DNA of 64,000 nucleotides from Clostridia bacterium (GTDB lineage: Bacteria > Bacillota > Clostridia > Lutisporales > Lutisporaceae), in the NCBI GenBank assembly GCA_029256325.1, contig JAQSYD010000006.1:1-64000 (forward strand), given 5' to 3'. Below are positions 1 to 64,000 of this stretch, in pieces. Below the pieces are notes generated by a model, which ran no database searches, was not told the DNA's origin, and was given only the letters and a program-made list of their open reading frames with translations. Numbering within the stretch: position 1 is the stretch's first letter; each line of letters starts with the position of its first letter. The position numbers and the translations under genes are program-made.

Positions 1-1
1 T

Positions 2-127
2 GTCACCTTCTTTATCTTAAGAATGGCTGCATACTCTGCCAGAAGAGGCGGGGGTGGCGGCGGAGGAGGAAGAAGCTCCGGCGGTGGAGGTCGTTCCGGA
101 GGCGGAGGCTCTTCCGGGAGATTTTAA
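2..127 (+). CDS. C-terminal end of a protein with Gly/Ser/Arg-rich tail (TPM/YgcG-like or DUF2207-like), 5' truncated by window
   Basis: Frame 2 reads ...AAYSARRGGGGGGGGRSSGGGGRSGGGGSSGRF* up to TAA at 125-127; such tails occur in TPM-domain membrane proteins. Confidence 0.5.
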   Translation, partial: VTFFILRMAAYSARRGGGGGGGGRSSGGGGRSGGGGSSGRF

Positions 128-228
128 GCCAATAAAAATATATCAATTCATGTATTGACAAATCTCTTGAATAGGAATACCATATAATTAAGATATTTCG
201 CAAAGTGAAATATTTGGAGGATGAAACA

Positions 229-714
229 ATGTTCGATTTGGATCATATAGTGGATTTGTTTATTGAAAATATGAAAAAGCTCTTTTTCCCCGAAGACTGG
301 ATTGATCTGGATATGAAATTTTCCAAATTCGAGCTTTTTACCTTGCTGTTTCTTGATAAACGAAAAGAAATAACCATGACAGAACTTGTTGAATATATCA
401 ATTCACCCATGAGTACTGCTACGGGAATCGTTGATAGACTTGTGAAAAATGGTTATGTAACAAGAGAACGGAGTGAAACTGACAGAAGGATAGTCATGCT
501 GAGGCCAACAGAAGAGGGCACGCAGCTGATCAAAAAACTGAAAGAGCTTATATCTGGATATCTAAGCATAGTGCTTGAAGATTTGACAGAAGACGAAAAA
601 CAGTCCATGACCCATATCGTGTTTAAGATCATGAATAGTTTGCAGACAAAGTTAAATCATACAGCACCGACGGAACAACGTAAAAATAATATACGAAAAA
701 TAGAAATAGAATAA
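229..714 (+). CDS. MarR-family transcriptional regulator
   Basis: winged-helix pattern MTELVEYINSPMSTATGIVDRLVKNGYVTRERSETDRRIVMLRPTEEG; ATG at 229 with TTGGAGG upstream. Confidence 0.88.
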   Translation: MFDLDHIVDLFIENMKKLFFPEDWIDLDMKFSKFELFTLLFLDKRKEITMTELVEYINSPMSTATGIVDRLVKNGYVTRERSETDRRIVMLRPTEEGTQLIKKLKELISGYLSIVLEDLTEDEKQSMTHIVFKIMNSLQTKLNHTAPTEQRKNNIRKIEIE

Positions 715-820
715 ATGCCCATGAGATGGGCATTTTCTAAAACAAATATTTCGGATTTCGTAGTATTCGACAAGAGAAATAAAGATGATAATTTTCATAT
801 AAAAACAAGGAGGAAAGTTC

Positions 821-1996
821 ATGAGAATAATCTTATATACCGGTAAAGGCGGAGTTGGAAAAACTAGTATAGCAGCAGCAACAGCTGTAAAGAGTGCGGA
901 GAAGGGCATGAAGACACTTGTGGTGAGTACCGATCCTGCACATAGTCTGGGAGATTCCTTTGATATGAAGCTGTCAAATGAACCGGTAGAAATCAAGAAA
1001 AATCTTTGGGCACAGGAGATCGATGCCATACATGAAGTAGAAGAAGGCTGGGGAAAGGTTCAAAAGTACTTTACGGAGCTTTTTACTTCAAAGGCTGTAA
1101 AGGATATCACAACGCAGGAATTGACGGTCTTTCCGGGGATGGAGGACTTGCTGAGTCTTCTTAGGATTCTGAAGTATTATAAGGAAGGCAGATTTGACAC
1201 TATTATCATTGACTGCGCGCCAACGGGGGAAACCCTTGCTCTGCTAAGCTTTCCCGAAATGCTCAGGTGGTGGATGGAAAAGCTTTTTCCTCTAAAGAAA
1301 AAGGCCATCAAGGTTGCGGGTCCAATTGCAGAATCTCTCTTAAAGATTCCAATGCCTTCAGGGCAAGTCCTTGATGAGATTGACAATATGTATTATCAGC
1401 TGGATGAGATGAAAAAGATATTCTCCCACCGAGACATTACAAGTATAAGAATTGTTGTTAATCCGGAAAAGATGGTCATCAAAGAAGCGCAGCGCAGCTT
1501 TACCTACTTAAATATTTATGATTTTAATGTGGATGCCATCGTGGTAAACAGAGTAATACCTGAGAATGTGACAGATGACTATTTCAAGGTTTGGAAGGAT
1601 ATACAGAAAAAGTACAAGGAGGAAATCGTAGAGAGCTTTACACCAATCCCTATATACTATGCACCCCTATTTGAGACAGAAATTGTCGGTATGAAAATGC
1701 TTGATAGGATGGCTTCAGAGGTTTTCAAAAAGGAAGATCCTGTTGAAATCAAATATAACGGAAGGGCGCAGACCGTGGTCAAGGATGGAGAGGATTACAT
1801 CCTGGCTATAGATATGCCATTTATGGATAAAAAGGATCTTAACTTGAATCAGAAAGGCGATCAGCTGATCATAAAAGCTGGCAGCATCAAAAGGAATATT
1901 ACGCTGCCAAGAACGCTTCTGGATTATTCCATTAAAAAAGCGAAGTTCGAGGAAGAAATGCTGAAAATATGGTTTGGAAGTGATCAGAATGAATGA
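821..1996 (+). CDS. ArsA/GET3-family ATPase with C-terminal HSP20-like segment
   Basis: deviant Walker A GKGGVGKTS near N-terminus, STDPAHSLGDSF, DCAPTGETL; C-terminal beta-rich ArsA_HSP20-like extension. Confidence 0.88.
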   Translation: MRIILYTGKGGVGKTSIAAATAVKSAEKGMKTLVVSTDPAHSLGDSFDMKLSNEPVEIKKNLWAQEIDAIHEVEEGWGKVQKYFTELFTSKAVKDITTQELTVFPGMEDLLSLLRILKYYKEGRFDTIIIDCAPTGETLALLSFPEMLRWWMEKLFPLKKKAIKVAGPIAESLLKIPMPSGQVLDEIDNMYYQLDEMKKIFSHRDITSIRIVVNPEKMVIKEAQRSFTYLNIYDFNVDAIVVNRVIPENVTDDYFKVWKDIQKKYKEEIVESFTPIPIYYAPLFETEIVGMKMLDRMASEVFKKEDPVEIKYNGRAQTVVKDGEDYILAIDMPFMDKKDLNLNQKGDQLIIKAGSIKRNITLPRTLLDYSIKKAKFEEEMLKIWFGSDQNE

Positions 1997-2201
1997 AGAA
2001 ATCATTAAAAATTTAGTAAAGTATAAGTTGAATTTAGCGGAGGCTATTTTAGACAGCCTGCCGGAAAAGCTGTCACAAGATGCAAGAAAGCTAGGCAAGC
2101 TCATTCTTGATGGCGTGAATGAAAGTCTTCAAGAAATGAAAGAAAAGCCTGTTGAAAAATCAAAGTCTTCGGATAAGCTTGAGAATATAACAATAGAATA
2201 A
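1989..2201 (+). CDS. small hypothetical protein, overlaps end of the ArsA-like gene
   Basis: ATG at 1989 overlaps upstream stop by 8 nt. Confidence 0.55.
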   Translation: MNEEIIKNLVKYKLNLAEAILDSLPEKLSQDARKLGKLILDGVNESLQEMKEKPVEKSKSSDKLENITIE

Positions 2202-2222
2202 CCTGGTAAAATTACTATAAGC

Positions 2223-2260
2223 GCGCTCTCCATTTGGGGAGCGCTATTTGTTTTCTTTAT
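2223..2260 (+). terminator. intrinsic terminator
   Basis: GCGCTCTCC-ATTT-GGGGAGCGC followed by TATTTGTTTTCTTT. Confidence 0.75.
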
Positions 2261-2362
2261 AATCTTTTATTTTAAAAACCAATCATTTATCAAGAGAAAT
2301 GATAATATATTAGGACTAGATAGACAAGTACAGTTTTGATTAGGAAAATAAGGAGGCAGTTT

Positions 2363-2995
2363 ATGATGGAAAATTTATTTTTGGGAGCCATTATAGCTAT
2401 AAAGGAGTCTATTGATTGCAATAAGGAGTTTTTGACAGAGTTGGATAGAGAAATTGGGGATGCTGATCATGGCATCAATATGGCAAGAGGCTTTGAGGCT
2501 GTGGTAAATAAGCTCCTTGCAGACCCACAGACAGATTTAGCAGCAGGGTTAAAAAAGATTGGTATGACTTTGTTGTCTACCGTGGGAGGTGCATCGGGAC
2601 CGCTATATGGAACTGCCTTTATGAGAGCTGCAATTCCGGCTCAGGGTAAGACAGAGGCTAGCAAAGAATTGGGTGCTGAAATGCTGCAGGCGGCAATTCA
2701 GGGTATCAAGGATAGAGGCAAGGCTGTTTGTGGGGAGAAGACAATGCTTGACTCCATGGAGCCGGCCTACCATGCATTTGCTGAAGGTATTGCGAAGGAT
2801 AAAGGCTTCTTGGAATGCCTGGAATTAGCTTGCTGCGCAGCGGAAGAAGGGGTGGAATATACAAAGACCATCATCGCAAAAAAAGGAAGAGCAAGCTATC
2901 TGGGTGAAAGGAGCTTGGGACATCAAGATCCCGGAGCTACTTCGGTTTTGATTATATTAAGGGCTCTAACTGATTTTTATCGTAAGAATAGCTAG
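2363..2995 (+). CDS. dhaL: dihydroxyacetone kinase ADP-binding subunit DhaL
   Basis: REIGDADHGINMARGF and GASGPLYGT motifs; AAGGAGG before ATG 2363. Confidence 0.9.
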   Translation: MMENLFLGAIIAIKESIDCNKEFLTELDREIGDADHGINMARGFEAVVNKLLADPQTDLAAGLKKIGMTLLSTVGGASGPLYGTAFMRAAIPAQGKTEASKELGAEMLQAAIQGIKDRGKAVCGEKTMLDSMEPAYHAFAEGIAKDKGFLECLELACCAAEEGVEYTKTIIAKKGRASYLGERSLGHQDPGATSVLIILRALTDFYRKNS

Positions 2996-3009
2996 GGGAG
3001 GCAATAAAA

Positions 3010-3402
3010 TTGGTAGGAATAGTGATTGTTTCACACAGTATGAAGCTGGCAGAAGGGGTAAAGGATTTGGCGGAGCAAATGGCTGATCAGCAGCTTAAAA
3101 TCATTGCTGCAGGGGGAATGGAAGATGGTGGAATAGGTACGGATGCAATGAAAATCTGCAGGGCGCTGCAGGCTGCAAATTCCGCTGACGGAGTTGTTGT
3201 TCTTGCCGATCTGGGCAGCGCCATTCTTAGTGCCCAGACAGCCATGGAATTATTGGATGAAGAGTATGGAAGCTTGATTAGTATAGCAGATGCTCCTATC
3301 GTGGAAGGTGCCATTAGTGCAGCGATTCAAGCATCCATAGGCGGCACACTGACTGAGGTCATACATGCGGCAGAAGAAGCGAGAGGTCTGCTGAAGCTAT
3401 AG
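3010..3402 (+). CDS. dhaM: PTS-dependent dihydroxyacetone kinase phosphotransferase subunit DhaM (EIIA-Man-like)
   Basis: VGIVIVSHSMKLAEGV with His, DLGSA motif; TTG start. Confidence 0.88.
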   Translation: MVGIVIVSHSMKLAEGVKDLAEQMADQQLKIIAAGGMEDGGIGTDAMKICRALQAANSADGVVVLADLGSAILSAQTAMELLDEEYGSLISIADAPIVEGAISAAIQASIGGTLTEVIHAAEEARGLLKL

Positions 3403-3426
3403 AATATTGATTACTGGAGGAAGGTT

Positions 3427-3693
3427 ATGGTAGAGATAAAGCTTATTATGACGAATAAATTAGGCTTACATGCCAGACCTGCAGCTGAATTTACAAAGCT
3501 TGCAGCAAGGTTTAAAAGTAAGATCACATTAGAAGGAAATGGGAAAACAGCAGATGCAAAAAGTTTATTGATGATTTTGACCATGGGTATACGCCAAGGA
3601 GGAGAACTTACCGTAAAAGCGGATGGGCCTGATGAAATAGAGAGTATTGAAGCATTGAAAAATCTGGTAGAAGGTTGGCTTAAGGAGGGATAG
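3427..3693 (+). CDS. HPr-family phosphocarrier protein
   Basis: NKLGLHARPAAEF active-site motif, 88 aa. Confidence 0.92.
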   Translation: MVEIKLIMTNKLGLHARPAAEFTKLAARFKSKITLEGNGKTADAKSLLMILTMGIRQGGELTVKADGPDEIESIEALKNLVEGWLKEG

Positions 3694-3778
3694 GGTATAT
3701 ATCATTAAACTATGCAGCAGAAGCATTTATAATGCTTCTACATATAAAGAGCAAGAAAGAGTTGAAGGAGGTCAAAGC

Positions 3779-4774
3779 ATGAAAAAGATCATTAACAATC
3801 CGGTAAATGTGGTAGATGAAATGCTGAAAGGTGTAGTGGCTGCACATCCTCAGTATGTGCGCAGGCTTGAAGGGCTTAATGTAATTGTACGGGCAGCTTC
3901 TCCCACTAAGAAGGTTGCTTTGGTAAGCGGAGGCGGCAGCGGACATGAACCTTCACACGGAGGCTTCGTAGGCAAGGGAATGCTGGATGGAGCAGTAGCA
4001 GGTGCTGTATTTACATCACCAACACCGGATCAGGTGTATGAGGCTATCAAGGCAGTTGACGGAGGAGAAGGCGTATTGCTGGTTATCAAAAATTATACTG
4101 GTGACATCATGAACTTTGAAATGGCTGCAGAAATGGCTGAGGCAGAGGGAATAAAAGTGGATAAAGTAGTTGTAGATGATGATGTGGCTGTTGAAAACAG
4201 CACTTGGACAACTGGTCGCAGAGGTATAGCAGGCACCGTGTTTATACATAAGATTGCTGGAGCAAAAGCGGAAGAAGGCGGAGAACTGTCCGAAGTAAAA
4301 AGGGTAGCAGAAAAGGTGGTTGCAAATGTGCGCTCCATGGGCATGGCACTTGCACCTTGCACCGTACCTGAAGTAGGCAAACCAAGCTTCACCTTGGAAG
4401 AAAATGAAGCGGAGATTGGAATGGGTATACATGGCGAGCCCGGTACACATAGAGAAGCGCTACGTACAGCGGATGAGATTGTCGATCATTTGCTTGATAA
4501 AATACTGGCGGATATGGATTTAACTGCAAGTGACGAAGTGGCAGTTTTGGTTAATGGGCTTGGAGGAACTCCTATGATGGAATTGTATGTGGCAAATCGG
4601 AGATTGGCAGAAGTATTGGGCGCAAAAGATGTTAAGGTTATAAAAACCTTTGTAGGAAATTATATGACATCCATAGAAATGGCAGGCTTCTCCATATCTG
4701 TTATCAAGCTGGATGAAGAATTAAAGGAATTGCTGTTAGCACCTGCAGATACACCGGCTTTGGTTCAGTTTTAG
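3779..4774 (+). CDS. dhaK: dihydroxyacetone kinase subunit DhaK
   Basis: ALVSGGGSGHEPSHGGFVGKGML motif and GIHGEPG. Confidence 0.95.
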   Translation: MKKIINNPVNVVDEMLKGVVAAHPQYVRRLEGLNVIVRAASPTKKVALVSGGGSGHEPSHGGFVGKGMLDGAVAGAVFTSPTPDQVYEAIKAVDGGEGVLLVIKNYTGDIMNFEMAAEMAEAEGIKVDKVVVDDDVAVENSTWTTGRRGIAGTVFIHKIAGAKAEEGGELSEVKRVAEKVVANVRSMGMALAPCTVPEVGKPSFTLEENEAEIGMGIHGEPGTHREALRTADEIVDHLLDKILADMDLTASDEVAVLVNGLGGTPMMELYVANRRLAEVLGAKDVKVIKTFVGNYMTSIEMAGFSISVIKLDEELKELLLAPADTPALVQF

Positions 4775-4910
4775 TAGTAATAGTGAATTTGGGGCTTCTT
4801 GCCCCTTTTTTATTGGAATGAATAAATAAGAATAATCATAAAAGTATTCTTGTATGGGTAAAACTTTGATAGAATTAAAATGTAATGGATTTTTAGAAGG
4901 GGGGATACGG

Positions 4911-6032
4911 GTGTTTCAGTCATGGAAGCTGAAGCCTATTTTGGCTTTAGGATTGGTAATTTCTATTGTTGTGATGAGTTTTTGTACAAGCATGGTTTAT
5001 GGTTATGCAGAACCACCTTCTAAAATTGAAGAAAAGCTTGCGGGCATTTCTGAAGAGGAGAAGAAGCTTTTGCAAAGCTTATTTGTTTTGACACAGGAGA
5101 TTGAGATATTTGAGCGTGAGGAAAAAAAGCTTGCTCTTGAGATTGAAGCAGCAAATCAAGAGCTCAAAAAACTTGAGGCAGAAATAGCGAAGGAACAAGC
5201 TATTTATGCAAGAAACCAAGAGGCACTAAGGCGCTTTTTTAAGACTTACCAAAGGATGGGACCGGGATCTTACCTAGAAATAATTATGGATTCGGATAGC
5301 ATGTCAACCTTTCTGCGAAGGTTGAATATTTTAAGAGACTTGACACGCAATGTGGGGAAGCTCCTAGATATGCTGGCGGAAAGTAGGGACAAGCTGTCGG
5401 GTGAAAGAATGAAAATGGCAGCTCAGCTTAAGCTGATTATGGAAAAGCAAGAGCAGTCAAAAGAAGCTTTGGCGCAGAAATTGAAGCTCAAGAAAGAACA
5501 GGAAGAGTATTTGACCTCCCTGAATGAAAAAAGCAAGTTTTATCAGGAACAGCTTGCCAACATACAAAAAATGCTGGATGAGCTAAAGCCTTTGTTGTCA
5601 CAGGCAGCAAAGGAGTTTTCCAATATCATAGCAGATGGCGGCATATCTGCAGATGCGCTGAAAATATCAATTTCTTTGTTTCGTATAAAGGGTACAATTG
5701 AAGAAAAAGCCTTTAATGATATTATTTCAAAGAGGACAAGCCTTGAAGCGCTTGAATTTACTTTTCACACGGACCAGGTCGTGATTACGATACCTGAAAA
5801 ACAGCTCCAGCTTTCCGGCAAGTTTGTCATTCAAGAAGGCAATATTTTAAGCTTTCAACCGGAAGAAGGCAGTTTTTATGGAATGCCACTGGAGGTTGAA
5901 TACATAGAAGAACTTATGAATGAAAGCAATCTTGCATTGGATCTTAAACGGCTTTTAGGTAAGAATATCCTGCAATCCATAAAGCTTCAAGAGGGATATA
6001 TAGAATTGTTTGTTCAGCCTAACCTATTCTAG
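4911..6032 (+). CDS. exported coiled-coil protein adjacent to FtsEX (EnvC/PcsB-like coiled coil, no recognisable peptidase domain)
   Basis: N-terminal hydrophobic segment, long Glu/Lys/Leu coiled coil; GTG 4911 preceded by AAGGGGGG (longest ORF starts 4854). Confidence 0.6.
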   Translation: MFQSWKLKPILALGLVISIVVMSFCTSMVYGYAEPPSKIEEKLAGISEEEKKLLQSLFVLTQEIEIFEREEKKLALEIEAANQELKKLEAEIAKEQAIYARNQEALRRFFKTYQRMGPGSYLEIIMDSDSMSTFLRRLNILRDLTRNVGKLLDMLAESRDKLSGERMKMAAQLKLIMEKQEQSKEALAQKLKLKKEQEEYLTSLNEKSKFYQEQLANIQKMLDELKPLLSQAAKEFSNIIADGGISADALKISISLFRIKGTIEEKAFNDIISKRTSLEALEFTFHTDQVVITIPEKQLQLSGKFVIQEGNILSFQPEEGSFYGMPLEVEYIEELMNESNLALDLKRLLGKNILQSIKLQEGYIELFVQPNLF

Positions 6033-6055
6033 CACAGTAAAAGGAGGTCACAGCT

Positions 6056-6730
6056 ATGATCGAAGCAAAAGGTGTTTGCTTACAGTATCCCGATGGTACA
6101 ATGGCGTTAAAAAATATTGATCTGCAAATTGTACCTGGTGATATGTTATACATTACCGGACCTAGCGGCTCCGGGAAAACCAGTCTCTTAAAGCTTTTGA
6201 TGGGGATGGAATATCCGACGGAAGGTACATTAAGGGTGCTGGGTCAACCAATCGCAAAGGGACAGGACAAGGGGATAAGGCATCTCAGAATGGCTATGGG
6301 ACCTGTTTTCCAGGAGTTTAGGCTAATAAAAGGGCGAACTGCCTTGGAAAATGTTATGCTGGGTATGCGTTTTTTAAACACAACTCATGGGCACTTAAAG
6401 GAAGCTGCAATCCATACCCTTGCAAGGGTGGGTTTAGAGCATAAGGCATTTTCATTGGTGGAGAACCTATCCTGGGGAGAGTGTCAACGTGTTGCAATCG
6501 CTCGAGCGGTAGTAAGGAAGCCTGCAATTATTGTGGCAGATGAACCTACCGGCAATTTGGATAAGCACAATGCTTTAAATATATTAGCGCTTTTGAGCTC
6601 CTTTAGAGACAAAAGTACGGCAGTTATTATTACCACCCATGCAACTCACTTAATCGAAGGTGAAGAGGATGTGAAGCATATAAGAATGGACAATGGAAAT
6701 ATCCATTGGGAAAGGCCGAGGATGACTTAA
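6056..6730 (+). CDS. ftsE: FtsE-like ABC transporter ATPase
   Basis: Walker A GPSGSGKTS, Walker B IIVADEPTGNLD; followed by FtsX-like gene. Confidence 0.85.
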   Translation: MIEAKGVCLQYPDGTMALKNIDLQIVPGDMLYITGPSGSGKTSLLKLLMGMEYPTEGTLRVLGQPIAKGQDKGIRHLRMAMGPVFQEFRLIKGRTALENVMLGMRFLNTTHGHLKEAAIHTLARVGLEHKAFSLVENLSWGECQRVAIARAVVRKPAIIVADEPTGNLDKHNALNILALLSSFRDKSTAVIITTHATHLIEGEEDVKHIRMDNGNIHWERPRMT

Positions 6731-7615
6731 ATGAAGAATTTTATCTATAATATTGGCTACTTTCTAAAAGAGACGAAAACAATCCTGCAATTAAATGCAG
6801 TATCAAACATTTTTTCTCTATTGAGTACAGGTCTTATATTTTTTATTCTTGCCATGGTTATTTCGGGCTGGTGGGTGAGCAGTCAAATTGTAGAAGCCAT
6901 CGAAGAGGAAGCAGAAATAAGCGTCTATTATGAGGAAAGCATGGACAATTATGAGGTTACCCAATTGATGGAAAGACTTAGAATTGTCAAGGGTGTTGTA
7001 GAAGTACGCTTGGTTGAGGAAGGTGAGGCCTATAAGCGGATGGAGGATATTCTAGGAAAAGATGCCGGTGTTTTGACTTATTTAGAGGACAATCCTTTTA
7101 ATTCATTTATTGAGGTGAAAATCAATATGGAAGAAATGAACTTTGTCTTAGGAAAGATAAGACTTGTGACAGGTGTTGATTATATTAGGGATAACCAGGA
7201 GGTTTTAAAGAGAATTGAAAATATCTCACAGATATTGAAGCTCCTTGGAACCTTGATTATCACAGCAGTTGGCATATCTACTTTGGTCATTATAGGACAC
7301 ATCATCAGACTGGGAATATACAATAACAGAGAGCAGATCAATACGCTCAGGCTGCTGGGTGCACATGAACTGTTTATTGCATTTCCATTTTTGCTGGTGG
7401 GAATGATATTAACTCTAGGAGGCGGCGTATTGGCATCTGCTTTAGCGGCAGCTGCTATAAAATATATCTATGCCCAGATGGCAGGACCCCTTCCTTTCAT
7501 TCCATTACCGCCGCAAGAAACTCTCGTATCGGGTATCGTCATAATTGTTATTTTTCTAAGCGCAGTTCTTGGTATTGTCGGTAGTGTTTTTGGGCTGTCA
7601 TCCGCAAAAAAATGA
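6731..7615 (+). CDS. ftsX: FtsX-like cell-division permease
   Basis: 4-TM FtsX-type topology, directly abuts FtsE. Confidence 0.83.
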   Translation: MKNFIYNIGYFLKETKTILQLNAVSNIFSLLSTGLIFFILAMVISGWWVSSQIVEAIEEEAEISVYYEESMDNYEVTQLMERLRIVKGVVEVRLVEEGEAYKRMEDILGKDAGVLTYLEDNPFNSFIEVKINMEEMNFVLGKIRLVTGVDYIRDNQEVLKRIENISQILKLLGTLIITAVGISTLVIIGHIIRLGIYNNREQINTLRLLGAHELFIAFPFLLVGMILTLGGGVLASALAAAAIKYIYAQMAGPLPFIPLPPQETLVSGIVIIVIFLSAVLGIVGSVFGLSSAKK

Positions 7616-7679
7616 TTAAGTCTAGCTTATAGCTTCTAAGAAATTCAAAATATGAAAACAGACAAAAAGGGTGATTAAT

Positions 7680-8396
7680 TTGAAAATGAATGGCAGAATA
7701 GAAAAGATGATCAATATCTCGGATGAAGATAAGCATTGTATGTATGAAATTATGGCAGCATATTATGATGATGTTGAAAAGACTGTGTTTTTAGAGGATA
7801 TGGCAGAAAAGGATTGGTGTATTCTGTTATGCGATGAGAAGGGTATTATCAGAGGCTTTTCGACGCAAATGCTTTTGGAGTTTCAGGTGGATGGTATCAA
7901 GGTCAATGGTGTGTTTTCGGGGGATACCATTATTCAAAAAGAATATTGGGGGAATCTGGAGCTGGCGAGAACCTTTTTGAAGTTTTTTGTTGAATTCGGA
8001 AAAAACTATCCGGTGTTCTATTGGTTTCTAATATCGAAAGGCTACAAGACCTATAAGATGCTTCCCGTTTATTTTAATAGCTATTATCCGCGCTATGGCA
8101 TGGCTACACCACAATTTGAAAAGTCTGTCATGGATGCATTTGGCCAATTCAAATATCCTGGCCAATATGATTCTGATACAGGGGTGATACATTATCATAA
8201 TATCAAGGACAAGCTGAAAAAAGGAGTGGCTGACATTGATGAAAAAAGGCTGCGTGATAAACATATTGAATTTTTTAATCAAATAAATCCCAATCACATC
8301 AACGGAGATGATTTGGTTTGTATGACTGGTATTTCTATAGAGAACCTAAGAAGCTGCGGAAAGAAATTCTTTGGGGAGATTCCTAAAGATGTTTAA
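7680..8396 (+). CDS. GNAT-like acyltransferase family protein (tentative)
   Basis: N-terminal GNAT-like pattern DWCILLCDEKGIIRGFSTQML...; TTG/ATG start 7680/7686; first gene of the GH3 operon. Confidence 0.45.
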   Translation: MKMNGRIEKMINISDEDKHCMYEIMAAYYDDVEKTVFLEDMAEKDWCILLCDEKGIIRGFSTQMLLEFQVDGIKVNGVFSGDTIIQKEYWGNLELARTFLKFFVEFGKNYPVFYWFLISKGYKTYKMLPVYFNSYYPRYGMATPQFEKSVMDAFGQFKYPGQYDSDTGVIHYHNIKDKLKKGVADIDEKRLRDKHIEFFNQINPNHINGDDLVCMTGISIENLRSCGKKFFGEIPKDV

Positions 8397-10011
8397 CAGA
8401 ATGCTGTGCTATTTAATGAATACATTTTGCACCATGATGTATAAAAGAGAGTATGGAAGCTTCGCAAATATAAGGGACGCATCAGAAGTGCAAAGGCAGC
8501 TTCTGCTTAGCTTATTACATAGCAACCGGAATACGCTTTATGGAGAAAGGTATGCCTTTGATAAGATCAAATCCATCAAGGAATACCAATGCAGCGTACC
8601 TATAACGACATATGAGGATTATAGCTGGTATATAGAAGAAATTAAAGCGGGCAGAAAAAATATATTAACTGAGGATGAAGTGATGATGCTTGAGTTATCA
8701 AGCGGCTCCACTTCGGCTTCCAAGTATATCCCCTATACAAAGACATTAAAGCTTCAGTTTCAAAAAGGGTTAAAACCCTGGGTATATAACTTGTTTAGCA
8801 GCTATGAAGGTATCAAGCATGGGCAGGCTTATTGGTCAATCACACCGGCTGTTCATCAGAAGCAATATACAGAGGGCGGTCTTCCTATAGGCTTTGAGGA
8901 AGATTCAGAGTATTTTGGATGGATGGAAAAGTATTTATTCAGATATCTATTTGCCGTTCCTTCTGAAATAAGCAAAGTAAGAGATATGGAGAACTTTAAA
9001 TATTTAACAGCTCTTTTTTTATTGAATGCAAGAAAGCTGACCTTTATATCAGTATGGAATCCTACTTATCTCATGTTGATTATTCAAGCTATTGAACAAT
9101 ATGGCGATAGGCTGGTAGATAATTTAAGAAAAGGCGTTGTTACGCCTCCCAACGTGATGGAGGAGGATGTCAGGAAGCTTTTCAAGTTAAGCAGAAATGA
9201 AAAGAGGGCCCTTGAAATAGAAGAGAATCTAAAAGAGAAAAGACTTGATATGCTCTGGCCCAATCTAAAGCTTATCAGCTGCTGGACAGACGGCAACTCA
9301 GAAGCTTATGCACATTTGTTGAGAGAGCTTTTTCCCAAGGTAGAAATGCAGGGAAAGGGGCTTATTGCAACAGAGGCTTTTGTCTCCTTTCCCTTGAAAG
9401 GAGAATCGGGCGCGAGATTATCACTGCATTCTCATTTTTTTGAGTTTATTTCAATGTCTGATGAAAAAATTTATTTAGCTCATGAGCTGCGGGTGGGAGA
9501 GACATACTGTCTGGTGGTTACAACAGGGGGAGGGCTTTATCGATATAACCTACAGGATCTGGTGCTTGTTACCGGCTTCAGCGGTGCTTTTCCCAGAGTA
9601 AGGTTTATAGGTAAGAAGGACAAGGTATCAGACATTTTTGGAGAGAAATTGAATGAATATCATGTTAAGAAGACTATAGAAGCTCTTTTTCAGCAGTATG
9701 GCATAAAACCGGAGTTTTATATGTTGGCACCAAGCGGGGATAGATATGTTCTTTTCATAGATAGGATTGGAGCCGCGGATGCTTTGGCGCAAAAGCTTGA
9801 TCAAGGGCTTAGGGAAAATTTCCACTATGATTACTGCAGAAGGCTGGGTCAGCTGCAGGAAGCTCAGATTTTTTTAACGGAAGAAAAACCCTATGAAAGC
9901 TTTGTTGAAGAATGTGCTAAGCGTGGCCAGCGGCTGGGTGATATAAAGCCGGCTGTATTGGACCTGCGCCAAGGCTGGGAAAATGTATTTAAAGGGAGAA
10001 CTATTGTATGA
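8389..10011 (+). CDS. GH3 auxin-responsive-promoter family acyl-acid amido synthetase
   Basis: ELSSGSTSASKYIPYT nucleotide-binding motif, GGGLYRYNLQDLVLVTGF; ATG overlaps upstream stop. Confidence 0.85.
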   Translation: MFNRMLCYLMNTFCTMMYKREYGSFANIRDASEVQRQLLLSLLHSNRNTLYGERYAFDKIKSIKEYQCSVPITTYEDYSWYIEEIKAGRKNILTEDEVMMLELSSGSTSASKYIPYTKTLKLQFQKGLKPWVYNLFSSYEGIKHGQAYWSITPAVHQKQYTEGGLPIGFEEDSEYFGWMEKYLFRYLFAVPSEISKVRDMENFKYLTALFLLNARKLTFISVWNPTYLMLIIQAIEQYGDRLVDNLRKGVVTPPNVMEEDVRKLFKLSRNEKRALEIEENLKEKRLDMLWPNLKLISCWTDGNSEAYAHLLRELFPKVEMQGKGLIATEAFVSFPLKGESGARLSLHSHFFEFISMSDEKIYLAHELRVGETYCLVVTTGGGLYRYNLQDLVLVTGFSGAFPRVRFIGKKDKVSDIFGEKLNEYHVKKTIEALFQQYGIKPEFYMLAPSGDRYVLFIDRIGAADALAQKLDQGLRENFHYDYCRRLGQLQEAQIFLTEEKPYESFVEECAKRGQRLGDIKPAVLDLRQGWENVFKGRTIV

Positions 10012-11354
10012 AAATAGCTTTACTGGCTCCTGCCGGGGCAATGCATCGTTATAGCGGCAGCTTTAAGAAGTCCTTGCACTATGCACCCTTGACGCTTACT
10101 ACACTGGCAGCCCTGGTGCCACAGTCCCTTCATGCAGAAATAGCGATTTATGATGAGACAGCAGGCTATATCCCTTTGGATTTGAAGGCTGATATCGTGT
10201 GTATAACCTGTATAACGGGCACCAGTCAGCGGGTTTATAGATATGCTGATTATTACAGAAGCAAGGGTATGACGGTCGTATTGGGAGGCGTTCATCCAAC
10301 CTTAATGCCAGACGAAGCGGGGCAACATGCAGACAGTGTTGTCATTGGATTCGCCGAGCAAACCTTTCCGCAGCTGCTGATGGATTTTAAAAATGGAGAA
10401 TTGAAAAGCAGATATATGCAAAACAGGGATTATACCATAGCCGGCAAGCCAATTCCCAGAAGAGAACTTCTGGATAAGTCAAAGTACATTACTTTGAATT
10501 CTGTAGAAGCAGTTCGAGGATGTTCCTTGCCTTGTACCTTCTGTGCTTATCCGGCTGCTTTTGGTAAAGCCATATATAAAAGACCTGTAAATGAGGTCGT
10601 GGCAGAGATTGAGATGCTGAATTCAAAGGAGATTTTATTTCCTGACGTAAATCTGATTGCCGATCGAGCCTATGCTATTGAACTGTTTACAGCGATGATA
10701 CCGCTCAAAAAAATGTGGTTTGGATTGGTAACATCTTCTGTGGGTATTGACGATGAATTAATAAACCTGTTTCGTAGGAGCAGATGCAAGGGCCTGCTCA
10801 TAGGCTTTGAATCCATAAGTCAGTCTTCGCAAAAGTTTATTCATAAGGGCATCAATCATGTTTTGGAATACAGTGAGCTGATGAAGAGGCTTCATGACGC
10901 AGGCATTCTTGTGCAAGGCTGTTTTGCATTTGGCAGTGACGAGGAAGACAAAAGCGTATTTGAGGCTACCGTAGAGATGGTTATTAAAGCAAAAATTGAT
11001 TTGCCCAGATATTCAATACTTACGCCATTTCCAAGAACTCAACTATATCAGCAATTAGAGGAACAAAATAGAATCATAGAAAGGGATTGGTCCCTTTATG
11101 ATGTTGAGCATTGTGTATTTCAACCGGCACAAATGACTCCCTTGGAGCTGGAGAAAGGAATTGAATGGGCATGGCGGGAAACCTATACATACAAATCTAT
11201 TTTTAAGCGCTTGGCTCCTTTTCATATTTCTCCCTTTATCGCTTCTATTGTAAATATTGGATATAAGAATTACGCAGACAAGTTTACCAACTTTAGAAAA
11301 GAAGTCATGATTGACAACTCTGATATACCGGAAGTAGGGAGGTTGAAGGAGTAA
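10008..11354 (+). CDS. B12-binding-domain radical SAM protein
   Basis: VVLGGVHPTLMPDEA cobalamin-domain pattern; CSLPCTFCAYP (CxxxCxxC) cluster motif; overlaps GH3 stop by 4 nt. Confidence 0.9.
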   Translation: MKIALLAPAGAMHRYSGSFKKSLHYAPLTLTTLAALVPQSLHAEIAIYDETAGYIPLDLKADIVCITCITGTSQRVYRYADYYRSKGMTVVLGGVHPTLMPDEAGQHADSVVIGFAEQTFPQLLMDFKNGELKSRYMQNRDYTIAGKPIPRRELLDKSKYITLNSVEAVRGCSLPCTFCAYPAAFGKAIYKRPVNEVVAEIEMLNSKEILFPDVNLIADRAYAIELFTAMIPLKKMWFGLVTSSVGIDDELINLFRRSRCKGLLIGFESISQSSQKFIHKGINHVLEYSELMKRLHDAGILVQGCFAFGSDEEDKSVFEATVEMVIKAKIDLPRYSILTPFPRTQLYQQLEEQNRIIERDWSLYDVEHCVFQPAQMTPLELEKGIEWAWRETYTYKSIFKRLAPFHISPFIASIVNIGYKNYADKFTNFRKEVMIDNSDIPEVGRLKE

Positions 11355-11355
11355 T

Positions 11356-12690
11356 ATGAAAATTACTTTTGTCTATCCGGCAATAGGAAAGAAAGGTGGA
11401 GAAAAATACATATACACATGGAAGATGGAACCCCTTACTATTGCCATGCTGAAGGCATTGACGCCGCAATCTGTTGAGACTGAGTTCTTTGATGACCGTA
11501 TTGAGTTAATAAACTATGAAATAAAAACAGATTTGGTTGTCATTACCGTTGAGACCTATACAGCAAAAAGAAGCTATTCTATTGCATCGGAATTTATGAA
11601 ACGCGGGATTAAGGTTATATTGGGAGGCTATCATGTCACGCTGCTGCCGGAAGAAGCAAAGCAATATGCTGACTGCATTGTAACGGGCAATGCAGAAGGT
11701 GTATGGAGTGAAATGCTAAAGGACTTCTCTAATCATCAATTAAAACCGCGATATAGCGGCCATACAGGTTTTGATTTCATTCGGCCTGATAAAACCATTT
11801 TTCAAGGGAAAAAATATGTGCCTGTAACCCTTGTTGAAATAGGAAGAGGCTGTTGTCATAATTGCGAATTTTGTGCAATTACATCGTATTATCATGGAAA
11901 ATACCACTGCAGAAGAAGTGAGGATATTATTGAAGATCTTAAAGAATCAAAGCATCGATATAGTTTCTTTGTGGATGATAACCTTATTGCAGATAAAAAC
12001 AATGCCAGCAGGCTCTTTCAAGCTGTACAGCCCTATAAAAAGAAATGGGCAGGACAGGGCACCCTTGCTATGGCAAAGGATAAAGAGTTCTTAAGGAACA
12101 TGAAAAAAAGCGGCTGCGATATCATGCTGATAGGCTTTGAATCCTTGGAGGAGCAAAGTCTGGTGCAGATGAATAAGACCTGGAGCATGACATTGGGAGA
12201 GCGAGATGAGCTTGTAGAAAGAATACACGATGCCGGAATCAGCATATATGCGACTTTTGTGTTCGGCTTTGATGGTGATACCAAAGAGACCTTTGACAAG
12301 ACGTTGGAATTTGCAAGAAAGCATAAGTTTTTTACTGCAGCCTTTAATCATTTATTGCCCTTTCCGGGAACACCCCTTTATGAGCGCTTGAAGGCAGAAG
12401 ACAGGTTGATATATGATCAATGGTGGCTGGAAGATAACTACAATTACGGAGAGCTGGCGTTTAAGCCTAAGAATATGTCGCCGGAAGAGCTGGCTGCATT
12501 ATGCAGATGGGCTAGGAAGGAGTATGCAAACCTGCATACCGTTTCCGGAAGGGGCTTTAGCCTGATGAAAAGAGATTTTAATCCATTTCTTTGGGGCATG
12601 TATTGGGCGATGAACCTAAGGCTGGGGGAAGAAATAGATGAGAAGTTGAATATACCTATAGGGAGGGGATTAGATGAGCTTCCAAAATAG
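11356..12690 (+). CDS. second B12-binding-domain radical SAM protein
   Basis: VILGGYHVTLLPEEA and CCHNCEFCAIT (CxxxCxxC). Confidence 0.9.
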   Translation: MKITFVYPAIGKKGGEKYIYTWKMEPLTIAMLKALTPQSVETEFFDDRIELINYEIKTDLVVITVETYTAKRSYSIASEFMKRGIKVILGGYHVTLLPEEAKQYADCIVTGNAEGVWSEMLKDFSNHQLKPRYSGHTGFDFIRPDKTIFQGKKYVPVTLVEIGRGCCHNCEFCAITSYYHGKYHCRRSEDIIEDLKESKHRYSFFVDDNLIADKNNASRLFQAVQPYKKKWAGQGTLAMAKDKEFLRNMKKSGCDIMLIGFESLEEQSLVQMNKTWSMTLGERDELVERIHDAGISIYATFVFGFDGDTKETFDKTLEFARKHKFFTAAFNHLLPFPGTPLYERLKAEDRLIYDQWWLEDNYNYGELAFKPKNMSPEELAALCRWARKEYANLHTVSGRGFSLMKRDFNPFLWGMYWAMNLRLGEEIDEKLNIPIGRGLDELPK

Positions 12691-13759
12691 TCGGTTTGTG
12701 CTGGAAGTCGCGAAACCCCATGATAGCAGTGAAATCCTTGAAGTTATCGAAAGCGGAGATTTTCAGGGAGATATCTCGATTATGTACACCAAACAGCCAG
12801 ATCCATATCTGTCATTGCAGGCTGAGGGGGAGAAGGTCATTATTGTGGTGTGCAGAGATACACAGAACGGTAAACTGTGTGGCGTCGGCAGCTGTGCAGT
12901 GAGAAGGGTGTATGTGGATGGAAGGATTTTGAGGGCCGGCTATCTGATGGGCTTAAGGATAAAGCCGGAATATCAAAAGCATCTGCCAATATTGCTTAAA
13001 GCTTATGCATTTATTCATGAATGCACCAAGGACGAGGTGGATCTATACTATACGACAATTTTACAATCCAATCACGAGGCTCAAAAGATGCTTGAGAAGA
13101 AGCGTAAGTCAATGCCCAGCTATAATCACATCGGCGATTACTGTGTCTATACCTTAAGAACCGGTGGACAAATGAAAGAATCAATCTATTCCTTTGAAAA
13201 AGGCGGGGATATGGAGGAAATCATTAGCTTTGTTCAAAGAGAGGGCAAACAGTACGATTTTTATCCTGTAATGGATGCAAAGCGTATGGAGAAAGATTTT
13301 CATGGACTAGAGAAAACGGATTTCTATACGTTGAAGGATTCGCAGGGCGAAATTATAGCTTCAGCTGCTGCGTGGGATCAACAAAAATACAAACAGTACA
13401 TTATTACAGGATATAAGGGTGTCTATAAAACCTTATCCAAGCTCCCGGGGCTATTAAGGTTTGTGGGTTATCCACCTTTACCCCGTATTCATGAAACGGC
13501 TAACTTTTTTTCATTATCCTTGGTATGTATAAAGGATAATGACCCTGAAGTGTTCGAATATTTTATAAAGAAGGTTGCAGAAAATTCCAAGCAATATGAT
13601 TTTTTTATTGTTGGCTTCCATGAAAGTCACCCTCTGCAAGCAGTTGTGAAAAGAATGAAGCATGTTTCCTATAAAAGTAAGGTTTATATTGTAGACTGGG
13701 ATAACAGGGAGCATGTTTTAAATCATAGAAAGATCTATTTAGAATGTGGACTATTATAA
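12674..13759 (+). CDS. GNAT-family N-acetyltransferase-like protein (tandem domains likely)
   Basis: N-terminal GNAT-like ...LCGVGSCAVRRVYVDGRILRAGYLMGLRIKPEYQKH...; overlaps upstream ORF by 17 nt. Confidence 0.65.
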   Translation: MSFQNSRFVLEVAKPHDSSEILEVIESGDFQGDISIMYTKQPDPYLSLQAEGEKVIIVVCRDTQNGKLCGVGSCAVRRVYVDGRILRAGYLMGLRIKPEYQKHLPILLKAYAFIHECTKDEVDLYYTTILQSNHEAQKMLEKKRKSMPSYNHIGDYCVYTLRTGGQMKESIYSFEKGGDMEEIISFVQREGKQYDFYPVMDAKRMEKDFHGLEKTDFYTLKDSQGEIIASAAAWDQQKYKQYIITGYKGVYKTLSKLPGLLRFVGYPPLPRIHETANFFSLSLVCIKDNDPEVFEYFIKKVAENSKQYDFFIVGFHESHPLQAVVKRMKHVSYKSKVYIVDWDNREHVLNHRKIYLECGLL

Positions 13760-13760
13760 A

Positions 13761-13806
13761 AGAAGCCTCTGCGAGATTCTGTCCTGCAGAGGCTTCTATA
13801 TGGTTT
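13761..13806. terminator. bidirectional terminator between convergent genes
   Basis: AGAAGCCTCTGC ... GCAGAGGCTTCT (12 bp). Confidence 0.8.
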
Positions 13807-13817
13807 TTGGAAGGCTC

Positions 13818-15383
13818 TTAAAAGTCGTCTTTGATTAATTTTTCAAAGGTATTTACATCTCTATCATATTCTAAGGGCATTACAGCGGGACCTTCAATGA
13901 TATCTCCTTCATAGGTGAATCTGGAGCCGTGGCATGGACAGTCCCAAGACCTTTCTGCCGAGTTCCATTGCAGTTCACAGCCCATATGGGTGCATGTGGT
14001 ATTTACTAAATGCAGGACACCTTTCTCATCTCTGAAAGCACCGATCCTTTCTCCATTTCCATTAATCACTTTTCCTTCACCGGGTTTGATATCAAAATCA
14101 TTTGGCAGCGGAGAAAGCTTGCCTTTTATAAGCTCTTTGGCTACATTTATATTTTCTTTTATAAATTCTTTTGCGGATGCTGCGATGGTTTTACGTGACG
14201 GATTATAGACATCCTGATAGGGACTACTTCCCCGCACGATCAGATCGCTTAGAATCATAGCAGAAACTGTACTATTTGTCATTCCCCACTTTCCATAGCC
14301 TGTTGCCACATATAGATTAGGCGTGTCAGAGGTATAGTGGCCAATATAAGGAACATCATCCAATGTCATGCAATCCTGTGTAGACCATCTGTAAGGAATG
14401 TCTTCCACTGTAAAATGATCTTTGGAAAAGGCAATGAGTGCCTCGTAGTGTTTGGTTGTATCCTTGCCTTGACCTGTTTTATGATGCTCTCCGCCGATGA
14501 TAATAAGCTCGCCGTCATCGCTGCTTTGTGAACGCAATGATTTAGCAGGATCTTCGGCAGTAATGTACATTCCACCAGGATACTTTTCCTTAACTTTAAC
14601 CCCTAAGGCATAGGACCTTTCGATATATATTCTGGCGAAGTACATGCCATGCTTGTTATAGAAAGGATAGTGGGATGCGATAATCACTTTTTCAGCAGTA
14701 ACTTTTTTTCCATCCTTTGTTGAAATGACATAAGCACCGTTTTCTTCTATATCAATAGCTCTGGTTTGCTCGTAAATGCTGCCTCCATTCTTAATTACTT
14801 CCTTTGCAAGCTCAAGCAGATATTTTCTGGGGTGAAACTGTGCTTGATTTTCAAAGCGAAGGGCAGCTTTGATTGGGATATCAAAAGGTATTTTTTCAAC
14901 ATAAGAAGCCTTTATTCCCAGCTTGGAAGCAGCGTCCACCTCGTCTTTAATTTTCTGTACATACTGATCCTGACGCGTAAACACATAGGCTGGTTGATGC
15001 ATAAAGTCACAATCTATATGAAGCTCATTTTGGATTTTCTCTATCAAGCGGATTGCTGACTCATTTGCATCAGCATATTGCTGAGCAAACTCCATACTCA
15101 TTTTACTTTTTATTTTGCTATATATTAGTCCATGCTGTGAAGTGATTTTGGCTGTTGTATGCCCGGTGGTGCCTTGCAGGATGTGGTCAGCTTCAAGTAT
15201 TGCGACTTTTACGCCTTCTTTTGCAAGCATATAAGCACAGGAAATACCAGACATGCCACCACCAACAATTGCTACATCCACATTTATGTCTTCCGTTAGC
15301 TTAGGATAGTCCGTTGTAGGAGTCGATGCCATCCAGTAGGATTGCGGTGGTTTTATAAAGTTTTTATACTCATCTAAACTCAT
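13818..15383 (-). CDS. FAD-dependent oxidoreductase with C-terminal Rieske [2Fe-2S] domain
   Basis: VAIVGGGMSGISCAYMLAKEG dinucleotide motif; CTHMGCELQW...CPCHGSRF Rieske motif. Confidence 0.92.
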   Translation of the reverse strand: MSLDEYKNFIKPPQSYWMASTPTTDYPKLTEDINVDVAIVGGGMSGISCAYMLAKEGVKVAILEADHILQGTTGHTTAKITSQHGLIYSKIKSKMSMEFAQQYADANESAIRLIEKIQNELHIDCDFMHQPAYVFTRQDQYVQKIKDEVDAASKLGIKASYVEKIPFDIPIKAALRFENQAQFHPRKYLLELAKEVIKNGGSIYEQTRAIDIEENGAYVISTKDGKKVTAEKVIIASHYPFYNKHGMYFARIYIERSYALGVKVKEKYPGGMYITAEDPAKSLRSQSSDDGELIIIGGEHHKTGQGKDTTKHYEALIAFSKDHFTVEDIPYRWSTQDCMTLDDVPYIGHYTSDTPNLYVATGYGKWGMTNSTVSAMILSDLIVRGSSPYQDVYNPSRKTIAASAKEFIKENINVAKELIKGKLSPLPNDFDIKPGEGKVINGNGERIGAFRDEKGVLHLVNTTCTHMGCELQWNSAERSWDCPCHGSRFTYEGDIIEGPAVMPLEYDRDVNTFEKLIKDDF

Positions 15384-15879
15384 AGTTTTCCTCCAAAGTA
15401 TATCTTATCAATTTTTATAAACTTATTTTTTACAACTGCTTGGGAAATATCCGCTTTCCATAAAACAATATAGTAAACTTAAAAGAGTTGCCTTCATATC
15501 AAGCAGTTGAGTAAGGCTATTTGGAAGAAATAACTGGTTGACATTGTTTGATATGTAATGTAATATATTTTATGATACGCATAATTATAAGTATCAGAGA
15601 ATGTTGATCAGATAGATGCTTAACAGAAAAAATGATGCTCAGTAGTAAACTAAAGATCGTTCCTTGACTGCTTGATAGATATAAAATGCTTGTATTATAA
15701 AGACCTGTGTTAATATACCTTGTTATTGAGGTATATTGATATTGGTCTATATATTTACAATAATACAAAAATGACGTCAATGATATAGCACAATGAAATG
15801 AATAATAATACAAAATGAATGTATATTAACGTATTGTGTTTCACTTTTTATAATATTTGTAAGGAAAAGGAGAGTTTAT

Positions 15880-17760
15880 ATGTTTAATAGTATATTAGAA
15901 AAAATCATTTTACCTGATGAGTTAAAAAAGATTGCAGAAAGCGGCGTTTCGGTTATCGTGCCTAAAGATCGAAATCACCTCTTAACACTTGCAATGGGTA
16001 ATGAGGATAATGACATCTTTGAGGTTGGGTATATTGTACCCGGAAATGGAAGGGTCATTGAGGCAACCGTTGCCAGATGCAAAAATGGTGCAGTTGTAAA
16101 CTATATGGATCAGTACATGAGAAGAAGAGATCCTGATTGCATGGTTGTAGCAGATAATGGTGAAACAGATAAACCTAGATACAGAGATGTATATGGGGAA
16201 GAATTTCAACCTTTGCGTGATACAACCTTTGAGTGGCTAAAACAGAGAGATTTGATTATCATGCCGTTTATGGCCGGCGGCAGTGAATTTGGATATCCAG
16301 CGCTGCTTGTTGCTCCTGCCAATGCAGGCTTCTTTGCAGCAGCCCTTGCAGATCTCCAAGAATTCATTCCAAGAGATGAAATACCTGAAGGCTTTAAGCC
16401 AAAAGCAGTAATATACCTTGCTCCGCCATACAGACATACGCACTTTAGCGGCAAGCAGATCGTTGTGCACAATAGAATGGAGGATATGTATGAGTTATTT
16501 TCATACAATCTTTATCCAGGTCCTAGTGCCAAAAAAGGAATATATGGCGTACTGCTGCATATCGGAGAGCGTGAAGGCTGGGTTACTGCCCATGCTTCTA
16601 CAGTTAAGGTCATTACACCCTATGAAAATGTTATTACCATCATGCATGAAGGCGCAAGCGGCAGCGGAAAAAGCGAGATGCTTGAGCAGATTCATAAAGA
16701 GTTAGACGGCAGAATTATAATGGCACAAAATACGATAACAAAAGAAAAAACATATTTGGATCTAAAAGAGACCTGTGAACTTCAACCTGTTACAGATGAT
16801 ATGGCATTATGTCATCCTTCTATCCAGAATGACAGTAAAAAGCTTGTAGTAAAGGATGCAGAAGAGGGATGGTTCTTAAGAATTAACCATATAAACAAAT
16901 ATGGCACGGATCCGCATTATGAAAAGCTTTGCATTCATCCAAAGGAGCCGTTGATATTTTTAAATCTTCAAGGAACACCGGGTTCCACTTGTCTTATTTG
17001 GGAGCATACAATGGATGAACCTGGCAAGCCCTGTTCAAATCCAAGGGTTATCATGCCTAGAGAGTTTGTTCCTGATATTGTAAATGAACCTGTTGAAGTT
17101 GATGTAAGGAGCTTTGGGGTAAGGACTCCGCCTTGCACAAAAGAAAAGCCATCCTATGGAATCATGGGTATGTTTCATACTTTACCTCCAAGTCTTGCAT
17201 GGCTTTGGAGATTGGTTGCACCAAGGGGCTATGATAATCCAAGCATAACAGAAACTGAAGGTATGAGTAGTGAAGGGGTAGGAACCTATTGGCCATTTGC
17301 CACAGGTAAAATGGTAGATCAGGCGAATCTTCTGCTTGAGCAAATTATTGCTTCCAGTGGAACGCGTTATGTTCTTATACCGAATCAGCACGTGGGTGCA
17401 TATAAGGTTAGCTTTATGCCTCAGTGGATTTCAAGAGAATATCTTGCAAGAAGAGGAAGCGCAAAATTTAGATCGGAGCAGATTGTTGAATCAAGATGTC
17501 CGCTTTTAGGTTACTCACTTGAGTCATTGAAGGTGGATGGAACCTTTATAGCAAAAGGCTTCTTACAGCCAAATCTTCAACCTGAAGTTGGAAATGAAGG
17601 CTATGATGCCGGAGCAAAGATTCTTAGTGATTTCTTCAAGAGAGAGCTTATGAAGTATCTGACACCTGAATTGAATCCTCTGGGAAGAAAAATTATTGAA
17701 TGCTGTTTAAACGATGGTAAGATAGAAGATTATTTAGAATTTATTCCAATGAAAATGTAA
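15880..17760 (+). CDS. DUF4914-like protein with P-loop (PEPCK/HPr-kinase-like nucleotide site)
   Basis: 626 aa; GASGSGKSEM Walker A; overall pattern recalled as DUF4914; AAAGGAGAG RBS. Confidence 0.6.
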   Translation: MFNSILEKIILPDELKKIAESGVSVIVPKDRNHLLTLAMGNEDNDIFEVGYIVPGNGRVIEATVARCKNGAVVNYMDQYMRRRDPDCMVVADNGETDKPRYRDVYGEEFQPLRDTTFEWLKQRDLIIMPFMAGGSEFGYPALLVAPANAGFFAAALADLQEFIPRDEIPEGFKPKAVIYLAPPYRHTHFSGKQIVVHNRMEDMYELFSYNLYPGPSAKKGIYGVLLHIGEREGWVTAHASTVKVITPYENVITIMHEGASGSGKSEMLEQIHKELDGRIIMAQNTITKEKTYLDLKETCELQPVTDDMALCHPSIQNDSKKLVVKDAEEGWFLRINHINKYGTDPHYEKLCIHPKEPLIFLNLQGTPGSTCLIWEHTMDEPGKPCSNPRVIMPREFVPDIVNEPVEVDVRSFGVRTPPCTKEKPSYGIMGMFHTLPPSLAWLWRLVAPRGYDNPSITETEGMSSEGVGTYWPFATGKMVDQANLLLEQIIASSGTRYVLIPNQHVGAYKVSFMPQWISREYLARRGSAKFRSEQIVESRCPLLGYSLESLKVDGTFIAKGFLQPNLQPEVGNEGYDAGAKILSDFFKRELMKYLTPELNPLGRKIIECCLNDGKIEDYLEFIPMKM

Positions 17761-17772
17761 CAGAATGATGAT

Positions 17773-17818
17773 AAAGTCCAGCTGTTGATTGCAACAGCTG
17801 GACTTTAACTATTTTTGA
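17773..17818 (+). terminator. intrinsic terminator
   Basis: AAAGTCCAGCTGTTG ... CAACAGCTGGACTTT (15 bp) then ATTTTT. Confidence 0.8.
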
Positions 17819-17826
17819 GTCAATTG

Positions 17827-18891
17827 CTATAATGCTATATTTACAGTGCATTTCTTCTGATTGCTTTCCATTGCAAATTCAATTAATCTTATGGTGTTTC
17901 TTCCTTGCTGTGGAGTTACAATCAGCTCATCCTTATGGACAAGTACATCATAAATATTAGCATAATATTCTCTGTAATCGCCTTTTTCACTTTTAACCTT
18001 GCCTGTTATGTCTAAACTATTGGCAGTGGTACAAATAGTGCCGTAGAGTGCTTCGGGCTCCTCTCCCCAATTGACTTTGTTAAGCGGGGTAAAGCCAGCC
18101 TTCAGGTCTTCCTCTTGTACGTCCACTCCGAATTTTACAAAGGAGCCGTTTTCACCAAGCAATATAAAATGAGGAAGGGCAGCCCTTACAAGCATACCGG
18201 ATTTTAGAGTAACCTTTAGGTTGTTGTAATGTAGAATAAGTTCAAAATTATCTGTTGTTTTTGCCACTTGTCTTTGCATTCTCAGATCGGCAGTTATTGC
18301 ACTGGGTGTACCAAAAAGAGTCAATGCTTGATCTATCAAATGAGAGCCTAAGTCAAATAATACACCCGAACCGGGAATAGCATCCTCTCTCCAAGCCCTG
18401 TCCTTGATGTAGTTGCGATATCTATCCATATGAATTTCACATTCTACTATATTCCCTAGTAAACCGCTGTCTATTACTTTCTTAAGGGTCTTAAAATCGC
18501 TGTCCCATCGCCTGTTCTGGAAGATGGACAGCATTTTGTCCTGCTTTTGCGCAAAGCATATAAGCTCATCTGCTTCCACTGATGTAACGGTGAAGGGCTT
18601 ATCTACGACTACGTGCTTACCTGCTGACATAGCTTCTTTAGCCAGAGAAAAGTGATGCGTATTGGGTGAAGCAATGACTACAAGTTCAATCGTTTCATCT
18701 GATAATATTTCTTTCACATCGGGGACCACCTTAGTATCTGGATAAAGCCTTTCTATAGCTTTGATGCTTTCTGGATTTGTAGTATATATTTTTGCAAGAC
18801 TAAAGCCATCCAAGCTGGATAGAATGGGACTATGAAAAACACGACCAGCCATGCCATAGCCAATGATTGCTGTTTTTATTACTCTTTTCAT
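17827..18891 (-). CDS. Gfo/Idh/MocA-family oxidoreductase
   Basis: TAIIGYGMAGRVFHSPI, DKPFTVTSVEADEL, GSGVLFDLGSHLIDQ. Confidence 0.93.
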   Translation of the reverse strand: MKRVIKTAIIGYGMAGRVFHSPILSSLDGFSLAKIYTTNPESIKAIERLYPDTKVVPDVKEILSDETIELVVIASPNTHHFSLAKEAMSAGKHVVVDKPFTVTSVEADELICFAQKQDKMLSIFQNRRWDSDFKTLKKVIDSGLLGNIVECEIHMDRYRNYIKDRAWREDAIPGSGVLFDLGSHLIDQALTLFGTPSAITADLRMQRQVAKTTDNFELILHYNNLKVTLKSGMLVRAALPHFILLGENGSFVKFGVDVQEEDLKAGFTPLNKVNWGEEPEALYGTICTTANSLDITGKVKSEKGDYREYYANIYDVLVHKDELIVTPQQGRNTIRLIEFAMESNQKKCTVNIAL

Positions 18892-18950
18892 ACAGTCTCT
18901 CCTCCTCAATAAGCAATTGCTTCTTATACTAAATTTTAAACTAAGATAGA

Positions 18951-18997
18951 AGAAGGGTCAAACTTGAGTTTTTCAAGTCTGACCCTTCTTTTATTTT
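18951..18997 (-). terminator. terminator downstream of disrupted lipoprotein
   Basis: AGAAGGGTCAAACTTGA / TCAAGTCTGACCCTTCT. Confidence 0.65.
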
Positions 18998-19010
18998 GTT
19001 TTTCAGCTCA

Positions 19011-19507
19011 TTATTTCTTTAATTCTTGTTTTCCAGTTACTTTACTCTTTTCATCCATTTTGAAGGTTGCTTTCGCGTCATCAGTAGTAAAGTATACATT
19101 TCCATCTACGGTAGCATCTACTAATTGAAAGTTTTTAGCTGAAACATATACGTCACCCTTGAAGGTTCCGCTTTGAATTCTGGCTTCTGGACTGTTAATA
19201 GTCAATTTTGGTGCTGTTAAATTAAATCTGGCAGTTACATTACGTTCTTCATCTTGGGTGTATAATGCAATTTTTCTTTGATGCCGGTGTTGCTTATTGC
19301 TTTTTCAAAAGCAGCCTCTTCGTTTACAATGGATGCTGTCGTTGTTACATCCGGAGTTGTATCTGGTGGATTTGGTGCTCCGCCGCCAGGTTGCTCAGTT
19401 GCTGGTGGAGTTGTTGGCCCCGGAGTCGGTTCGGGTGCTGGCTGTGCACAGCCTACGAATAAAGATACCAATAGAACTAGCGCTAATACTAAGACTCTAA
19501 CTTTCAT
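19011..19507 (-). pseudogene. lipoprotein gene disrupted by internal deletion/frameshift; paralog of 25154..25741
   Basis: First frame MKVRVLVLALVLLVSLFVGCAQ...AISNTG; second frame resumes QRKIALYTQDEERNVTARFNLTAPKLTINSPEA...GKQELKK; intact paralog has 35 more codons between these points. Confidence 0.85.
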
Positions 19508-19632
19508 TAATATTCCTCCTTGGTTATAATGTTGTTTTTTCTTCAAATACATTATAACCAAAACAATTTAAAATAATGTAAAAGAAGATTTTATTGTCTA
19601 AATAAAGTTTTATTATCAGACATTAAATGAAT

Positions 19633-19676
19633 AAGCACTTATCATCAGCTGTAAGGCTTCTGATAAGTGCTTATTT
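19633..19676 (-). terminator. terminator downstream of chelatase-like gene
   Basis: AAGCACTTATCA ... TGATAAGTGCTT (12 bp). Confidence 0.7.
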
Positions 19677-20908
19677 TACTTGCAATCCTCTATTCTTTCA
19701 ATTAAAGCCTTTACAATCCCGGATTTATCGTCAAAAGCTGTTAATTGCTGCAGCTTTACTGTATTGGGAACCTTAATTTCATGTATAAGCTGAGGTACAT
19801 CGTATTTTGCATGAATGGATTCCGATCCAATAATGGTAGAGAAGTAGAATATTTCTGTTGCACCTTCTTCAACTAAGTGCTTTACAACATCTTTAGGTCT
19901 AGGATCTCTGAATTCCATCCAAGCTAGTTTTAGGTTTTTAGAAATGTAACCGTCCAGCTCCAGTTGTTTTAATATATCCTTTCTAAAGGAAGTTTCCTGC
20001 TGGGTTTGCGTATAGAATTCTTCATCCCATTCCAGGGGTTGACCATGCCCGATGAGTATTACTCCCACATTTTTTTTGTCTGAGTTTTTAGTGCTGCGGT
20101 TCAACGTGTCTACATATAACTGCTGCAAGGATTTTGAATCATACAGGGGTTTGGAATAGTGGATGCTCACACTATAATCTTTAAGGTTCAATGGTGTTAT
20201 CATGTCAATAGCTTCCTGGGTATGACTGGATATGGTCACAAAGATATTACAGATTATTATGTTGCTTGCACCTTCGTTTAATGCTTTAATAACGGCAGTA
20301 TCAGGGTGGGGTTCGTTTTCTAAATAGCTTATATAGAATTTGGTTTTTTGGTCACCTTTATTTTTGTATTCAGCTTCAATTTGCTTCATAATCTGCAAGC
20401 ACTCGAAATTATGGTCGCTTTTACCTGCCATCAAATACTTTTCTCTTAGACTATAAAAGAAAAAAGGTCGGAAAGGATAAGGGATAAAATTGATTTTTTG
20501 TTCGTCAAATTCCTTCATCTGCTTTATCCAAGCATTAGGCGCATAAGTTTCAGGCTCCCCATGGGCTAATACTATAATTGCAGTATGACCAAGCCCAAGC
20601 CCAAGCCCAAGCTCGCCTTTTGTACGAGTAATTTGTGGAAGGGTTCTAGCTTCAGGTGTATTTAGAAAGGTATAGAATGTAATTAAATAGCCGGATATTA
20701 TTAGGATTAAGCTTATTAAGACAGTAGTCCCGAACCTATGCTTGATTCTGAAACTTAAGTAGAATAGAAACATAAGTGTAAATAGTATAAAACAAGTAAA
20801 AAAAAGATAAAGGTTCATCTGTAATGGATGACAGGTTAAGTATTTTAAAAATGTAAAACCTAATACAACAGATAAAAATGAGCAAATAAGTAAATAACTA
20901 TATTTCAT
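19676..20908 (-). CDS. membrane-anchored ferrochelatase/CbiX-like protein (two chelatase-type halves)
   Basis: N-terminal TM segments, then AIIVLAHGEPETY and VGVILIGHGQPLEW half-motifs; ATG 20908 preceded by GGAGAG. Confidence 0.55.
   Translation of the reverse strand: MKYSYLLICSFLSVVLGFTFLKYLTCHPLQMNLYLFFTCFILFTLMFLFYLSFRIKHRFGTTVLISLILIISGYLITFYTFLNTPEARTLPQITRTKGELGLGLGLGHTAIIVLAHGEPETYAPNAWIKQMKEFDEQKINFIPYPFRPFFFYSLREKYLMAGKSDHNFECLQIMKQIEAEYKNKGDQKTKFYISYLENEPHPDTAVIKALNEGASNIIICNIFVTISSHTQEAIDMITPLNLKDYSVSIHYSKPLYDSKSLQQLYVDTLNRSTKNSDKKNVGVILIGHGQPLEWDEEFYTQTQQETSFRKDILKQLELDGYISKNLKLAWMEFRDPRPKDVVKHLVEEGATEIFYFSTIIGSESIHAKYDVPQLIHEIKVPNTVKLQQLTAFDDKSGIVKALIERIEDCK
20586..20614. repeat. 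in-frame hexanucleotide tandem repeat encoding (Leu-Gly)n
   Basis: tandem CAAGCC units (plus strand) giving GELGLGLGLGHT in the chelatase-like protein. Confidence 0.8.
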
Positions 20909-21004
20909 TTTATCGCTCTCCTTTGATGATAGTTTTACAATATTTATATGTGTGATTATGGATGATATTGCAGAGTACCTACTAGCTAAGATCATGCAAA
21001 TAAA

Positions 21005-21034
21005 AAAAGCGATTGGAAAACCAATCGCTTTTAT
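21005..21034 (-). terminator. terminator downstream of cstA-like gene
   Basis: AAAAGCGATTGG-AAAA-CCAATCGCTTTT. Confidence 0.8.
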
Positions 21035-21049
21035 GAATTGAAAATATTC

Positions 21050-22486
21050 TTAAGCTTTCATTTGATGATCTGTTTTTATAGCTTGTGACTTCTTGCCTGC
21101 AGCTATCAGGAATACTGCTAGCGCTCCTGCAGCTACTGCTAAGCCTACTGGATAAGCTATTGAAGTAGCAATCTTAAAGCCTTCCGGAGCAACTAGGATA
21201 TAAGTGATTGAAACAGCAGTCATAAAAGTAGCTGGTACTGTTGCTATCCAATGGAACTGCTTCTTTAATGCCAAGTACATAGCTGCTGCCCATAGTACTA
21301 TCATGGCCAATGTTTGGTTAGACCAAGCGAAATATCTCCAAACGATGTTGAAGTCAATCTTAGTTAGTACAAAAGCAATTACGAAAAGTGGAAGTGTTAA
21401 TATGAGTCTATTCTTTATTGGGCCTTGCTTGAAGCCTAGGAAGTCGGCAATTGTTAATCTTGCACTTCTGAAAGCTGTATCTCCGGAGGTTACCGGACAA
21501 GCAATAACGCCTAATATGGCAAGTGCTCCACCAACTTTACCAAGCAGTGTGTTGGAAATTGTACTTACAACCCAACCTTGGCCGCCGTTAGCACCCATCT
21601 GTGCTGCCAGTTCGCCAGTGCTTCCAAAGAAAGCAATTGCTGCTGCTGCCCATATCAAAGCAACTACGCCTTCAGCAATCATTGCACCGTAGAATATGGA
21701 TCTACCTTGCTTTTCTGAAGTTATACATCTAGCCATCATAGGTGATTGCGTTGAGTGGAAGCCTGAAATAGCGCCACAAGCAATTGTTACAAACATCAAT
21801 GGCCATATTGGCAGGGCTTTTGGATGAAGGTTAGCTAAGGTGATTTCCGGGATATGATATCCTCCGAATATGATACCGCCTGATACACCTACAGCCATGA
21901 TGATTAGGCACATTCCGAATATAGGATAAATCTTTCCGATTAGCTTATCTATTGGAAGCATAGTTGCTAAAATATAATATGCGAATATGACATAAACCCA
22001 GAAAGTTTTATCAAACTGTTTTGGAGTTAATCCCGCTAAAAGACCTGCAGGACCTGTCAAGAATACGACCCCAACAAGTACAAGAACAATAACGGAAAAG
22101 CCTCTCATAAAGTTCTTAAATCCGGTTCCCAAGTATTTGCCAACAACCTCTGGAATACTTGCACCATCATGTCTGACGGATAACATACCAGAGAAATAGT
22201 CATGAACGCCACCTGCGAATATTGAACCAAGAACGATCCAAAGGAAGGCTACCGGACCCCAAAGTGCACCGGCAATTGCCCCGAAGATAGGTCCTAGACC
22301 GGCAATGTTTAGAAATTGAATCAAGAAAATTTTCCAGACTGGCATGGGAACAAAGTCAACTCCATCTTCAAGTCTAACTGCTGGAGTTTTGATGTTTTCA
22401 TCCGCACCAAAAGCTTTGTCCACAATTTTGCTATAAACAAAATAACCTACGAGTAAGGCTGCAATGGATAAGAAAAATGATACCAT
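21050..22486 (-). CDS. cstA: CstA-family carbon starvation/pyruvate transporter
   Basis: FVPMPVWKIFLIQFLNIAGLGPIFGAIAGALWGPVAFLWIVLGSIFAGGVHDYFSGMLS signature. Confidence 0.93.
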   Translation of the reverse strand: MVSFFLSIAALLVGYFVYSKIVDKAFGADENIKTPAVRLEDGVDFVPMPVWKIFLIQFLNIAGLGPIFGAIAGALWGPVAFLWIVLGSIFAGGVHDYFSGMLSVRHDGASIPEVVGKYLGTGFKNFMRGFSVIVLVLVGVVFLTGPAGLLAGLTPKQFDKTFWVYVIFAYYILATMLPIDKLIGKIYPIFGMCLIIMAVGVSGGIIFGGYHIPEITLANLHPKALPIWPLMFVTIACGAISGFHSTQSPMMARCITSEKQGRSIFYGAMIAEGVVALIWAAAAIAFFGSTGELAAQMGANGGQGWVVSTISNTLLGKVGGALAILGVIACPVTSGDTAFRSARLTIADFLGFKQGPIKNRLILTLPLFVIAFVLTKIDFNIVWRYFAWSNQTLAMIVLWAAAMYLALKKQFHWIATVPATFMTAVSITYILVAPEGFKIATSIAYPVGLAVAAGALAVFLIAAGKKSQAIKTDHQMKA

Positions 22487-22588
22487 TAAGAATACCCCCT
22501 TATATAATTTTCATTCTAATTATATAAGATTTTCATAGGCAAATATTTAGAATTGCGTCAAATAACAAAATGGACACATAAAATGCAT

Positions 22589-23311
22589 TTATATGCCCAT
22601 AATCTGTTTAAATAATGCAATGTTCTGTCTGCTCACCGGAATTTCAGAGGTAAGTCCTTGCAGCTTAAGCATATAGGTATTGTTAAACCACGGAATAATC
22701 TCAATTATTTTATCTATATTAACGATATAAGAACGGTGACATCTGAAAAAGCTGCGTTGTGGAAGCTTTTTATAAAAATCCGAAATGCTTGAGGAAATTT
22801 TATATTGATCATCTTTTGTATATATAAAAACCTCATGTTCATTTGCTTCGCAATAACATATATCATGAATATTAACTACAAACAATTTATTATTTTTTAA
22901 TAAAGTGATTTTATTGTTACTGCACTTTGCGGCTGTACAGCTTTCAAGTCTTTTCAAGGTGTCTACTATCCTGTTTTCTGAGTATGGCTTTAGAATATAA
23001 TCAAAAGCTGCAACTTCAAAGGCTTCAATGGCATATTCGCTGTAAGCGCTTATGAAAACAAGGATTGGTTTTGTATTTAGTGTGTTGATCACTCTACTTA
23101 AAGCTAAGCCGTTTAACTTCGGCATATTGATGTCCAGAAAGATAACATCAACAGTATTTTTCTGCACATATTCAAGGGCTTTTATACTATCATCGAAGGT
23201 ATCCAATATTTTAATAGAACTAAAATTTGAAATAAAATAACTTAATTCCTGTATGGAAGGGTATTCATCATCTAATATTATGCAATTCACGAGTTTGACC
23301 TCCATTTTCAT
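22589..23311 (-). CDS. LytTR-family response regulator
   Basis: CheY receiver (FLDINMPKLNG) plus LytTR FFRCHRSYIVNIDKI. Confidence 0.92.
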   Translation of the reverse strand: MKMEVKLVNCIILDDEYPSIQELSYFISNFSSIKILDTFDDSIKALEYVQKNTVDVIFLDINMPKLNGLALSRVINTLNTKPILVFISAYSEYAIEAFEVAAFDYILKPYSENRIVDTLKRLESCTAAKCSNNKITLLKNNKLFVVNIHDICYCEANEHEVFIYTKDDQYKISSSISDFYKKLPQRSFFRCHRSYIVNIDKIIEIIPWFNNTYMLKLQGLTSEIPVSRQNIALFKQIMGI

Positions 23312-23326
23312 AGGATTTAAGAGCTA

Positions 23327-25000
23327 TTAATTGTTATTTTCTTGAAGTACAAAACTGATTCTAGTGCCTATTTTAAGTCGTTCGATGAAAAGACCTGTAC
23401 CATAAATATATTTCAGTCTGCTGTCAACATTTGATATACCGATTTTATTTTCTTTTAAGGTTCCTGCATATACACTATCGATAACTTCCTGAGGAATACC
23501 TACCCCATCATCCTGTATTTCTATTTTAACCTCATCTTGCTTACTTCTTTTCACTTGAATGCTGACATTTCCATAGCCGGAGCCTTTTAGGATTCCATGT
23601 TTTATTGAATTTTCCACTAGGGGCTGTATGATAAGTGAAGGAATCTTAAGTTGTATATCTTCATCAATATCATAGGTCACGTTTAATTTATCTCCAAACC
23701 TTGCTTTTTCTATTTCTACATATGCTTTTACTTGTAATAGCTCTTTGCTGATATCTACAAAGGTACTTGTTTCTTCTATATTATATCTTAAGTAGGTAGA
23801 AAGATTCACTATTAATTCACGGGCACTATTTGGATCTATTCTTAAAAAGGATATAATTGTATTTAATGCATTAAAGAGAAAGTGTGGATTGATTTGAGCC
23901 TGCAGCGCCTTGATTTCTGACTTTGTAGCTAGTTCCTTAAGCTTGCCCACCTTGCTTATCTCAAGCTGTGTTGAGATAATTTGAGACAGGCCTATGGCTA
24001 GCTTTTCGTTGGTATAGGAAATGCCATTTTCCTTTGCATAATATAATTTCAAGGTTCCAATGATGTCGTCACCTTCTTTAAGAGGTACTACGATTGCGGA
24101 CTTCAATCGACAGTTTTCTGAAGAACACTCAATTTCTTTTGAGGTGTGTAAAATCCGTATGGAGCCATCGTTTATAACTTGTCTTGTGACGGTTGTTTTG
24201 ATAGGCTCACCGCTTATATGATGATCGGACTCTAGTCCTTCATGGGCTAAGATTGTATTCTTGTCGGTAATTGATACGGCAACTGCACCTGTGGAATCCT
24301 TAATAATGGCGCATATTTTTCGAATGGAATCGCTGTTGATATCTCTGAAATAAGGTAGGGTTTTATTGGCTATTTCAAGAGCTAATTGCGCTTGCTTTGC
24401 CGCAATTTGATCTTTTTCATTAAAAGTTTTCTGTATAAGAATGATCAGCATACATATTCCTAATGCATTTGTAAAGCTCATGGGGAAATAGATGCTTTTC
24501 ACAATATCCAATGCACTTGTATAAGGCTTGGACAATAAAAGAATAAGAAACATCTCAATACTCTCGACAATAATGCCGCCCATAAGTCCATAAAACCATT
24601 TTTCCAGTTTGTTGCATTTTTTGTAAATAAGCGCTGAGACAAAGCCGGCTAGAACTGTAGAAATAGCACAAGGTATTGAAGTTATACCGCCAACATCATA
24701 AAAATATCGATGCAAGCCTGCAATAATACCCGAAACAATACCTACAAAGGGTCCGTAGAGTATTCCCCCCGTCATGATTCCTATAATTCTCGTATTTGCA
24801 ATGGCGCCAAATACATCTGTGCCGGAGTAAGTACCAATAATACCGAAAATTGCAAAGGTTACAGATAGCACAATAAGATCTAGCCTTCTGAATTCATCTT
24901 TTTGCGTCAACCTCTTAAATACCGGTAAGTTTGTAATGATGAAGGCTATAATGATTACATAACTTAAATTGTTAATTAAGTTTTTAATTAAATCTATCAT
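23327..25000 (-). CDS. LytS-type sensor histidine kinase (5TM, GAF, His_kinase)
   Basis: LQAQINPHFLFNALNTI and HATPase motifs; N-terminal 5TM-Lyt-like region. Confidence 0.92.
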   Translation of the reverse strand: MIDLIKNLINNLSYVIIIAFIITNLPVFKRLTQKDEFRRLDLIVLSVTFAIFGIIGTYSGTDVFGAIANTRIIGIMTGGILYGPFVGIVSGIIAGLHRYFYDVGGITSIPCAISTVLAGFVSALIYKKCNKLEKWFYGLMGGIIVESIEMFLILLLSKPYTSALDIVKSIYFPMSFTNALGICMLIILIQKTFNEKDQIAAKQAQLALEIANKTLPYFRDINSDSIRKICAIIKDSTGAVAVSITDKNTILAHEGLESDHHISGEPIKTTVTRQVINDGSIRILHTSKEIECSSENCRLKSAIVVPLKEGDDIIGTLKLYYAKENGISYTNEKLAIGLSQIISTQLEISKVGKLKELATKSEIKALQAQINPHFLFNALNTIISFLRIDPNSARELIVNLSTYLRYNIEETSTFVDISKELLQVKAYVEIEKARFGDKLNVTYDIDEDIQLKIPSLIIQPLVENSIKHGILKGSGYGNVSIQVKRSKQDEVKIEIQDDGVGIPQEVIDSVYAGTLKENKIGISNVDSRLKYIYGTGLFIERLKIGTRISFVLQENNN

Positions 25001-25088
25001 ATTCCACCCTTGATTCTTTATAACTGCAAGTGGGTGTCGCAGTCTTTTAAACTAATTGCTGGAAACAGGAACAAAGCAGACAGGTAAA

Positions 25089-25130
25089 AAAATCAGTTAA
25101 TCAATGGGTACCCATAGATTAACTGATTTT
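25089..25130 (-). terminator. terminator downstream of lipoprotein
   Basis: AAAATCAGTTAATC ... GATTAACTGATTTT. Confidence 0.7.
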
Positions 25131-25153
25131 AAAATGATTCTATTAAAGATTTA

Positions 25154-25741
25154 TTACTTCTTTAATTCTTGAACTCCGGTTACAGAGCTTTTTTCATCCA
25201 TCGAGAATGTTGATTGAGCTTCTTCAGTAGTAAAGTAGATGTTTCCATCAACAACATTATCCACTAATTTGAAGTTGCTTACTGAAACATAAAGATCACC
25301 TTTGAATGTTCCGTGTTGAATGCTGGCTTCAGGACTGTTGATCGTTAACTTTGGTGCCGTTAATGTAAATCTAGCTGTTACATTACGATCTGCATCTTGT
25401 GTGTAAAGAGCGATCTTACGTTGTATAAGCTCATTGCCCTTTTCATCTTTTTTACCGTTCTTGAATTCACCATCTAGCACTAACTCTTTATCAAAAGTGA
25501 TGTCATTTAATGCTGCAATGATCCATGTACCATCCTTGCTGATAGCACTTTCAAAAGCAGCTGCGTTGTCAACGATTGAAGCTGTTGTTACAACATCTGG
25601 TTTTACTTCTGGTGCAGGTGCTGGTGTTTCAATTGGTGCAGGTGTTGGTGCAGGTTCAGCAGCCGGTGCTGGTTGTTGAGCACATCCTACTGATAGTGTA
25701 GTTACTAGTGCTAATGTTATTAGCATTGCTTTTGCTTTCAT
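25154..25741 (-). CDS. putative lipoprotein, beta-rich, Pro/Ala-rich linker
   Basis: lipobox LSVGCAQ; intact relative of 19011..19507. Confidence 0.8.
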   Translation of the reverse strand: MKAKAMLITLALVTTLSVGCAQQPAPAAEPAPTPAPIETPAPAPEVKPDVVTTASIVDNAAAFESAISKDGTWIIAALNDITFDKELVLDGEFKNGKKDEKGNELIQRKIALYTQDADRNVTARFTLTAPKLTINSPEASIQHGTFKGDLYVSVSNFKLVDNVVDGNIYFTTEEAQSTFSMDEKSSVTGVQELKK

Positions 25742-25996
25742 TTAAAGCCCTCCATGATATTATGTATTTTGCTACTGTTACATTATAGCACTTGTTATAA
25801 AAAAAACAAGAATATTGTCGAATTTGATAATAATTTGTCGAAATTGGAGAAGTCCAAACCAGTATCTTATTATTTTGTAAAGGGTTCCTTTGCTCAGCTA
25901 TAAGGAATCGTATACTGTTAATTGGTAATAATAGAAACTATAAAGTATGGGGTTCATGAGCCTATATATTCAATAGAATAAGTTAGAGGAGGTTAT

Positions 25997-26329
25997 ATGA
26001 TGATTCCTGAAAAGATGTTGGGTGCTGAAGGTGCTCATGTGGTTAACACTTGGAATAGCTATTTAAAAATTACTCAAAATCAAGAAATATTGATACCAGC
26101 CGGTGGTATGAAAACTACAGAAGCCAATTTAAAAGAGAATCATAGGATTTTGATGACATTGGGAAGTCGGGAGGTTCAAGGCTTCCATTCCATGGGAACG
26201 GGATTTTTAATAAGCGGTACAGCGGTGTTTGTAGATCAAGGTAATGAATTAGATGAGACAAAACAGAAGTTCCCATGGGCAAGAGCTGTGTTGAAGGTTC
26301 ATCCTCAATCCATTATACAAACCTTATAG
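25997..26329 (+). CDS. pyridoxamine 5'-phosphate oxidase-like FMN-binding split-barrel protein, possibly with short N-terminal internal deletion
   Basis: HVVNTWNSYLKIT...ILIPAGGMKTTEANL...LMTLGSREVQGFHSMGTGFLISGTAVF. Confidence 0.7.
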   Translation: MMIPEKMLGAEGAHVVNTWNSYLKITQNQEILIPAGGMKTTEANLKENHRILMTLGSREVQGFHSMGTGFLISGTAVFVDQGNELDETKQKFPWARAVLKVHPQSIIQTL

Positions 26330-26339
26330 CATAAACGGA

Positions 26340-26370
26340 AGGACTGCATAAATACCATGCAGTCCTATAA
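26340..26370. terminator. bidirectional terminator between convergent genes
   Basis: AGGACTGCA ... TGCAGTCCT. Confidence 0.65.
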
Positions 26371-26380
26371 TTCTAATTTG

Positions 26381-27088
26381 TTATTTTTTTGAACCAAGGT
26401 ATGCGTCTCGTATTTTAGGATTCTCTGCAATCGCCTTTGCAGAGCCCTCTATGGTTATTTTTCCTTGCTCTAATACATAAGCTCTGTCTGCAATGGAAAG
26501 CGCCTTATAGGCGTTCTGCTCAACTAACAGAAGGGTTTTACCCATTTTTCTAATATCAGTTATGATATCAAACACTGTTTTCACAAGCAGTGGAGCAAGA
26601 CCAAGGGAGGGCTCATCCAGAAGAATAAGCTCCGGGCTGCTCATCAACCCTCTTCCTATAGCAAGCATCTGCTGCTCACCGCCGCTGAGGGTTCCTGCAA
26701 TCTGCTTTTCTCTTTCCTTTAATCGTGGGAAAAGAGTATATGTATTTTCAAGATCTTCCTTAATATTAGCTTTATCCTTTCTAAGATAAGCGCCCATCAA
26801 AAGGTTGTCTAGTACTGATAAATTGGCGAATATCAATCTACCTTCCGGGACATGAGAGATACCCAGCTTTACGACTTTGCTGGGATTCAGCGGAAGCTTG
26901 GAGTTGAGATACGTCACTTCTCCATCCTTATATTTTAGAAAGCCGGAAATTGTATTCAGTAAAGTGGATTTACCTGCACCATTGGAGCCTATGATGGTAA
27001 CGATCTCGCCTTTATGGACTTCTATGGATACACCTTTTAGTGCATGTATTCCTCCATAGTATACCTGTAAATTATTAACCTTTAACAT
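26381..27088 (-). CDS. livF: branched-chain amino acid ABC transporter ATPase LivF
   Basis: GSNGAGKSTLLNTISG; LSGGEQQMLAIGRGLMSSPELILLDEPSLGLAPLLV. Confidence 0.93.
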   Translation of the reverse strand: MLKVNNLQVYYGGIHALKGVSIEVHKGEIVTIIGSNGAGKSTLLNTISGFLKYKDGEVTYLNSKLPLNPSKVVKLGISHVPEGRLIFANLSVLDNLLMGAYLRKDKANIKEDLENTYTLFPRLKEREKQIAGTLSGGEQQMLAIGRGLMSSPELILLDEPSLGLAPLLVKTVFDIITDIRKMGKTLLLVEQNAYKALSIADRAYVLEQGKITIEGSAKAIAENPKIRDAYLGSKK

Positions 27089-27091
27089 CTG

Positions 27092-27856
27092 CTAACCCTC
27101 CACTCCAAGATATGCTTCAATTACCTTAGGATTGTTCTGAATATCATAGGGGGTTCCTTCAGCCAGCTTGCAGCCAAAATTTAGAACCATGATTTCTTCG
27201 CATATACCCATAACTAAATCCATATGATGCTCGATAATCAACACGGTTAGTTGAAACTTTTTCCTGACATCATCTATCAACAGCATTAATTGCTCTGTCT
27301 CATCCGGATTCATACCGGCTGCCGGTTCATCCAGAAGCAGAAGCTGTGGTTTAAGGGCTAAAGCACGTGCAATCTCAAGTCTTCTCTGCAGTCCATAGGG
27401 AAGATTGTTTGCGATTAGCTCCCGTCTATCACTTAAACCCATAATTTCAAGCAGCTCGTTGGCTTGCAGCTTAAGCTGCTTTTCCTCTCTTTTATATTTG
27501 GGCATCATAAGTATTGAATCTAATATGGAGTAGCTGGCATTTTTATGACAAGCAATTAGTACATTTTCATACACACTGAGTCTTTTAAAAAGCCGAATAT
27601 TTTGAAAGGTCCTTGTGATGCCGATTTCGGCGATTTGATAAGGCTCTTTATTTGTTATATTCTTGTTGCAAAAGATGACTTTTCCCTCAGAAACCTTATA
27701 TACTCCCGTTATAAGATTGAATATGGTGGTTTTGCCGGCACCATTAGGACCAATGAGACCAGTGATGCTGTCCTTTTTTACTTTGAAATCCACATTACCC
27801 ACAGCGGTCAAACCGCCAAATTTCTTTGTTAAGCCACTTAGCTCCAAAATATTCAT
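27092..27856 (-). CDS. livG: branched-chain amino acid ABC transporter ATPase LivG
   Basis: GPNGAGKTTIFNLITGVY; LPYGLQRRLEIARALALKPQLLLLDEPAAGMNPDET. Confidence 0.93.
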   Translation of the reverse strand: MNILELSGLTKKFGGLTAVGNVDFKVKKDSITGLIGPNGAGKTTIFNLITGVYKVSEGKVIFCNKNITNKEPYQIAEIGITRTFQNIRLFKRLSVYENVLIACHKNASYSILDSILMMPKYKREEKQLKLQANELLEIMGLSDRRELIANNLPYGLQRRLEIARALALKPQLLLLDEPAAGMNPDETEQLMLLIDDVRKKFQLTVLIIEHHMDLVMGICEEIMVLNFGCKLAEGTPYDIQNNPKVIEAYLGVEG

Positions 27857-28752
27857 TGTATATCGCCTCCTTCTAGACCTTGCTTGCCAGCCTGTTTTTT
27901 CAACCTCAGCCTGTTGTATAGCTTTTTCATGCTGGAAGGAGTCAACTCATAACCGCCCAATAGACCCTCCGGTCTGGATATCATAATAATGATGACTGCC
28001 AGACCATAGCATACCAATCTCCATTGAGAGAAGGATCTTAAAACCTCAGGTAAGGCTGTCAGGACCAAAGCACCAAGCACACTCCCGGATATGCTGCCTA
28101 ATCCGCCAAAAATTACAATAATAGTAAGCTCGGTGGATTTGACCAAGCTGAACATTTTGGGTTGTAAGAAAGTCATGTAATGTGCCATTAGACCCCCTGC
28201 AATTCCCGCATAGGAAGCACTTATCATCAGCGAGGTTATTTTATGTTTAAATACGTTAATACCCACAATCTGAGAAGCAAGCTCTTCCTCGCGGATTGCA
28301 ATCATGTTTCTCCCATGTCGTGAGCGTATCAGGTTTGCCAGCACTAAGACAGCTACCAAGTTGATGCCAAGCACATTCCATAGGTTGGTATAGTTTGGAA
28401 TGCCTGGCCAACCTCTGGCTCCACCAAAATACTGCACATTATCGAGAATCAACCTGATTGCCTCACCAAAGCCTAAGGTTGCAATGCAAAAATAGTCGCC
28501 CTTAAGATTAAGAGTTACCTTGCCAATGATGGCACTAAAAAGTGCAGCCACCAATCCGCCTACCAGGAGAGCGGGTATGAAGGGCCAGTGGAACTTGACA
28601 GTAAGCATGGCTGACGTATAACCGCCTATTGCCATAAAGCCTGCATGACCGAAGGAAAATAATCCTGTAAAACCGGTCAGCAAGGATAATCCTAATACTG
28701 CCATAAGGTTTATACCAGCCAGTATCAATATACCTTCAATATATGTATTCAT
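27853..28752 (-). CDS. livM: branched-chain amino acid ABC transporter permease LivM
   Basis: GLLSFGHAGFMAIGGYTSA-type motif (GLFSFGHAGFMAIGGYTSAML). Confidence 0.92.
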   Translation of the reverse strand: MNTYIEGILILAGINLMAVLGLSLLTGFTGLFSFGHAGFMAIGGYTSAMLTVKFHWPFIPALLVGGLVAALFSAIIGKVTLNLKGDYFCIATLGFGEAIRLILDNVQYFGGARGWPGIPNYTNLWNVLGINLVAVLVLANLIRSRHGRNMIAIREEELASQIVGINVFKHKITSLMISASYAGIAGGLMAHYMTFLQPKMFSLVKSTELTIIVIFGGLGSISGSVLGALVLTALPEVLRSFSQWRLVCYGLAVIIIMISRPEGLLGGYELTPSSMKKLYNRLRLKKQAGKQGLEGGDIQ

Positions 28753-28766
28753 ATTTAACCTCCTTT

Positions 28767-29645
28767 CTAAGCCTTATCCTCTGTGGTTTTGCCCATTAGA
28801 CCCATAGGTCTTATGACCAATATGGTTATTAATAAAGCAAAAGCAATAAGATCCCTATATTGAGAAGATAGATATCCTGAAGTAAGTGTTTCAATAATAC
28901 CTAATAATATGGAGCCTATGACTGCTCCGGGTAAGCTGCCCAAACCTCCAAAAACAGCGGCTATAAAAGACTTTATGGTTATGGCGCCTATTTGAGGATA
29001 AACGGTATACTTCATTCCAAACATAACACCGGCAATTCCTGCGAAAAAACCACCCAGTGCAAATACAATAACAATAATAACTCCGGTATTAACGCCCATC
29101 AATGCACTTGCCTTTGTATTATAGGCAGTAGCCTGAATGGCTTTGCCTATTTTTGTATAGTCAATGATATAGATCAGCAGTAAAAGGCAGATGGCTGAGG
29201 TGGCGAACATCATGACATCCAATCTCCCTATGGCCAAACTGCCGATTCTAAAGGGTTCCTTTGAAAAAATTTGAGGATAAGTTCTAAAGGTGGGTCCAAT
29301 TGTTGCGATGATTATATTTTCCAAAAAAATAGAAGCGCCCATTGCGGATATTATGAAATATAGGAAGGGGGCCTTTCGCTCTCTCAATGGGCTATAGGCA
29401 GCTCTTTCAATAACCACTGCCAGCAATGCAGTTAGAACTGCTGCACCTATAAAAGCTACTGGAAAGGGCAGTCGATACACAGCTAATAGGAAGTAGCCAA
29501 AGTATGCACCAAACATAATGACTCCGCCATGGGCAAAGTTACTAAAGTTCATTATGCTATATACCAGGGAGTAACCTACAGCCATCAATGCATAGACACT
29601 TCCTATGGATAAGCCGTTGATTAATTGCTGAAAAAACTCAGTCAT
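28767..29645 (-). CDS. livH: branched-chain amino acid ABC transporter permease LivH
   Basis: QLINGLSIGSVYALMAVGYSLVYSIMNFSNFAHGGVIMFGAY; ATG 29645. Confidence 0.92.
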   Translation of the reverse strand: MTEFFQQLINGLSIGSVYALMAVGYSLVYSIMNFSNFAHGGVIMFGAYFGYFLLAVYRLPFPVAFIGAAVLTALLAVVIERAAYSPLRERKAPFLYFIISAMGASIFLENIIIATIGPTFRTYPQIFSKEPFRIGSLAIGRLDVMMFATSAICLLLLIYIIDYTKIGKAIQATAYNTKASALMGVNTGVIIVIVFALGGFFAGIAGVMFGMKYTVYPQIGAITIKSFIAAVFGGLGSLPGAVIGSILLGIIETLTSGYLSSQYRDLIAFALLITILVIRPMGLMGKTTEDKA

Positions 29646-29780
29646 ATTCAATCCTCCTTTGCATTTTAAAATTACGGAGCAGAAGGATGAGATCCTCCAG
29701 CTCCGCAATAGAAGTCTTTTTATAACGAGTAGGAACGTTAAATTCACCTTAATTTGTATGCTATATTGTAGAAGTATTTT

Positions 29781-30947
29781 TTACTTAGCTGAGAATTTTT
29801 GTTGGAACACATATTTGCCGTCTACGATTTTTATGATAGCTGCATCTTTTCCTTCAGGGTTATGCGTGTCTTTACCAATGATGATTTTACCGGTGATGCC
29901 TTTGACATTGCCGGTTTCTAATGCTGCAGCAATCTTTTCAGAGTCAGCCTCGCCAGCTCTTTGGATTGCATCTGCCAGCAGCAGGAAGGCATCATGAACC
30001 AAGTAGCCGTTTAGTTCTACGTCCTTGCTATACTTAGCCTTGTATCTTGCTTTGAAATCCTGAACCTCAGGATCATCAAAGTCAAGGTGATTTACAAAGT
30101 AGGAGCCTTCAACAGCATCTTTCGCCATGCTGATTAGCTGCTCTGACGGCCAGCCGTCGCCTCCCAGCAAGGTTGCATTAATATCCAGCTCTCTTGCTTG
30201 GTTTGAGCTTAATGCAACTTCCTTGAAGAAGTAAGGCATAAAGATAACATCGGGGTTAGCAGCTTTTATCTTACTCAGCTGTGGTCTAAAATCAACGTCA
30301 CCGGACTTGAAGCCTTCCTTGGCAACTATTGTTCCGCCTTTTTTGACGAAGTAGTCTTCAAAGAACTGAGTTAAGCCTTGGGAATAGTCGTCTCCAACGT
30401 CATAAAGAATAGCTGCATTTTTAGCCTTTAAGACTTCGGCAGCATAACCTGCTGCAACAGCGCCTTGATATGGATCGATAAAGCATACTCTAAAGTTGTA
30501 AGGCTTAACCTTGCCGTCAAGCACAGTAACCTTTGGATTTGTAGCAACGGTAGCAATGTCTGGAACCTTTGCTGCTTCTAATACAGGGGCAATAGGTATC
30601 GCATTGCCGCTTGCATTTGGCCCGAGAATAGCTACTACCTTATCCTCGCCAGTAAGTCTCTTAGCTACGTTAACGGCTTCCTGGGGGTCGCCCTTTGTAT
30701 CATAGCCTATAGCTTCTAATTTCTTTCCTAATATACCGCCCTTTGCATTTGCTTCTTCAATCAGCATTTTCACTGTGTCGAATTCGCATTGTCCCCATAC
30801 TGCCTGGTCGCCGCTTAAGGAGCCCATCCAACCTATTTTAATGGTATCTGCTGCAGTATCAGAAGGAGCAGGCTTTTGTGCACATCCACTAAAAATCAAT
30901 GAGAAAACCAACATAAGACATAACAGAACATAAACCTTTTTATTCAT
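29781..30947 (-). CDS. branched-chain amino acid ABC transporter substrate-binding lipoprotein
   Basis: lipobox LIFSGCAQ; IKIGWMGSLSGDQAVWG; GPNASGNAIPIAPV. Confidence 0.93.
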   Translation of the reverse strand: MNKKVYVLLCLMLVFSLIFSGCAQKPAPSDTAADTIKIGWMGSLSGDQAVWGQCEFDTVKMLIEEANAKGGILGKKLEAIGYDTKGDPQEAVNVAKRLTGEDKVVAILGPNASGNAIPIAPVLEAAKVPDIATVATNPKVTVLDGKVKPYNFRVCFIDPYQGAVAAGYAAEVLKAKNAAILYDVGDDYSQGLTQFFEDYFVKKGGTIVAKEGFKSGDVDFRPQLSKIKAANPDVIFMPYFFKEVALSSNQARELDINATLLGGDGWPSEQLISMAKDAVEGSYFVNHLDFDDPEVQDFKARYKAKYSKDVELNGYLVHDAFLLLADAIQRAGEADSEKIAAALETGNVKGITGKIIIGKDTHNPEGKDAAIIKIVDGKYVFQQKFSAK

Positions 30948-31230
30948 TCTTATTCCTCCTTATTTACTTTTGGTTTTAGCAAAATATTATTTATTATAAT
31001 ATTGATATGCTTTGTACACTTATAATAGCTCTATATTAAAATAAAAATTAACAATCCAAAATTGATCATAAAATTATCAATAATATGGATTTTCCATAAC
31101 ATGATTTTATGCAGCAAGCAGCCCTTGCATAGCTTATTTATTTAGAAGGAATATAAGTGAGATATGTAGAAAATAGCATGTATAAAAATTGGAAATTATG
31201 TATTGATAGTAGAATAAAGGAGGACTTGTA

Positions 31231-33048
31231 ATGAAAAAGGCTCTGAAAGAAAGAAATGAAGTGAATCAAGCACTGACCTGGGACTTATCTGCCATATACC
31301 AGACAGAGGAGCAATATCTTTTGGCAATAGGTGAAGCCCAAAGGTTGACAGAGGACATAGAAAAAAACTACAGAGGAAAGCTGTATTCGGCGGATATGAT
31401 CATTCAATGCTTAAGTCAATACAGAAAAGCCATACAAGTTATTAATCTTACAGCTACTTATGCACATCTAGCGGTAGCAGTTGATCAGACAAATACAGAA
31501 AATCAAGCTAGAAACATGAAGCTGGCCAATATATTTTCTAATTTAGAAAGTCGATTGAGCTTTGTAAAAAGCGAAATGATTGAAGTGGATCAAAAGGTTT
31601 TAGAACAAGCTATCAGAGAATCAAGGGAAGACAGTAATTATTTGAAGGAAATACAAAGAATCAAGAAATATGCACTTCATCCAGAGGTGGAAAGAGTATT
31701 ATCTGCTTTATCAAGCACATTAAGTTCACCTTATGCCATATATAATAGAGCAAAACTGGCGGACATGGATTTTGGAACCTTTCATGTTGATGGAACAGAG
31801 CACCCCCTGAGCTTTGTACTTTTTGAAAATGAATGGGAGTTTGAAAATGATACCAAGGTGAGAAGAGCTGCCTTTGAGGCATTTTCTGCCAAATTAAAGG
31901 AATATCAACACACTGTAGCTGCTACCTATCAAACTCAAGTTCAGAAGGAAAAAACTTTAGCAGGCTTAAAAGGCTTTGACTCAGTAATTGACAGCCTGCT
32001 GTTTCCGCAAAAAGTGGATAGAACTTTATATAACAGGCAGATTGATATTATCATGGAAAAGCTGGCGCCGCATATGAGAAAGTATGCCAAGCTGCTTCAG
32101 AAAATACATAAAATAGATGAAATGACCTTTGCTGATTTAAAGATTGCAGTGGATCCGGGTTATGAACCGGAGATCACGGTAGAGGAATCTAAAAAGTATA
32201 TTCATGAAGCCTTATCTGTTTTAGGTCAGGATTATCTAGATATGATCAAGAAAAGCTATGATGAAAGATGGATAGATTTTGTTCAGAATAAGGGAAAGTC
32301 TACAGGCGCATTTTGCTCCAGCCCTTATGGAAGTCATCCCTATATTCTGATATCCTGGACAGAGAGAATGAGAGAGGTATTTGTATTGGCTCATGAGCTT
32401 GGTCATGCTGGACATTTTCATTTGTGTCATCAATATCAAAATATATTTGATACAAGACCGTCCATGTATTTTATAGAAGCACCTTCTACGATGAATGAGA
32501 TGCTTATGGCAAATTATTTAATGAAAACCAATGGAGACACTAGATTTAAAAGATGGGTTCTGTCCTCCATGATCAGCCGTACCTATTATCATAACTTTGT
32601 AACGCATCTATTGGAGGCTGCATATCAAAGAGAAGTATATAAGATTATAGATGAAGGTGGAAGTGTTCAAGCTTCAAAGCTAAATGAAATCAAGCGAGGG
32701 GTTCTGGAGAGCTTCTGGGGAGATACCGTAAAAATCAATGAAGGTGCAGAGCTTACTTGGATGAGACAACCTCATTATTATATGGGACTTTATCCTTATA
32801 CTTACAGTGCAGGACTTACTGTGGCTACAGAGGTAAGCAAGAGGATTCTGGAAGAAGGACAGCCAGCCATAGATGATTGGAGAGAAGTATTAAAGGCTGG
32901 TGGAACAAAAACGCCCGTAGAGCTTGCTCAAATGGCAGGGGTAGACATTACAACTGAAAAACCGCTGCTCAACACCATAGAGCATATTGGAAGCATCATA
33001 GATGAAATTATTAAATTGACAGAAGAATTGGAAGGAATCACATTATAA
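31231..33048 (+). CDS. pepF: oligoendopeptidase F (M3 family)
   Basis: VLAHELGHAGHFH zinc site; 605 aa. Confidence 0.93.
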   Translation: MKKALKERNEVNQALTWDLSAIYQTEEQYLLAIGEAQRLTEDIEKNYRGKLYSADMIIQCLSQYRKAIQVINLTATYAHLAVAVDQTNTENQARNMKLANIFSNLESRLSFVKSEMIEVDQKVLEQAIRESREDSNYLKEIQRIKKYALHPEVERVLSALSSTLSSPYAIYNRAKLADMDFGTFHVDGTEHPLSFVLFENEWEFENDTKVRRAAFEAFSAKLKEYQHTVAATYQTQVQKEKTLAGLKGFDSVIDSLLFPQKVDRTLYNRQIDIIMEKLAPHMRKYAKLLQKIHKIDEMTFADLKIAVDPGYEPEITVEESKKYIHEALSVLGQDYLDMIKKSYDERWIDFVQNKGKSTGAFCSSPYGSHPYILISWTERMREVFVLAHELGHAGHFHLCHQYQNIFDTRPSMYFIEAPSTMNEMLMANYLMKTNGDTRFKRWVLSSMISRTYYHNFVTHLLEAAYQREVYKIIDEGGSVQASKLNEIKRGVLESFWGDTVKINEGAELTWMRQPHYYMGLYPYTYSAGLTVATEVSKRILEEGQPAIDDWREVLKAGGTKTPVELAQMAGVDITTEKPLLNTIEHIGSIIDEIIKLTEELEGITL

Positions 33049-33061
33049 GATTTGCCATACG

Positions 33062-33110
33062 AAGCTTACTCTTGCATAGTATCAAACAATGCAGGAGTAA
33101 GCTTTTTTAG
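33062..33110 (+). terminator. intrinsic terminator after pepF
   Basis: AAGCTTACTCTTGCA ... TGCAGGAGTAAGCTT then TTTT. Confidence 0.75.
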
Positions 33111-33257
33111 TGCAAAAGAAACAGACTGAGAGAAATTGTTCAGTTATAATAAGTAAAAAGAGGAATTTTTATGAGATATAAGAACTATAAGAGTGTAGCA
33201 CAAGGTGACTAGAAGAATTAATAGAGGGACAATATTTATATTATAGGGGTGAGTACA

Positions 33258-33932
33258 ATGACCTATAAGGTGCTTGTAGCTGACGATGAAAAACGCATCA
33301 GGAAAATAATTGGAGATTATCTGCGGAATGATGACTATGTGGTTATAGAGGCTGAAAATGGAATTGCAGCATTGGAGAAGTTTTACACAAATAAGGATAT
33401 ACATTTAATCGTATTAGATGTAATGATGCCAAGCAGAAGTGGATGGGAAGTCTGTAAAGAAATTAGAGAGCAGTCAAATGTACCTATTATCTTTTTAACT
33501 GCTTTGGATGACTCTCGTGATGAAACCCATGGTCTGGATATTGGGGCAGATGATTATATCGTAAAACCCTTCCGGTATGAAATCTTTATGGCTAGAGTGC
33601 GTTCGGCAATAAGAAGAATACCCCAAAATATAACGAGACATTATCGCATGAATGAGGTAGAAATCGATACCATAAGCAGAGTGGTCAAGGTAAATGAAGA
33701 ACGGGTGGAAATGAGTCCGAAGGAGTATGAACTATTGCTGTATTTGATAAAGAACCAGAATGTTGCATTAGAAAGAGATAAAATATTGGACGCGGTATGG
33801 GGCTATGATTTTTATGGAGATAGAAGAACCATTGATACGCACATTAAGAATATAAGAGCAAAGCTGGGAACAGTGGGTAACAATATAAAAACCATTAGAG
33901 GGTTTGGGTATAAATTTGAGGTGAATCTATGA
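33258..33932 (+). CDS. OmpR-family response regulator
   Basis: VLVADDEKRIRKII, LDVMMPSRSGWE, C-terminal winged helix. Confidence 0.94.
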   Translation: MTYKVLVADDEKRIRKIIGDYLRNDDYVVIEAENGIAALEKFYTNKDIHLIVLDVMMPSRSGWEVCKEIREQSNVPIIFLTALDDSRDETHGLDIGADDYIVKPFRYEIFMARVRSAIRRIPQNITRHYRMNEVEIDTISRVVKVNEERVEMSPKEYELLLYLIKNQNVALERDKILDAVWGYDFYGDRRTIDTHIKNIRAKLGTVGNNIKTIRGFGYKFEVNL

Positions 33933-35380
33933 TTTATTCGATTAGAGTCAAGCTTTTTGCAGTATTTGTTGTATTACTTGTACTATTTCAATTTATATTT
34001 CTAATAGCGAATGCTTATTTTCTGGATGATATTTTTATCTGGGGAAATAAGCGAATCATTACTCAAATCTATTATGATTTTAAAGATAACTATGGCAAGA
34101 CTTTCGACGAGGTAGAATATTTACATAATGCCAACAATGATTTCGGCGGAAACATCGCCGTTATTGATAGAAATAACAAGATTGGAAACAGTACATATTC
34201 TCGATTTGCCAGTGATAGAATGGGAAGAATGCTTATAAACATCCGTCAACCCATCGAAAATTTTACAAATCAAGAGGATGAAGATACTTTACTCATAGTT
34301 TCATCAAGCCAGGATGCGCGTTTTAATAATATCATCTTTATTGGCAAGCTGCCGGATAATAAGTTATTTATTGCAGAAAAGCCCTATGGCGTTGTATATG
34401 AAAGCAGTAGGATTGCAGAAAATTTCATCATAGTTTCTGGTATTGGGACTTTGATTATAGGATCCATTATCGTTTTTTTTCTTTCAGGCAGATTGGCAAA
34501 ACCTATATTGAGAATTAACAATATTGCCAAGGAAATTGCTGAACTCAATTTTGATAATAAGGTAAAAATCACCTCGAAGGATGAACTGGGAACTTTGGGA
34601 AAAAGCATCAATTTAATTTCACATACCCTAAGTCAAGCCTTAAAGGAGCTAAGAGATGCCAATGCAAAGCTGGAGGAGGATATTGAAAAAGAGAGAAAAT
34701 TGGAGCGAATGAGAAGAAAATTTGTATCTAATGTTTCTCATGAGTTAAAGACTCCCCTTAGCATGATACAAGGCTATGCTGACGGGCTTAAGCACAATAT
34801 AGCTCAAAATAGAGAGGAATCGGAGTACTATTGCGATGTCATTATTGATGAGTCAGAAAAAATGAACCATCTGATTAAGGACTTGTTGGATTTATCCTCC
34901 TATGAATCCGGTGTTTTTAAGATTGTTAAGTCTCATTTTGATTTAGTAGAGCTTATTAAGGAAAGTACCGGTAAATTTCGTACTGTTCTGGAAAGCAAGG
35001 ATGTAAAACTGGAGATCGTTACGCCAGAGAAATGTATGATCCATGCAGATCGTTTAAGAATAGAGCAAGTGCTAAGAAATTTTATGAGTAATGCTGAAAA
35101 GTATGTAGATCATCAAGGGAAAATTATTGTTTCCATGGAATGCAGCAATACCCATGTTCATATTCAATTCTACAATACCGGAGAATTTATTAATGATGCA
35201 GATATGAATCATATCTGGAGCAGCTTCTATAGAGTGGAATCACAAAAAACCGGTGCTAATATGGGTACAGGCCTTGGATTAGCAATCGTAAAAGCAATTA
35301 TTGAAATGCATAAAGGCAGCTGCGGAGTATTGAATGCAGAAGCAGGAGTAAGTTTTTGGATTGAACTTCCCAAAGTATAA
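33929..35380 (+). CDS. HAMP sensor histidine kinase
   Basis: FVSNVSHELKTPLSMIQGY H-box, MGTGLGLAIVKAI. Confidence 0.94.
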   Translation: MIYSIRVKLFAVFVVLLVLFQFIFLIANAYFLDDIFIWGNKRIITQIYYDFKDNYGKTFDEVEYLHNANNDFGGNIAVIDRNNKIGNSTYSRFASDRMGRMLINIRQPIENFTNQEDEDTLLIVSSSQDARFNNIIFIGKLPDNKLFIAEKPYGVVYESSRIAENFIIVSGIGTLIIGSIIVFFLSGRLAKPILRINNIAKEIAELNFDNKVKITSKDELGTLGKSINLISHTLSQALKELRDANAKLEEDIEKERKLERMRRKFVSNVSHELKTPLSMIQGYADGLKHNIAQNREESEYYCDVIIDESEKMNHLIKDLLDLSSYESGVFKIVKSHFDLVELIKESTGKFRTVLESKDVKLEIVTPEKCMIHADRLRIEQVLRNFMSNAEKYVDHQGKIIVSMECSNTHVHIQFYNTGEFINDADMNHIWSSFYRVESQKTGANMGTGLGLAIVKAIIEMHKGSCGVLNAEAGVSFWIELPKV

Positions 35381-35394
35381 TAGATATTTCATAA

Positions 35395-35422
35395 AAATGA
35401 GCCGGAGGGCTCATTTTTTTAA
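35395..35422 (+). terminator. intrinsic terminator after two-component operon
   Basis: AAAATGAGCC-GGA-GGGCTCATTTTTTT. Confidence 0.75.
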
Positions 35423-35516
35423 CTTCAATCACAAAACCATCACAAAGTCATCACAAAGAAAACCTATAATTGTTATATAATGCTAATAATTGAAACTAGT
35501 GAATTGGAGGAAGATT

Positions 35517-37138
35517 ATGAAGAAAATTATACCTTTTATATCATCCAAAATTTTTATCTCCATGGCGATTGTTGTACTTTTTATCGCAGGTGGAGCATGG
35601 TGGTATTTTAATAGCGATAGTAAAAATGTACAAAATACCTTTGCACAGCAAACAGCAACTGTTGCAAAGGGGGATTTAACATTGGCGGTTTCCGGATCCG
35701 GTGCAATTGCATCTGCAAACAAGAGTAATGTAGTATCAGAGGTGCAGGGAACTATTACTGAGGTATTAATAAGCGATGGGACTCAAGTAAAAGCAGGAGA
35801 CTTAATACTTAAGCTGGATGATTTCCAGGCACAGCTTAATGTAAAGCAACTAGAGAACAGCATATCTCAAATACTTCTTACGCAGCAATATAACAAAAAG
35901 AGTCTTGAAGGAATTAAAACGGCAGCTCCTATTGATGGTGAGGTTACCGCTTTACAAGTAAGCGTTGGGGATGATATCAGCAAAAACACAACCCTATTGA
36001 CGATTACAGATAAGGCTAAACTTAAGCTGTCAGTTCCCTTTAACAATAAATATAGAGATCAGCTTAAGATAAATCAGGAAGTGAAGGTAAATGTATATGA
36101 TACAGCACTTGAAGTAGGCACCACCGTTAAAGGAACCATAACATCCTTGAGTAAAGCTTTATATAAGACAAATGAAGGTACAGAAGTCTACAATGTTGAA
36201 GTTGCATTAAACAACCCAGGCACAATTAAAGAAGGAATGATAGGCAATGTAGAGATAGATCTTTCCGGTGTAAAGCTGACCAGTGCTGAAAGCAGTACTT
36301 TAAGCTATTATAATAATGTTGTTGTAAAAGCAGCAACGGGTGGAACTGTAAATAAGATCAATGTTTCTGAGGGTCAACCGGTATCAAAAGGGGCTATATT
36401 GATTGAGTTTGATAATGATGACTTAGTACTGGAAATTGAAACCACTGCGCTAAAGCTGGAGGACTATTACAGTCAGCTTGAGGCAGCAAAGAATGAGTTG
36501 GATAAATACAATGTATATTCACCAATAGACGGCATACTCACCTTGAATGACTTAAAGGCGGGAGATGTGCTGAAGTCAGGAGATATTATTGGCTATACTG
36601 CTGATTATGATCATATGCAGTTTGAGATATCAATAGATGAATTAGATATTTCTAAAATTAAGTTGGGACAATCCACAAGCGTAACTGTTGATGCACTTGC
36701 TGAAACGAATACAAAGCCAATCAGCGGCTTTGTATCAAAGATATCTATAGAAGGAACATCAACAAATGGTGTCACTACATATCCAGTCACTATACAGATT
36801 GACAAAGCTGACAATTTAAAGAGCGGGATGAATGCAAATGCTGAAATATTGATAGCAAGAACGACGTCACAGCCGATAAAGCAGCGAGCAATACACCGAG
36901 AAATTCAAGGCTGAATCAATATGCCAATGGAGAAATGAGAGCTGTGGAAATCGGTATAAATAATGAAGAATATATTGAAATATTAAGTGGAGTGCAAGAA
37001 GGTGAAGCTGTTATCTTACCCTCTACCTCTACAAATCAAACCAATACTCAGAATCAGCGAAATATAAACGGTGGCGGAATAGCTGTACCGGGTATGGGCG
37101 GTGGAGTACCGCCAACAGGAGTTCGGATACGCCAATAG
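35517..37138 (+). pseudogene. RND/HlyD-type periplasmic adaptor, frame-disrupted near the C-terminal domain
   Basis: ORF 35517..36914 carries lipoyl/beta-barrel segments; reading frame shifts near 36865 and continues as DVTADKAASNTPRNSRLNQYANGEMRAVEIGINNEEYIEILSGVQEGEAVILP to 37138. Confidence 0.8.
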
Positions 37139-37149
37139 GGGGGATAGTA

Positions 37150-37737
37150 ATGATAAATATAAGTGATATGTATAAGATTTACCGTATGGGTGATAACGAT
37201 ATCAATGCTTTAAATGGAATTGACACTCCTACTTCCGGTGAGTACTTTATAGATGGCCTTAAGGTTAATGGTCTAAATGACAGTCAGTTGGCAGATATAC
37301 GCAATAAAAAGATAGGCTTTATATTCCAGGGCTTTAATCTGCTGCAAAAGCTTTCTGCCTTGGAAAACGTTGAATTGCCTTTGGTCTATCAAGGTGCCCC
37401 GGCAAAAGAGCGATATGAGAGATCCTTAAGGGCATTGAAGGCTGTAGGCTTAGAGGATAGAATTCATCACAAGCCCAGTGAGCTTTCTGGGGGGCAGCAG
37501 CAAAGAGTGGCTATCGCAAGGGCTTTGGCCAGCGATCCACCTTTGATTTTAGCTGATGAGCCAACGGGTAATCTGGATAGCAAATCAGGGAAAGAAATCA
37601 TGGCACTGCTACACGAGCTGCACGGAAAAGGAAATACAATTGTTTTAATAACTCATGATAATGGAATCGCTATGCAGGCCAAAAGAGTTGTTAGAATTCA
37701 AGATGGAATGATCACTGAAGATAGGAAGGTGGTTTGA
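37150..37737 (+). CDS. MacB/LolD-type ABC ATPase lacking Walker A (internal in-frame loss)
   Basis: ...DINALNGID|TPTSGEYFIDG...; Q-loop, LSGGQQQRVAIARAL and LILADEPTGNLDS retained, no GxxGxGKS/T. Confidence 0.85.
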   Translation: MINISDMYKIYRMGDNDINALNGIDTPTSGEYFIDGLKVNGLNDSQLADIRNKKIGFIFQGFNLLQKLSALENVELPLVYQGAPAKERYERSLRALKAVGLEDRIHHKPSELSGGQQQRVAIARALASDPPLILADEPTGNLDSKSGKEIMALLHELHGKGNTIVLITHDNGIAMQAKRVVRIQDGMITEDRKVV

Positions 37738-38915
37738 TGGGATTCTTGCAAGCCTATAAAATGGCAGTCAAAAGTATCCGAAACAATAAGGTAAGATCCT
37801 TCCTTACGATGCTAGGCGTAATCATAGGAGTTTCATCCGTCATAGTTGCCGTTGCATTTGCACAGGGAAGCACCAAAAGTGTAACAGATTCAATATCACA
37901 GTTGGGAACCAACTTAATTCAAATTAATATTGTTGGCAGAAACAGCAATAGAAGCATATCCTATGATGAATTAAAGAAATTCAGTGAAGAAAACAGTGAG
38001 GAAATAGCAGCCATAGCCCCTCAAGTTACTTCGAATGGCACTGTAAAGTATGGAACAAAAAATACAGAAACATCAATAATAGGAACAAGTCCGGCATATG
38101 AAGAGATAAAAAGTGTCCATGTACAAAGCGGACGGTTTATGTTAGATATGGATGTAGACTATTTGCAAAAGGTTGCTTTGGTTGGAACAGCAGTAGTGAA
38201 TGAATTGTTTGAGGGCGGGAATCCTCTCGGACAAAGTATAAAAATAAACGGACAGATTTTTACAATCGTTGGCGTATTGGAAGAACGGGGGGGCGGTCAA
38301 GATCAATCTGAGGATGATCAAATCATTATACCTGTAACTGTATCGCAGAGGCTGCTGCAATCCGCCGCAATCAGAAATTTCTCTATACAAGCAACAACCC
38401 CTGAAACCATAGATAGTGCAATGGAAAAACTAAATTCCTTGCTTTTTGAGGTATACAAAGATGAAACTGCCTATCGAGTTTTTAATCAGGCAGAAACATT
38501 GTCTACTTTAAATGAGGTAACGGACAGTATGACAGCAGTACTTGCCGGAATTGCAGCAATCTCGCTGGTGGTTGGCGGTATTGGAATTATGAATATCATG
38601 CTGGTATCCGTAACTGAAAGAACAAGGGAAATAGGAATCAGAAAAGCAATTGGAGCGAAAAAGAAAAATATCCTTGTGCAGTTCCTTATTGAAGCTGTAT
38701 TGGTAACTGGAATTGGAGGTTGCATAGGGGTTATGATGGGTGTAGGTATCATTAAGTTTGTCATAGAAGGTATGGATATCGTTCCAGCGGTGTATTCAGT
38801 GCCTTGGATGCTTTTATCCTTTGGCATATCTTTAATAGTCGGTGTTATTTTTGGGATGTTTCCGGCATACAAAGCAGCTAGCCTAAATCCCATAGAAGCT
38901 TTACGACATGAATAA
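37734..38915 (+). CDS. MacB-type ABC transporter permease
   Basis: NKVRSFLTMLGVIIGVSSVIV; GGIGIMNIMLVSVTERTREIGIRKAIGAKK. Confidence 0.94.
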   Translation: MMGFLQAYKMAVKSIRNNKVRSFLTMLGVIIGVSSVIVAVAFAQGSTKSVTDSISQLGTNLIQINIVGRNSNRSISYDELKKFSEENSEEIAAIAPQVTSNGTVKYGTKNTETSIIGTSPAYEEIKSVHVQSGRFMLDMDVDYLQKVALVGTAVVNELFEGGNPLGQSIKINGQIFTIVGVLEERGGGQDQSEDDQIIIPVTVSQRLLQSAAIRNFSIQATTPETIDSAMEKLNSLLFEVYKDETAYRVFNQAETLSTLNEVTDSMTAVLAGIAAISLVVGGIGIMNIMLVSVTERTREIGIRKAIGAKKKNILVQFLIEAVLVTGIGGCIGVMMGVGIIKFVIEGMDIVPAVYSVPWMLLSFGISLIVGVIFGMFPAYKAASLNPIEALRHE

Positions 38916-38940
38916 ATATTTCCTCCATGGAATTCCTATA

Positions 38941-38982
38941 AAAATGTTCCGCTCCTTTAAAAAGGAGCAGAACATTTTTGTT
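38941..38982 (+). terminator. intrinsic terminator after exporter operon
   Basis: AAAATGTTCCGCTCCTTT ... AAAGGAGCAGAACATTTTTG. Confidence 0.8.
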
Positions 38983-39195
38983 TTTCCTGAAACTTTTAGG
39001 AATATTATGAGTCTAATGAAATAGTATAATTTGGCACCCTATACAGAGATCTGCTAGTTTATGAATTTATAGACACTTTTTTAACAATCAGGTTACAATT
39101 ATATTAAGAATCCGTTACCAGGAAGGTTATTGCGGCGTGAATGTTAAAGTTATATATAAAGTATTTCTCTGTATAAAAATGATAAGGAGTAGTGT

Positions 39196-42120
39196 ATGAA
39201 GAATTTTTTTAGAACTATTATTACCTTGGTCATCTTTTCAATGATGTTGCCTGTTTTTATGGTTTTTGGTGAGCCAGGTACATCAGAAAAGACTGATTTT
39301 CGCGGAGTATGGGTTTCAACTGTAGTAAACATTGACTATCCCACCAAACCGACAACAGATGTTGAAGTGTTAAAAAGCGAGGCTCTGAGAATACTGGATA
39401 ATGCAAAAGATATGGGGATGAATGCAGTTTTTTTACAAGTGCGTCCCAGCTCTGATGCAATATACAAGTCCAAATATTTTCCTTGGTCTAAGTACTTAAC
39501 AGGAAGCCAAGGGGTAGCGCCTGCTGATAATTTTGATCCTCTTGAGTTTTGGATCACTGAAGCTCACAACAGAGGAATAGAATTGCATGCGTGGCTCAAT
39601 CCGTACAGAGTAACTAAAAAGGCTGGCAATGAACCGGCACATGACTTTAATTCTTTAGCACCTAACAATCCGGCTAAGCTGCATCCTGAATGGGTTGTTA
39701 AGCATCCGGATGGAAATCTTTATTATAATCCAGGAATCCCTGAAGTTAGAAAGCTTGTTATAGATGGTATTACAGAAATTGTACAAAACTATGATGTAGA
39801 TGGCATTCATTTTGATGACTACTTTTATCCTGGAAATAGTTTTGCCGATGAAGCTACATATAAAAAATATGGAACAGGTTACACAGATATACATAACTGG
39901 CGTAGAGCAAATGTGGATACGCTGGTGCGCGATTTGTCCAAAGCCATCAAAGCAGTTTCTAAGGATGTAAGCTTTGGAATCAGTCCTTTTGGGATATGGG
40001 CAAATAAAGCGACCAATGCATTGGGCAGTGATACAAAAGGAAATCAATCCTTTTACAGCCATTATGCAGATACCAGAAAATGGGTAAAAGAGGGTTGGCT
40101 AGATTATATCGCACCGCAGATCTATTGGAATATTGGTTTCACAATTGCAGACTACAGCAAGCTGGTAGCTTGGTGGGAGGATGTCGTTAAGGATACCGGA
40201 GTTGACTTGTACATTGGGCAGGCTGCCTATAAATCCAACAATGCAACGCTGGATAGCCCTTGGTATGGAGTAGCAGAGATTGAAAAGCAGCTGCAATTCA
40301 ATGCCAAGCGTGCAGAAGTAGATGGAAGCATATTCTTCAGCTATAAATCCTTTAAGGATAGACCGTCTTTGGCAGCAGTAGTAAAAGGGTTTTACCAACA
40401 GAAGGACGGTATCATAGCAAGTGTACCAGTAAATGTTGCTCGTCCTACAACCGGTTTGAAAACAAGTCTTAATCAGTTTTACATAACCGGTTCTTCAGAT
40501 CCCAGCAAGCCATTGCTGTTAAATGGCAAGGTTGTTGAAGGACGTTCAAAGAATGGATATTTTGGCGTTTTGGTGCCGCTGCAAAATGGACAGAATATAT
40601 TAACCTTTGCGCAAGATGGTTCTTACACAACAAGATCCATCTATAGACAAATAGCTGCTCCGGCTGCACCGGCTAAAATGACCGTAGCAGAGATTCCTGC
40701 CGGTTCTGCATATCCGCAAACACAGGAATATAGAAGTCCGGGTGAAAAGATAACCTTTACGGCGCAAGCACCTTATGGTTCTATAGTGACAGTTAAATTG
40801 GGAACTGAAACATATCCAATGCAGGCTGCCAATATAAAACCAAGTGGAGAAGGAATTTATGCTGATAAATATACTTATGAATATACAATTCCTAACTATG
40901 AAGGAGCTCCTAGAATTGTAGACCTTGGCGCACCAGAATATACCATGTATGATGGCGGACCGGCAAAAACACGAATAGCACCGGGGACAATAAGCGTAAT
41001 CATGAAAAACACTGCTTTTTATGCTGAAGTGAACAAGAGTGTTATTAACACATATCAGACACCAACCACTGTAAATGGAGCGGCAAATGAGCTATACAGC
41101 GGCATGGTTGACTATATTACTGCAATCACCGGCAACTATATACGACTATCTTCTGGCTTATATGTTAAAAAAGAAGACGTTAAGACCTATACATCAGATA
41201 TGCAATTGCGTTCGGTAGTTACGAATGCTGCCTATGTAACGGGAGAAAAATGGGATGCATTAAAGCTTGATATGTCGGGCTATGCAGCCGCTATATCGGC
41301 CTTTGATGGAGTTACCCTGAAACTTCAAATTTCTAAGGCATATGCCACAGCATTGCCTGTATTACCGGAGAATTCTCTTTTCTCCAAAGTTGAGTTGGTT
41401 AAAGATGATGATAAAGCTCAATATATTTTAACCTTAAAAAGCGATCAACGCATCGAGGGCTATTATATTGAACAGACAGCAACAGGCTTAAACTTAAACA
41501 TTAAAAGGCCAGTAAAGCTAAAAGAAGGTCTAAAGCCACTGCTGGGTCTTACAATCATGCTGGATCCGGGACATGGAGGAAGTGACCCAGGTGCCATAGG
41601 TCCTTTAGGATTGAAGTATCCTGAAAAAACAATAAATCTTAACACAGCAATAAAGACAAAGGCAGAGCTGGAGAAGCTTGGCGCAATAGTACTTATGACA
41701 AGAACTACAGATAAGGATGTAACCCTGGATGAGCGTCTGACGGCTTCTAGAAATGCAAAGCCGGATATGTTTATTTCCATTCATGCAAACAGCATGGGCG
41801 ATAATGTAGATATATCCAAAGTGGATGGTTTCTCAGTATTCTACAAGGAAAAATTGGCTCAACCTCTTGCAGATATGGTATTTAACAATACAATAACTGC
41901 ATTAAGCCGTAACAGCAAAGGTCTTCATGTAAGAAACCTATATGTGACTCGAGGAACATGGACACCATCCGTTTTGTTGGAAAGTGGATTTATTCCAAAT
42001 CCAAATGAATTTGAATGGTTGATTGATGATAACGAACAATTGAAATTGGCGAAGAGCCTTGCTGAAGCAGTAGTGAAATATCTTACTCCCCAAAAACTTG
42101 AAGCTACAGTAATTCAATAG
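39196..42120 (+). CDS. two-domain cell-wall hydrolase: N-terminal glycosyl-hydrolase-like (GHL10) plus C-terminal N-acetylmuramoyl-L-alanine amidase (Amidase_3)
   Basis: DFRGVWVSTVVNIDYP...WLNPYRV; IMLDPGHGGSDPGAIGP...SIHANS...VLLESGFIPN. Confidence 0.9.
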   Translation: MKNFFRTIITLVIFSMMLPVFMVFGEPGTSEKTDFRGVWVSTVVNIDYPTKPTTDVEVLKSEALRILDNAKDMGMNAVFLQVRPSSDAIYKSKYFPWSKYLTGSQGVAPADNFDPLEFWITEAHNRGIELHAWLNPYRVTKKAGNEPAHDFNSLAPNNPAKLHPEWVVKHPDGNLYYNPGIPEVRKLVIDGITEIVQNYDVDGIHFDDYFYPGNSFADEATYKKYGTGYTDIHNWRRANVDTLVRDLSKAIKAVSKDVSFGISPFGIWANKATNALGSDTKGNQSFYSHYADTRKWVKEGWLDYIAPQIYWNIGFTIADYSKLVAWWEDVVKDTGVDLYIGQAAYKSNNATLDSPWYGVAEIEKQLQFNAKRAEVDGSIFFSYKSFKDRPSLAAVVKGFYQQKDGIIASVPVNVARPTTGLKTSLNQFYITGSSDPSKPLLLNGKVVEGRSKNGYFGVLVPLQNGQNILTFAQDGSYTTRSIYRQIAAPAAPAKMTVAEIPAGSAYPQTQEYRSPGEKITFTAQAPYGSIVTVKLGTETYPMQAANIKPSGEGIYADKYTYEYTIPNYEGAPRIVDLGAPEYTMYDGGPAKTRIAPGTISVIMKNTAFYAEVNKSVINTYQTPTTVNGAANELYSGMVDYITAITGNYIRLSSGLYVKKEDVKTYTSDMQLRSVVTNAAYVTGEKWDALKLDMSGYAAAISAFDGVTLKLQISKAYATALPVLPENSLFSKVELVKDDDKAQYILTLKSDQRIEGYYIEQTATGLNLNIKRPVKLKEGLKPLLGLTIMLDPGHGGSDPGAIGPLGLKYPEKTINLNTAIKTKAELEKLGAIVLMTRTTDKDVTLDERLTASRNAKPDMFISIHANSMGDNVDISKVDGFSVFYKEKLAQPLADMVFNNTITALSRNSKGLHVRNLYVTRGTWTPSVLLESGFIPNPNEFEWLIDDNEQLKLAKSLAEAVVKYLTPQKLEATVIQ

Positions 42121-42132
42121 AACAGAGTTTTT

Positions 42133-42179
42133 AATAACCTGATAACTATGGTGCCAGGCACTATAGTTATCAGGTTATT
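42133..42179. repeat. long palindrome/hairpin, family member 1 (variant core)
   Basis: AATAACCTGATAACTATGGTGCC-A-GGCACTATAGTTATCAGGTTATT, 23-nt arms with one G:U. Confidence 0.9.
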
Positions 42180-42236
42180 TGATTAAAAACAATGTTTCCA
42201 TGGAATGATGGCGAAATAAAGTTTAGAATGGTATTG

Positions 42237-42513
42237 TATAGTTTTGTTGTTACGAACAATGCAATAACTATAACATGAATAAATTTAGGAGACAACAATA
42301 TGATGCTACCTGCAATATGCTTTGTTGAATAGTTAATTTAATATTGAGAAACAGCTTCCTGCCTTGTCAAAAACTTATACCTTTGACTGGCTTGTTTTGA
42401 TGTTTTCTTATATTCAACAAAGTAGTATAACGGTGCTATAGTAGTCTTTAAATTTATGATGAAACATATGCTTATTTCATAAAACCGTACTGCAGGTACG
42501 GTTTTATTTTTTG
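42237..42513 (+). ncRNA. candidate structured RNA ending in an intrinsic terminator
   Basis: CTTTGTTGAATA (42320-42331) pairs with TATTCAACAAAG (42411-42422), enclosing GCC-TT-GTCAAA ... TTTGAC-T-GGC hairpin; terminator AAAACCGTAC ... GTACGGTTTT + ATTTTTT at 42481-42513; start and strand uncertain. Confidence 0.4.
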
Positions 42514-42548
42514 TCCTATAGGTCATCACTATAGGGTTACTTGCTATG

Positions 42549-42604
42549 AAAAAAGACTGCAAATAGACAATCTTGTATTGTTTACTATTTGCAGTCTTTT
42601 TTTG
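42549..42604 (+). terminator. second strong hairpin/terminator upstream of S4-domain gene
   Basis: AAAAGACTGCAAATAG ... CTATTTGCAGTCTTTT (16 bp) followed by TTTG. Confidence 0.75.
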
Positions 42605-42625
42605 TTTTTGAAAGAAGGTGAACTT

Positions 42626-42661
42626 ATGCCAGTTACTAATGCTATGACAGCAAACGGATAG
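42626..42661 (+). CDS. short uORF MPVTNAMTANG upstream of S4-domain gene (tentative)
   Basis: AAGAAGGTG RBS-like sequence 6 nt before ATG; ends 17 nt before next ATG. Confidence 0.3.
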   Translation: MPVTNAMTANG

Positions 42662-42678
42662 AGTAAAGAACGGAGGTT

Positions 42679-43185
42679 ATGATGAATAAATTGACTTTGA
42701 AATGGGCGTTCAATGCGATTGCCCAAGATAAGATAGAACGATATTGCCATAATTGCAATAGAAAGGTAATTTTTACAGATTCTAAGAAGCGGAGAAGAAA
42801 CGCCAATGGCAAGACCATATATGAATATGCTATTTATAAATGTGAAAAAGAACATACTTGGAATAAGCTTCTTAAGAGCTACAGTGCGCATACAGATATT
42901 GAAGGTTTTCTTGAGGAGGAATCGCAAGAAGTACTCCAGTATGAGACACCAAAGGAGCTAATACTTGCAGAAGCTATAGCAGACGGCTTGCAGGAAATTG
43001 AAATATATGTAAAGAATATAAATGAAAGACAGCGGCTGGATAAATTATTAGCACTGCATATAACAGATTTGAGCAGAACTCAAGTAAAGCTATGGATTGA
43101 TTGCGGTAAAATACAAATAGACAATTGTCATGTAAAGCCTGATACACGGATTAGAAACCATCAAACAATCCAAATAAGACTTTAA
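42679..43185 (+). CDS. protein with N-terminal Cys/His cluster and C-terminal S4 RNA-binding domain
   Basis: CHNCNRKVIF...KCEKEHTW then RLDKLLALHITDLSRTQVKLWIDCGKIQIDNCHVKPDTRIRNHQTIQI; GGAGG RBS. Confidence 0.7.
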   Translation: MMNKLTLKWAFNAIAQDKIERYCHNCNRKVIFTDSKKRRRNANGKTIYEYAIYKCEKEHTWNKLLKSYSAHTDIEGFLEEESQEVLQYETPKELILAEAIADGLQEIEIYVKNINERQRLDKLLALHITDLSRTQVKLWIDCGKIQIDNCHVKPDTRIRNHQTIQIRL

Positions 43186-43200
43186 TTAGACCTTGGTGAA

Positions 43201-43239
43201 AACCTGAATCTGTGGTGCCAGGCACCACAGATTCAGGTT
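43201..43239. repeat. long palindrome/hairpin, family member 2
   Basis: AACCTGAATCTGTGGTGCC-A-GGCACCACAGATTCAGGTT, perfect 19-bp arms. Confidence 0.95.
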
Positions 43240-43281
43240 ATGTTAAAATAAGCTATAATAAATGTAAGGACGGTGAGGGTT

Positions 43282-44319
43282 ATGTCTTTAATAAAACCTA
43301 AGAGATTACAAGAAGGCGACAAGGTTGCCACAATAAGCTTATCCTGGGGTGGAGCTGGTGATGAGGATATACTTTGGAGATACGAGGTGGGGAAAAAACG
43401 ACTGCAAGAGGAATTTGGTTTAGAGGTAGTAGAAATGCCGAATACTCTAAAGGGAACAAAGTACATCTATGAGAATCCTGAAAAAAGAGCGGAAGACTTG
43501 ATGAAAGCATTCTCTGACCCATCTATAAAGGGTATTTTTACATGCATAGGCGGTACTGAAAGTGTAAGATTGCTGCCTTATATAGACTATGATGTAATAA
43601 GGAATAATCCCAAGATTCTTATAGGATATTCTGATACGACAGTTACTCATTTTATATGCAGAAAGGCAGGCATATCAAGCTTCTATGGAGCATCGGTACT
43701 GGCAGAATTTGCAGAAAATGTACAGATGTTTGATTACACGAAGCATTGGGTTCAAAAAACTCTTTTTGACAATTCAATGATAGGTAAGATTGAGCCATCC
43801 TCAGTTTGGACCAGTGAGTATTTACCGTGGGAAGAGAAAAATAGAAATATCCGGAGAGCAGTGCAGCCACATACAGGCTATGAGCTGCTGCAGGGAAAAG
43901 GTAAGGTGCAAGGATGTTTAATCGGCGGCTGCATGGAAGTGATGGAGATGTTGAAGGGGACTGAAGTTTGGCCTGAGCTGAAGGCTTGGGAAGACAGTAT
44001 TCTCTTTTTTGAGACATCAGAGGATAAGCCTGATCCTACCTATGTGGAGTATTGGCTGCGCAATTATGGGTCTTTAGGTATTTTACAAAGTATAGGAGGT
44101 ATCATATTTGCCAAGCCTTATGATAATCTTTATTATGAAGAGTATAAAAATGCACTCATAAGGGTTGTACGAGAAGAGTTGAAGCTTGTAAATCTACCTA
44201 TTTTGTACAATATGAATTTTGGTCATACAGCGCCTATGTGTGTGTTGCCCTATGGAGCACTGGCAGAAATTGATTGTGAAAAAAAGAGTTTTAGTATTAT
44301 GGAAAGCGGTGTTGTATAA
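43282..44319 (+). CDS. S66 LD-carboxypeptidase/MccF-like protein
   Basis: LQEGDKVATISLSWGG, IKGIFTCIGGTESVRLLPYIDYDVI, PKILIGYSDTT. Confidence 0.92.
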   Translation: MSLIKPKRLQEGDKVATISLSWGGAGDEDILWRYEVGKKRLQEEFGLEVVEMPNTLKGTKYIYENPEKRAEDLMKAFSDPSIKGIFTCIGGTESVRLLPYIDYDVIRNNPKILIGYSDTTVTHFICRKAGISSFYGASVLAEFAENVQMFDYTKHWVQKTLFDNSMIGKIEPSSVWTSEYLPWEEKNRNIRRAVQPHTGYELLQGKGKVQGCLIGGCMEVMEMLKGTEVWPELKAWEDSILFFETSEDKPDPTYVEYWLRNYGSLGILQSIGGIIFAKPYDNLYYEEYKNALIRVVREELKLVNLPILYNMNFGHTAPMCVLPYGALAEIDCEKKSFSIMESGVV

Positions 44320-44333
44320 TTGTTCATATTCAT

Positions 44334-44374
44334 ATCCTGATAACTGTGGTGCCTGGCACCATAGTTGTCAGGAT
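44334..44374. repeat. long palindrome/hairpin, family member 3
   Basis: ATCCTGATAACTGTGGTGCC-T-GGCACCATAGTTGTCAGGAT; only non-Watson-Crick positions are G:U-compatible on the plus strand. Confidence 0.92.
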
Positions 44375-44389
44375 TTACTTTCCGGTAAG

Positions 44390-44436
44390 ACATTTGATAT
44401 AAATCTTAAGAAAGTCTTAAGATTTATATCAAATGT
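44390..44436. repeat. perfect 21-bp inverted repeat with 5-nt loop
   Basis: ACATTTGATATAAATCTTAAG-AAAGT-CTTAAGATTTATATCAAATGT, 15 nt after hairpin 3. Confidence 0.95.
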
Positions 44437-44517
44437 TTTGTAAGGATTGCCTGTTAGTATTTAACTGAGGCAGGTGATGAATTTTGAAACAGCAAATATG
44501 CGTTGGAGGTTGACACT

Positions 44518-45213
44518 ATGGATAAATTGAATGTACTTGTTTGTGATGATGATAAGGCGATTGCGGATGCTTTGGAAATATACCTGAAGTATGAAAACTA
44601 TGGGGTCATAAAGGCAACTAATGGGATTCAAGCACTAAAGGCATTGGCGGAGCAGGAGATACATCTTATTCTTATGGATATCATGATGCCTGAAATGGAT
44701 GGATTATCTGCGACCATTAAAATACGAGAAGAAAAGAATATACCCATTATTATGCTTTCAGCGAAATCAGAGGATACAGATAAAATAACAGGCTTGAATT
44801 TCGGTGCCGATGACTATGTGACAAAGCCCTTTAATCCTTTGGAGCTCATGGCAAGGGTAAAATCACAAATGAGGCGTTATACTTCTCTTGGAAGTATTGC
44901 TGTCAAAAACAATATACTTAAAACAGGCGGCTTGGAGCTTGATACTGAAGCAAAAGAGCTGCGTGTTGACGGAGAAATCGTTAAACTAACAGCCACTGAA
45001 TATGGAATCATTCTTTTTCTAATGAAAAATATCGGGCATGTTTTTTCCATCGCACAAATATATGAGCATGTATGGGATGAACCTTCCTATTCAGTTGAAA
45101 ACACTGTTTCAGTGCATATTAGGCGTATCAGAGAAAAGATTGAGATAAATCCAAAGGATCCAAAATATTTAAAGGTGGTGTGGGGTATTGGATATAAAAT
45201 TGAAAAATATTAA
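44518..45213 (+). CDS. OmpR/VanR-like response regulator
   Basis: VLVCDDDKAIADALEIYLK, MDIMMPEMDG, C-terminal winged helix. Confidence 0.93.
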   Translation: MDKLNVLVCDDDKAIADALEIYLKYENYGVIKATNGIQALKALAEQEIHLILMDIMMPEMDGLSATIKIREEKNIPIIMLSAKSEDTDKITGLNFGADDYVTKPFNPLELMARVKSQMRRYTSLGSIAVKNNILKTGGLELDTEAKELRVDGEIVKLTATEYGIILFLMKNIGHVFSIAQIYEHVWDEPSYSVENTVSVHIRRIREKIEINPKDPKYLKVVWGIGYKIEKY

Positions 45214-47182
45214 ATATTTAACCGGCACAAAAGTGATTGCAGTTATTCTGGCTTGGCTTTGCTTTATGAGCGCAGCAGCTAGTGGGATATTTTTAATTTA
45301 CAATCAAGACGTAATGCACAATAGCAGCTATTATACAACAAATAGTTTTAACTCAGAATACTCAAGACTTGTGCATAATGCCATAGAGCTTCAGATTAAG
45401 TTAAGAAATGAACCTGGAATCATTGTTTCCAGCGCTTCTCAAAGCACTGTTTCAGACAATGCGGAGCGATATCAGGTCATTAAAAACAGATTAGAAGGTA
45501 CAGTGAATTTTTCTTACTATATAAAAAACACTGCTACGGGAGAGGTTATCAGCAATGTAAATGCAGCCGATCGTGTGGCATTGCTGAAAAAACAGCCTTC
45601 CTATTTATATTTAAAACAGGGGGTATCCGGTAACAATAATCTATGGTATCAAGATGATATAGCAAAAATGCTTTCAGGAACGAACTATGAGGTTCATACA
45701 GCTGTGGTGGAACCCTTAAAGCCAGGGGATGCACTGTATGAAGAATTCACTAATTTTTCTAGGGTTAAAGCCGGTATACCCTATATGATACCTGCACTGA
45801 TCGCTTCAATCATCCTTGGGCTGGCATCTTTTGCCTATCTGGTTTGGGCTGCAGGACGCAGAGAACAAAGTGGAGAGGTTAACCTCCTGTCGGTGGACAG
45901 AATTTATACAGATGTTCATACGCTTCTGGTTTTTCTTGCAGCTGTACTATCTATAGCCATTGTGACAGAAGTATCCAACGGCGGCACAATAATTATGTTT
46001 GTCGGCGCAGCCATTATTTTTGGCATAGATCTAGTCATTGGTCTCACATATATATTATCGATGGTTCGACAGTTTAAGAAGAAGCAATTACTAAGAAATT
46101 CGTTGACCTATAAGCTTTATAGCGCAGCTAAGGAATATGTGGTATTGGCTTTTAGGGGCAAGCTTTTTAAAGCTTGGACATTGCTTGTGTTGTTAGGGTA
46201 TGGTGCAATCAATGGAGTATTATTCGCAATATTTTTATCAACCTGGCGATATAATGGTGCTTTTGAATTCTTGTTTTCAGGGCTATTATTGCTGGGATTC
46301 AACATTGCTGCAGTATATTTTGCTGCAAAGTCTCTTAGAAGCTTAGCACAGATTATGGAAGCTGCCAAAGAACTTTCTTCGGGCAATCTTGATTATAATT
46401 TGGATACAAAGGAAATGTCTGCAGCTTTTGCAGGCTTTGCAGAAGATCTGCAAGGGATGCAGTCAGGCTTGAGAAAGGCTGTTGCAGAGGCGGTAAAGGG
46501 TGAGAGAATGAAAACGGAACTTATCACCAATGTTTCTCATGACTTAAAGACACCCCTGACATCCATCATAAATTACGTTGATCTGCTTAAAAAAGAAGAG
46601 TTGAAAAATGAAAATGCGAAGGAATATGTTATGGTTTTAGAAGAAAAATCAGCAAGGCTAAAGCAGCTGATAGAGGATTTGATCGAAGCCAGTAAAGCTT
46701 CCAGCGGAAATTTATCCGTAACTGCAGAAAAGGTTGATATGCATCAGCTTGTGATGCAGGCTTATGGGGAATATGAAGAAAAAATAGAAAAAGCAGGCTT
46801 GGATATTCGTACAAATACTGTAGAAAAGGATGTATTTGTATTGGCTGACGGCAAATATTTGTGGCGTATCATTGAAAACTTGCTGTCCAATGCATTGAAA
46901 TATTCTATGCCGAACTCCAGAGTGTATATTAGTGTTGAAAAGAATGAGAAGTATGGGGTTTTAACAATAAAGAACATATCTGCTTTTCCTCTTGAGATTT
47001 CTCCTGAACAATTGACAGAACGCTTTGTTAGAGGGGATGCCTCAAGAACGGCAGAGGGTTCGGGCTTGGGCTTATCAATAGCACAAGGCTTGACGAATCT
47101 GCAGGGCGGAAGGTTTAAAATAGATATCGATGGAGATTTGTTCAAGGCTACTGTAGAAATCCCTTTATGGGTAGAAATATAG
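45188..47182 (+). CDS. multi-TM sensor histidine kinase
   Basis: LITNVSHDLKTPLTSIINYVDLL; GSGLGLSIAQGL; overlaps RR gene by 26 nt. Confidence 0.92.
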   Translation: MDIKLKNIKYLTGTKVIAVILAWLCFMSAAASGIFLIYNQDVMHNSSYYTTNSFNSEYSRLVHNAIELQIKLRNEPGIIVSSASQSTVSDNAERYQVIKNRLEGTVNFSYYIKNTATGEVISNVNAADRVALLKKQPSYLYLKQGVSGNNNLWYQDDIAKMLSGTNYEVHTAVVEPLKPGDALYEEFTNFSRVKAGIPYMIPALIASIILGLASFAYLVWAAGRREQSGEVNLLSVDRIYTDVHTLLVFLAAVLSIAIVTEVSNGGTIIMFVGAAIIFGIDLVIGLTYILSMVRQFKKKQLLRNSLTYKLYSAAKEYVVLAFRGKLFKAWTLLVLLGYGAINGVLFAIFLSTWRYNGAFEFLFSGLLLLGFNIAAVYFAAKSLRSLAQIMEAAKELSSGNLDYNLDTKEMSAAFAGFAEDLQGMQSGLRKAVAEAVKGERMKTELITNVSHDLKTPLTSIINYVDLLKKEELKNENAKEYVMVLEEKSARLKQLIEDLIEASKASSGNLSVTAEKVDMHQLVMQAYGEYEEKIEKAGLDIRTNTVEKDVFVLADGKYLWRIIENLLSNALKYSMPNSRVYISVEKNEKYGVLTIKNISAFPLEISPEQLTERFVRGDASRTAEGSGLGLSIAQGLTNLQGGRFKIDIDGDLFKATVEIPLWVEI

Positions 47183-47241
47183 CAATTAAAGTCAAGAATA
47201 GGACATCCTTTATCATTTATCCTTAAGTAGGAGGTGAGTAC

Positions 47242-48156
47242 ATGGAAAGCTGGGAAAAAATAAATGCTGTTCAGCGCATGCAGGATTATATTGAACAGCA
47301 TATTACAGAGCCTATAACGCTGCATATGATTGCGCAGGCTGCGGGGTATTCACCATGGCATTCTGCGAGAATTTTTAAGGAGCTTTTGGGAAAGACCTTG
47401 TTTGAGTATATCAGGGCACTTAGGTTATCTCATGCGGCGGTTAGACTTCGTGATAACAATGATGAAAAGATTATTGATATTGCTTTTGACTTTGTGTTTG
47501 ATTCCCACGAAGGTTTTACCAGGGCTTTTTCAAAGCAATTTGGCGTAACACCGCATTATTACAGCAAAAAGACCCCGCCTATTAAGCTTTTTATGCCCAA
47601 CCGAATCCGTGGATATTACCTTACTTTACAAAAAGGAGATGATAGGATGATAGAAAAACCTAAAACCAATACCGTGTTTGTTCAAGTTGTTGATCGACCG
47701 GCAAGAAGGCTGATTTTAAAAAGGGGCATCAAGGCAACTCATTATTTTGAATATTGCGATGAGGTCGGTTGCGATGTATGGGGATTACTTTCCAGCATCA
47801 AGGATGCCATATATGAACCTGTAGGAATGTGGCTGCCTGAGAATATGGTAAGACCCGGCACATCCGTATATGCTCAAGGGGTAGAGGTATCTGCCAATTA
47901 TGCCGGTGAAGTTCCGGAGGGCTTTGATATGATTGACCTGCCGCCTTGCAAGATGATGGTTTTCCAGGGCCAGCCCTTTGAGGATGAAAAGTTTGAAGAG
48001 GCAATTTCCGAAATATGGGAGACAATGAAAAGCTATGACCCTAAAATATACGGCTTTGAGTGGGCTGATGAGGACGCACCAAGAATTCAGCTGGAGCCGG
48101 CAGGGTATAGGGGATATATTGAGGCAAGGCCGGTTAGACAGATGATCAACAAGTAA
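47242..48156 (+). CDS. AraC-family regulator with GyrI-like effector domain
   Basis: N-terminal AraC HTH (MIAQAAGYSPWHSARIFKELLGKTLFEYIRALRLSHA), C-terminal GyrI-like region. Confidence 0.88.
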   Translation: MESWEKINAVQRMQDYIEQHITEPITLHMIAQAAGYSPWHSARIFKELLGKTLFEYIRALRLSHAAVRLRDNNDEKIIDIAFDFVFDSHEGFTRAFSKQFGVTPHYYSKKTPPIKLFMPNRIRGYYLTLQKGDDRMIEKPKTNTVFVQVVDRPARRLILKRGIKATHYFEYCDEVGCDVWGLLSSIKDAIYEPVGMWLPENMVRPGTSVYAQGVEVSANYAGEVPEGFDMIDLPPCKMMVFQGQPFEDEKFEEAISEIWETMKSYDPKIYGFEWADEDAPRIQLEPAGYRGYIEARPVRQMINK

Positions 48157-48175
48157 CTATCACTAAAAATATATT

Positions 48176-48217
48176 AAAGTCCCATGTCGAGCTTAGCCCT
48201 CGACATGGGACTTTTCA
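48176..48217. terminator. bidirectional terminator between convergent genes
   Basis: AAAGTCCCATGTCGAG ... CTCGACATGGGACTTT. Confidence 0.8.
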
Positions 48218-48257
48218 TGATCTGCGAATGTTTAGTCACTTAGTGCTGCTGCAAGAT

Positions 48258-49703
48258 TCATTTTAGTTTATACATGACAAAGTCTTTACCATAGCTTTTT
48301 TTCTCAAAGTTCTCATTAAGGTATTTGAGATAACTTCCTTTGTCATTGTAGATATAGTTTTTATATACCAGAAAATAATCTGCGCCTTGTTGGATATAAT
48401 AATTCATTTCTTCTACCATTTCTTTTGGGATGTGCTCGTGATATTTTAGGTTGGCTCGCCATCCGGCTCTATCGCTAAGGGTTAATATTACTGGATGAAA
48501 GGTACTGATAATAATCAAGTCTTGGGGCTGGGTATAGGTATCTATTATTTCTGCCGCCTGAATAAGCCAATGCTGAACTTCGAATTCCTTTTGCACGGAC
48601 AGGTAGGAATGATAGGCGAAAGCAAATATAAGCAGCAGTAATACGGCTTTTATGATATAGTGTTTGTTCCAAAGCATGCCAATTATTTTGCCTGCCAAAA
48701 GAGCTAGAATTGGAGCCAGCATAATAAGGTAGTATTTAAACTTAATTACTGATACAATCAATAATACCTCCAGCAGCATAGCAACAGCCCAATAAAGAAG
48801 GGGTCTTTCTTTTTTATGCAGTACTGTAAGCATGCCTATAAGGGCTAGAAAAAGTATCGGTTTTCCAAAAGCTTCCGGAAGCTTTTCGGTAAAAAACTTC
48901 ATTGCTTCAGTTGAATTCATAGCCGTTAAGAATTTTGGGATGATATGTTTGACAGCGATGCCGGTTACAAATTTTTGTTCAGCAATAGTGCCTAACCATA
49001 GAAAATACAAGAGGTTTGGGATAAGGGATATTGCTGCAAATACCCAGAGCTGCCATTGCTTTAATATTTTGAAACTGTATTTTTCAAGGCACATGGCTAT
49101 CATTGCCAAGCCCATAAATGCTGCCGGCAGTTTCTGTGATATAGCCAGACAAGTAAATAAAGCAGCTATTATAAGGGTAGAAAAATGCTGGTTATCCCTC
49201 CATTTCAGGAAAAAATAAAAGGCACCATTGAAAAAGCAGAGTAAGGCGGCCTCCGGCATAATAGCTCTTGAAAAATAGATGTTAATAGGGAGTATGGAAT
49301 ATATCATAATGACAAGCAAAGATTGCGGCATGGGAAAAAATATTTTTGCTACGAGGTACAGGTAGTAAACTGAAAGCATAAAGAAGCTAATAGGCACCAA
49401 ACGGGCTAACCAAATATGATATCCAAACACCTTGTACAGTATAGCGATCAAAAAAGTAGTGATCTGAAATTCCAGTTGCACATAGATGGGAGGGACTCCA
49501 TCGTAATTGAACTGAGGATAGAAGATGTTAAATTTATATTTTATAAAGTTTCTTGCAATAGACTCGGTATCTGTTTGTCTCCACAGCTCGCCCATTTCTG
49601 CCGTAGAGTTGTTGATATATGGTATTCTTAAAATAAATATAAATAGAAATACCAGGACAACTATCCAAAGCTGTCTGTTTCTATAAAGAACTCTACCGGA
49701 CAA
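48258..49703 (-). CDS. GT39-like dolichyl-phosphate-mannose/ArnT-type glycosyltransferase
   Basis: multi-TM with WRQTDTESIARNF and ...RAIMPEAALLCF. Confidence 0.75.
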   Translation of the reverse strand: MSGRVLYRNRQLWIVVLVFLFIFILRIPYINNSTAEMGELWRQTDTESIARNFIKYKFNIFYPQFNYDGVPPIYVQLEFQITTFLIAILYKVFGYHIWLARLVPISFFMLSVYYLYLVAKIFFPMPQSLLVIMIYSILPINIYFSRAIMPEAALLCFFNGAFYFFLKWRDNQHFSTLIIAALFTCLAISQKLPAAFMGLAMIAMCLEKYSFKILKQWQLWVFAAISLIPNLLYFLWLGTIAEQKFVTGIAVKHIIPKFLTAMNSTEAMKFFTEKLPEAFGKPILFLALIGMLTVLHKKERPLLYWAVAMLLEVLLIVSVIKFKYYLIMLAPILALLAGKIIGMLWNKHYIIKAVLLLLIFAFAYHSYLSVQKEFEVQHWLIQAAEIIDTYTQPQDLIIISTFHPVILTLSDRAGWRANLKYHEHIPKEMVEEMNYYIQQGADYFLVYKNYIYNDKGSYLKYLNENFEKKSYGKDFVMYKLK

Positions 49704-49718
49704 TCTTATTCCTCATTT

Positions 49719-50081
49719 CTACTTGTTAATAATAAAAACTCCGCATATGATGGCAATGATCCCAATTATTTTATTGATGGTAAAGGGCTCATTGAATAAG
49801 AATCTAGAAGCTAATATAATAATGATATAGCTAATACTTACCATTGGATAAACATAGCTTAAATCATTTTTAGTCAATATCTTTACCCAAAGTAGAAAGC
49901 TGGTGCCAAACAACACAAGCCCAATAATGATGTAATAGTTTTTTATGATTGATAATAAGCCTTCAATATTGAAATTTATACTTCCCAGCCTGTTTGCTCC
50001 TACCTTGAGCAGTATCTGGCCCACTGCACCCATGATAATGGATGTAAGTATCAAAGCAATATTCCTCATCTTAGACTCCAA
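49719..50081 (-). CDS. EamA/SMR-like small 4-TM transporter (lipid-linked sugar flippase-like)
   Basis: GAVGQILLKVGANRLG, SYVYPMVSISYIIIILASRFLFNEPFTINKIIGI. Confidence 0.8.
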   Translation of the reverse strand: MESKMRNIALILTSIIMGAVGQILLKVGANRLGSINFNIEGLLSIIKNYYIIIGLVLFGTSFLLWVKILTKNDLSYVYPMVSISYIIIILASRFLFNEPFTINKIIGIIAIICGVFIINK

Positions 50082-50835
50082 TCCTTGTTTTGGGTTTGCG
50101 CACCTTTAGGGCTAACCTCATGTAACCCATAATTGTTTTCTTTACATTCATTTTGCTTTGACCTTCCTTAAGGTTGTATTCCAAGACCAAGGGGTACTCT
50201 CCCGCTTTGACACCGATCTTGCCCGCCTTTGCCAGTATTTCTACCATACATTCAAAGCCCTTGGAGTTTAGTACTTTTCCTCCATATTGCTCGATGAGCT
50301 TTTTTAAAAAACCGATATGATATGCTCGATAGCCGCAGGAGTAGTCCTTCACATTGTGAATATGGAACACCAGCCTGCAAAATACCATGGCTCCTCTGCT
50401 GTATATTTTTCTTATCCGGGATAAGCCGATTTCCTTTCCTCCTTTGGTAAAACGTGATGCGATTACAATATCTAAATTTTTGAGAAACAGCATATCGATC
50501 ATATTGGGAATAATATTCGGATTGTGAGTATTGTCAGCATCAAAGGTGATCAGAACATCCTGATCATCAAGATTTTTAACTGCATATTGCAAAAGGGTAT
50601 TCATAGCGTTTCCCAGACCTAAATTCTGAGGGTGGTTTATATAGTTTATATACGTAAATTGACTGCTGTATTTTTTTAAGACTGCCTCTGTGTCATCTGT
50701 ACTTCCATCATTTACGATAATAACATGAAGACTGTTGCCAAAAGTAGTTTTTAAGCTGTTTATCTTATCCAGCAGTTTGGCAATATTTTTTTCTTCGTTA
50801 TATGCAGGCAGGCCGATTACATATTTATGATTCAT
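50071..50835 (-). CDS. GT2-family glycosyltransferase (DPM1-like)
   Basis: VIGLPAYNEEKNIAKLL, VIIVNDGSTDDT, FDADNTHNP. Confidence 0.93.
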   Translation of the reverse strand: MNHKYVIGLPAYNEEKNIAKLLDKINSLKTTFGNSLHVIIVNDGSTDDTEAVLKKYSSQFTYINYINHPQNLGLGNAMNTLLQYAVKNLDDQDVLITFDADNTHNPNIIPNMIDMLFLKNLDIVIASRFTKGGKEIGLSRIRKIYSRGAMVFCRLVFHIHNVKDYSCGYRAYHIGFLKKLIEQYGGKVLNSKGFECMVEILAKAGKIGVKAGEYPLVLEYNLKEGQSKMNVKKTIMGYMRLALKVRKPKTRIGV

Positions 50836-50989
50836 AGTGATCCCTTTCCAGTGTTGTTTATACTGCTAATATATAATATGATTTGGAAGTTTCCTTATTC
50901 ATTTACCTTTTCAGTATATTATTTGCAGTATTAGTAAAAGGAATACAATAAATAAGTTGTAAAAATTTAAAATCCATGTTATTCCAGTA

Positions 50990-51018
50990 TTGACAAAAAT
51001 AATACATAGTTATATTAT
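50990..51018 (+). promoter_or_regulatory. sigma70-like promoter of tetR operon
   Basis: TTGACA (50990-50995), 17-nt spacer, TATTAT (51013-51018). Confidence 0.65.
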
Positions 51019-51039
51019 TATATTGAACGATGTTAAATA

Positions 51040-51056
51040 ATTAAACTGCGTTTAAT
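51040..51056. promoter_or_regulatory. candidate TetR operator
   Basis: perfect ATTAAAC-TGC-GTTTAAT between promoter and tetR start. Confidence 0.65.
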
Positions 51057-51078
51057 ATAGAGGATAAGGTGATGGATT

Positions 51079-51705
51079 ATGACTAAGGAACGTCAACTGC
51101 GCAAGCAAGAAGAAATAAGAAATATAATTTTGGAAGCAGCTAGAGATATCATCTCACGGGAAGGTGTCAAGGGACTCTCTATACGTAAGATTACAAATGC
51201 CATAGAGTATTCTCCTGCGATTATTTATCATTATTTCAAGGATAAAAATGAAATCATCGAGACGCTGGTTGGAGAGGGATATAAAAGAATATTGGACTCC
51301 TTAAGCAGTGTTGCAAAAAACGAAAGTGAGCCGGAAGAAGAAATCAAAGAGGTATTTACAAAATATATCAAAGCAGCTTTGGATAATAAAGATGAATATA
51401 TGGCTGTTATGCTGAATGATGATCCCTTGGTCAAGCAAAAAACTATCATCCTTGAAAAGGGTATTTCACAAAAAAGCAGAACAATTGGTATATTAAGTGA
51501 AACCTTAAAAAGAGGAATACAACAAGGGCGCTTCGCAGCTTTTGATGCAGAGCTAACTGCTCAGATCATGTGGACTTCTGCTTTTGGTTTGACCATGAAG
51601 CTGATGATAGAAGCGGACATACCGAAGCAGCAAGTAGATGATTTGGTAGAGAATCATTTTAGAACTTTATTCTATGGAATCATGAGAAGAAAGGAGGAGG
51701 AGTAA
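51079..51705 (+). CDS. TetR-family regulator
   Basis: ILEAARDIISREGVKGLSIRKITNAIEYSPAIIYHYFKDKNEII. Confidence 0.94.
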   Translation: MTKERQLRKQEEIRNIILEAARDIISREGVKGLSIRKITNAIEYSPAIIYHYFKDKNEIIETLVGEGYKRILDSLSSVAKNESEPEEEIKEVFTKYIKAALDNKDEYMAVMLNDDPLVKQKTIILEKGISQKSRTIGILSETLKRGIQQGRFAAFDAELTAQIMWTSAFGLTMKLMIEADIPKQQVDDLVENHFRTLFYGIMRRKEEE

Positions 51706-51706
51706 A

Positions 51707-52099
51707 GTGAAAAAAATATTGAAAATAGTAGGGCTGGTTTTTATATCTGTCTTTATATTATTGATTGGAGCAGTTTTCGCAATAAAGTCTATGGGATTGT
51801 CAGAAGAATTGCCGGTCATTCAAATTGGTAAGGTAGATTTAAGTAAGATAGAAGATGGAACTTATACCGGAGAATGTTCCGGGGGACTGGTTAAGGCAGC
51901 TGTTGAGGTGCAGGTAAATCAAAATCAGATCGTAGAAATTAAGATCCTTAAGCATGAAAACGGCTTGGGCAAAAAAGCAGAAAAGGTTATAGATGAAGTA
52001 ATCAGACAGCAATCCTTGGATGTAGAGACTGTCAGTGGTGCCACAACAAGCAGTAAGGTTATCTTAAAGGCTGTCGAAACAGCTTTAAATAAAAATTAA
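51707..52099 (+). CDS. membrane-anchored FMN-binding domain protein
   Basis: single N-terminal TM, ...VDLSKIEDGTYTGECSGGLVKAAVEVQV..., SGATTSSKVI flavinylation-type motif. Confidence 0.88.
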   Translation: MKKILKIVGLVFISVFILLIGAVFAIKSMGLSEELPVIQIGKVDLSKIEDGTYTGECSGGLVKAAVEVQVNQNQIVEIKILKHENGLGKKAEKVIDEVIRQQSLDVETVSGATTSSKVILKAVETALNKN

Positions 52100-52115
52100 A
52101 TGGGGGTTGAATAAA

Positions 52116-52595
52116 ATGAGTATACTAATTGCTTATGCAAGCAAACATGGCTGCACAGCACAGTGTGCAGAAATGCTGGCTGAAAAATTTGATGAAAAGG
52201 TGGATTTATATGACTTGAGGTCTGGAAAGTCTATGGATTTGTCACAATATGAAAAGGTGATTGTTGGAAGCTCAGTATATGTAGGTAAGGTGAATAAGGA
52301 AGCCACTGAGTTCTGTACAAATAACCTGGAAATATTAAAAAATAAAAAAATTGGGTTATTTATATGCGGCTCCCAAGAGGGAGAATCCTTAAAACAAGAG
52401 CTTGCTGCAGCATATCCGCCGGAGCTGCAGTCAAAAGCTATTATTCTAGACTGTTTTGGGGGAGCGTATACATTCGGTAAAATGAGTTTTATGGAGAAAA
52501 CCATCGTCAAAGTCATTGCTAAGACAAATAAGGATACTTCGACAATACAAGAGGATAAAATAAACAGCTTTGCGCAAGCATTAAAAAATGCGTAG
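52116..52595 (+). CDS. flavodoxin-domain protein (HemG-like)
   Basis: ILIAYASKHGCTAQCAEML; VIVGSSVYVGKVNKEATEF; ATG 52116. Confidence 0.85.
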   Translation: MSILIAYASKHGCTAQCAEMLAEKFDEKVDLYDLRSGKSMDLSQYEKVIVGSSVYVGKVNKEATEFCTNNLEILKNKKIGLFICGSQEGESLKQELAAAYPPELQSKAIILDCFGGAYTFGKMSFMEKTIVKVIAKTNKDTSTIQEDKINSFAQALKNA

Positions 52596-52622
52596 ACTTT
52601 ATTTGTTTGAGGAGAGTTTGAT

Positions 52623-53525
52623 ATGAGGAATAAGAAAATAGTGACAGTGCTTGTTGTACTTATTGCAATATTGGCGTTTATAGCATCCGCAATTGGGGTA
52701 TTTTCTGGGCAGAATGAAATTGCGGTGGAACGCCAGTATCAATCTATCCGTGGTGAAAGTATAAGCTTATATGGCAAGGGAATCTATCAAAATGATTCAG
52801 TATCGCTAGCAGCGCAAGGTATTGCACAAGATGTTGTAACCCTGATTCTGGGAATTCCAATGCTGCTGATTTCTTTGATTCTAGCAAGAAAAAATCTGCT
52901 TAGGGGAAGGCTCTTGCTATTGGGAACAGTAGGTTACTTTTTATATGCTTATATCTCCTATTCCTTTTTGTGCATGTATAATCCATTGTTTCTGGTATAT
53001 GTAATGCTGATGTCCCTAAGCTTATTTACTTTTATACTATGCATCATGTCCATTGACGTGGAAGCCTTAAAAAGCTCCTTCAGTGCAAGGCTGCCTGTCA
53101 AGTTTATAGGAGGCTTTCAGATATTCATTGCATTTATACTGCTTATGCTTTGGCTTGGGAAGATTATTCCATCGCTTATAAACGGTACAACACCAATAGG
53201 CCTAGAGCATTATACAACCTTAGTCATTCAAGCAATGGATTTGGGAATTATTGTACCTGTTGCTTTATTATCTGCAATACTGCTTATAAAAAGAAGGCCT
53301 TTTGGATATTTGCTGTCCTCTATTGTTATGATAAAGGGACTGACAATGTTAACCGCTATAACTGCCATGATCATAGGTCAGGTTCTTGCCGGGGTTCATG
53401 TAGGCATGGTTGAGATGACAGTATTTCCAATTGTTAACTTGGTTGCGATTTTCTGTTTAGTAATCGTTCTAAAAAATGTTGAAGAAAAAAACTATATCAG
53501 CAAAGCACGAAATTATTCAATTTAA
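52623..53525 (+). CDS. multi-TM integral membrane protein of unknown function
   Basis: several hydrophobic helices; last gene of tetR operon. Confidence 0.65.
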   Translation: MRNKKIVTVLVVLIAILAFIASAIGVFSGQNEIAVERQYQSIRGESISLYGKGIYQNDSVSLAAQGIAQDVVTLILGIPMLLISLILARKNLLRGRLLLLGTVGYFLYAYISYSFLCMYNPLFLVYVMLMSLSLFTFILCIMSIDVEALKSSFSARLPVKFIGGFQIFIAFILLMLWLGKIIPSLINGTTPIGLEHYTTLVIQAMDLGIIVPVALLSAILLIKRRPFGYLLSSIVMIKGLTMLTAITAMIIGQVLAGVHVGMVEMTVFPIVNLVAIFCLVIVLKNVEEKNYISKARNYSI

Positions 53526-53545
53526 TAGGAAAAATATAAAATAGT

Positions 53546-53586
53546 AAATCCCCTAAGATAGTAATTCTATCATAGGGGATTTATTG
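53546..53586. terminator. bidirectional terminator between convergent genes
   Basis: AAATCCCCTAAGATAG ... CTATCATAGGGGATTT. Confidence 0.75.
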
Positions 53587-53594
53587 CTTTCATT

Positions 53595-55010
53595 TTAAAT
53601 CAGTTTTTTTACTGTGAAATTATCTTCTAACAGGGTCCAATTTTGCGGATATGGGTATCCCAAAGCCCAATAGCTGATTCCGGCTAAACCATAGCTTTTG
53701 ACTGTGTCAAATTTTGCCTGAGCGCTGCGGGCATCCTCAAACCAAACCTCGTGCATACGCCCTAATACGTCCATATAACGATAGAAGGGGGATTGAGATA
53801 CAGCATCATATTGAATATTTGCATTATACTGTGCAGCTCTGGCAATTGCCTCTTGAACACTGAAGGTTTGTGCTTCTTGGCCTTGAATATGAGGCAGGAG
53901 CCAATCTCTCGCATAGATCTGGAAGCCAAAGTATATTTTTTCCTTAGGCATAACAGTTAGAGCATAATCCAACACACGTTTTATTTGGTTTAGTGGTGAA
54001 ATCGCTTGAGGTGGACCTTTACGCCATCCCCATTCATAGGTCATTAAAACCACAAAATCTGCAATTCTTCCATGAGCTTCGTAGTCATGAGCCTCATACA
54101 GCAAACCGAGCTGCTGCCCACTCACCTTTGGGGCTAACGCTGTAGATACAAAGAAGCCTTCTGCATGCAGACGATCTACAGCCTTTTGCAGCAATTGGTT
54201 ATAGGGTTCTCTATCTATCGGAAGAACATTTTCAAAATCTATATTTAGACCTTGATAGCCTTTTTGTTTCATGATAGTAATGATATTTGCTAATAGTTGA
54301 TCAACAATTTCGGGATTTGTCAGCACAATATGGGCTAGGTTTTCCCCTTTGGCGGTAGAAGTAAAATTCGTAATTGACATCATAGGCACAACTCTTTCTT
54401 CCAGCGCAGTCTGTATTGCCTCATCATCCTTTATTGGCTGAAGTGTGCCATCCTCCCTAATCAAGTAAGCAAAGGGGCTTAAGTAGGTCAAGTGCTCTCC
54501 ATCCTGTCTTACGATAGGTATGGCACTTTCGCCCAATAAATAAATATAGCCATTCACATCAATGACGGGTCTCGATTTGCGTGGTATGACCAATACTGTT
54601 CCCGGATAAACAAGATTAGGATTCTGTATGTCATTTACCTTTAATAATTCTGATAAGGAAACAGCATACCTTTGAGCAATTTGAGACAATGTTTCACCAT
54701 ATAGAATGCGATGGCGTCTGGCGGGTATATATAGAGAAAGCCCAGGGTAGATATTATTTGGATTTACAATCTGATTGGACTGAATAATGGACTCTATGGT
54801 AGTGCCATAGATTTGAGCAATTCGCCATAGAGTTTCTCCGGGGATGACGGTGTGGAAAACATCCTCTGTTGGTATGATGATGGATTGTCCGATAACTAAT
54901 TGATTTGGATTGGGAAGTCCATTTACTTCAATCAATTTTGGCATACTGACTCTATAATTAGCAGCAATTCTCCACAAAGTATCACCGGGTTTAACCACAT
55001 AAATAAGCAT
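53595..55010 (-). CDS. LysM-repeat GH18 protein (spore germination hydrolase-like)
   Basis: three LysM repeats (VKPGDTLWRIAANY, VIPGETLWRIAQIY, ILYGETLSQIAQRY) and GH18 GLNIDFENV; ATG 55010. Confidence 0.92.
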   Translation of the reverse strand: MLIYVVKPGDTLWRIAANYRVSMPKLIEVNGLPNPNQLVIGQSIIIPTEDVFHTVIPGETLWRIAQIYGTTIESIIQSNQIVNPNNIYPGLSLYIPARRHRILYGETLSQIAQRYAVSLSELLKVNDIQNPNLVYPGTVLVIPRKSRPVIDVNGYIYLLGESAIPIVRQDGEHLTYLSPFAYLIREDGTLQPIKDDEAIQTALEERVVPMMSITNFTSTAKGENLAHIVLTNPEIVDQLLANIITIMKQKGYQGLNIDFENVLPIDREPYNQLLQKAVDRLHAEGFFVSTALAPKVSGQQLGLLYEAHDYEAHGRIADFVVLMTYEWGWRKGPPQAISPLNQIKRVLDYALTVMPKEKIYFGFQIYARDWLLPHIQGQEAQTFSVQEAIARAAQYNANIQYDAVSQSPFYRYMDVLGRMHEVWFEDARSAQAKFDTVKSYGLAGISYWALGYPYPQNWTLLEDNFTVKKLI

Positions 55011-55097
55011 TAACAACCCTCCTTTACTGCATCTTATTTCTAATTTATGCTTCAGGTGTAAAAATGTGATAGTGGTATATAGAAAATTACCAAGCAG

Positions 55098-55132
55098 CAT
55101 ATTAATAATATTGAAAAAATATTATTAATATG
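55098..55132. promoter_or_regulatory. perfect 15-bp AT-rich palindrome adjoining padR promoter
   Basis: CATATTAATAATATT-GAAAA-AATATTATTAATATG. Confidence 0.8.
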
Positions 55133-55135
55133 ATA

Positions 55136-55165
55136 TTGACAATAGTGTGTGGCGTACAGTATAAT
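55136..55165 (+). promoter_or_regulatory. consensus promoter of padR operon
   Basis: TTGACA (55136-55141), 18-nt spacer, TATAAT (55160-55165). Confidence 0.75.
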
Positions 55166-55246
55166 GGATTTAGATGGAAAATATAGTAAAGAGTCCTGAA
55201 CAAAAAATAAACGAAGTTTTGCTGTGAAAATTAAGGAGTTGTTAAA

Positions 55247-55600
55247 TTGGAAAGTAAAAATACAGATGCATTGTTTGACAGTCTTGTACTGGAGCTAAGG
55301 CGCGGAACGATCATCATAAGCGTATTGAGTCAGCTAAAGAAACAGCAATATGGCTATTCGCTTATTGTACGGCTTCAAGAAAAGGGAGTTGAAATAGATG
55401 CCGGAACCTTATATCCCTTGCTTAGAAGATTAGAGAAACAGGAGCTTTTAGAAAGCAACTGGGATGTAGAAAGTGCAAAGCCAAGAAAGTATTATAAGCT
55501 TAGTGCTTATGGAAATACAATTTATGATAAGTTATGTCAGCATTGGACGGAAATGGTTAGAAAAATGGATCAATTGATGAATGAGGAGGGTGTGAATTAA
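55247..55600 (+). CDS. PadR-family regulator
   Basis: QYGYSLIVRLQEKGVEIDAGTLYPLLRRLEKQELLESNW. Confidence 0.93.
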   Translation: MESKNTDALFDSLVLELRRGTIIISVLSQLKKQQYGYSLIVRLQEKGVEIDAGTLYPLLRRLEKQELLESNWDVESAKPRKYYKLSAYGNTIYDKLCQHWTEMVRKMDQLMNEEGVN

Positions 55601-56593
55601 ATGAATCTGATCGACAGATATGTATACGCAGTTACAAAAGGTTTGCCTTACAAGCAAAGAGAAGATATAGCAAAGGAAATAAGGACACTGATAGATGATA
55701 TGCTTGAGCAGCATCAAGAAGATGTACCCTATGAGGAAAAGGTTAAAAGAGTATTATTGGGCTTAGGGGATCCAGAGCTGCTGGCAGACAGCTATAGGGA
55801 GTCAAAAAGGTATTTAATAGGACCGCAAAACTTTGAAAGCTACTTTTTTATATTAAAAATAGTATTGGGCGCAGTGTTTTTAGGCATCACAATTGCAACA
55901 GTAGTAGGAAGCTTCTTTGAACCGCAGGAAGGAATAATTGGCATCATAACAAGTTACTTGGCGATCTTATTTTCAGCTCTGATGCAGAGCTTCGCTTGGG
56001 TAACAGCAGCCTTTGCAATAGCAGAATACAAAGGAGTTAACCTCTTGGATAAAAAGGATATTAAAGAGGGCTGGAGCATAGCAGAACTGCCGCAGCTTCC
56101 CGAAAAGGATGCAGCAATATCCAAGGTAGAAACAGTCTTTGCAATTATATTCTCAACTATTTTTATAAGTATAATTTTGTTTGCTCCACAGGCTTTTGCT
56201 GCGTACATCAGTAGCAGCCCAGGCAATACAATCGTAATTCCGGTTTTCAATATTGAAGTTTTAAGTCGGTTTAAGATACTGTTCGTTGCCATATTTATAT
56301 TAGGAATACTAAAAGAAGCCCTCAAATTTTATTATGGAAGATGGACACTGAAGCTTTCCATTCCGGTAGTAATTTTAAGTGTAGCTTCAGCAGTATTGAC
56401 GATATCGATATTTGTAAATCCTGATATTTGGAATGCAAATTTTGCACTAGAGGTAATGAAGCATTTTGAGATAAACATTGGCGAACTAAATATGTGGAAT
56501 AGTCTTAAAACCGGATTGATAATCGTAATTATATTGTCTACTTTAATAGAAATAGTAACATCGTTGTATAAAGGCATAAAATATAACCAATAA
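55601..56593 (+). CDS. HAAS-domain-type membrane protein
   Basis: N-terminal YVYAVTKGLPYKQREDIAKEIRTLIDDMLE...LGDPELLADSYR then TM helices; immediately follows padR. Confidence 0.8.
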   Translation: MNLIDRYVYAVTKGLPYKQREDIAKEIRTLIDDMLEQHQEDVPYEEKVKRVLLGLGDPELLADSYRESKRYLIGPQNFESYFFILKIVLGAVFLGITIATVVGSFFEPQEGIIGIITSYLAILFSALMQSFAWVTAAFAIAEYKGVNLLDKKDIKEGWSIAELPQLPEKDAAISKVETVFAIIFSTIFISIILFAPQAFAAYISSSPGNTIVIPVFNIEVLSRFKILFVAIFILGILKEALKFYYGRWTLKLSIPVVILSVASAVLTISIFVNPDIWNANFALEVMKHFEINIGELNMWNSLKTGLIIVIILSTLIEIVTSLYKGIKYNQ

Positions 56594-56635
56594 AAATAGA
56601 GCTATGGACCATAAGGATCCATAGCTCTATTTTTA
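56593..56635. terminator. bidirectional terminator between convergent genes
   Basis: AAAAATAGAGCTATGGA ... TCCATAGCTCTATTTTT. Confidence 0.8.
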
Positions 56636-56640
56636 AACTC

Positions 56641-57195
56641 TTAGAAAGATTTAAATACATCCTTTTTTACTCCGCAGATTGGGCAATGATCAACATGGTC
56701 TCCAATTTCAGTAAAGCCGCATATAGGGCATACATATATTGCTTCGGAGCCAATGTCTTTGCCATCCTTAGCAGCATTTTGAGCATCCTGGAATAGTTTT
56801 GCATGTATTTTTTCCGCTTCCAAGGCATAATGGAAGGACTTTTGTGCATCCTTCTCTTCTTGAAATTTAGCTGTTTCAAGATAAACAGGATACATTTGGT
56901 CAATCTCGTGAAGCTCACCATTTATAGCACCCTGAAGGTTTTCAACGATACTTGTATGTCCAAATACTGCTCCGGCTGCAACAGTACTATCACCGACTTG
57001 CTGCTTAAGGACATTAAAGTGATTTTTTGCATGAGCCCATTCTGCATAGCCCACCCCTCTAAATAACCTTCCTATATTGGGGAATCCCCCTTGTTCTGCC
57101 GAGTCTCCCCATATTAAATATCTCATATGAGCCATACTTTCTCCGCCATAGGCAGAGCGCAAAAAATCTGCAGTCATTGCGTTGTTTACCGCCAT
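56641..57195 (-). CDS. rubrerythrin
   Basis: ferritin-like diiron region plus C-terminal rubredoxin CPICGF...CPICG; ATG 57195 with AAGGAGATG. Confidence 0.93.
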   Translation of the reverse strand: MAVNNAMTADFLRSAYGGESMAHMRYLIWGDSAEQGGFPNIGRLFRGVGYAEWAHAKNHFNVLKQQVGDSTVAAGAVFGHTSIVENLQGAINGELHEIDQMYPVYLETAKFQEEKDAQKSFHYALEAEKIHAKLFQDAQNAAKDGKDIGSEAIYVCPICGFTEIGDHVDHCPICGVKKDVFKSF

Positions 57196-57427
57196 CGATA
57201 TCATCTCCTTAAAAATCTTATACTCATATATATTATTGCTTAGGAAACAAGTATTCATTCTGTTCAAATAAATATTTATGGATAAATATGGTTCTATGAA
57301 AGGAAGGGCTATAATTAAAATACAGGTATTGATTTTGTGGAGTGGGTATGCCTAAATCGAATTTGGAAAAATGAGGGAAAAGTGGTAAGATGATATTATA
57401 GAAGATGTAATAAAGGAGGCAGTACAT

Positions 57428-59071
57428 ATGGAATCCATAAGAAGCCTTTTCAAAACAAGAAAAGGGGTTTTTATACTTGCAGTATTGTTATTCATAATCT
57501 TGATAGTCAGTATAGCAATTTATATTTTTGCCACGGGTAGGACTGAGAGTAATGCCTTAGAGCTGTCCTATCATGCAGAAGAACTTTTGGAATATAAGAC
57601 AGCTTATGTTGGTGACAACAGTAAGGTAGTAAATTTGATGAGTAGGTTGCCCTATGGTGAGTTTCTTGCAAGTACTACGCTTCAAACTAAAATTGCTCCC
57701 TTTGTTATTACGGCGGAATATACTTTTGAACCTCTAAGCTTTGACAAGGAGCAATTGAAGGCAAAGCTTTCTAACAATGCGGCAGTGGTATTCTCCTTAA
57801 TTGAAAATGCGGATGTTATTCTGTATAGAGCAGATGTTGGAGGAGAAGTTACCACCTACGACTTTGCAAGAGTAGAATTTGAGAAAGAGTATGGTGTAAA
57901 GTTGTGGGATCTCTCGAAGGATGCAGAAAGCTTTGAGAATTTCTTGCAAAGCTTGGTGTTTAAGGTAGGTACTTTTCCGAAAAAATATTCTTTGGCGATG
58001 TCAAGTGCACCAGGCATACAGCTTACAACTTTTTACTATGGAGATGCTGATATTGACAAGGTGCACTACTCCACAGATGGAGGAATTCTTTTTACTTGGG
58101 ATACCAGCTCCGGAAGAATATCAAATGGCAAGCAAGAAATAGAGATTCCTTATGGTTTAGAAGCATATTGGTCCCCTTTATCTGCCAATACAAAAGAGCT
58201 TAGTAAAGGAGATCATATTGTAACGATTGCATTATATGATAAAAATGGCAATAGCCTAGGAAAAAAGCAGATCGTAATCACCAGTGACGATAATTTCAGC
58301 TATGCAGTGAAGCCCTCTTTGGGTATCATCATAGGCATGAATAAATCCGAAGAAAGGGCTAGAAGTATAGAGGAGGCAATTCGCCTTGCAATATTGGCAA
58401 GGGGAGGAGCCTATCGTTCTGGGGAAACTGCAACAGAAGGGCATATCATACTGGAAGTGACGGAGGATGGTCCTCAAATTAAGGTTTATACAATAGCCAG
58501 CTATGGAGCTTTTGGATTTGAAAATGGTGTATTTACTAAAATAAGTGGAAGTGGTGCAATACCAACGGTGATTACCCTAGGAAAAAGCGAAGAAGGACAT
58601 CATGTTTTACTGGAATATAAAGAACCGCTGGATGGCGCCGGATATACGGATTCAATAAAAAAGATGTTTCCCAGTTGGCTGCAGCAGGAAGTCCTTGCCG
58701 CCCAACACTATTATTCAAACCTTGCGGAGCAGCAAGAAGAACAGGCAGCTGATTATTTAAAGAGTATTGGAAGAAATGCTGAGGTGCGTGCAGCTCATGT
58801 GAACAAGGTGCTTGCAAATATCAATGTGGAAGCTTCAAACAAACTCTTCTCAGAGCTGGGCAAGTATGATGCCTTCATAAATACCTGCCCCTATTGGATA
58901 GGTACTATAGAGCAAATTGAAAACGGAGTAAGATACATCTATGAAACGTCTCAAGAAAAAACCAAGGATGGGTATGATCTTGTGATTTTTAAAAAAATGA
59001 ATCAAGACGGAACTGTAATTAAAGAAATTAAATACAAAATTGTAGGAAGTGAACCTCAGCTTATCGAATAA
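57428..59071 (+). CDS. DUF4825-like membrane-anchored protein
   Basis: single TM then ELLEYKTAYVGDNSKVVNLMSRLPYGEF, characteristic of DUF4825. Confidence 0.65.
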   Translation: MESIRSLFKTRKGVFILAVLLFIILIVSIAIYIFATGRTESNALELSYHAEELLEYKTAYVGDNSKVVNLMSRLPYGEFLASTTLQTKIAPFVITAEYTFEPLSFDKEQLKAKLSNNAAVVFSLIENADVILYRADVGGEVTTYDFARVEFEKEYGVKLWDLSKDAESFENFLQSLVFKVGTFPKKYSLAMSSAPGIQLTTFYYGDADIDKVHYSTDGGILFTWDTSSGRISNGKQEIEIPYGLEAYWSPLSANTKELSKGDHIVTIALYDKNGNSLGKKQIVITSDDNFSYAVKPSLGIIIGMNKSEERARSIEEAIRLAILARGGAYRSGETATEGHIILEVTEDGPQIKVYTIASYGAFGFENGVFTKISGSGAIPTVITLGKSEEGHHVLLEYKEPLDGAGYTDSIKKMFPSWLQQEVLAAQHYYSNLAEQQEEQAADYLKSIGRNAEVRAAHVNKVLANINVEASNKLFSELGKYDAFINTCPYWIGTIEQIENGVRYIYETSQEKTKDGYDLVIFKKMNQDGTVIKEIKYKIVGSEPQLIE

Positions 59072-59117
59072 TTTGTATATGAACGAGCCTGCTGGAATTC
59101 ATGAATGATTAAAAATT

Positions 59118-59157
59118 AAAACCACTATTTAACCTTGATTAAATAGTGGTTTTTCAT
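59118..59157. terminator. bidirectional terminator between convergent genes
   Basis: AAACCACTATTTA ... TAAATAGTGGTTTTT. Confidence 0.75.
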
Positions 59158-59158
59158 T

Positions 59159-60430
59159 TCATATAATGGGTGACAAAAGCATTACTTCCTCGTTTTCACG
59201 ATAAATTGTATCAAATTGTGATATTGGCACAGGATTACGGCCAATGCCCGCTTCTATGGTATATCCAGGTCTTCTGTAGACTTCTACGAACCAATCTTTA
59301 TAGCCTGCATAGGCAGCCTCGTAAGGCACATTGGCAACGGTATACCCGGTGATGTTGGAAAAAATCTGAGCAATCTGCAATGCTCTAGGAGGCTGTATGC
59401 CTTTATATAACCAGTAGATTACCCTGCCTTGTGTATGATATGCGATAACCAATTTGAAATTGTGCTGCCTTGTAAAATTTACTAGAGCTTGACTTTCAGG
59501 CTCTGATAGGGGGGCAGGACCGCCATATCTGGTAGGAGCCGGACCGGTTACACCTAAGGAAGGCTCTTGATTTTTTGCTTCCTGCCAACTGGCGGGATAA
59601 TTTCTGTTTAAATCAACACCCCGTGTATTTGCCTTCCATACTTGAGAAAAGGGTAATCCGGTATTGTTCCAGCGAAGCAAATCAGTATAATAGGGATTGC
59701 TTGGCTGTGGTCCGTCTAATGCAATATTTACACCATCGGGATTCACCATTGGAATAATATAAATGCTGCTGTTTCTGAATAGCTCTCGTATGTCATAGCC
59801 TTGAATTTTTGAGCCTGTTGCGTATGCACGGGCGTAGTTTTCTATAAATTTCATCAGCAAAGGGGTCGTGATCCACTCGATTCCGTGATGGGAGCCATTG
59901 TAGAATACTTCTATAGGGCCGGTTCCTAATCTGATGTAGTACAAGTTTTTACCCAATACACTTTTGCCGGCTACACCCACCTCTAAGAAGGGATAGCGTG
60001 CTTTTAAACCTCTAATATCTCTTTCCATGATTTCATACGTATAATCAACGTCTGTAAATACTACATCTATGCCATAGGGAACTGTTATTTGCTGTCCTAT
60101 TTGCAGATTTGCCGGGTTCAAGCCGGGATTTGCTGTAAGTACAGCATTAAGCGTAGTGTAATAACGAGCAGCAATTTTATAAAATGTATCCATAGGTCGT
60201 ATGGTATAAGTGTCATAGCCTACTAAAAAACTCTCGAAAAATTTGCTGGTAGAAGGACCTACTACACCGTCAGGGGTTAAACCATTATCCCGTTGAAACT
60301 CTATAACTGCTTGCTGGGTTTTTGTGCCGAAAACGCCGTCAATGGCTCCGGGATCATAACCGATTTTGCCAAGCAGACTTTGCAGCAGCTTAACCTCAGT
60401 ACCTCTAGATCCCAATCTTAATACTTCCAC
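59159..60430 (-). CDS. M14 zinc carboxypeptidase with N-terminal peptidoglycan-binding and LysM domains
   Basis: LGSRGTEVKLLQSLLGKIGYDPGAIDGVFGTKTQQAV; LysM; NGSHHGIEWIT, GVDLNRNYP. Confidence 0.93.
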   Translation of the reverse strand: MEVLRLGSRGTEVKLLQSLLGKIGYDPGAIDGVFGTKTQQAVIEFQRDNGLTPDGVVGPSTSKFFESFLVGYDTYTIRPMDTFYKIAARYYTTLNAVLTANPGLNPANLQIGQQITVPYGIDVVFTDVDYTYEIMERDIRGLKARYPFLEVGVAGKSVLGKNLYYIRLGTGPIEVFYNGSHHGIEWITTPLLMKFIENYARAYATGSKIQGYDIRELFRNSSIYIIPMVNPDGVNIALDGPQPSNPYYTDLLRWNNTGLPFSQVWKANTRGVDLNRNYPASWQEAKNQEPSLGVTGPAPTRYGGPAPLSEPESQALVNFTRQHNFKLVIAYHTQGRVIYWLYKGIQPPRALQIAQIFSNITGYTVANVPYEAAYAGYKDWFVEVYRRPGYTIEAGIGRNPVPISQFDTIYRENEEVMLLSPII

Positions 60431-60549
60431 AGTATCACCTCAAAACAAAGATTTACTATCATAGTATTATTTACATGCATATAATGTTACGATAAACAAA
60501 AAAAGAGTCCCATACCGATGTATGTGACTCAAATCTAAGGTAAATAGGA

Positions 60550-61248
60550 CTAGTTTTCGATATCTATATCAACTTCAGGAATTTTGATTTGGTTAACCCT
60601 ATAAAAGCCATATCCAAGAACTACAGCTGCCAGCAACCATGACAAAATAACTGCGATCATATGACTTACATAAGGCAATAGCAATCGATCCTCCAATATC
60701 ATTGAAAGTGCAGTATGCATTAGAATGGCACCGCCAATATAAATAGTAATTTTATGCTTTTTCATTAAATCAGCAACAAATTGACTTCCGAAGAATATAA
60801 TAGGTATATTTATCATCACACCCAATGCTATAAGGCTTGTACTTCCATGAGCAGCGCCTGCTATGGCTAAAACATTATCCAGTCCCATGCTTATGTCAGC
60901 AAGTATTATACTAACTATTGCTTTCCAAAAGCTGCCTTCAGACTTAACATTAGCGTCCTCCTCCTCGGCATCTTCATTAATTAAGTCCCAAGTAATTTTA
61001 AGTAATAATATACCGCCTACCAGCTTTATGGGCAGCCATTCAACATCCATTATTACAGTGAGTATTGAAGCAAAGAATATGCGGATTAAAATGGCACCGG
61101 ATATTCCGATGATACTAACAAGCTTGGCCTTCTTCGGATCAATATTTCTAATAGCCAATGCGATTACGCCTACATTATCTCCCGATAAAACTATGTCTAG
61201 TAAAGCAATTTGAACAATAGGTAAGAGAACATTAATCACGCCGTCCAT
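60550..61248 (-). CDS. TerC-family membrane protein (YjbE-like)
   Basis: LLDIVLSGDNVGVIALAIRNI; ADISMGLDNVLAIAGAAHGS. Confidence 0.93.
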   Translation of the reverse strand: MDGVINVLLPIVQIALLDIVLSGDNVGVIALAIRNIDPKKAKLVSIIGISGAILIRIFFASILTVIMDVEWLPIKLVGGILLLKITWDLINEDAEEEDANVKSEGSFWKAIVSIILADISMGLDNVLAIAGAAHGSTSLIALGVMINIPIIFFGSQFVADLMKKHKITIYIGGAILMHTALSMILEDRLLLPYVSHMIAVILSWLLAAVVLGYGFYRVNQIKIPEVDIDIEN

Positions 61249-61594
61249 TTCTACACTCCCTTGTACATAAAATAATGCATCTGCAAAAAACAGTAAAGTT
61301 TGACGAATTTGAAATATCTTTTTACAGTATAGTACTGAAATGATGAGAAGGCAAATTTACAAAACTAATAATAACTATAAACAATAATTATAGCTCATAG
61401 GAATTTGATAAAATGTGATATAATGTATTTCATCAAAAGCTGTCTTCACTTACTTCTTTACTAGACCTTGGCATAGGGTTGACATGGTCATAGCAGCTTG
61501 CTAAATTGTTTTTAAAATGTAACCCTAATTTATAAATTTGTAGTATAATGGAGAGTGTTTGTTTATAGTAACTCTTTGGAGGTAAGTAAGAGCT

Positions 61595-62494
61595 ATGAAT
61601 CTAGGCTATCTCAAATTATTTAATACACTAGCTACGGAATTAAGTTTTTCAAAGGCAGCCAGCTTGCTGTATATAAGTCAGCCGGCCGTTTCCATTCAAA
61701 TAAAAAAGCTGGAAGAGGATTTGGGCTTTAAGCTTTTTGACAGGGTTGGAAAACACCTGGCGTTGACAGAAAACGGAGATATTCTTTATCAATATACAAA
61801 GAAGATATTTGATTTAGTTGATGAAGCGGATATCGTATTAATGAATAAATACAGCAATTTAAAAGGAATCGTGGAAATTGGAGCTAGCAATACACCTGGA
61901 ACATATCTGCTTCCCAGGATTATGAGAGAATTTAGTGAGACCTTTCCTGAGGTAATTGCAAATCTTCATATAGGAAATACTTATGAAGTGGAAAAGATGA
62001 TTTTAGAAAATAGAGTGGATTTTGCCATCAAGGGCGGAGATGTTATATATAATAGCAAGCTTTATGTAGAATGGCTGGCTGAGGACGAGATTATATTTAT
62101 AACCTCTCCTAAAAGTTGTTTAGCCGGACGCGAATACGTTGATTATCACGAGCTTGAAAAATGCAAATTTATTGTACATGAAAAGAACTCAAGGCTATAT
62201 AATTTGGTGCAGCATATATTGCAGGACATCGATTTGCTTGATAATATCACCATGACGATGGGGCATGTAGATGCTATAAAACAAGCTGTAAGACTGGAAT
62301 TAGGTATAGCGGCAGTACCAATTTCAACAGTGGAGGATGAGCTAAAGTCAGGAAGCTTATGTCAATTTAGAATAAAAGGTAAGAGTTGGTTTTATCCATA
62401 TAATTTAGTATATAACAAGGATAGGCATCGTTCTCCTGCCTCAAGAAGACTGATGGAGCTTGTTAGGGAACGCATGAAGGAAAAACGTAGTTAA
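61595..62494 (+). CDS. LysR-family regulator
   Basis: FNTLATELSFSKAASLLYISQPAVSIQIKKLEEDLGFKLFDR. Confidence 0.95.
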   Translation: MNLGYLKLFNTLATELSFSKAASLLYISQPAVSIQIKKLEEDLGFKLFDRVGKHLALTENGDILYQYTKKIFDLVDEADIVLMNKYSNLKGIVEIGASNTPGTYLLPRIMREFSETFPEVIANLHIGNTYEVEKMILENRVDFAIKGGDVIYNSKLYVEWLAEDEIIFITSPKSCLAGREYVDYHELEKCKFIVHEKNSRLYNLVQHILQDIDLLDNITMTMGHVDAIKQAVRLELGIAAVPISTVEDELKSGSLCQFRIKGKSWFYPYNLVYNKDRHRSPASRRLMELVRERMKEKRS

Positions 62495-62498
62495 ATTG

Positions 62499-62531
62499 AA
62501 ACCTCGAGCTGTTGAATAGCTCGAGGTTTAT
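62499..62531. terminator. bidirectional terminator between convergent genes
   Basis: AAACCTCGAGCT ... AGCTCGAGGTTT. Confidence 0.75.
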
Positions 62532-62545
62532 TGTTAATATTCTAT

Positions 62546-62776
62546 TTACAGCTTTAATGCCTGTGACAATTCTTCCTTATCAAAGCCTCTTATTTCTTTG
62601 CCGTCAATAATGATAAGAGGTACTGACATATAACCTTTTTTCATTAATGCTTTTCTAGCCTGAACATCCTTTGTTATATTATACTCCGTATAGCGAATAT
62701 TGTTTGCGCTGAGAAATTCCTTAGCTGCATGACAATAGACACAGGTTTCACTGGTATAGAGTTCTACATTTCTCAT
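62546..62776 (-). CDS. glutaredoxin-like (NrdH-type) protein
   Basis: VELYTSETCVYCHAAKEFL, MSVPLIIIDGKEIRGF. Confidence 0.92.
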   Translation of the reverse strand: MRNVELYTSETCVYCHAAKEFLSANNIRYTEYNITKDVQARKALMKKGYMSVPLIIIDGKEIRGFDKEELSQALKL

Positions 62777-62871
62777 ATATTCAACCTCCTATAGAAAGTG
62801 AGCTGTAGTAATCTTACGTAGTATAATATATTCAAAAGAAGGAAAATTGAAATTTGTCCAATCCTATTGTG

Positions 62872-63078
62872 CTAGTGAATTCCGCCAACGTATTCTGAAC
62901 AGCGTGATTCTGTGTTTTTGCAAAGGGCATCTGCTACAACGGTAAGGGCAACAGTTTTTTCCTCTCCCGTAAGCATATTTTTTAGCTTTACAAGACCTTT
63001 AGCCAGATTGTCTTCTCCTAAGATCAACTCATAGGATTCGTTTTCCTTGTCTGTGAATTTGAGTCTTAATTCCATCAT
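62872..63078 (-). CDS. 68-aa protein resembling the C-terminal end of a HisRS-type anticodon-binding domain
   Basis: FTDKENESYELILGEDNLAKGLVKLKNMLTGEEKTVAL resembles HisRS C-termini; AAGGAGG RBS. Confidence 0.5.
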   Translation of the reverse strand: MMELRLKFTDKENESYELILGEDNLAKGLVKLKNMLTGEEKTVALTVVADALCKNTESRCSEYVGGIH

Positions 63079-63089
63079 AATACCTCCTT

Positions 63090-63290
63090 AAAATATAAAA
63101 GAGCCATGTAAGTTTTCACCTACATGGCTCTAAGTTTACTTCCATCGTAGGCACAAACACATATAGTGCTTGCGCCTAGTTCTAATTCCTAGCTGCAAGC
63201 ACTCTGCCTATGATGATGTATCGCAATATTTAATTGTGCTTTTATAATTGTTGTCATGATAGAGTCCCCTTTAATTGTTTTAAATATAAT
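63090..63290 (-). promoter_or_regulatory. candidate histidine attenuator leader: uORF, long hairpin, intrinsic terminator
   Basis: uORF at 63189-63257; AGTGCTTGC/GCAAGCACT with outer AGGCA/TGCCT; terminator AGAGCCATGTA ... TACATGGCTCTTTTATATTTT before the RBS. Confidence 0.65.
63189..63257 (-). CDS. leader peptide MTTIIKAQLNIAIHHHRQSACS
   Basis: ATG with AAAGGGG upstream, CAT CAT CAT run, TAG stop; 5' of the attenuator hairpins. Confidence 0.6.
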   Translation of the reverse strand: MTTIIKAQLNIAIHHHRQSACS

Positions 63291-63332
63291 AACACTCTAT
63301 TATATGAATATCAAGCATAATATTTGCTTTTT

Positions 63333-63662
63333 TTAACCTAAAAAATCCGGATTGCTTACATATTCAGAACGGATTGCTTTCTGCAGTATTGTAAAGTCAA
63401 CATTTTCATCTGCCAGCTTTAGTTCACAGGGAAACTTTGCCTTGCATTTCTCACATTCCAGATATTCTTTGTCACTAAGCTGCTCTCTATAGTCAAATAA
63501 AAAAGAAAGGCCTTCATTTTCCTTGCTCCATTGTTCAGTGTCAGGCGTATTTATTTTATATGTGTATAAGTAAGCGGCTTCTCTCTTCATGGTGAAATAA
63601 GTACCATTGCATTTAGGACAATTCAATGATTGATCTATTTTCAATAATAACATTCCTTTCAA
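63333..63662 (-). CDS. zinc-ribbon-like small protein
   Basis: CPKCNGTYF and CEKCKAKFPC. Confidence 0.6.
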   Translation of the reverse strand: MKGMLLLKIDQSLNCPKCNGTYFTMKREAAYLYTYKINTPDTEQWSKENEGLSFLFDYREQLSDKEYLECEKCKAKFPCELKLADENVDFTILQKAIRSEYVSNPDFLG

Positions 63663-63918
63663 ATTCAGGTAATATTATTATTCCAATATTTATCCACACT
63701 ATAACAAAATAAAACAGCAAATTTTGCTATAATATACTTATAATAGACTTCTTTATAATAAGGGGTGGGTGATTGGCGTATTTGTTTCATTATGCTATAG
63801 TGTATTTAAAGATATAGTACAGGCAACTATAGCGGACTCAACATAAAATACAGTTTTTTCTACATAATAATAAGTATTACTATGCAAATTAACATAAGAC
63901 AACAGAGGAGATGAATTT

Positions 63919-64000
63919 ATGGGTTGGAACAAGGTAACAAACTTGACAATGCTTACAGATTTCTATGAACTGACAATGGGTAACGGATATTTTGTTCAAA
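63919..64000 (+). CDS. pncB: nicotinate phosphoribosyltransferase, N-terminal fragment cut by window end
   Basis: MGWNKVTNLTMLTDFYELTMGNGYFVQ, typical NAPRTase start; AGAGGAG RBS. Confidence 0.85.
   Translation, partial: MGWNKVTNLTMLTDFYELTMGNGYFVQ

Follow-up and report, generated by a model that had tools for sequence, protein, structure and literature searches.

No substrates are known for bacterial GH3 enzymes or for most radical SAM enzymes of the B12-binding type (B12-rSAM). In the case of B12-rSAM enzymes, methylation is the most commonly demonstrated activity; one enzyme, BchE, can be replaced in chlorophyll synthesis by its aerobic counterpart, the di-iron enzyme AcsF. The nearest known precedent for the locus described here is the ornithine lipid pathway OlsH/OlsI of Singulisphaera acidiphila, where the GH3 enzyme OlsH was shown experimentally to N-acylate ornithine (PMC12493201); the text of that paper mentions neither radical SAM nor GNAT proteins. 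Among bacterial GH3 enzymes, we found a demonstrated lipid role for OlsH alone.

Here we analyze an operon of five genes, denoted A to E, located in a stretch of 64,000 nucleotides from a Clostridia bacterium (contig JAQSYD010000006.1; hereafter, the window). A preliminary sequence-only reading knew of no characterised pathway with this gene set, and our literature search likewise gave no described counterpart and no paper connecting GH3 to radical SAM proteins, although subscription papers were mostly outside the search and an earlier description is possible. A paper on Acinetobacter gene clusters does not mention the GH3 operon.

Structure of the operon

All five genes are on the plus strand. 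Gene A (7671..8396) encodes a divergent protein of 241 aa with a predicted single-domain GNAT fold; its true start is uncertain, the alternative in-frame starts being GTG at 7671, TTG at 7680 and ATG at 7686. Gene B (8389..10011, start ATG 8389) encodes a GH3 acyl-acid amido synthetase of 540 aa. The next two genes encode radical SAM proteins, C (10008..11354, 448 aa), with an N-terminal domain of the B12-binding type, and its paralogue D (11356..12690, 444 aa), also with a domain of this type. The last gene, E (12674..13759, 361 aa), encodes a tandem-GNAT protein, whose predicted fold is nearest to N-myristoyltransferase. Adjacent genes overlap (A/B, by 8 nt; B/C, by 4 nt; D/E, by 17 nt) or are separated by 1 nt (C/D).

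Directly downstream of E there is a perfect hairpin of 11–12 bp with a T-rich tail on either side and a folding energy of -25.6 kcal/mol on the plus strand and -23.9 on the minus strand. By sequence and folding energy this is a bidirectional intrinsic terminator (13760..13808) forming the end of the operon; the consensus terminator scan overlooked it solely owing to a loop longer than 8 nt. Thus, the five ORFs, their coupling and positions, as well as the terminator closing the operon, all of them proposed in the sequence-only reading, agree with the ORF coordinates and junctions and with the fold energies of the two strands.

The hairpin divides E from a convergent gene (13818-15383, minus strand), which encodes an FAD oxidoreductase of the DAO type carrying a Rieske domain at its C-terminus and was not seen in the other clusters. 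Upstream of the operon there are ftsE-ftsX-like genes (6056-7615). In GC content (36.5-42%), the operon does not stand out from the surrounding DNA, and hence the composition carries no sign of recent transfer. No Rfam family was found in the window, and thus, by that test, no cobalamin riboswitch.

Protein families

In B, all three GH3 domains score above the cut-offs (PF03321, 3.3e-58; GH3_M, 5e-19; GH3_C, 7e-8). Its nucleotide motifs I–III (SSGSTSASK, LIATE and GLYRYNLQD) match those given for JAR1 and OlsH (PMC12493201), and the key residues are invariant in 12 relatives. The relatives of B in PDB are auxin, jasmonate and benzoate ligases. In the GH3 tree, the enzymes from loci with this gene set, below called cassettes, group in a single clade (support 100/99), separately from the remaining Clostridial GH3s; the GH3 of one short contig (L038), not labelled as a cassette one, also falls within this clade. 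The cassette GH3s match the OlsH model weakly (12/12 members), and the identification of B as the OlsH lyso-ornithine lipid synthetase was rejected, the score being 61.7 bits against the NCBIfam equivalog cut-off of 620.

The host genome contains a second GH3 gene (L002:1405-2982, G000:C103), very divergent and unrelated to the cassette one, which directly follows a gene for an isoprenylcysteine-methyltransferase-like protein. Other Clostridia have tandem GH3 pairs of a different clade (L009, L010, L014, L015, L022 and loci overlapping with these), with A, C, D and E not present in the short stretches examined.

C and D are paralogues (34% identity) that form separate orthogroups in the rSAM protein tree. 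Both match PF04055 and carry the CX3CX2C motif, kept in all relatives (CSLPCTFC in C and CCHNCEFC in D). The Pfam score of the B12-binding domain (PF02310) is 41.7 in C, exceeding the curated cut-off of 32.1, and 28.5 in D, under this cut-off; given the clear paralogy of the two proteins, we count D as also having a putative N-terminal domain of the B12-binding fold. The base-off cobalamin motif DxHxxG occurs in neither protein, though its absence does not exclude binding. With this motif missing and D below the cut-off, C and D are putative users of cobalamin, assigned to the B12-binding type by sequence. The host genome carries CbiC, a gene of the cobalamin pathway, and encodes no further C/D-like proteins. 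In NCBIfam, C and D come closest to BchE and HpnJ; both identities were rejected, as the scores (82-96 bits) do not reach the equivalog cut-offs (481-578).

For the flanking proteins, the domain databases give little: A has no match in Pfam or NCBIfam, and for E the sole domain call is a weak GNAT match in Pfam. The AF2 model of A (pLDDT 90.9) is a single GNAT domain, nearest by Foldseek to the AAC(2')/Eis GNATs (E-value 1e-6). The model of E (pLDDT 88.9, pTM 0.88) is a tandem GNAT; its best Foldseek matches are N-myristoyltransferases (E-value 5.5e-13, TM about 0.6), and the tandem GNAT MAB_4324 is also high among the matches. At a TM of about 0.6, this likeness may reflect the tandem-GNAT architecture only. 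The canonical CoA pyrophosphate loop Q/RxxGxG/A has no conserved instance in A or E (23 sequences), and hence the use of acyl-CoA is not assured. We also considered A as a mere half of E, and rejected this option, since the profile comparison gives a probability of 27%.

Hence, two functional proposals of the sequence-only reading stand at the level of prediction: the GNAT-like nature of the flanking proteins agrees with the fold predicted for both, and the adenylating activity of GH3 is consistent with the retention of all three adenylation motifs.

Conservation and distribution

All five genes occur together in 13 loci beyond the window (14 in total), from Bacillota, Elusimicrobiota, Synergistota and Planctomycetota and on an IncF plasmid of Citrobacter; six further loci are ended by contig edges or are too short for judgement. 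The scan of genome contigs for GH3 yielded 13 loci, nine of them complete (Clostridiales, other Bacillota, Anaerotalea, Elusimicrobiota, Synergistaceae, Sedimentisphaerales and one unassigned bacterium). Of the remaining four, three are cut at contig ends, and the fourth is the 3.4-kb contig L038, which contains a D-like gene, GH3 and a partial C, and no A; in all other cassettes with a readable flank, a homologue of A adjoins GH3. Searches in genomes added three complete copies (L050, L051, L060) and two partial ones (L049, L061). The fully sequenced IncF plasmid of Citrobacter portucalensis has A, GH3, two rSAM genes and E first, followed by two more rSAM genes, PAP2, a hypothetical protein, another rSAM and a fatty acid desaturase; megablast found no copies of this cluster in E. 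coli.

The genes of the complete sets are arranged in at least two ways, A-B-C-D-E and C-D-E-A-B. Identity to the nearest relatives is 61-75% for C and D and 33-54% for A, B and E. Azospirillum replicons, where the plasmid search found no GH3, encode an A-like protein (L055:9626-10774; 22% identity).

None of the 21 genomes of the same genus or family carries A, and an inherited genus trait was rejected on this ground. In the sample of the phylum, A was found in four of 300 genomes, including the window's own; among the class genomes with a GH3 match (n = 15, again including the window's own), the cassette type is present in just one more, G159. Contamination of metagenome-assembled genomes cannot explain the occurrence in an isolate (Anaerotalea) and in a closed plasmid (Citrobacter). 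The set is absent in near kin and kept in distant phyla, a pattern that suggests mobility and not an artefact; the cassette is patchily distributed and probably mobile. The expectation that GH3 and two B12-binding rSAM genes recur as a neighbourhood was borne out, as they form a dedicated conserved unit; conservation in relatives, which the sequence-only reading had made decisive, is lacking in the near ones, but holds across distant phyla.

Additional modules and clusters without radical SAM genes

Besides C and D, the rSAM tree contains three additional orthogroups, F (C-like), G and H (both D-like). Orthogroup F is represented in L042, L049 and Citrobacter. G and H are never found apart: each of the four loci with either of them has both (L036, L040, L051 and L052, the latter from Citrobacter), and this constant pairing suggests a two-enzyme step. 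SPASM radical SAM genes adjoin the cassette in L033, L043 and L049 (in L043, identified solely by similarity to the L049 protein), and a membrane protein family adjoins L036 and L040.

Searches with the A, GH3 and E profiles additionally recover triads without rSAM genes in Acinetobacter and Burkholderia. The cluster of Acinetobacter baumannii consists of HlyD, EmrB, A, GH3, TolC and E, with an amidase upstream; that of Burkholderia arboris, of A, E, a hydrolase, AurF-like Metal_hydrol, a desaturase, GH3, a Rieske oxygenase and a PAP2-desaturase fusion. As A, GH3 and E are together also in the absence of rSAM genes, we take the triad to be the core, and the rSAM enzymes, a tailoring layer. Thus, the five-gene set noticed initially is real, but the system is broader: some clusters have additional rSAM modules, and in aerobic Pseudomonadota there is a form with no rSAM genes. 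One of the Acinetobacter loci (L059, CAKLQF020000015.1) is named 'Acinetobacter phage MD-2021a' and contains bacterial housekeeping genes along with the GH3 operon; the records under this name are apparently contigs of the A. baumannii chromosome rather than phage.

Proposed pathway and alternatives

We read the operon as a horizontally spread biosynthetic cassette for a small molecule of the N-acyl-amide type or an amide lipid, and give this reading as a whole about an even chance of being correct. GH3 (B) would adenylate a carboxylic acid and then couple it to an amine, yielding an amide. A and E would be responsible for other acyl transfer, and the acyl group handled by E is probably a long-chain one. 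C and D, being of the BchE/HpnJ-like kind, would tailor the carbon skeleton anaerobically, most likely by oxidation, desaturation or cyclisation, and in related clusters the pathway could be extended by additional B12-rSAM or SPASM-rSAM enzymes. The amide reading draws on the unit retained in 14 loci, the intact GH3 motifs, the persistence of the triad, the N-myristoyltransferase-like E and CbiC of the host; we infer the amide product, the roles of A and E, the tailoring chemistry and the order of steps, the latter of which cannot be read from sequence.

C and D could instead be cobalamin-dependent C-methyltransferases that methylate unactivated carbons in either the acyl or the amine moiety, with the remaining pathway unchanged. 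This is the activity demonstrated most often for B12-rSAM enzymes, the profile matches of C and D include P- and C-methyltransferases, TsrM, CysS and TokK are, along with AprD4, among their solved relatives, and the repeated B12-rSAM paralogues would fit multiple methylations. However, BchE and HpnJ, the best relatives, are not simple methylases, and AprD4, the best PDB match of C, is annotated as an oxidoreductase. Moreover, the genes examined in the rSAM-free form from Burkholderia include oxidative enzymes and none that we recognised as a methyltransferase. Oxygen-dependent enzymes in place of B12-rSAMs, as in the case of BchE and AcsF, favour oxidative over methylating chemistry, although this swap of aerobic for anaerobic enzymes is only a correlation provided by one Burkholderia cluster, as Acinetobacter has neither layer, and Citrobacter, both. 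On balance, we regard methylation as possible, but rather unlikely.

An equally doubtful alternative is a membrane amino lipid made by an OlsH/OlsI-like GH3 route, with E as the second acyltransferase and C and D modifying the fatty chain of a structural lipid, and not of a metabolite for secretion. The N-acylation of ornithine with fatty acids by a bacterial GH3, the N-myristoyltransferase-like E, and PAP2 and the desaturase next to the Citrobacter cassette agree with it; vice versa, B scores far below the OlsH cut-off, the five genes include no OlsI partner of the alpha/beta-hydrolase type, and the patchy spread, together with the EmrAB/TolC-type export genes of Acinetobacter, fits a specialised metabolite better.

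If GH3 and the GNATs conjugated or detoxified a foreign acid, as plant GH3s do with auxin, and the rSAM enzymes degraded or modified the same acid, the ligases among the PDB relatives of B and the amidase upstream of the Acinetobacter cluster would be accounted for. Still, there is no recurrence of genes for catabolism or uptake, the amidase is missing from other clusters, and a constant gene set including several B12-rSAM paralogues is characteristic of synthesis rather than detoxification, making this variant very improbable. Finally, the adjacency of five genes with separate functions by chance, to which the close relatives without the set might point, is refuted almost with certainty by the conservation of the same set in the other 13 loci, in several phyla and at least two orders, with coupled frames. 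A defence system was also considered and rejected, there being no PADLOC match of note.

Returning to the biosynthetic cassette, we tentatively suggest, with slightly less than even confidence in the claim taken jointly, a modular class of clusters with a core free of NRPS, PKS and RiPP genes. In this class, a fixed triad A-GH3-E would build an amide scaffold, and exchangeable oxidative modules, that is, stacks of B12- and SPASM-rSAM enzymes in anaerobes and Rieske or di-iron enzymes in aerobes, would tailor it, the clusters having moved between phyla and onto plasmids.

Comparison with known systems

The cassette joins five uncharacterised families in a compact form, which makes all five testable at once, and its carriers include the cultured Anaerotalea alkaliphila and the plasmid-borne form of Citrobacter. 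Its product could be a new amide metabolite or lipid of anaerobes, and the cassette itself could be a new case of radical SAM chemistry replacing oxygen-dependent tailoring.

C and D share the two-domain architecture and the CX3CX2C motif with BchE and HpnJ, but score far below the cut-offs of these families and have a different gene context. E resembles N-myristoyltransferase and tandem GNAT acyltransferases in its predicted tandem GNAT fold; the identity is about 10-12%, the canonical CoA loop is lacking in E, and a protein N-terminus is improbable as its substrate. With the plant GH3 enzymes JAR1 and GH3.12, B has in common the three-domain layout and all three nucleotide motifs, although it belongs to a bacterial operon and the sequence relation is remote (E-value about 1e-32 by profile). 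As for OlsH/OlsI, the five-gene set does not include the OlsI hydrolase, and the OlsH pathway, the B12-rSAM and GNAT partners; however, both feature a bacterial GH3 in an operon with an acyltransferase, and the likeness would extend to the ATP-dependent N-acylation of an amino acid (PMC12493201).
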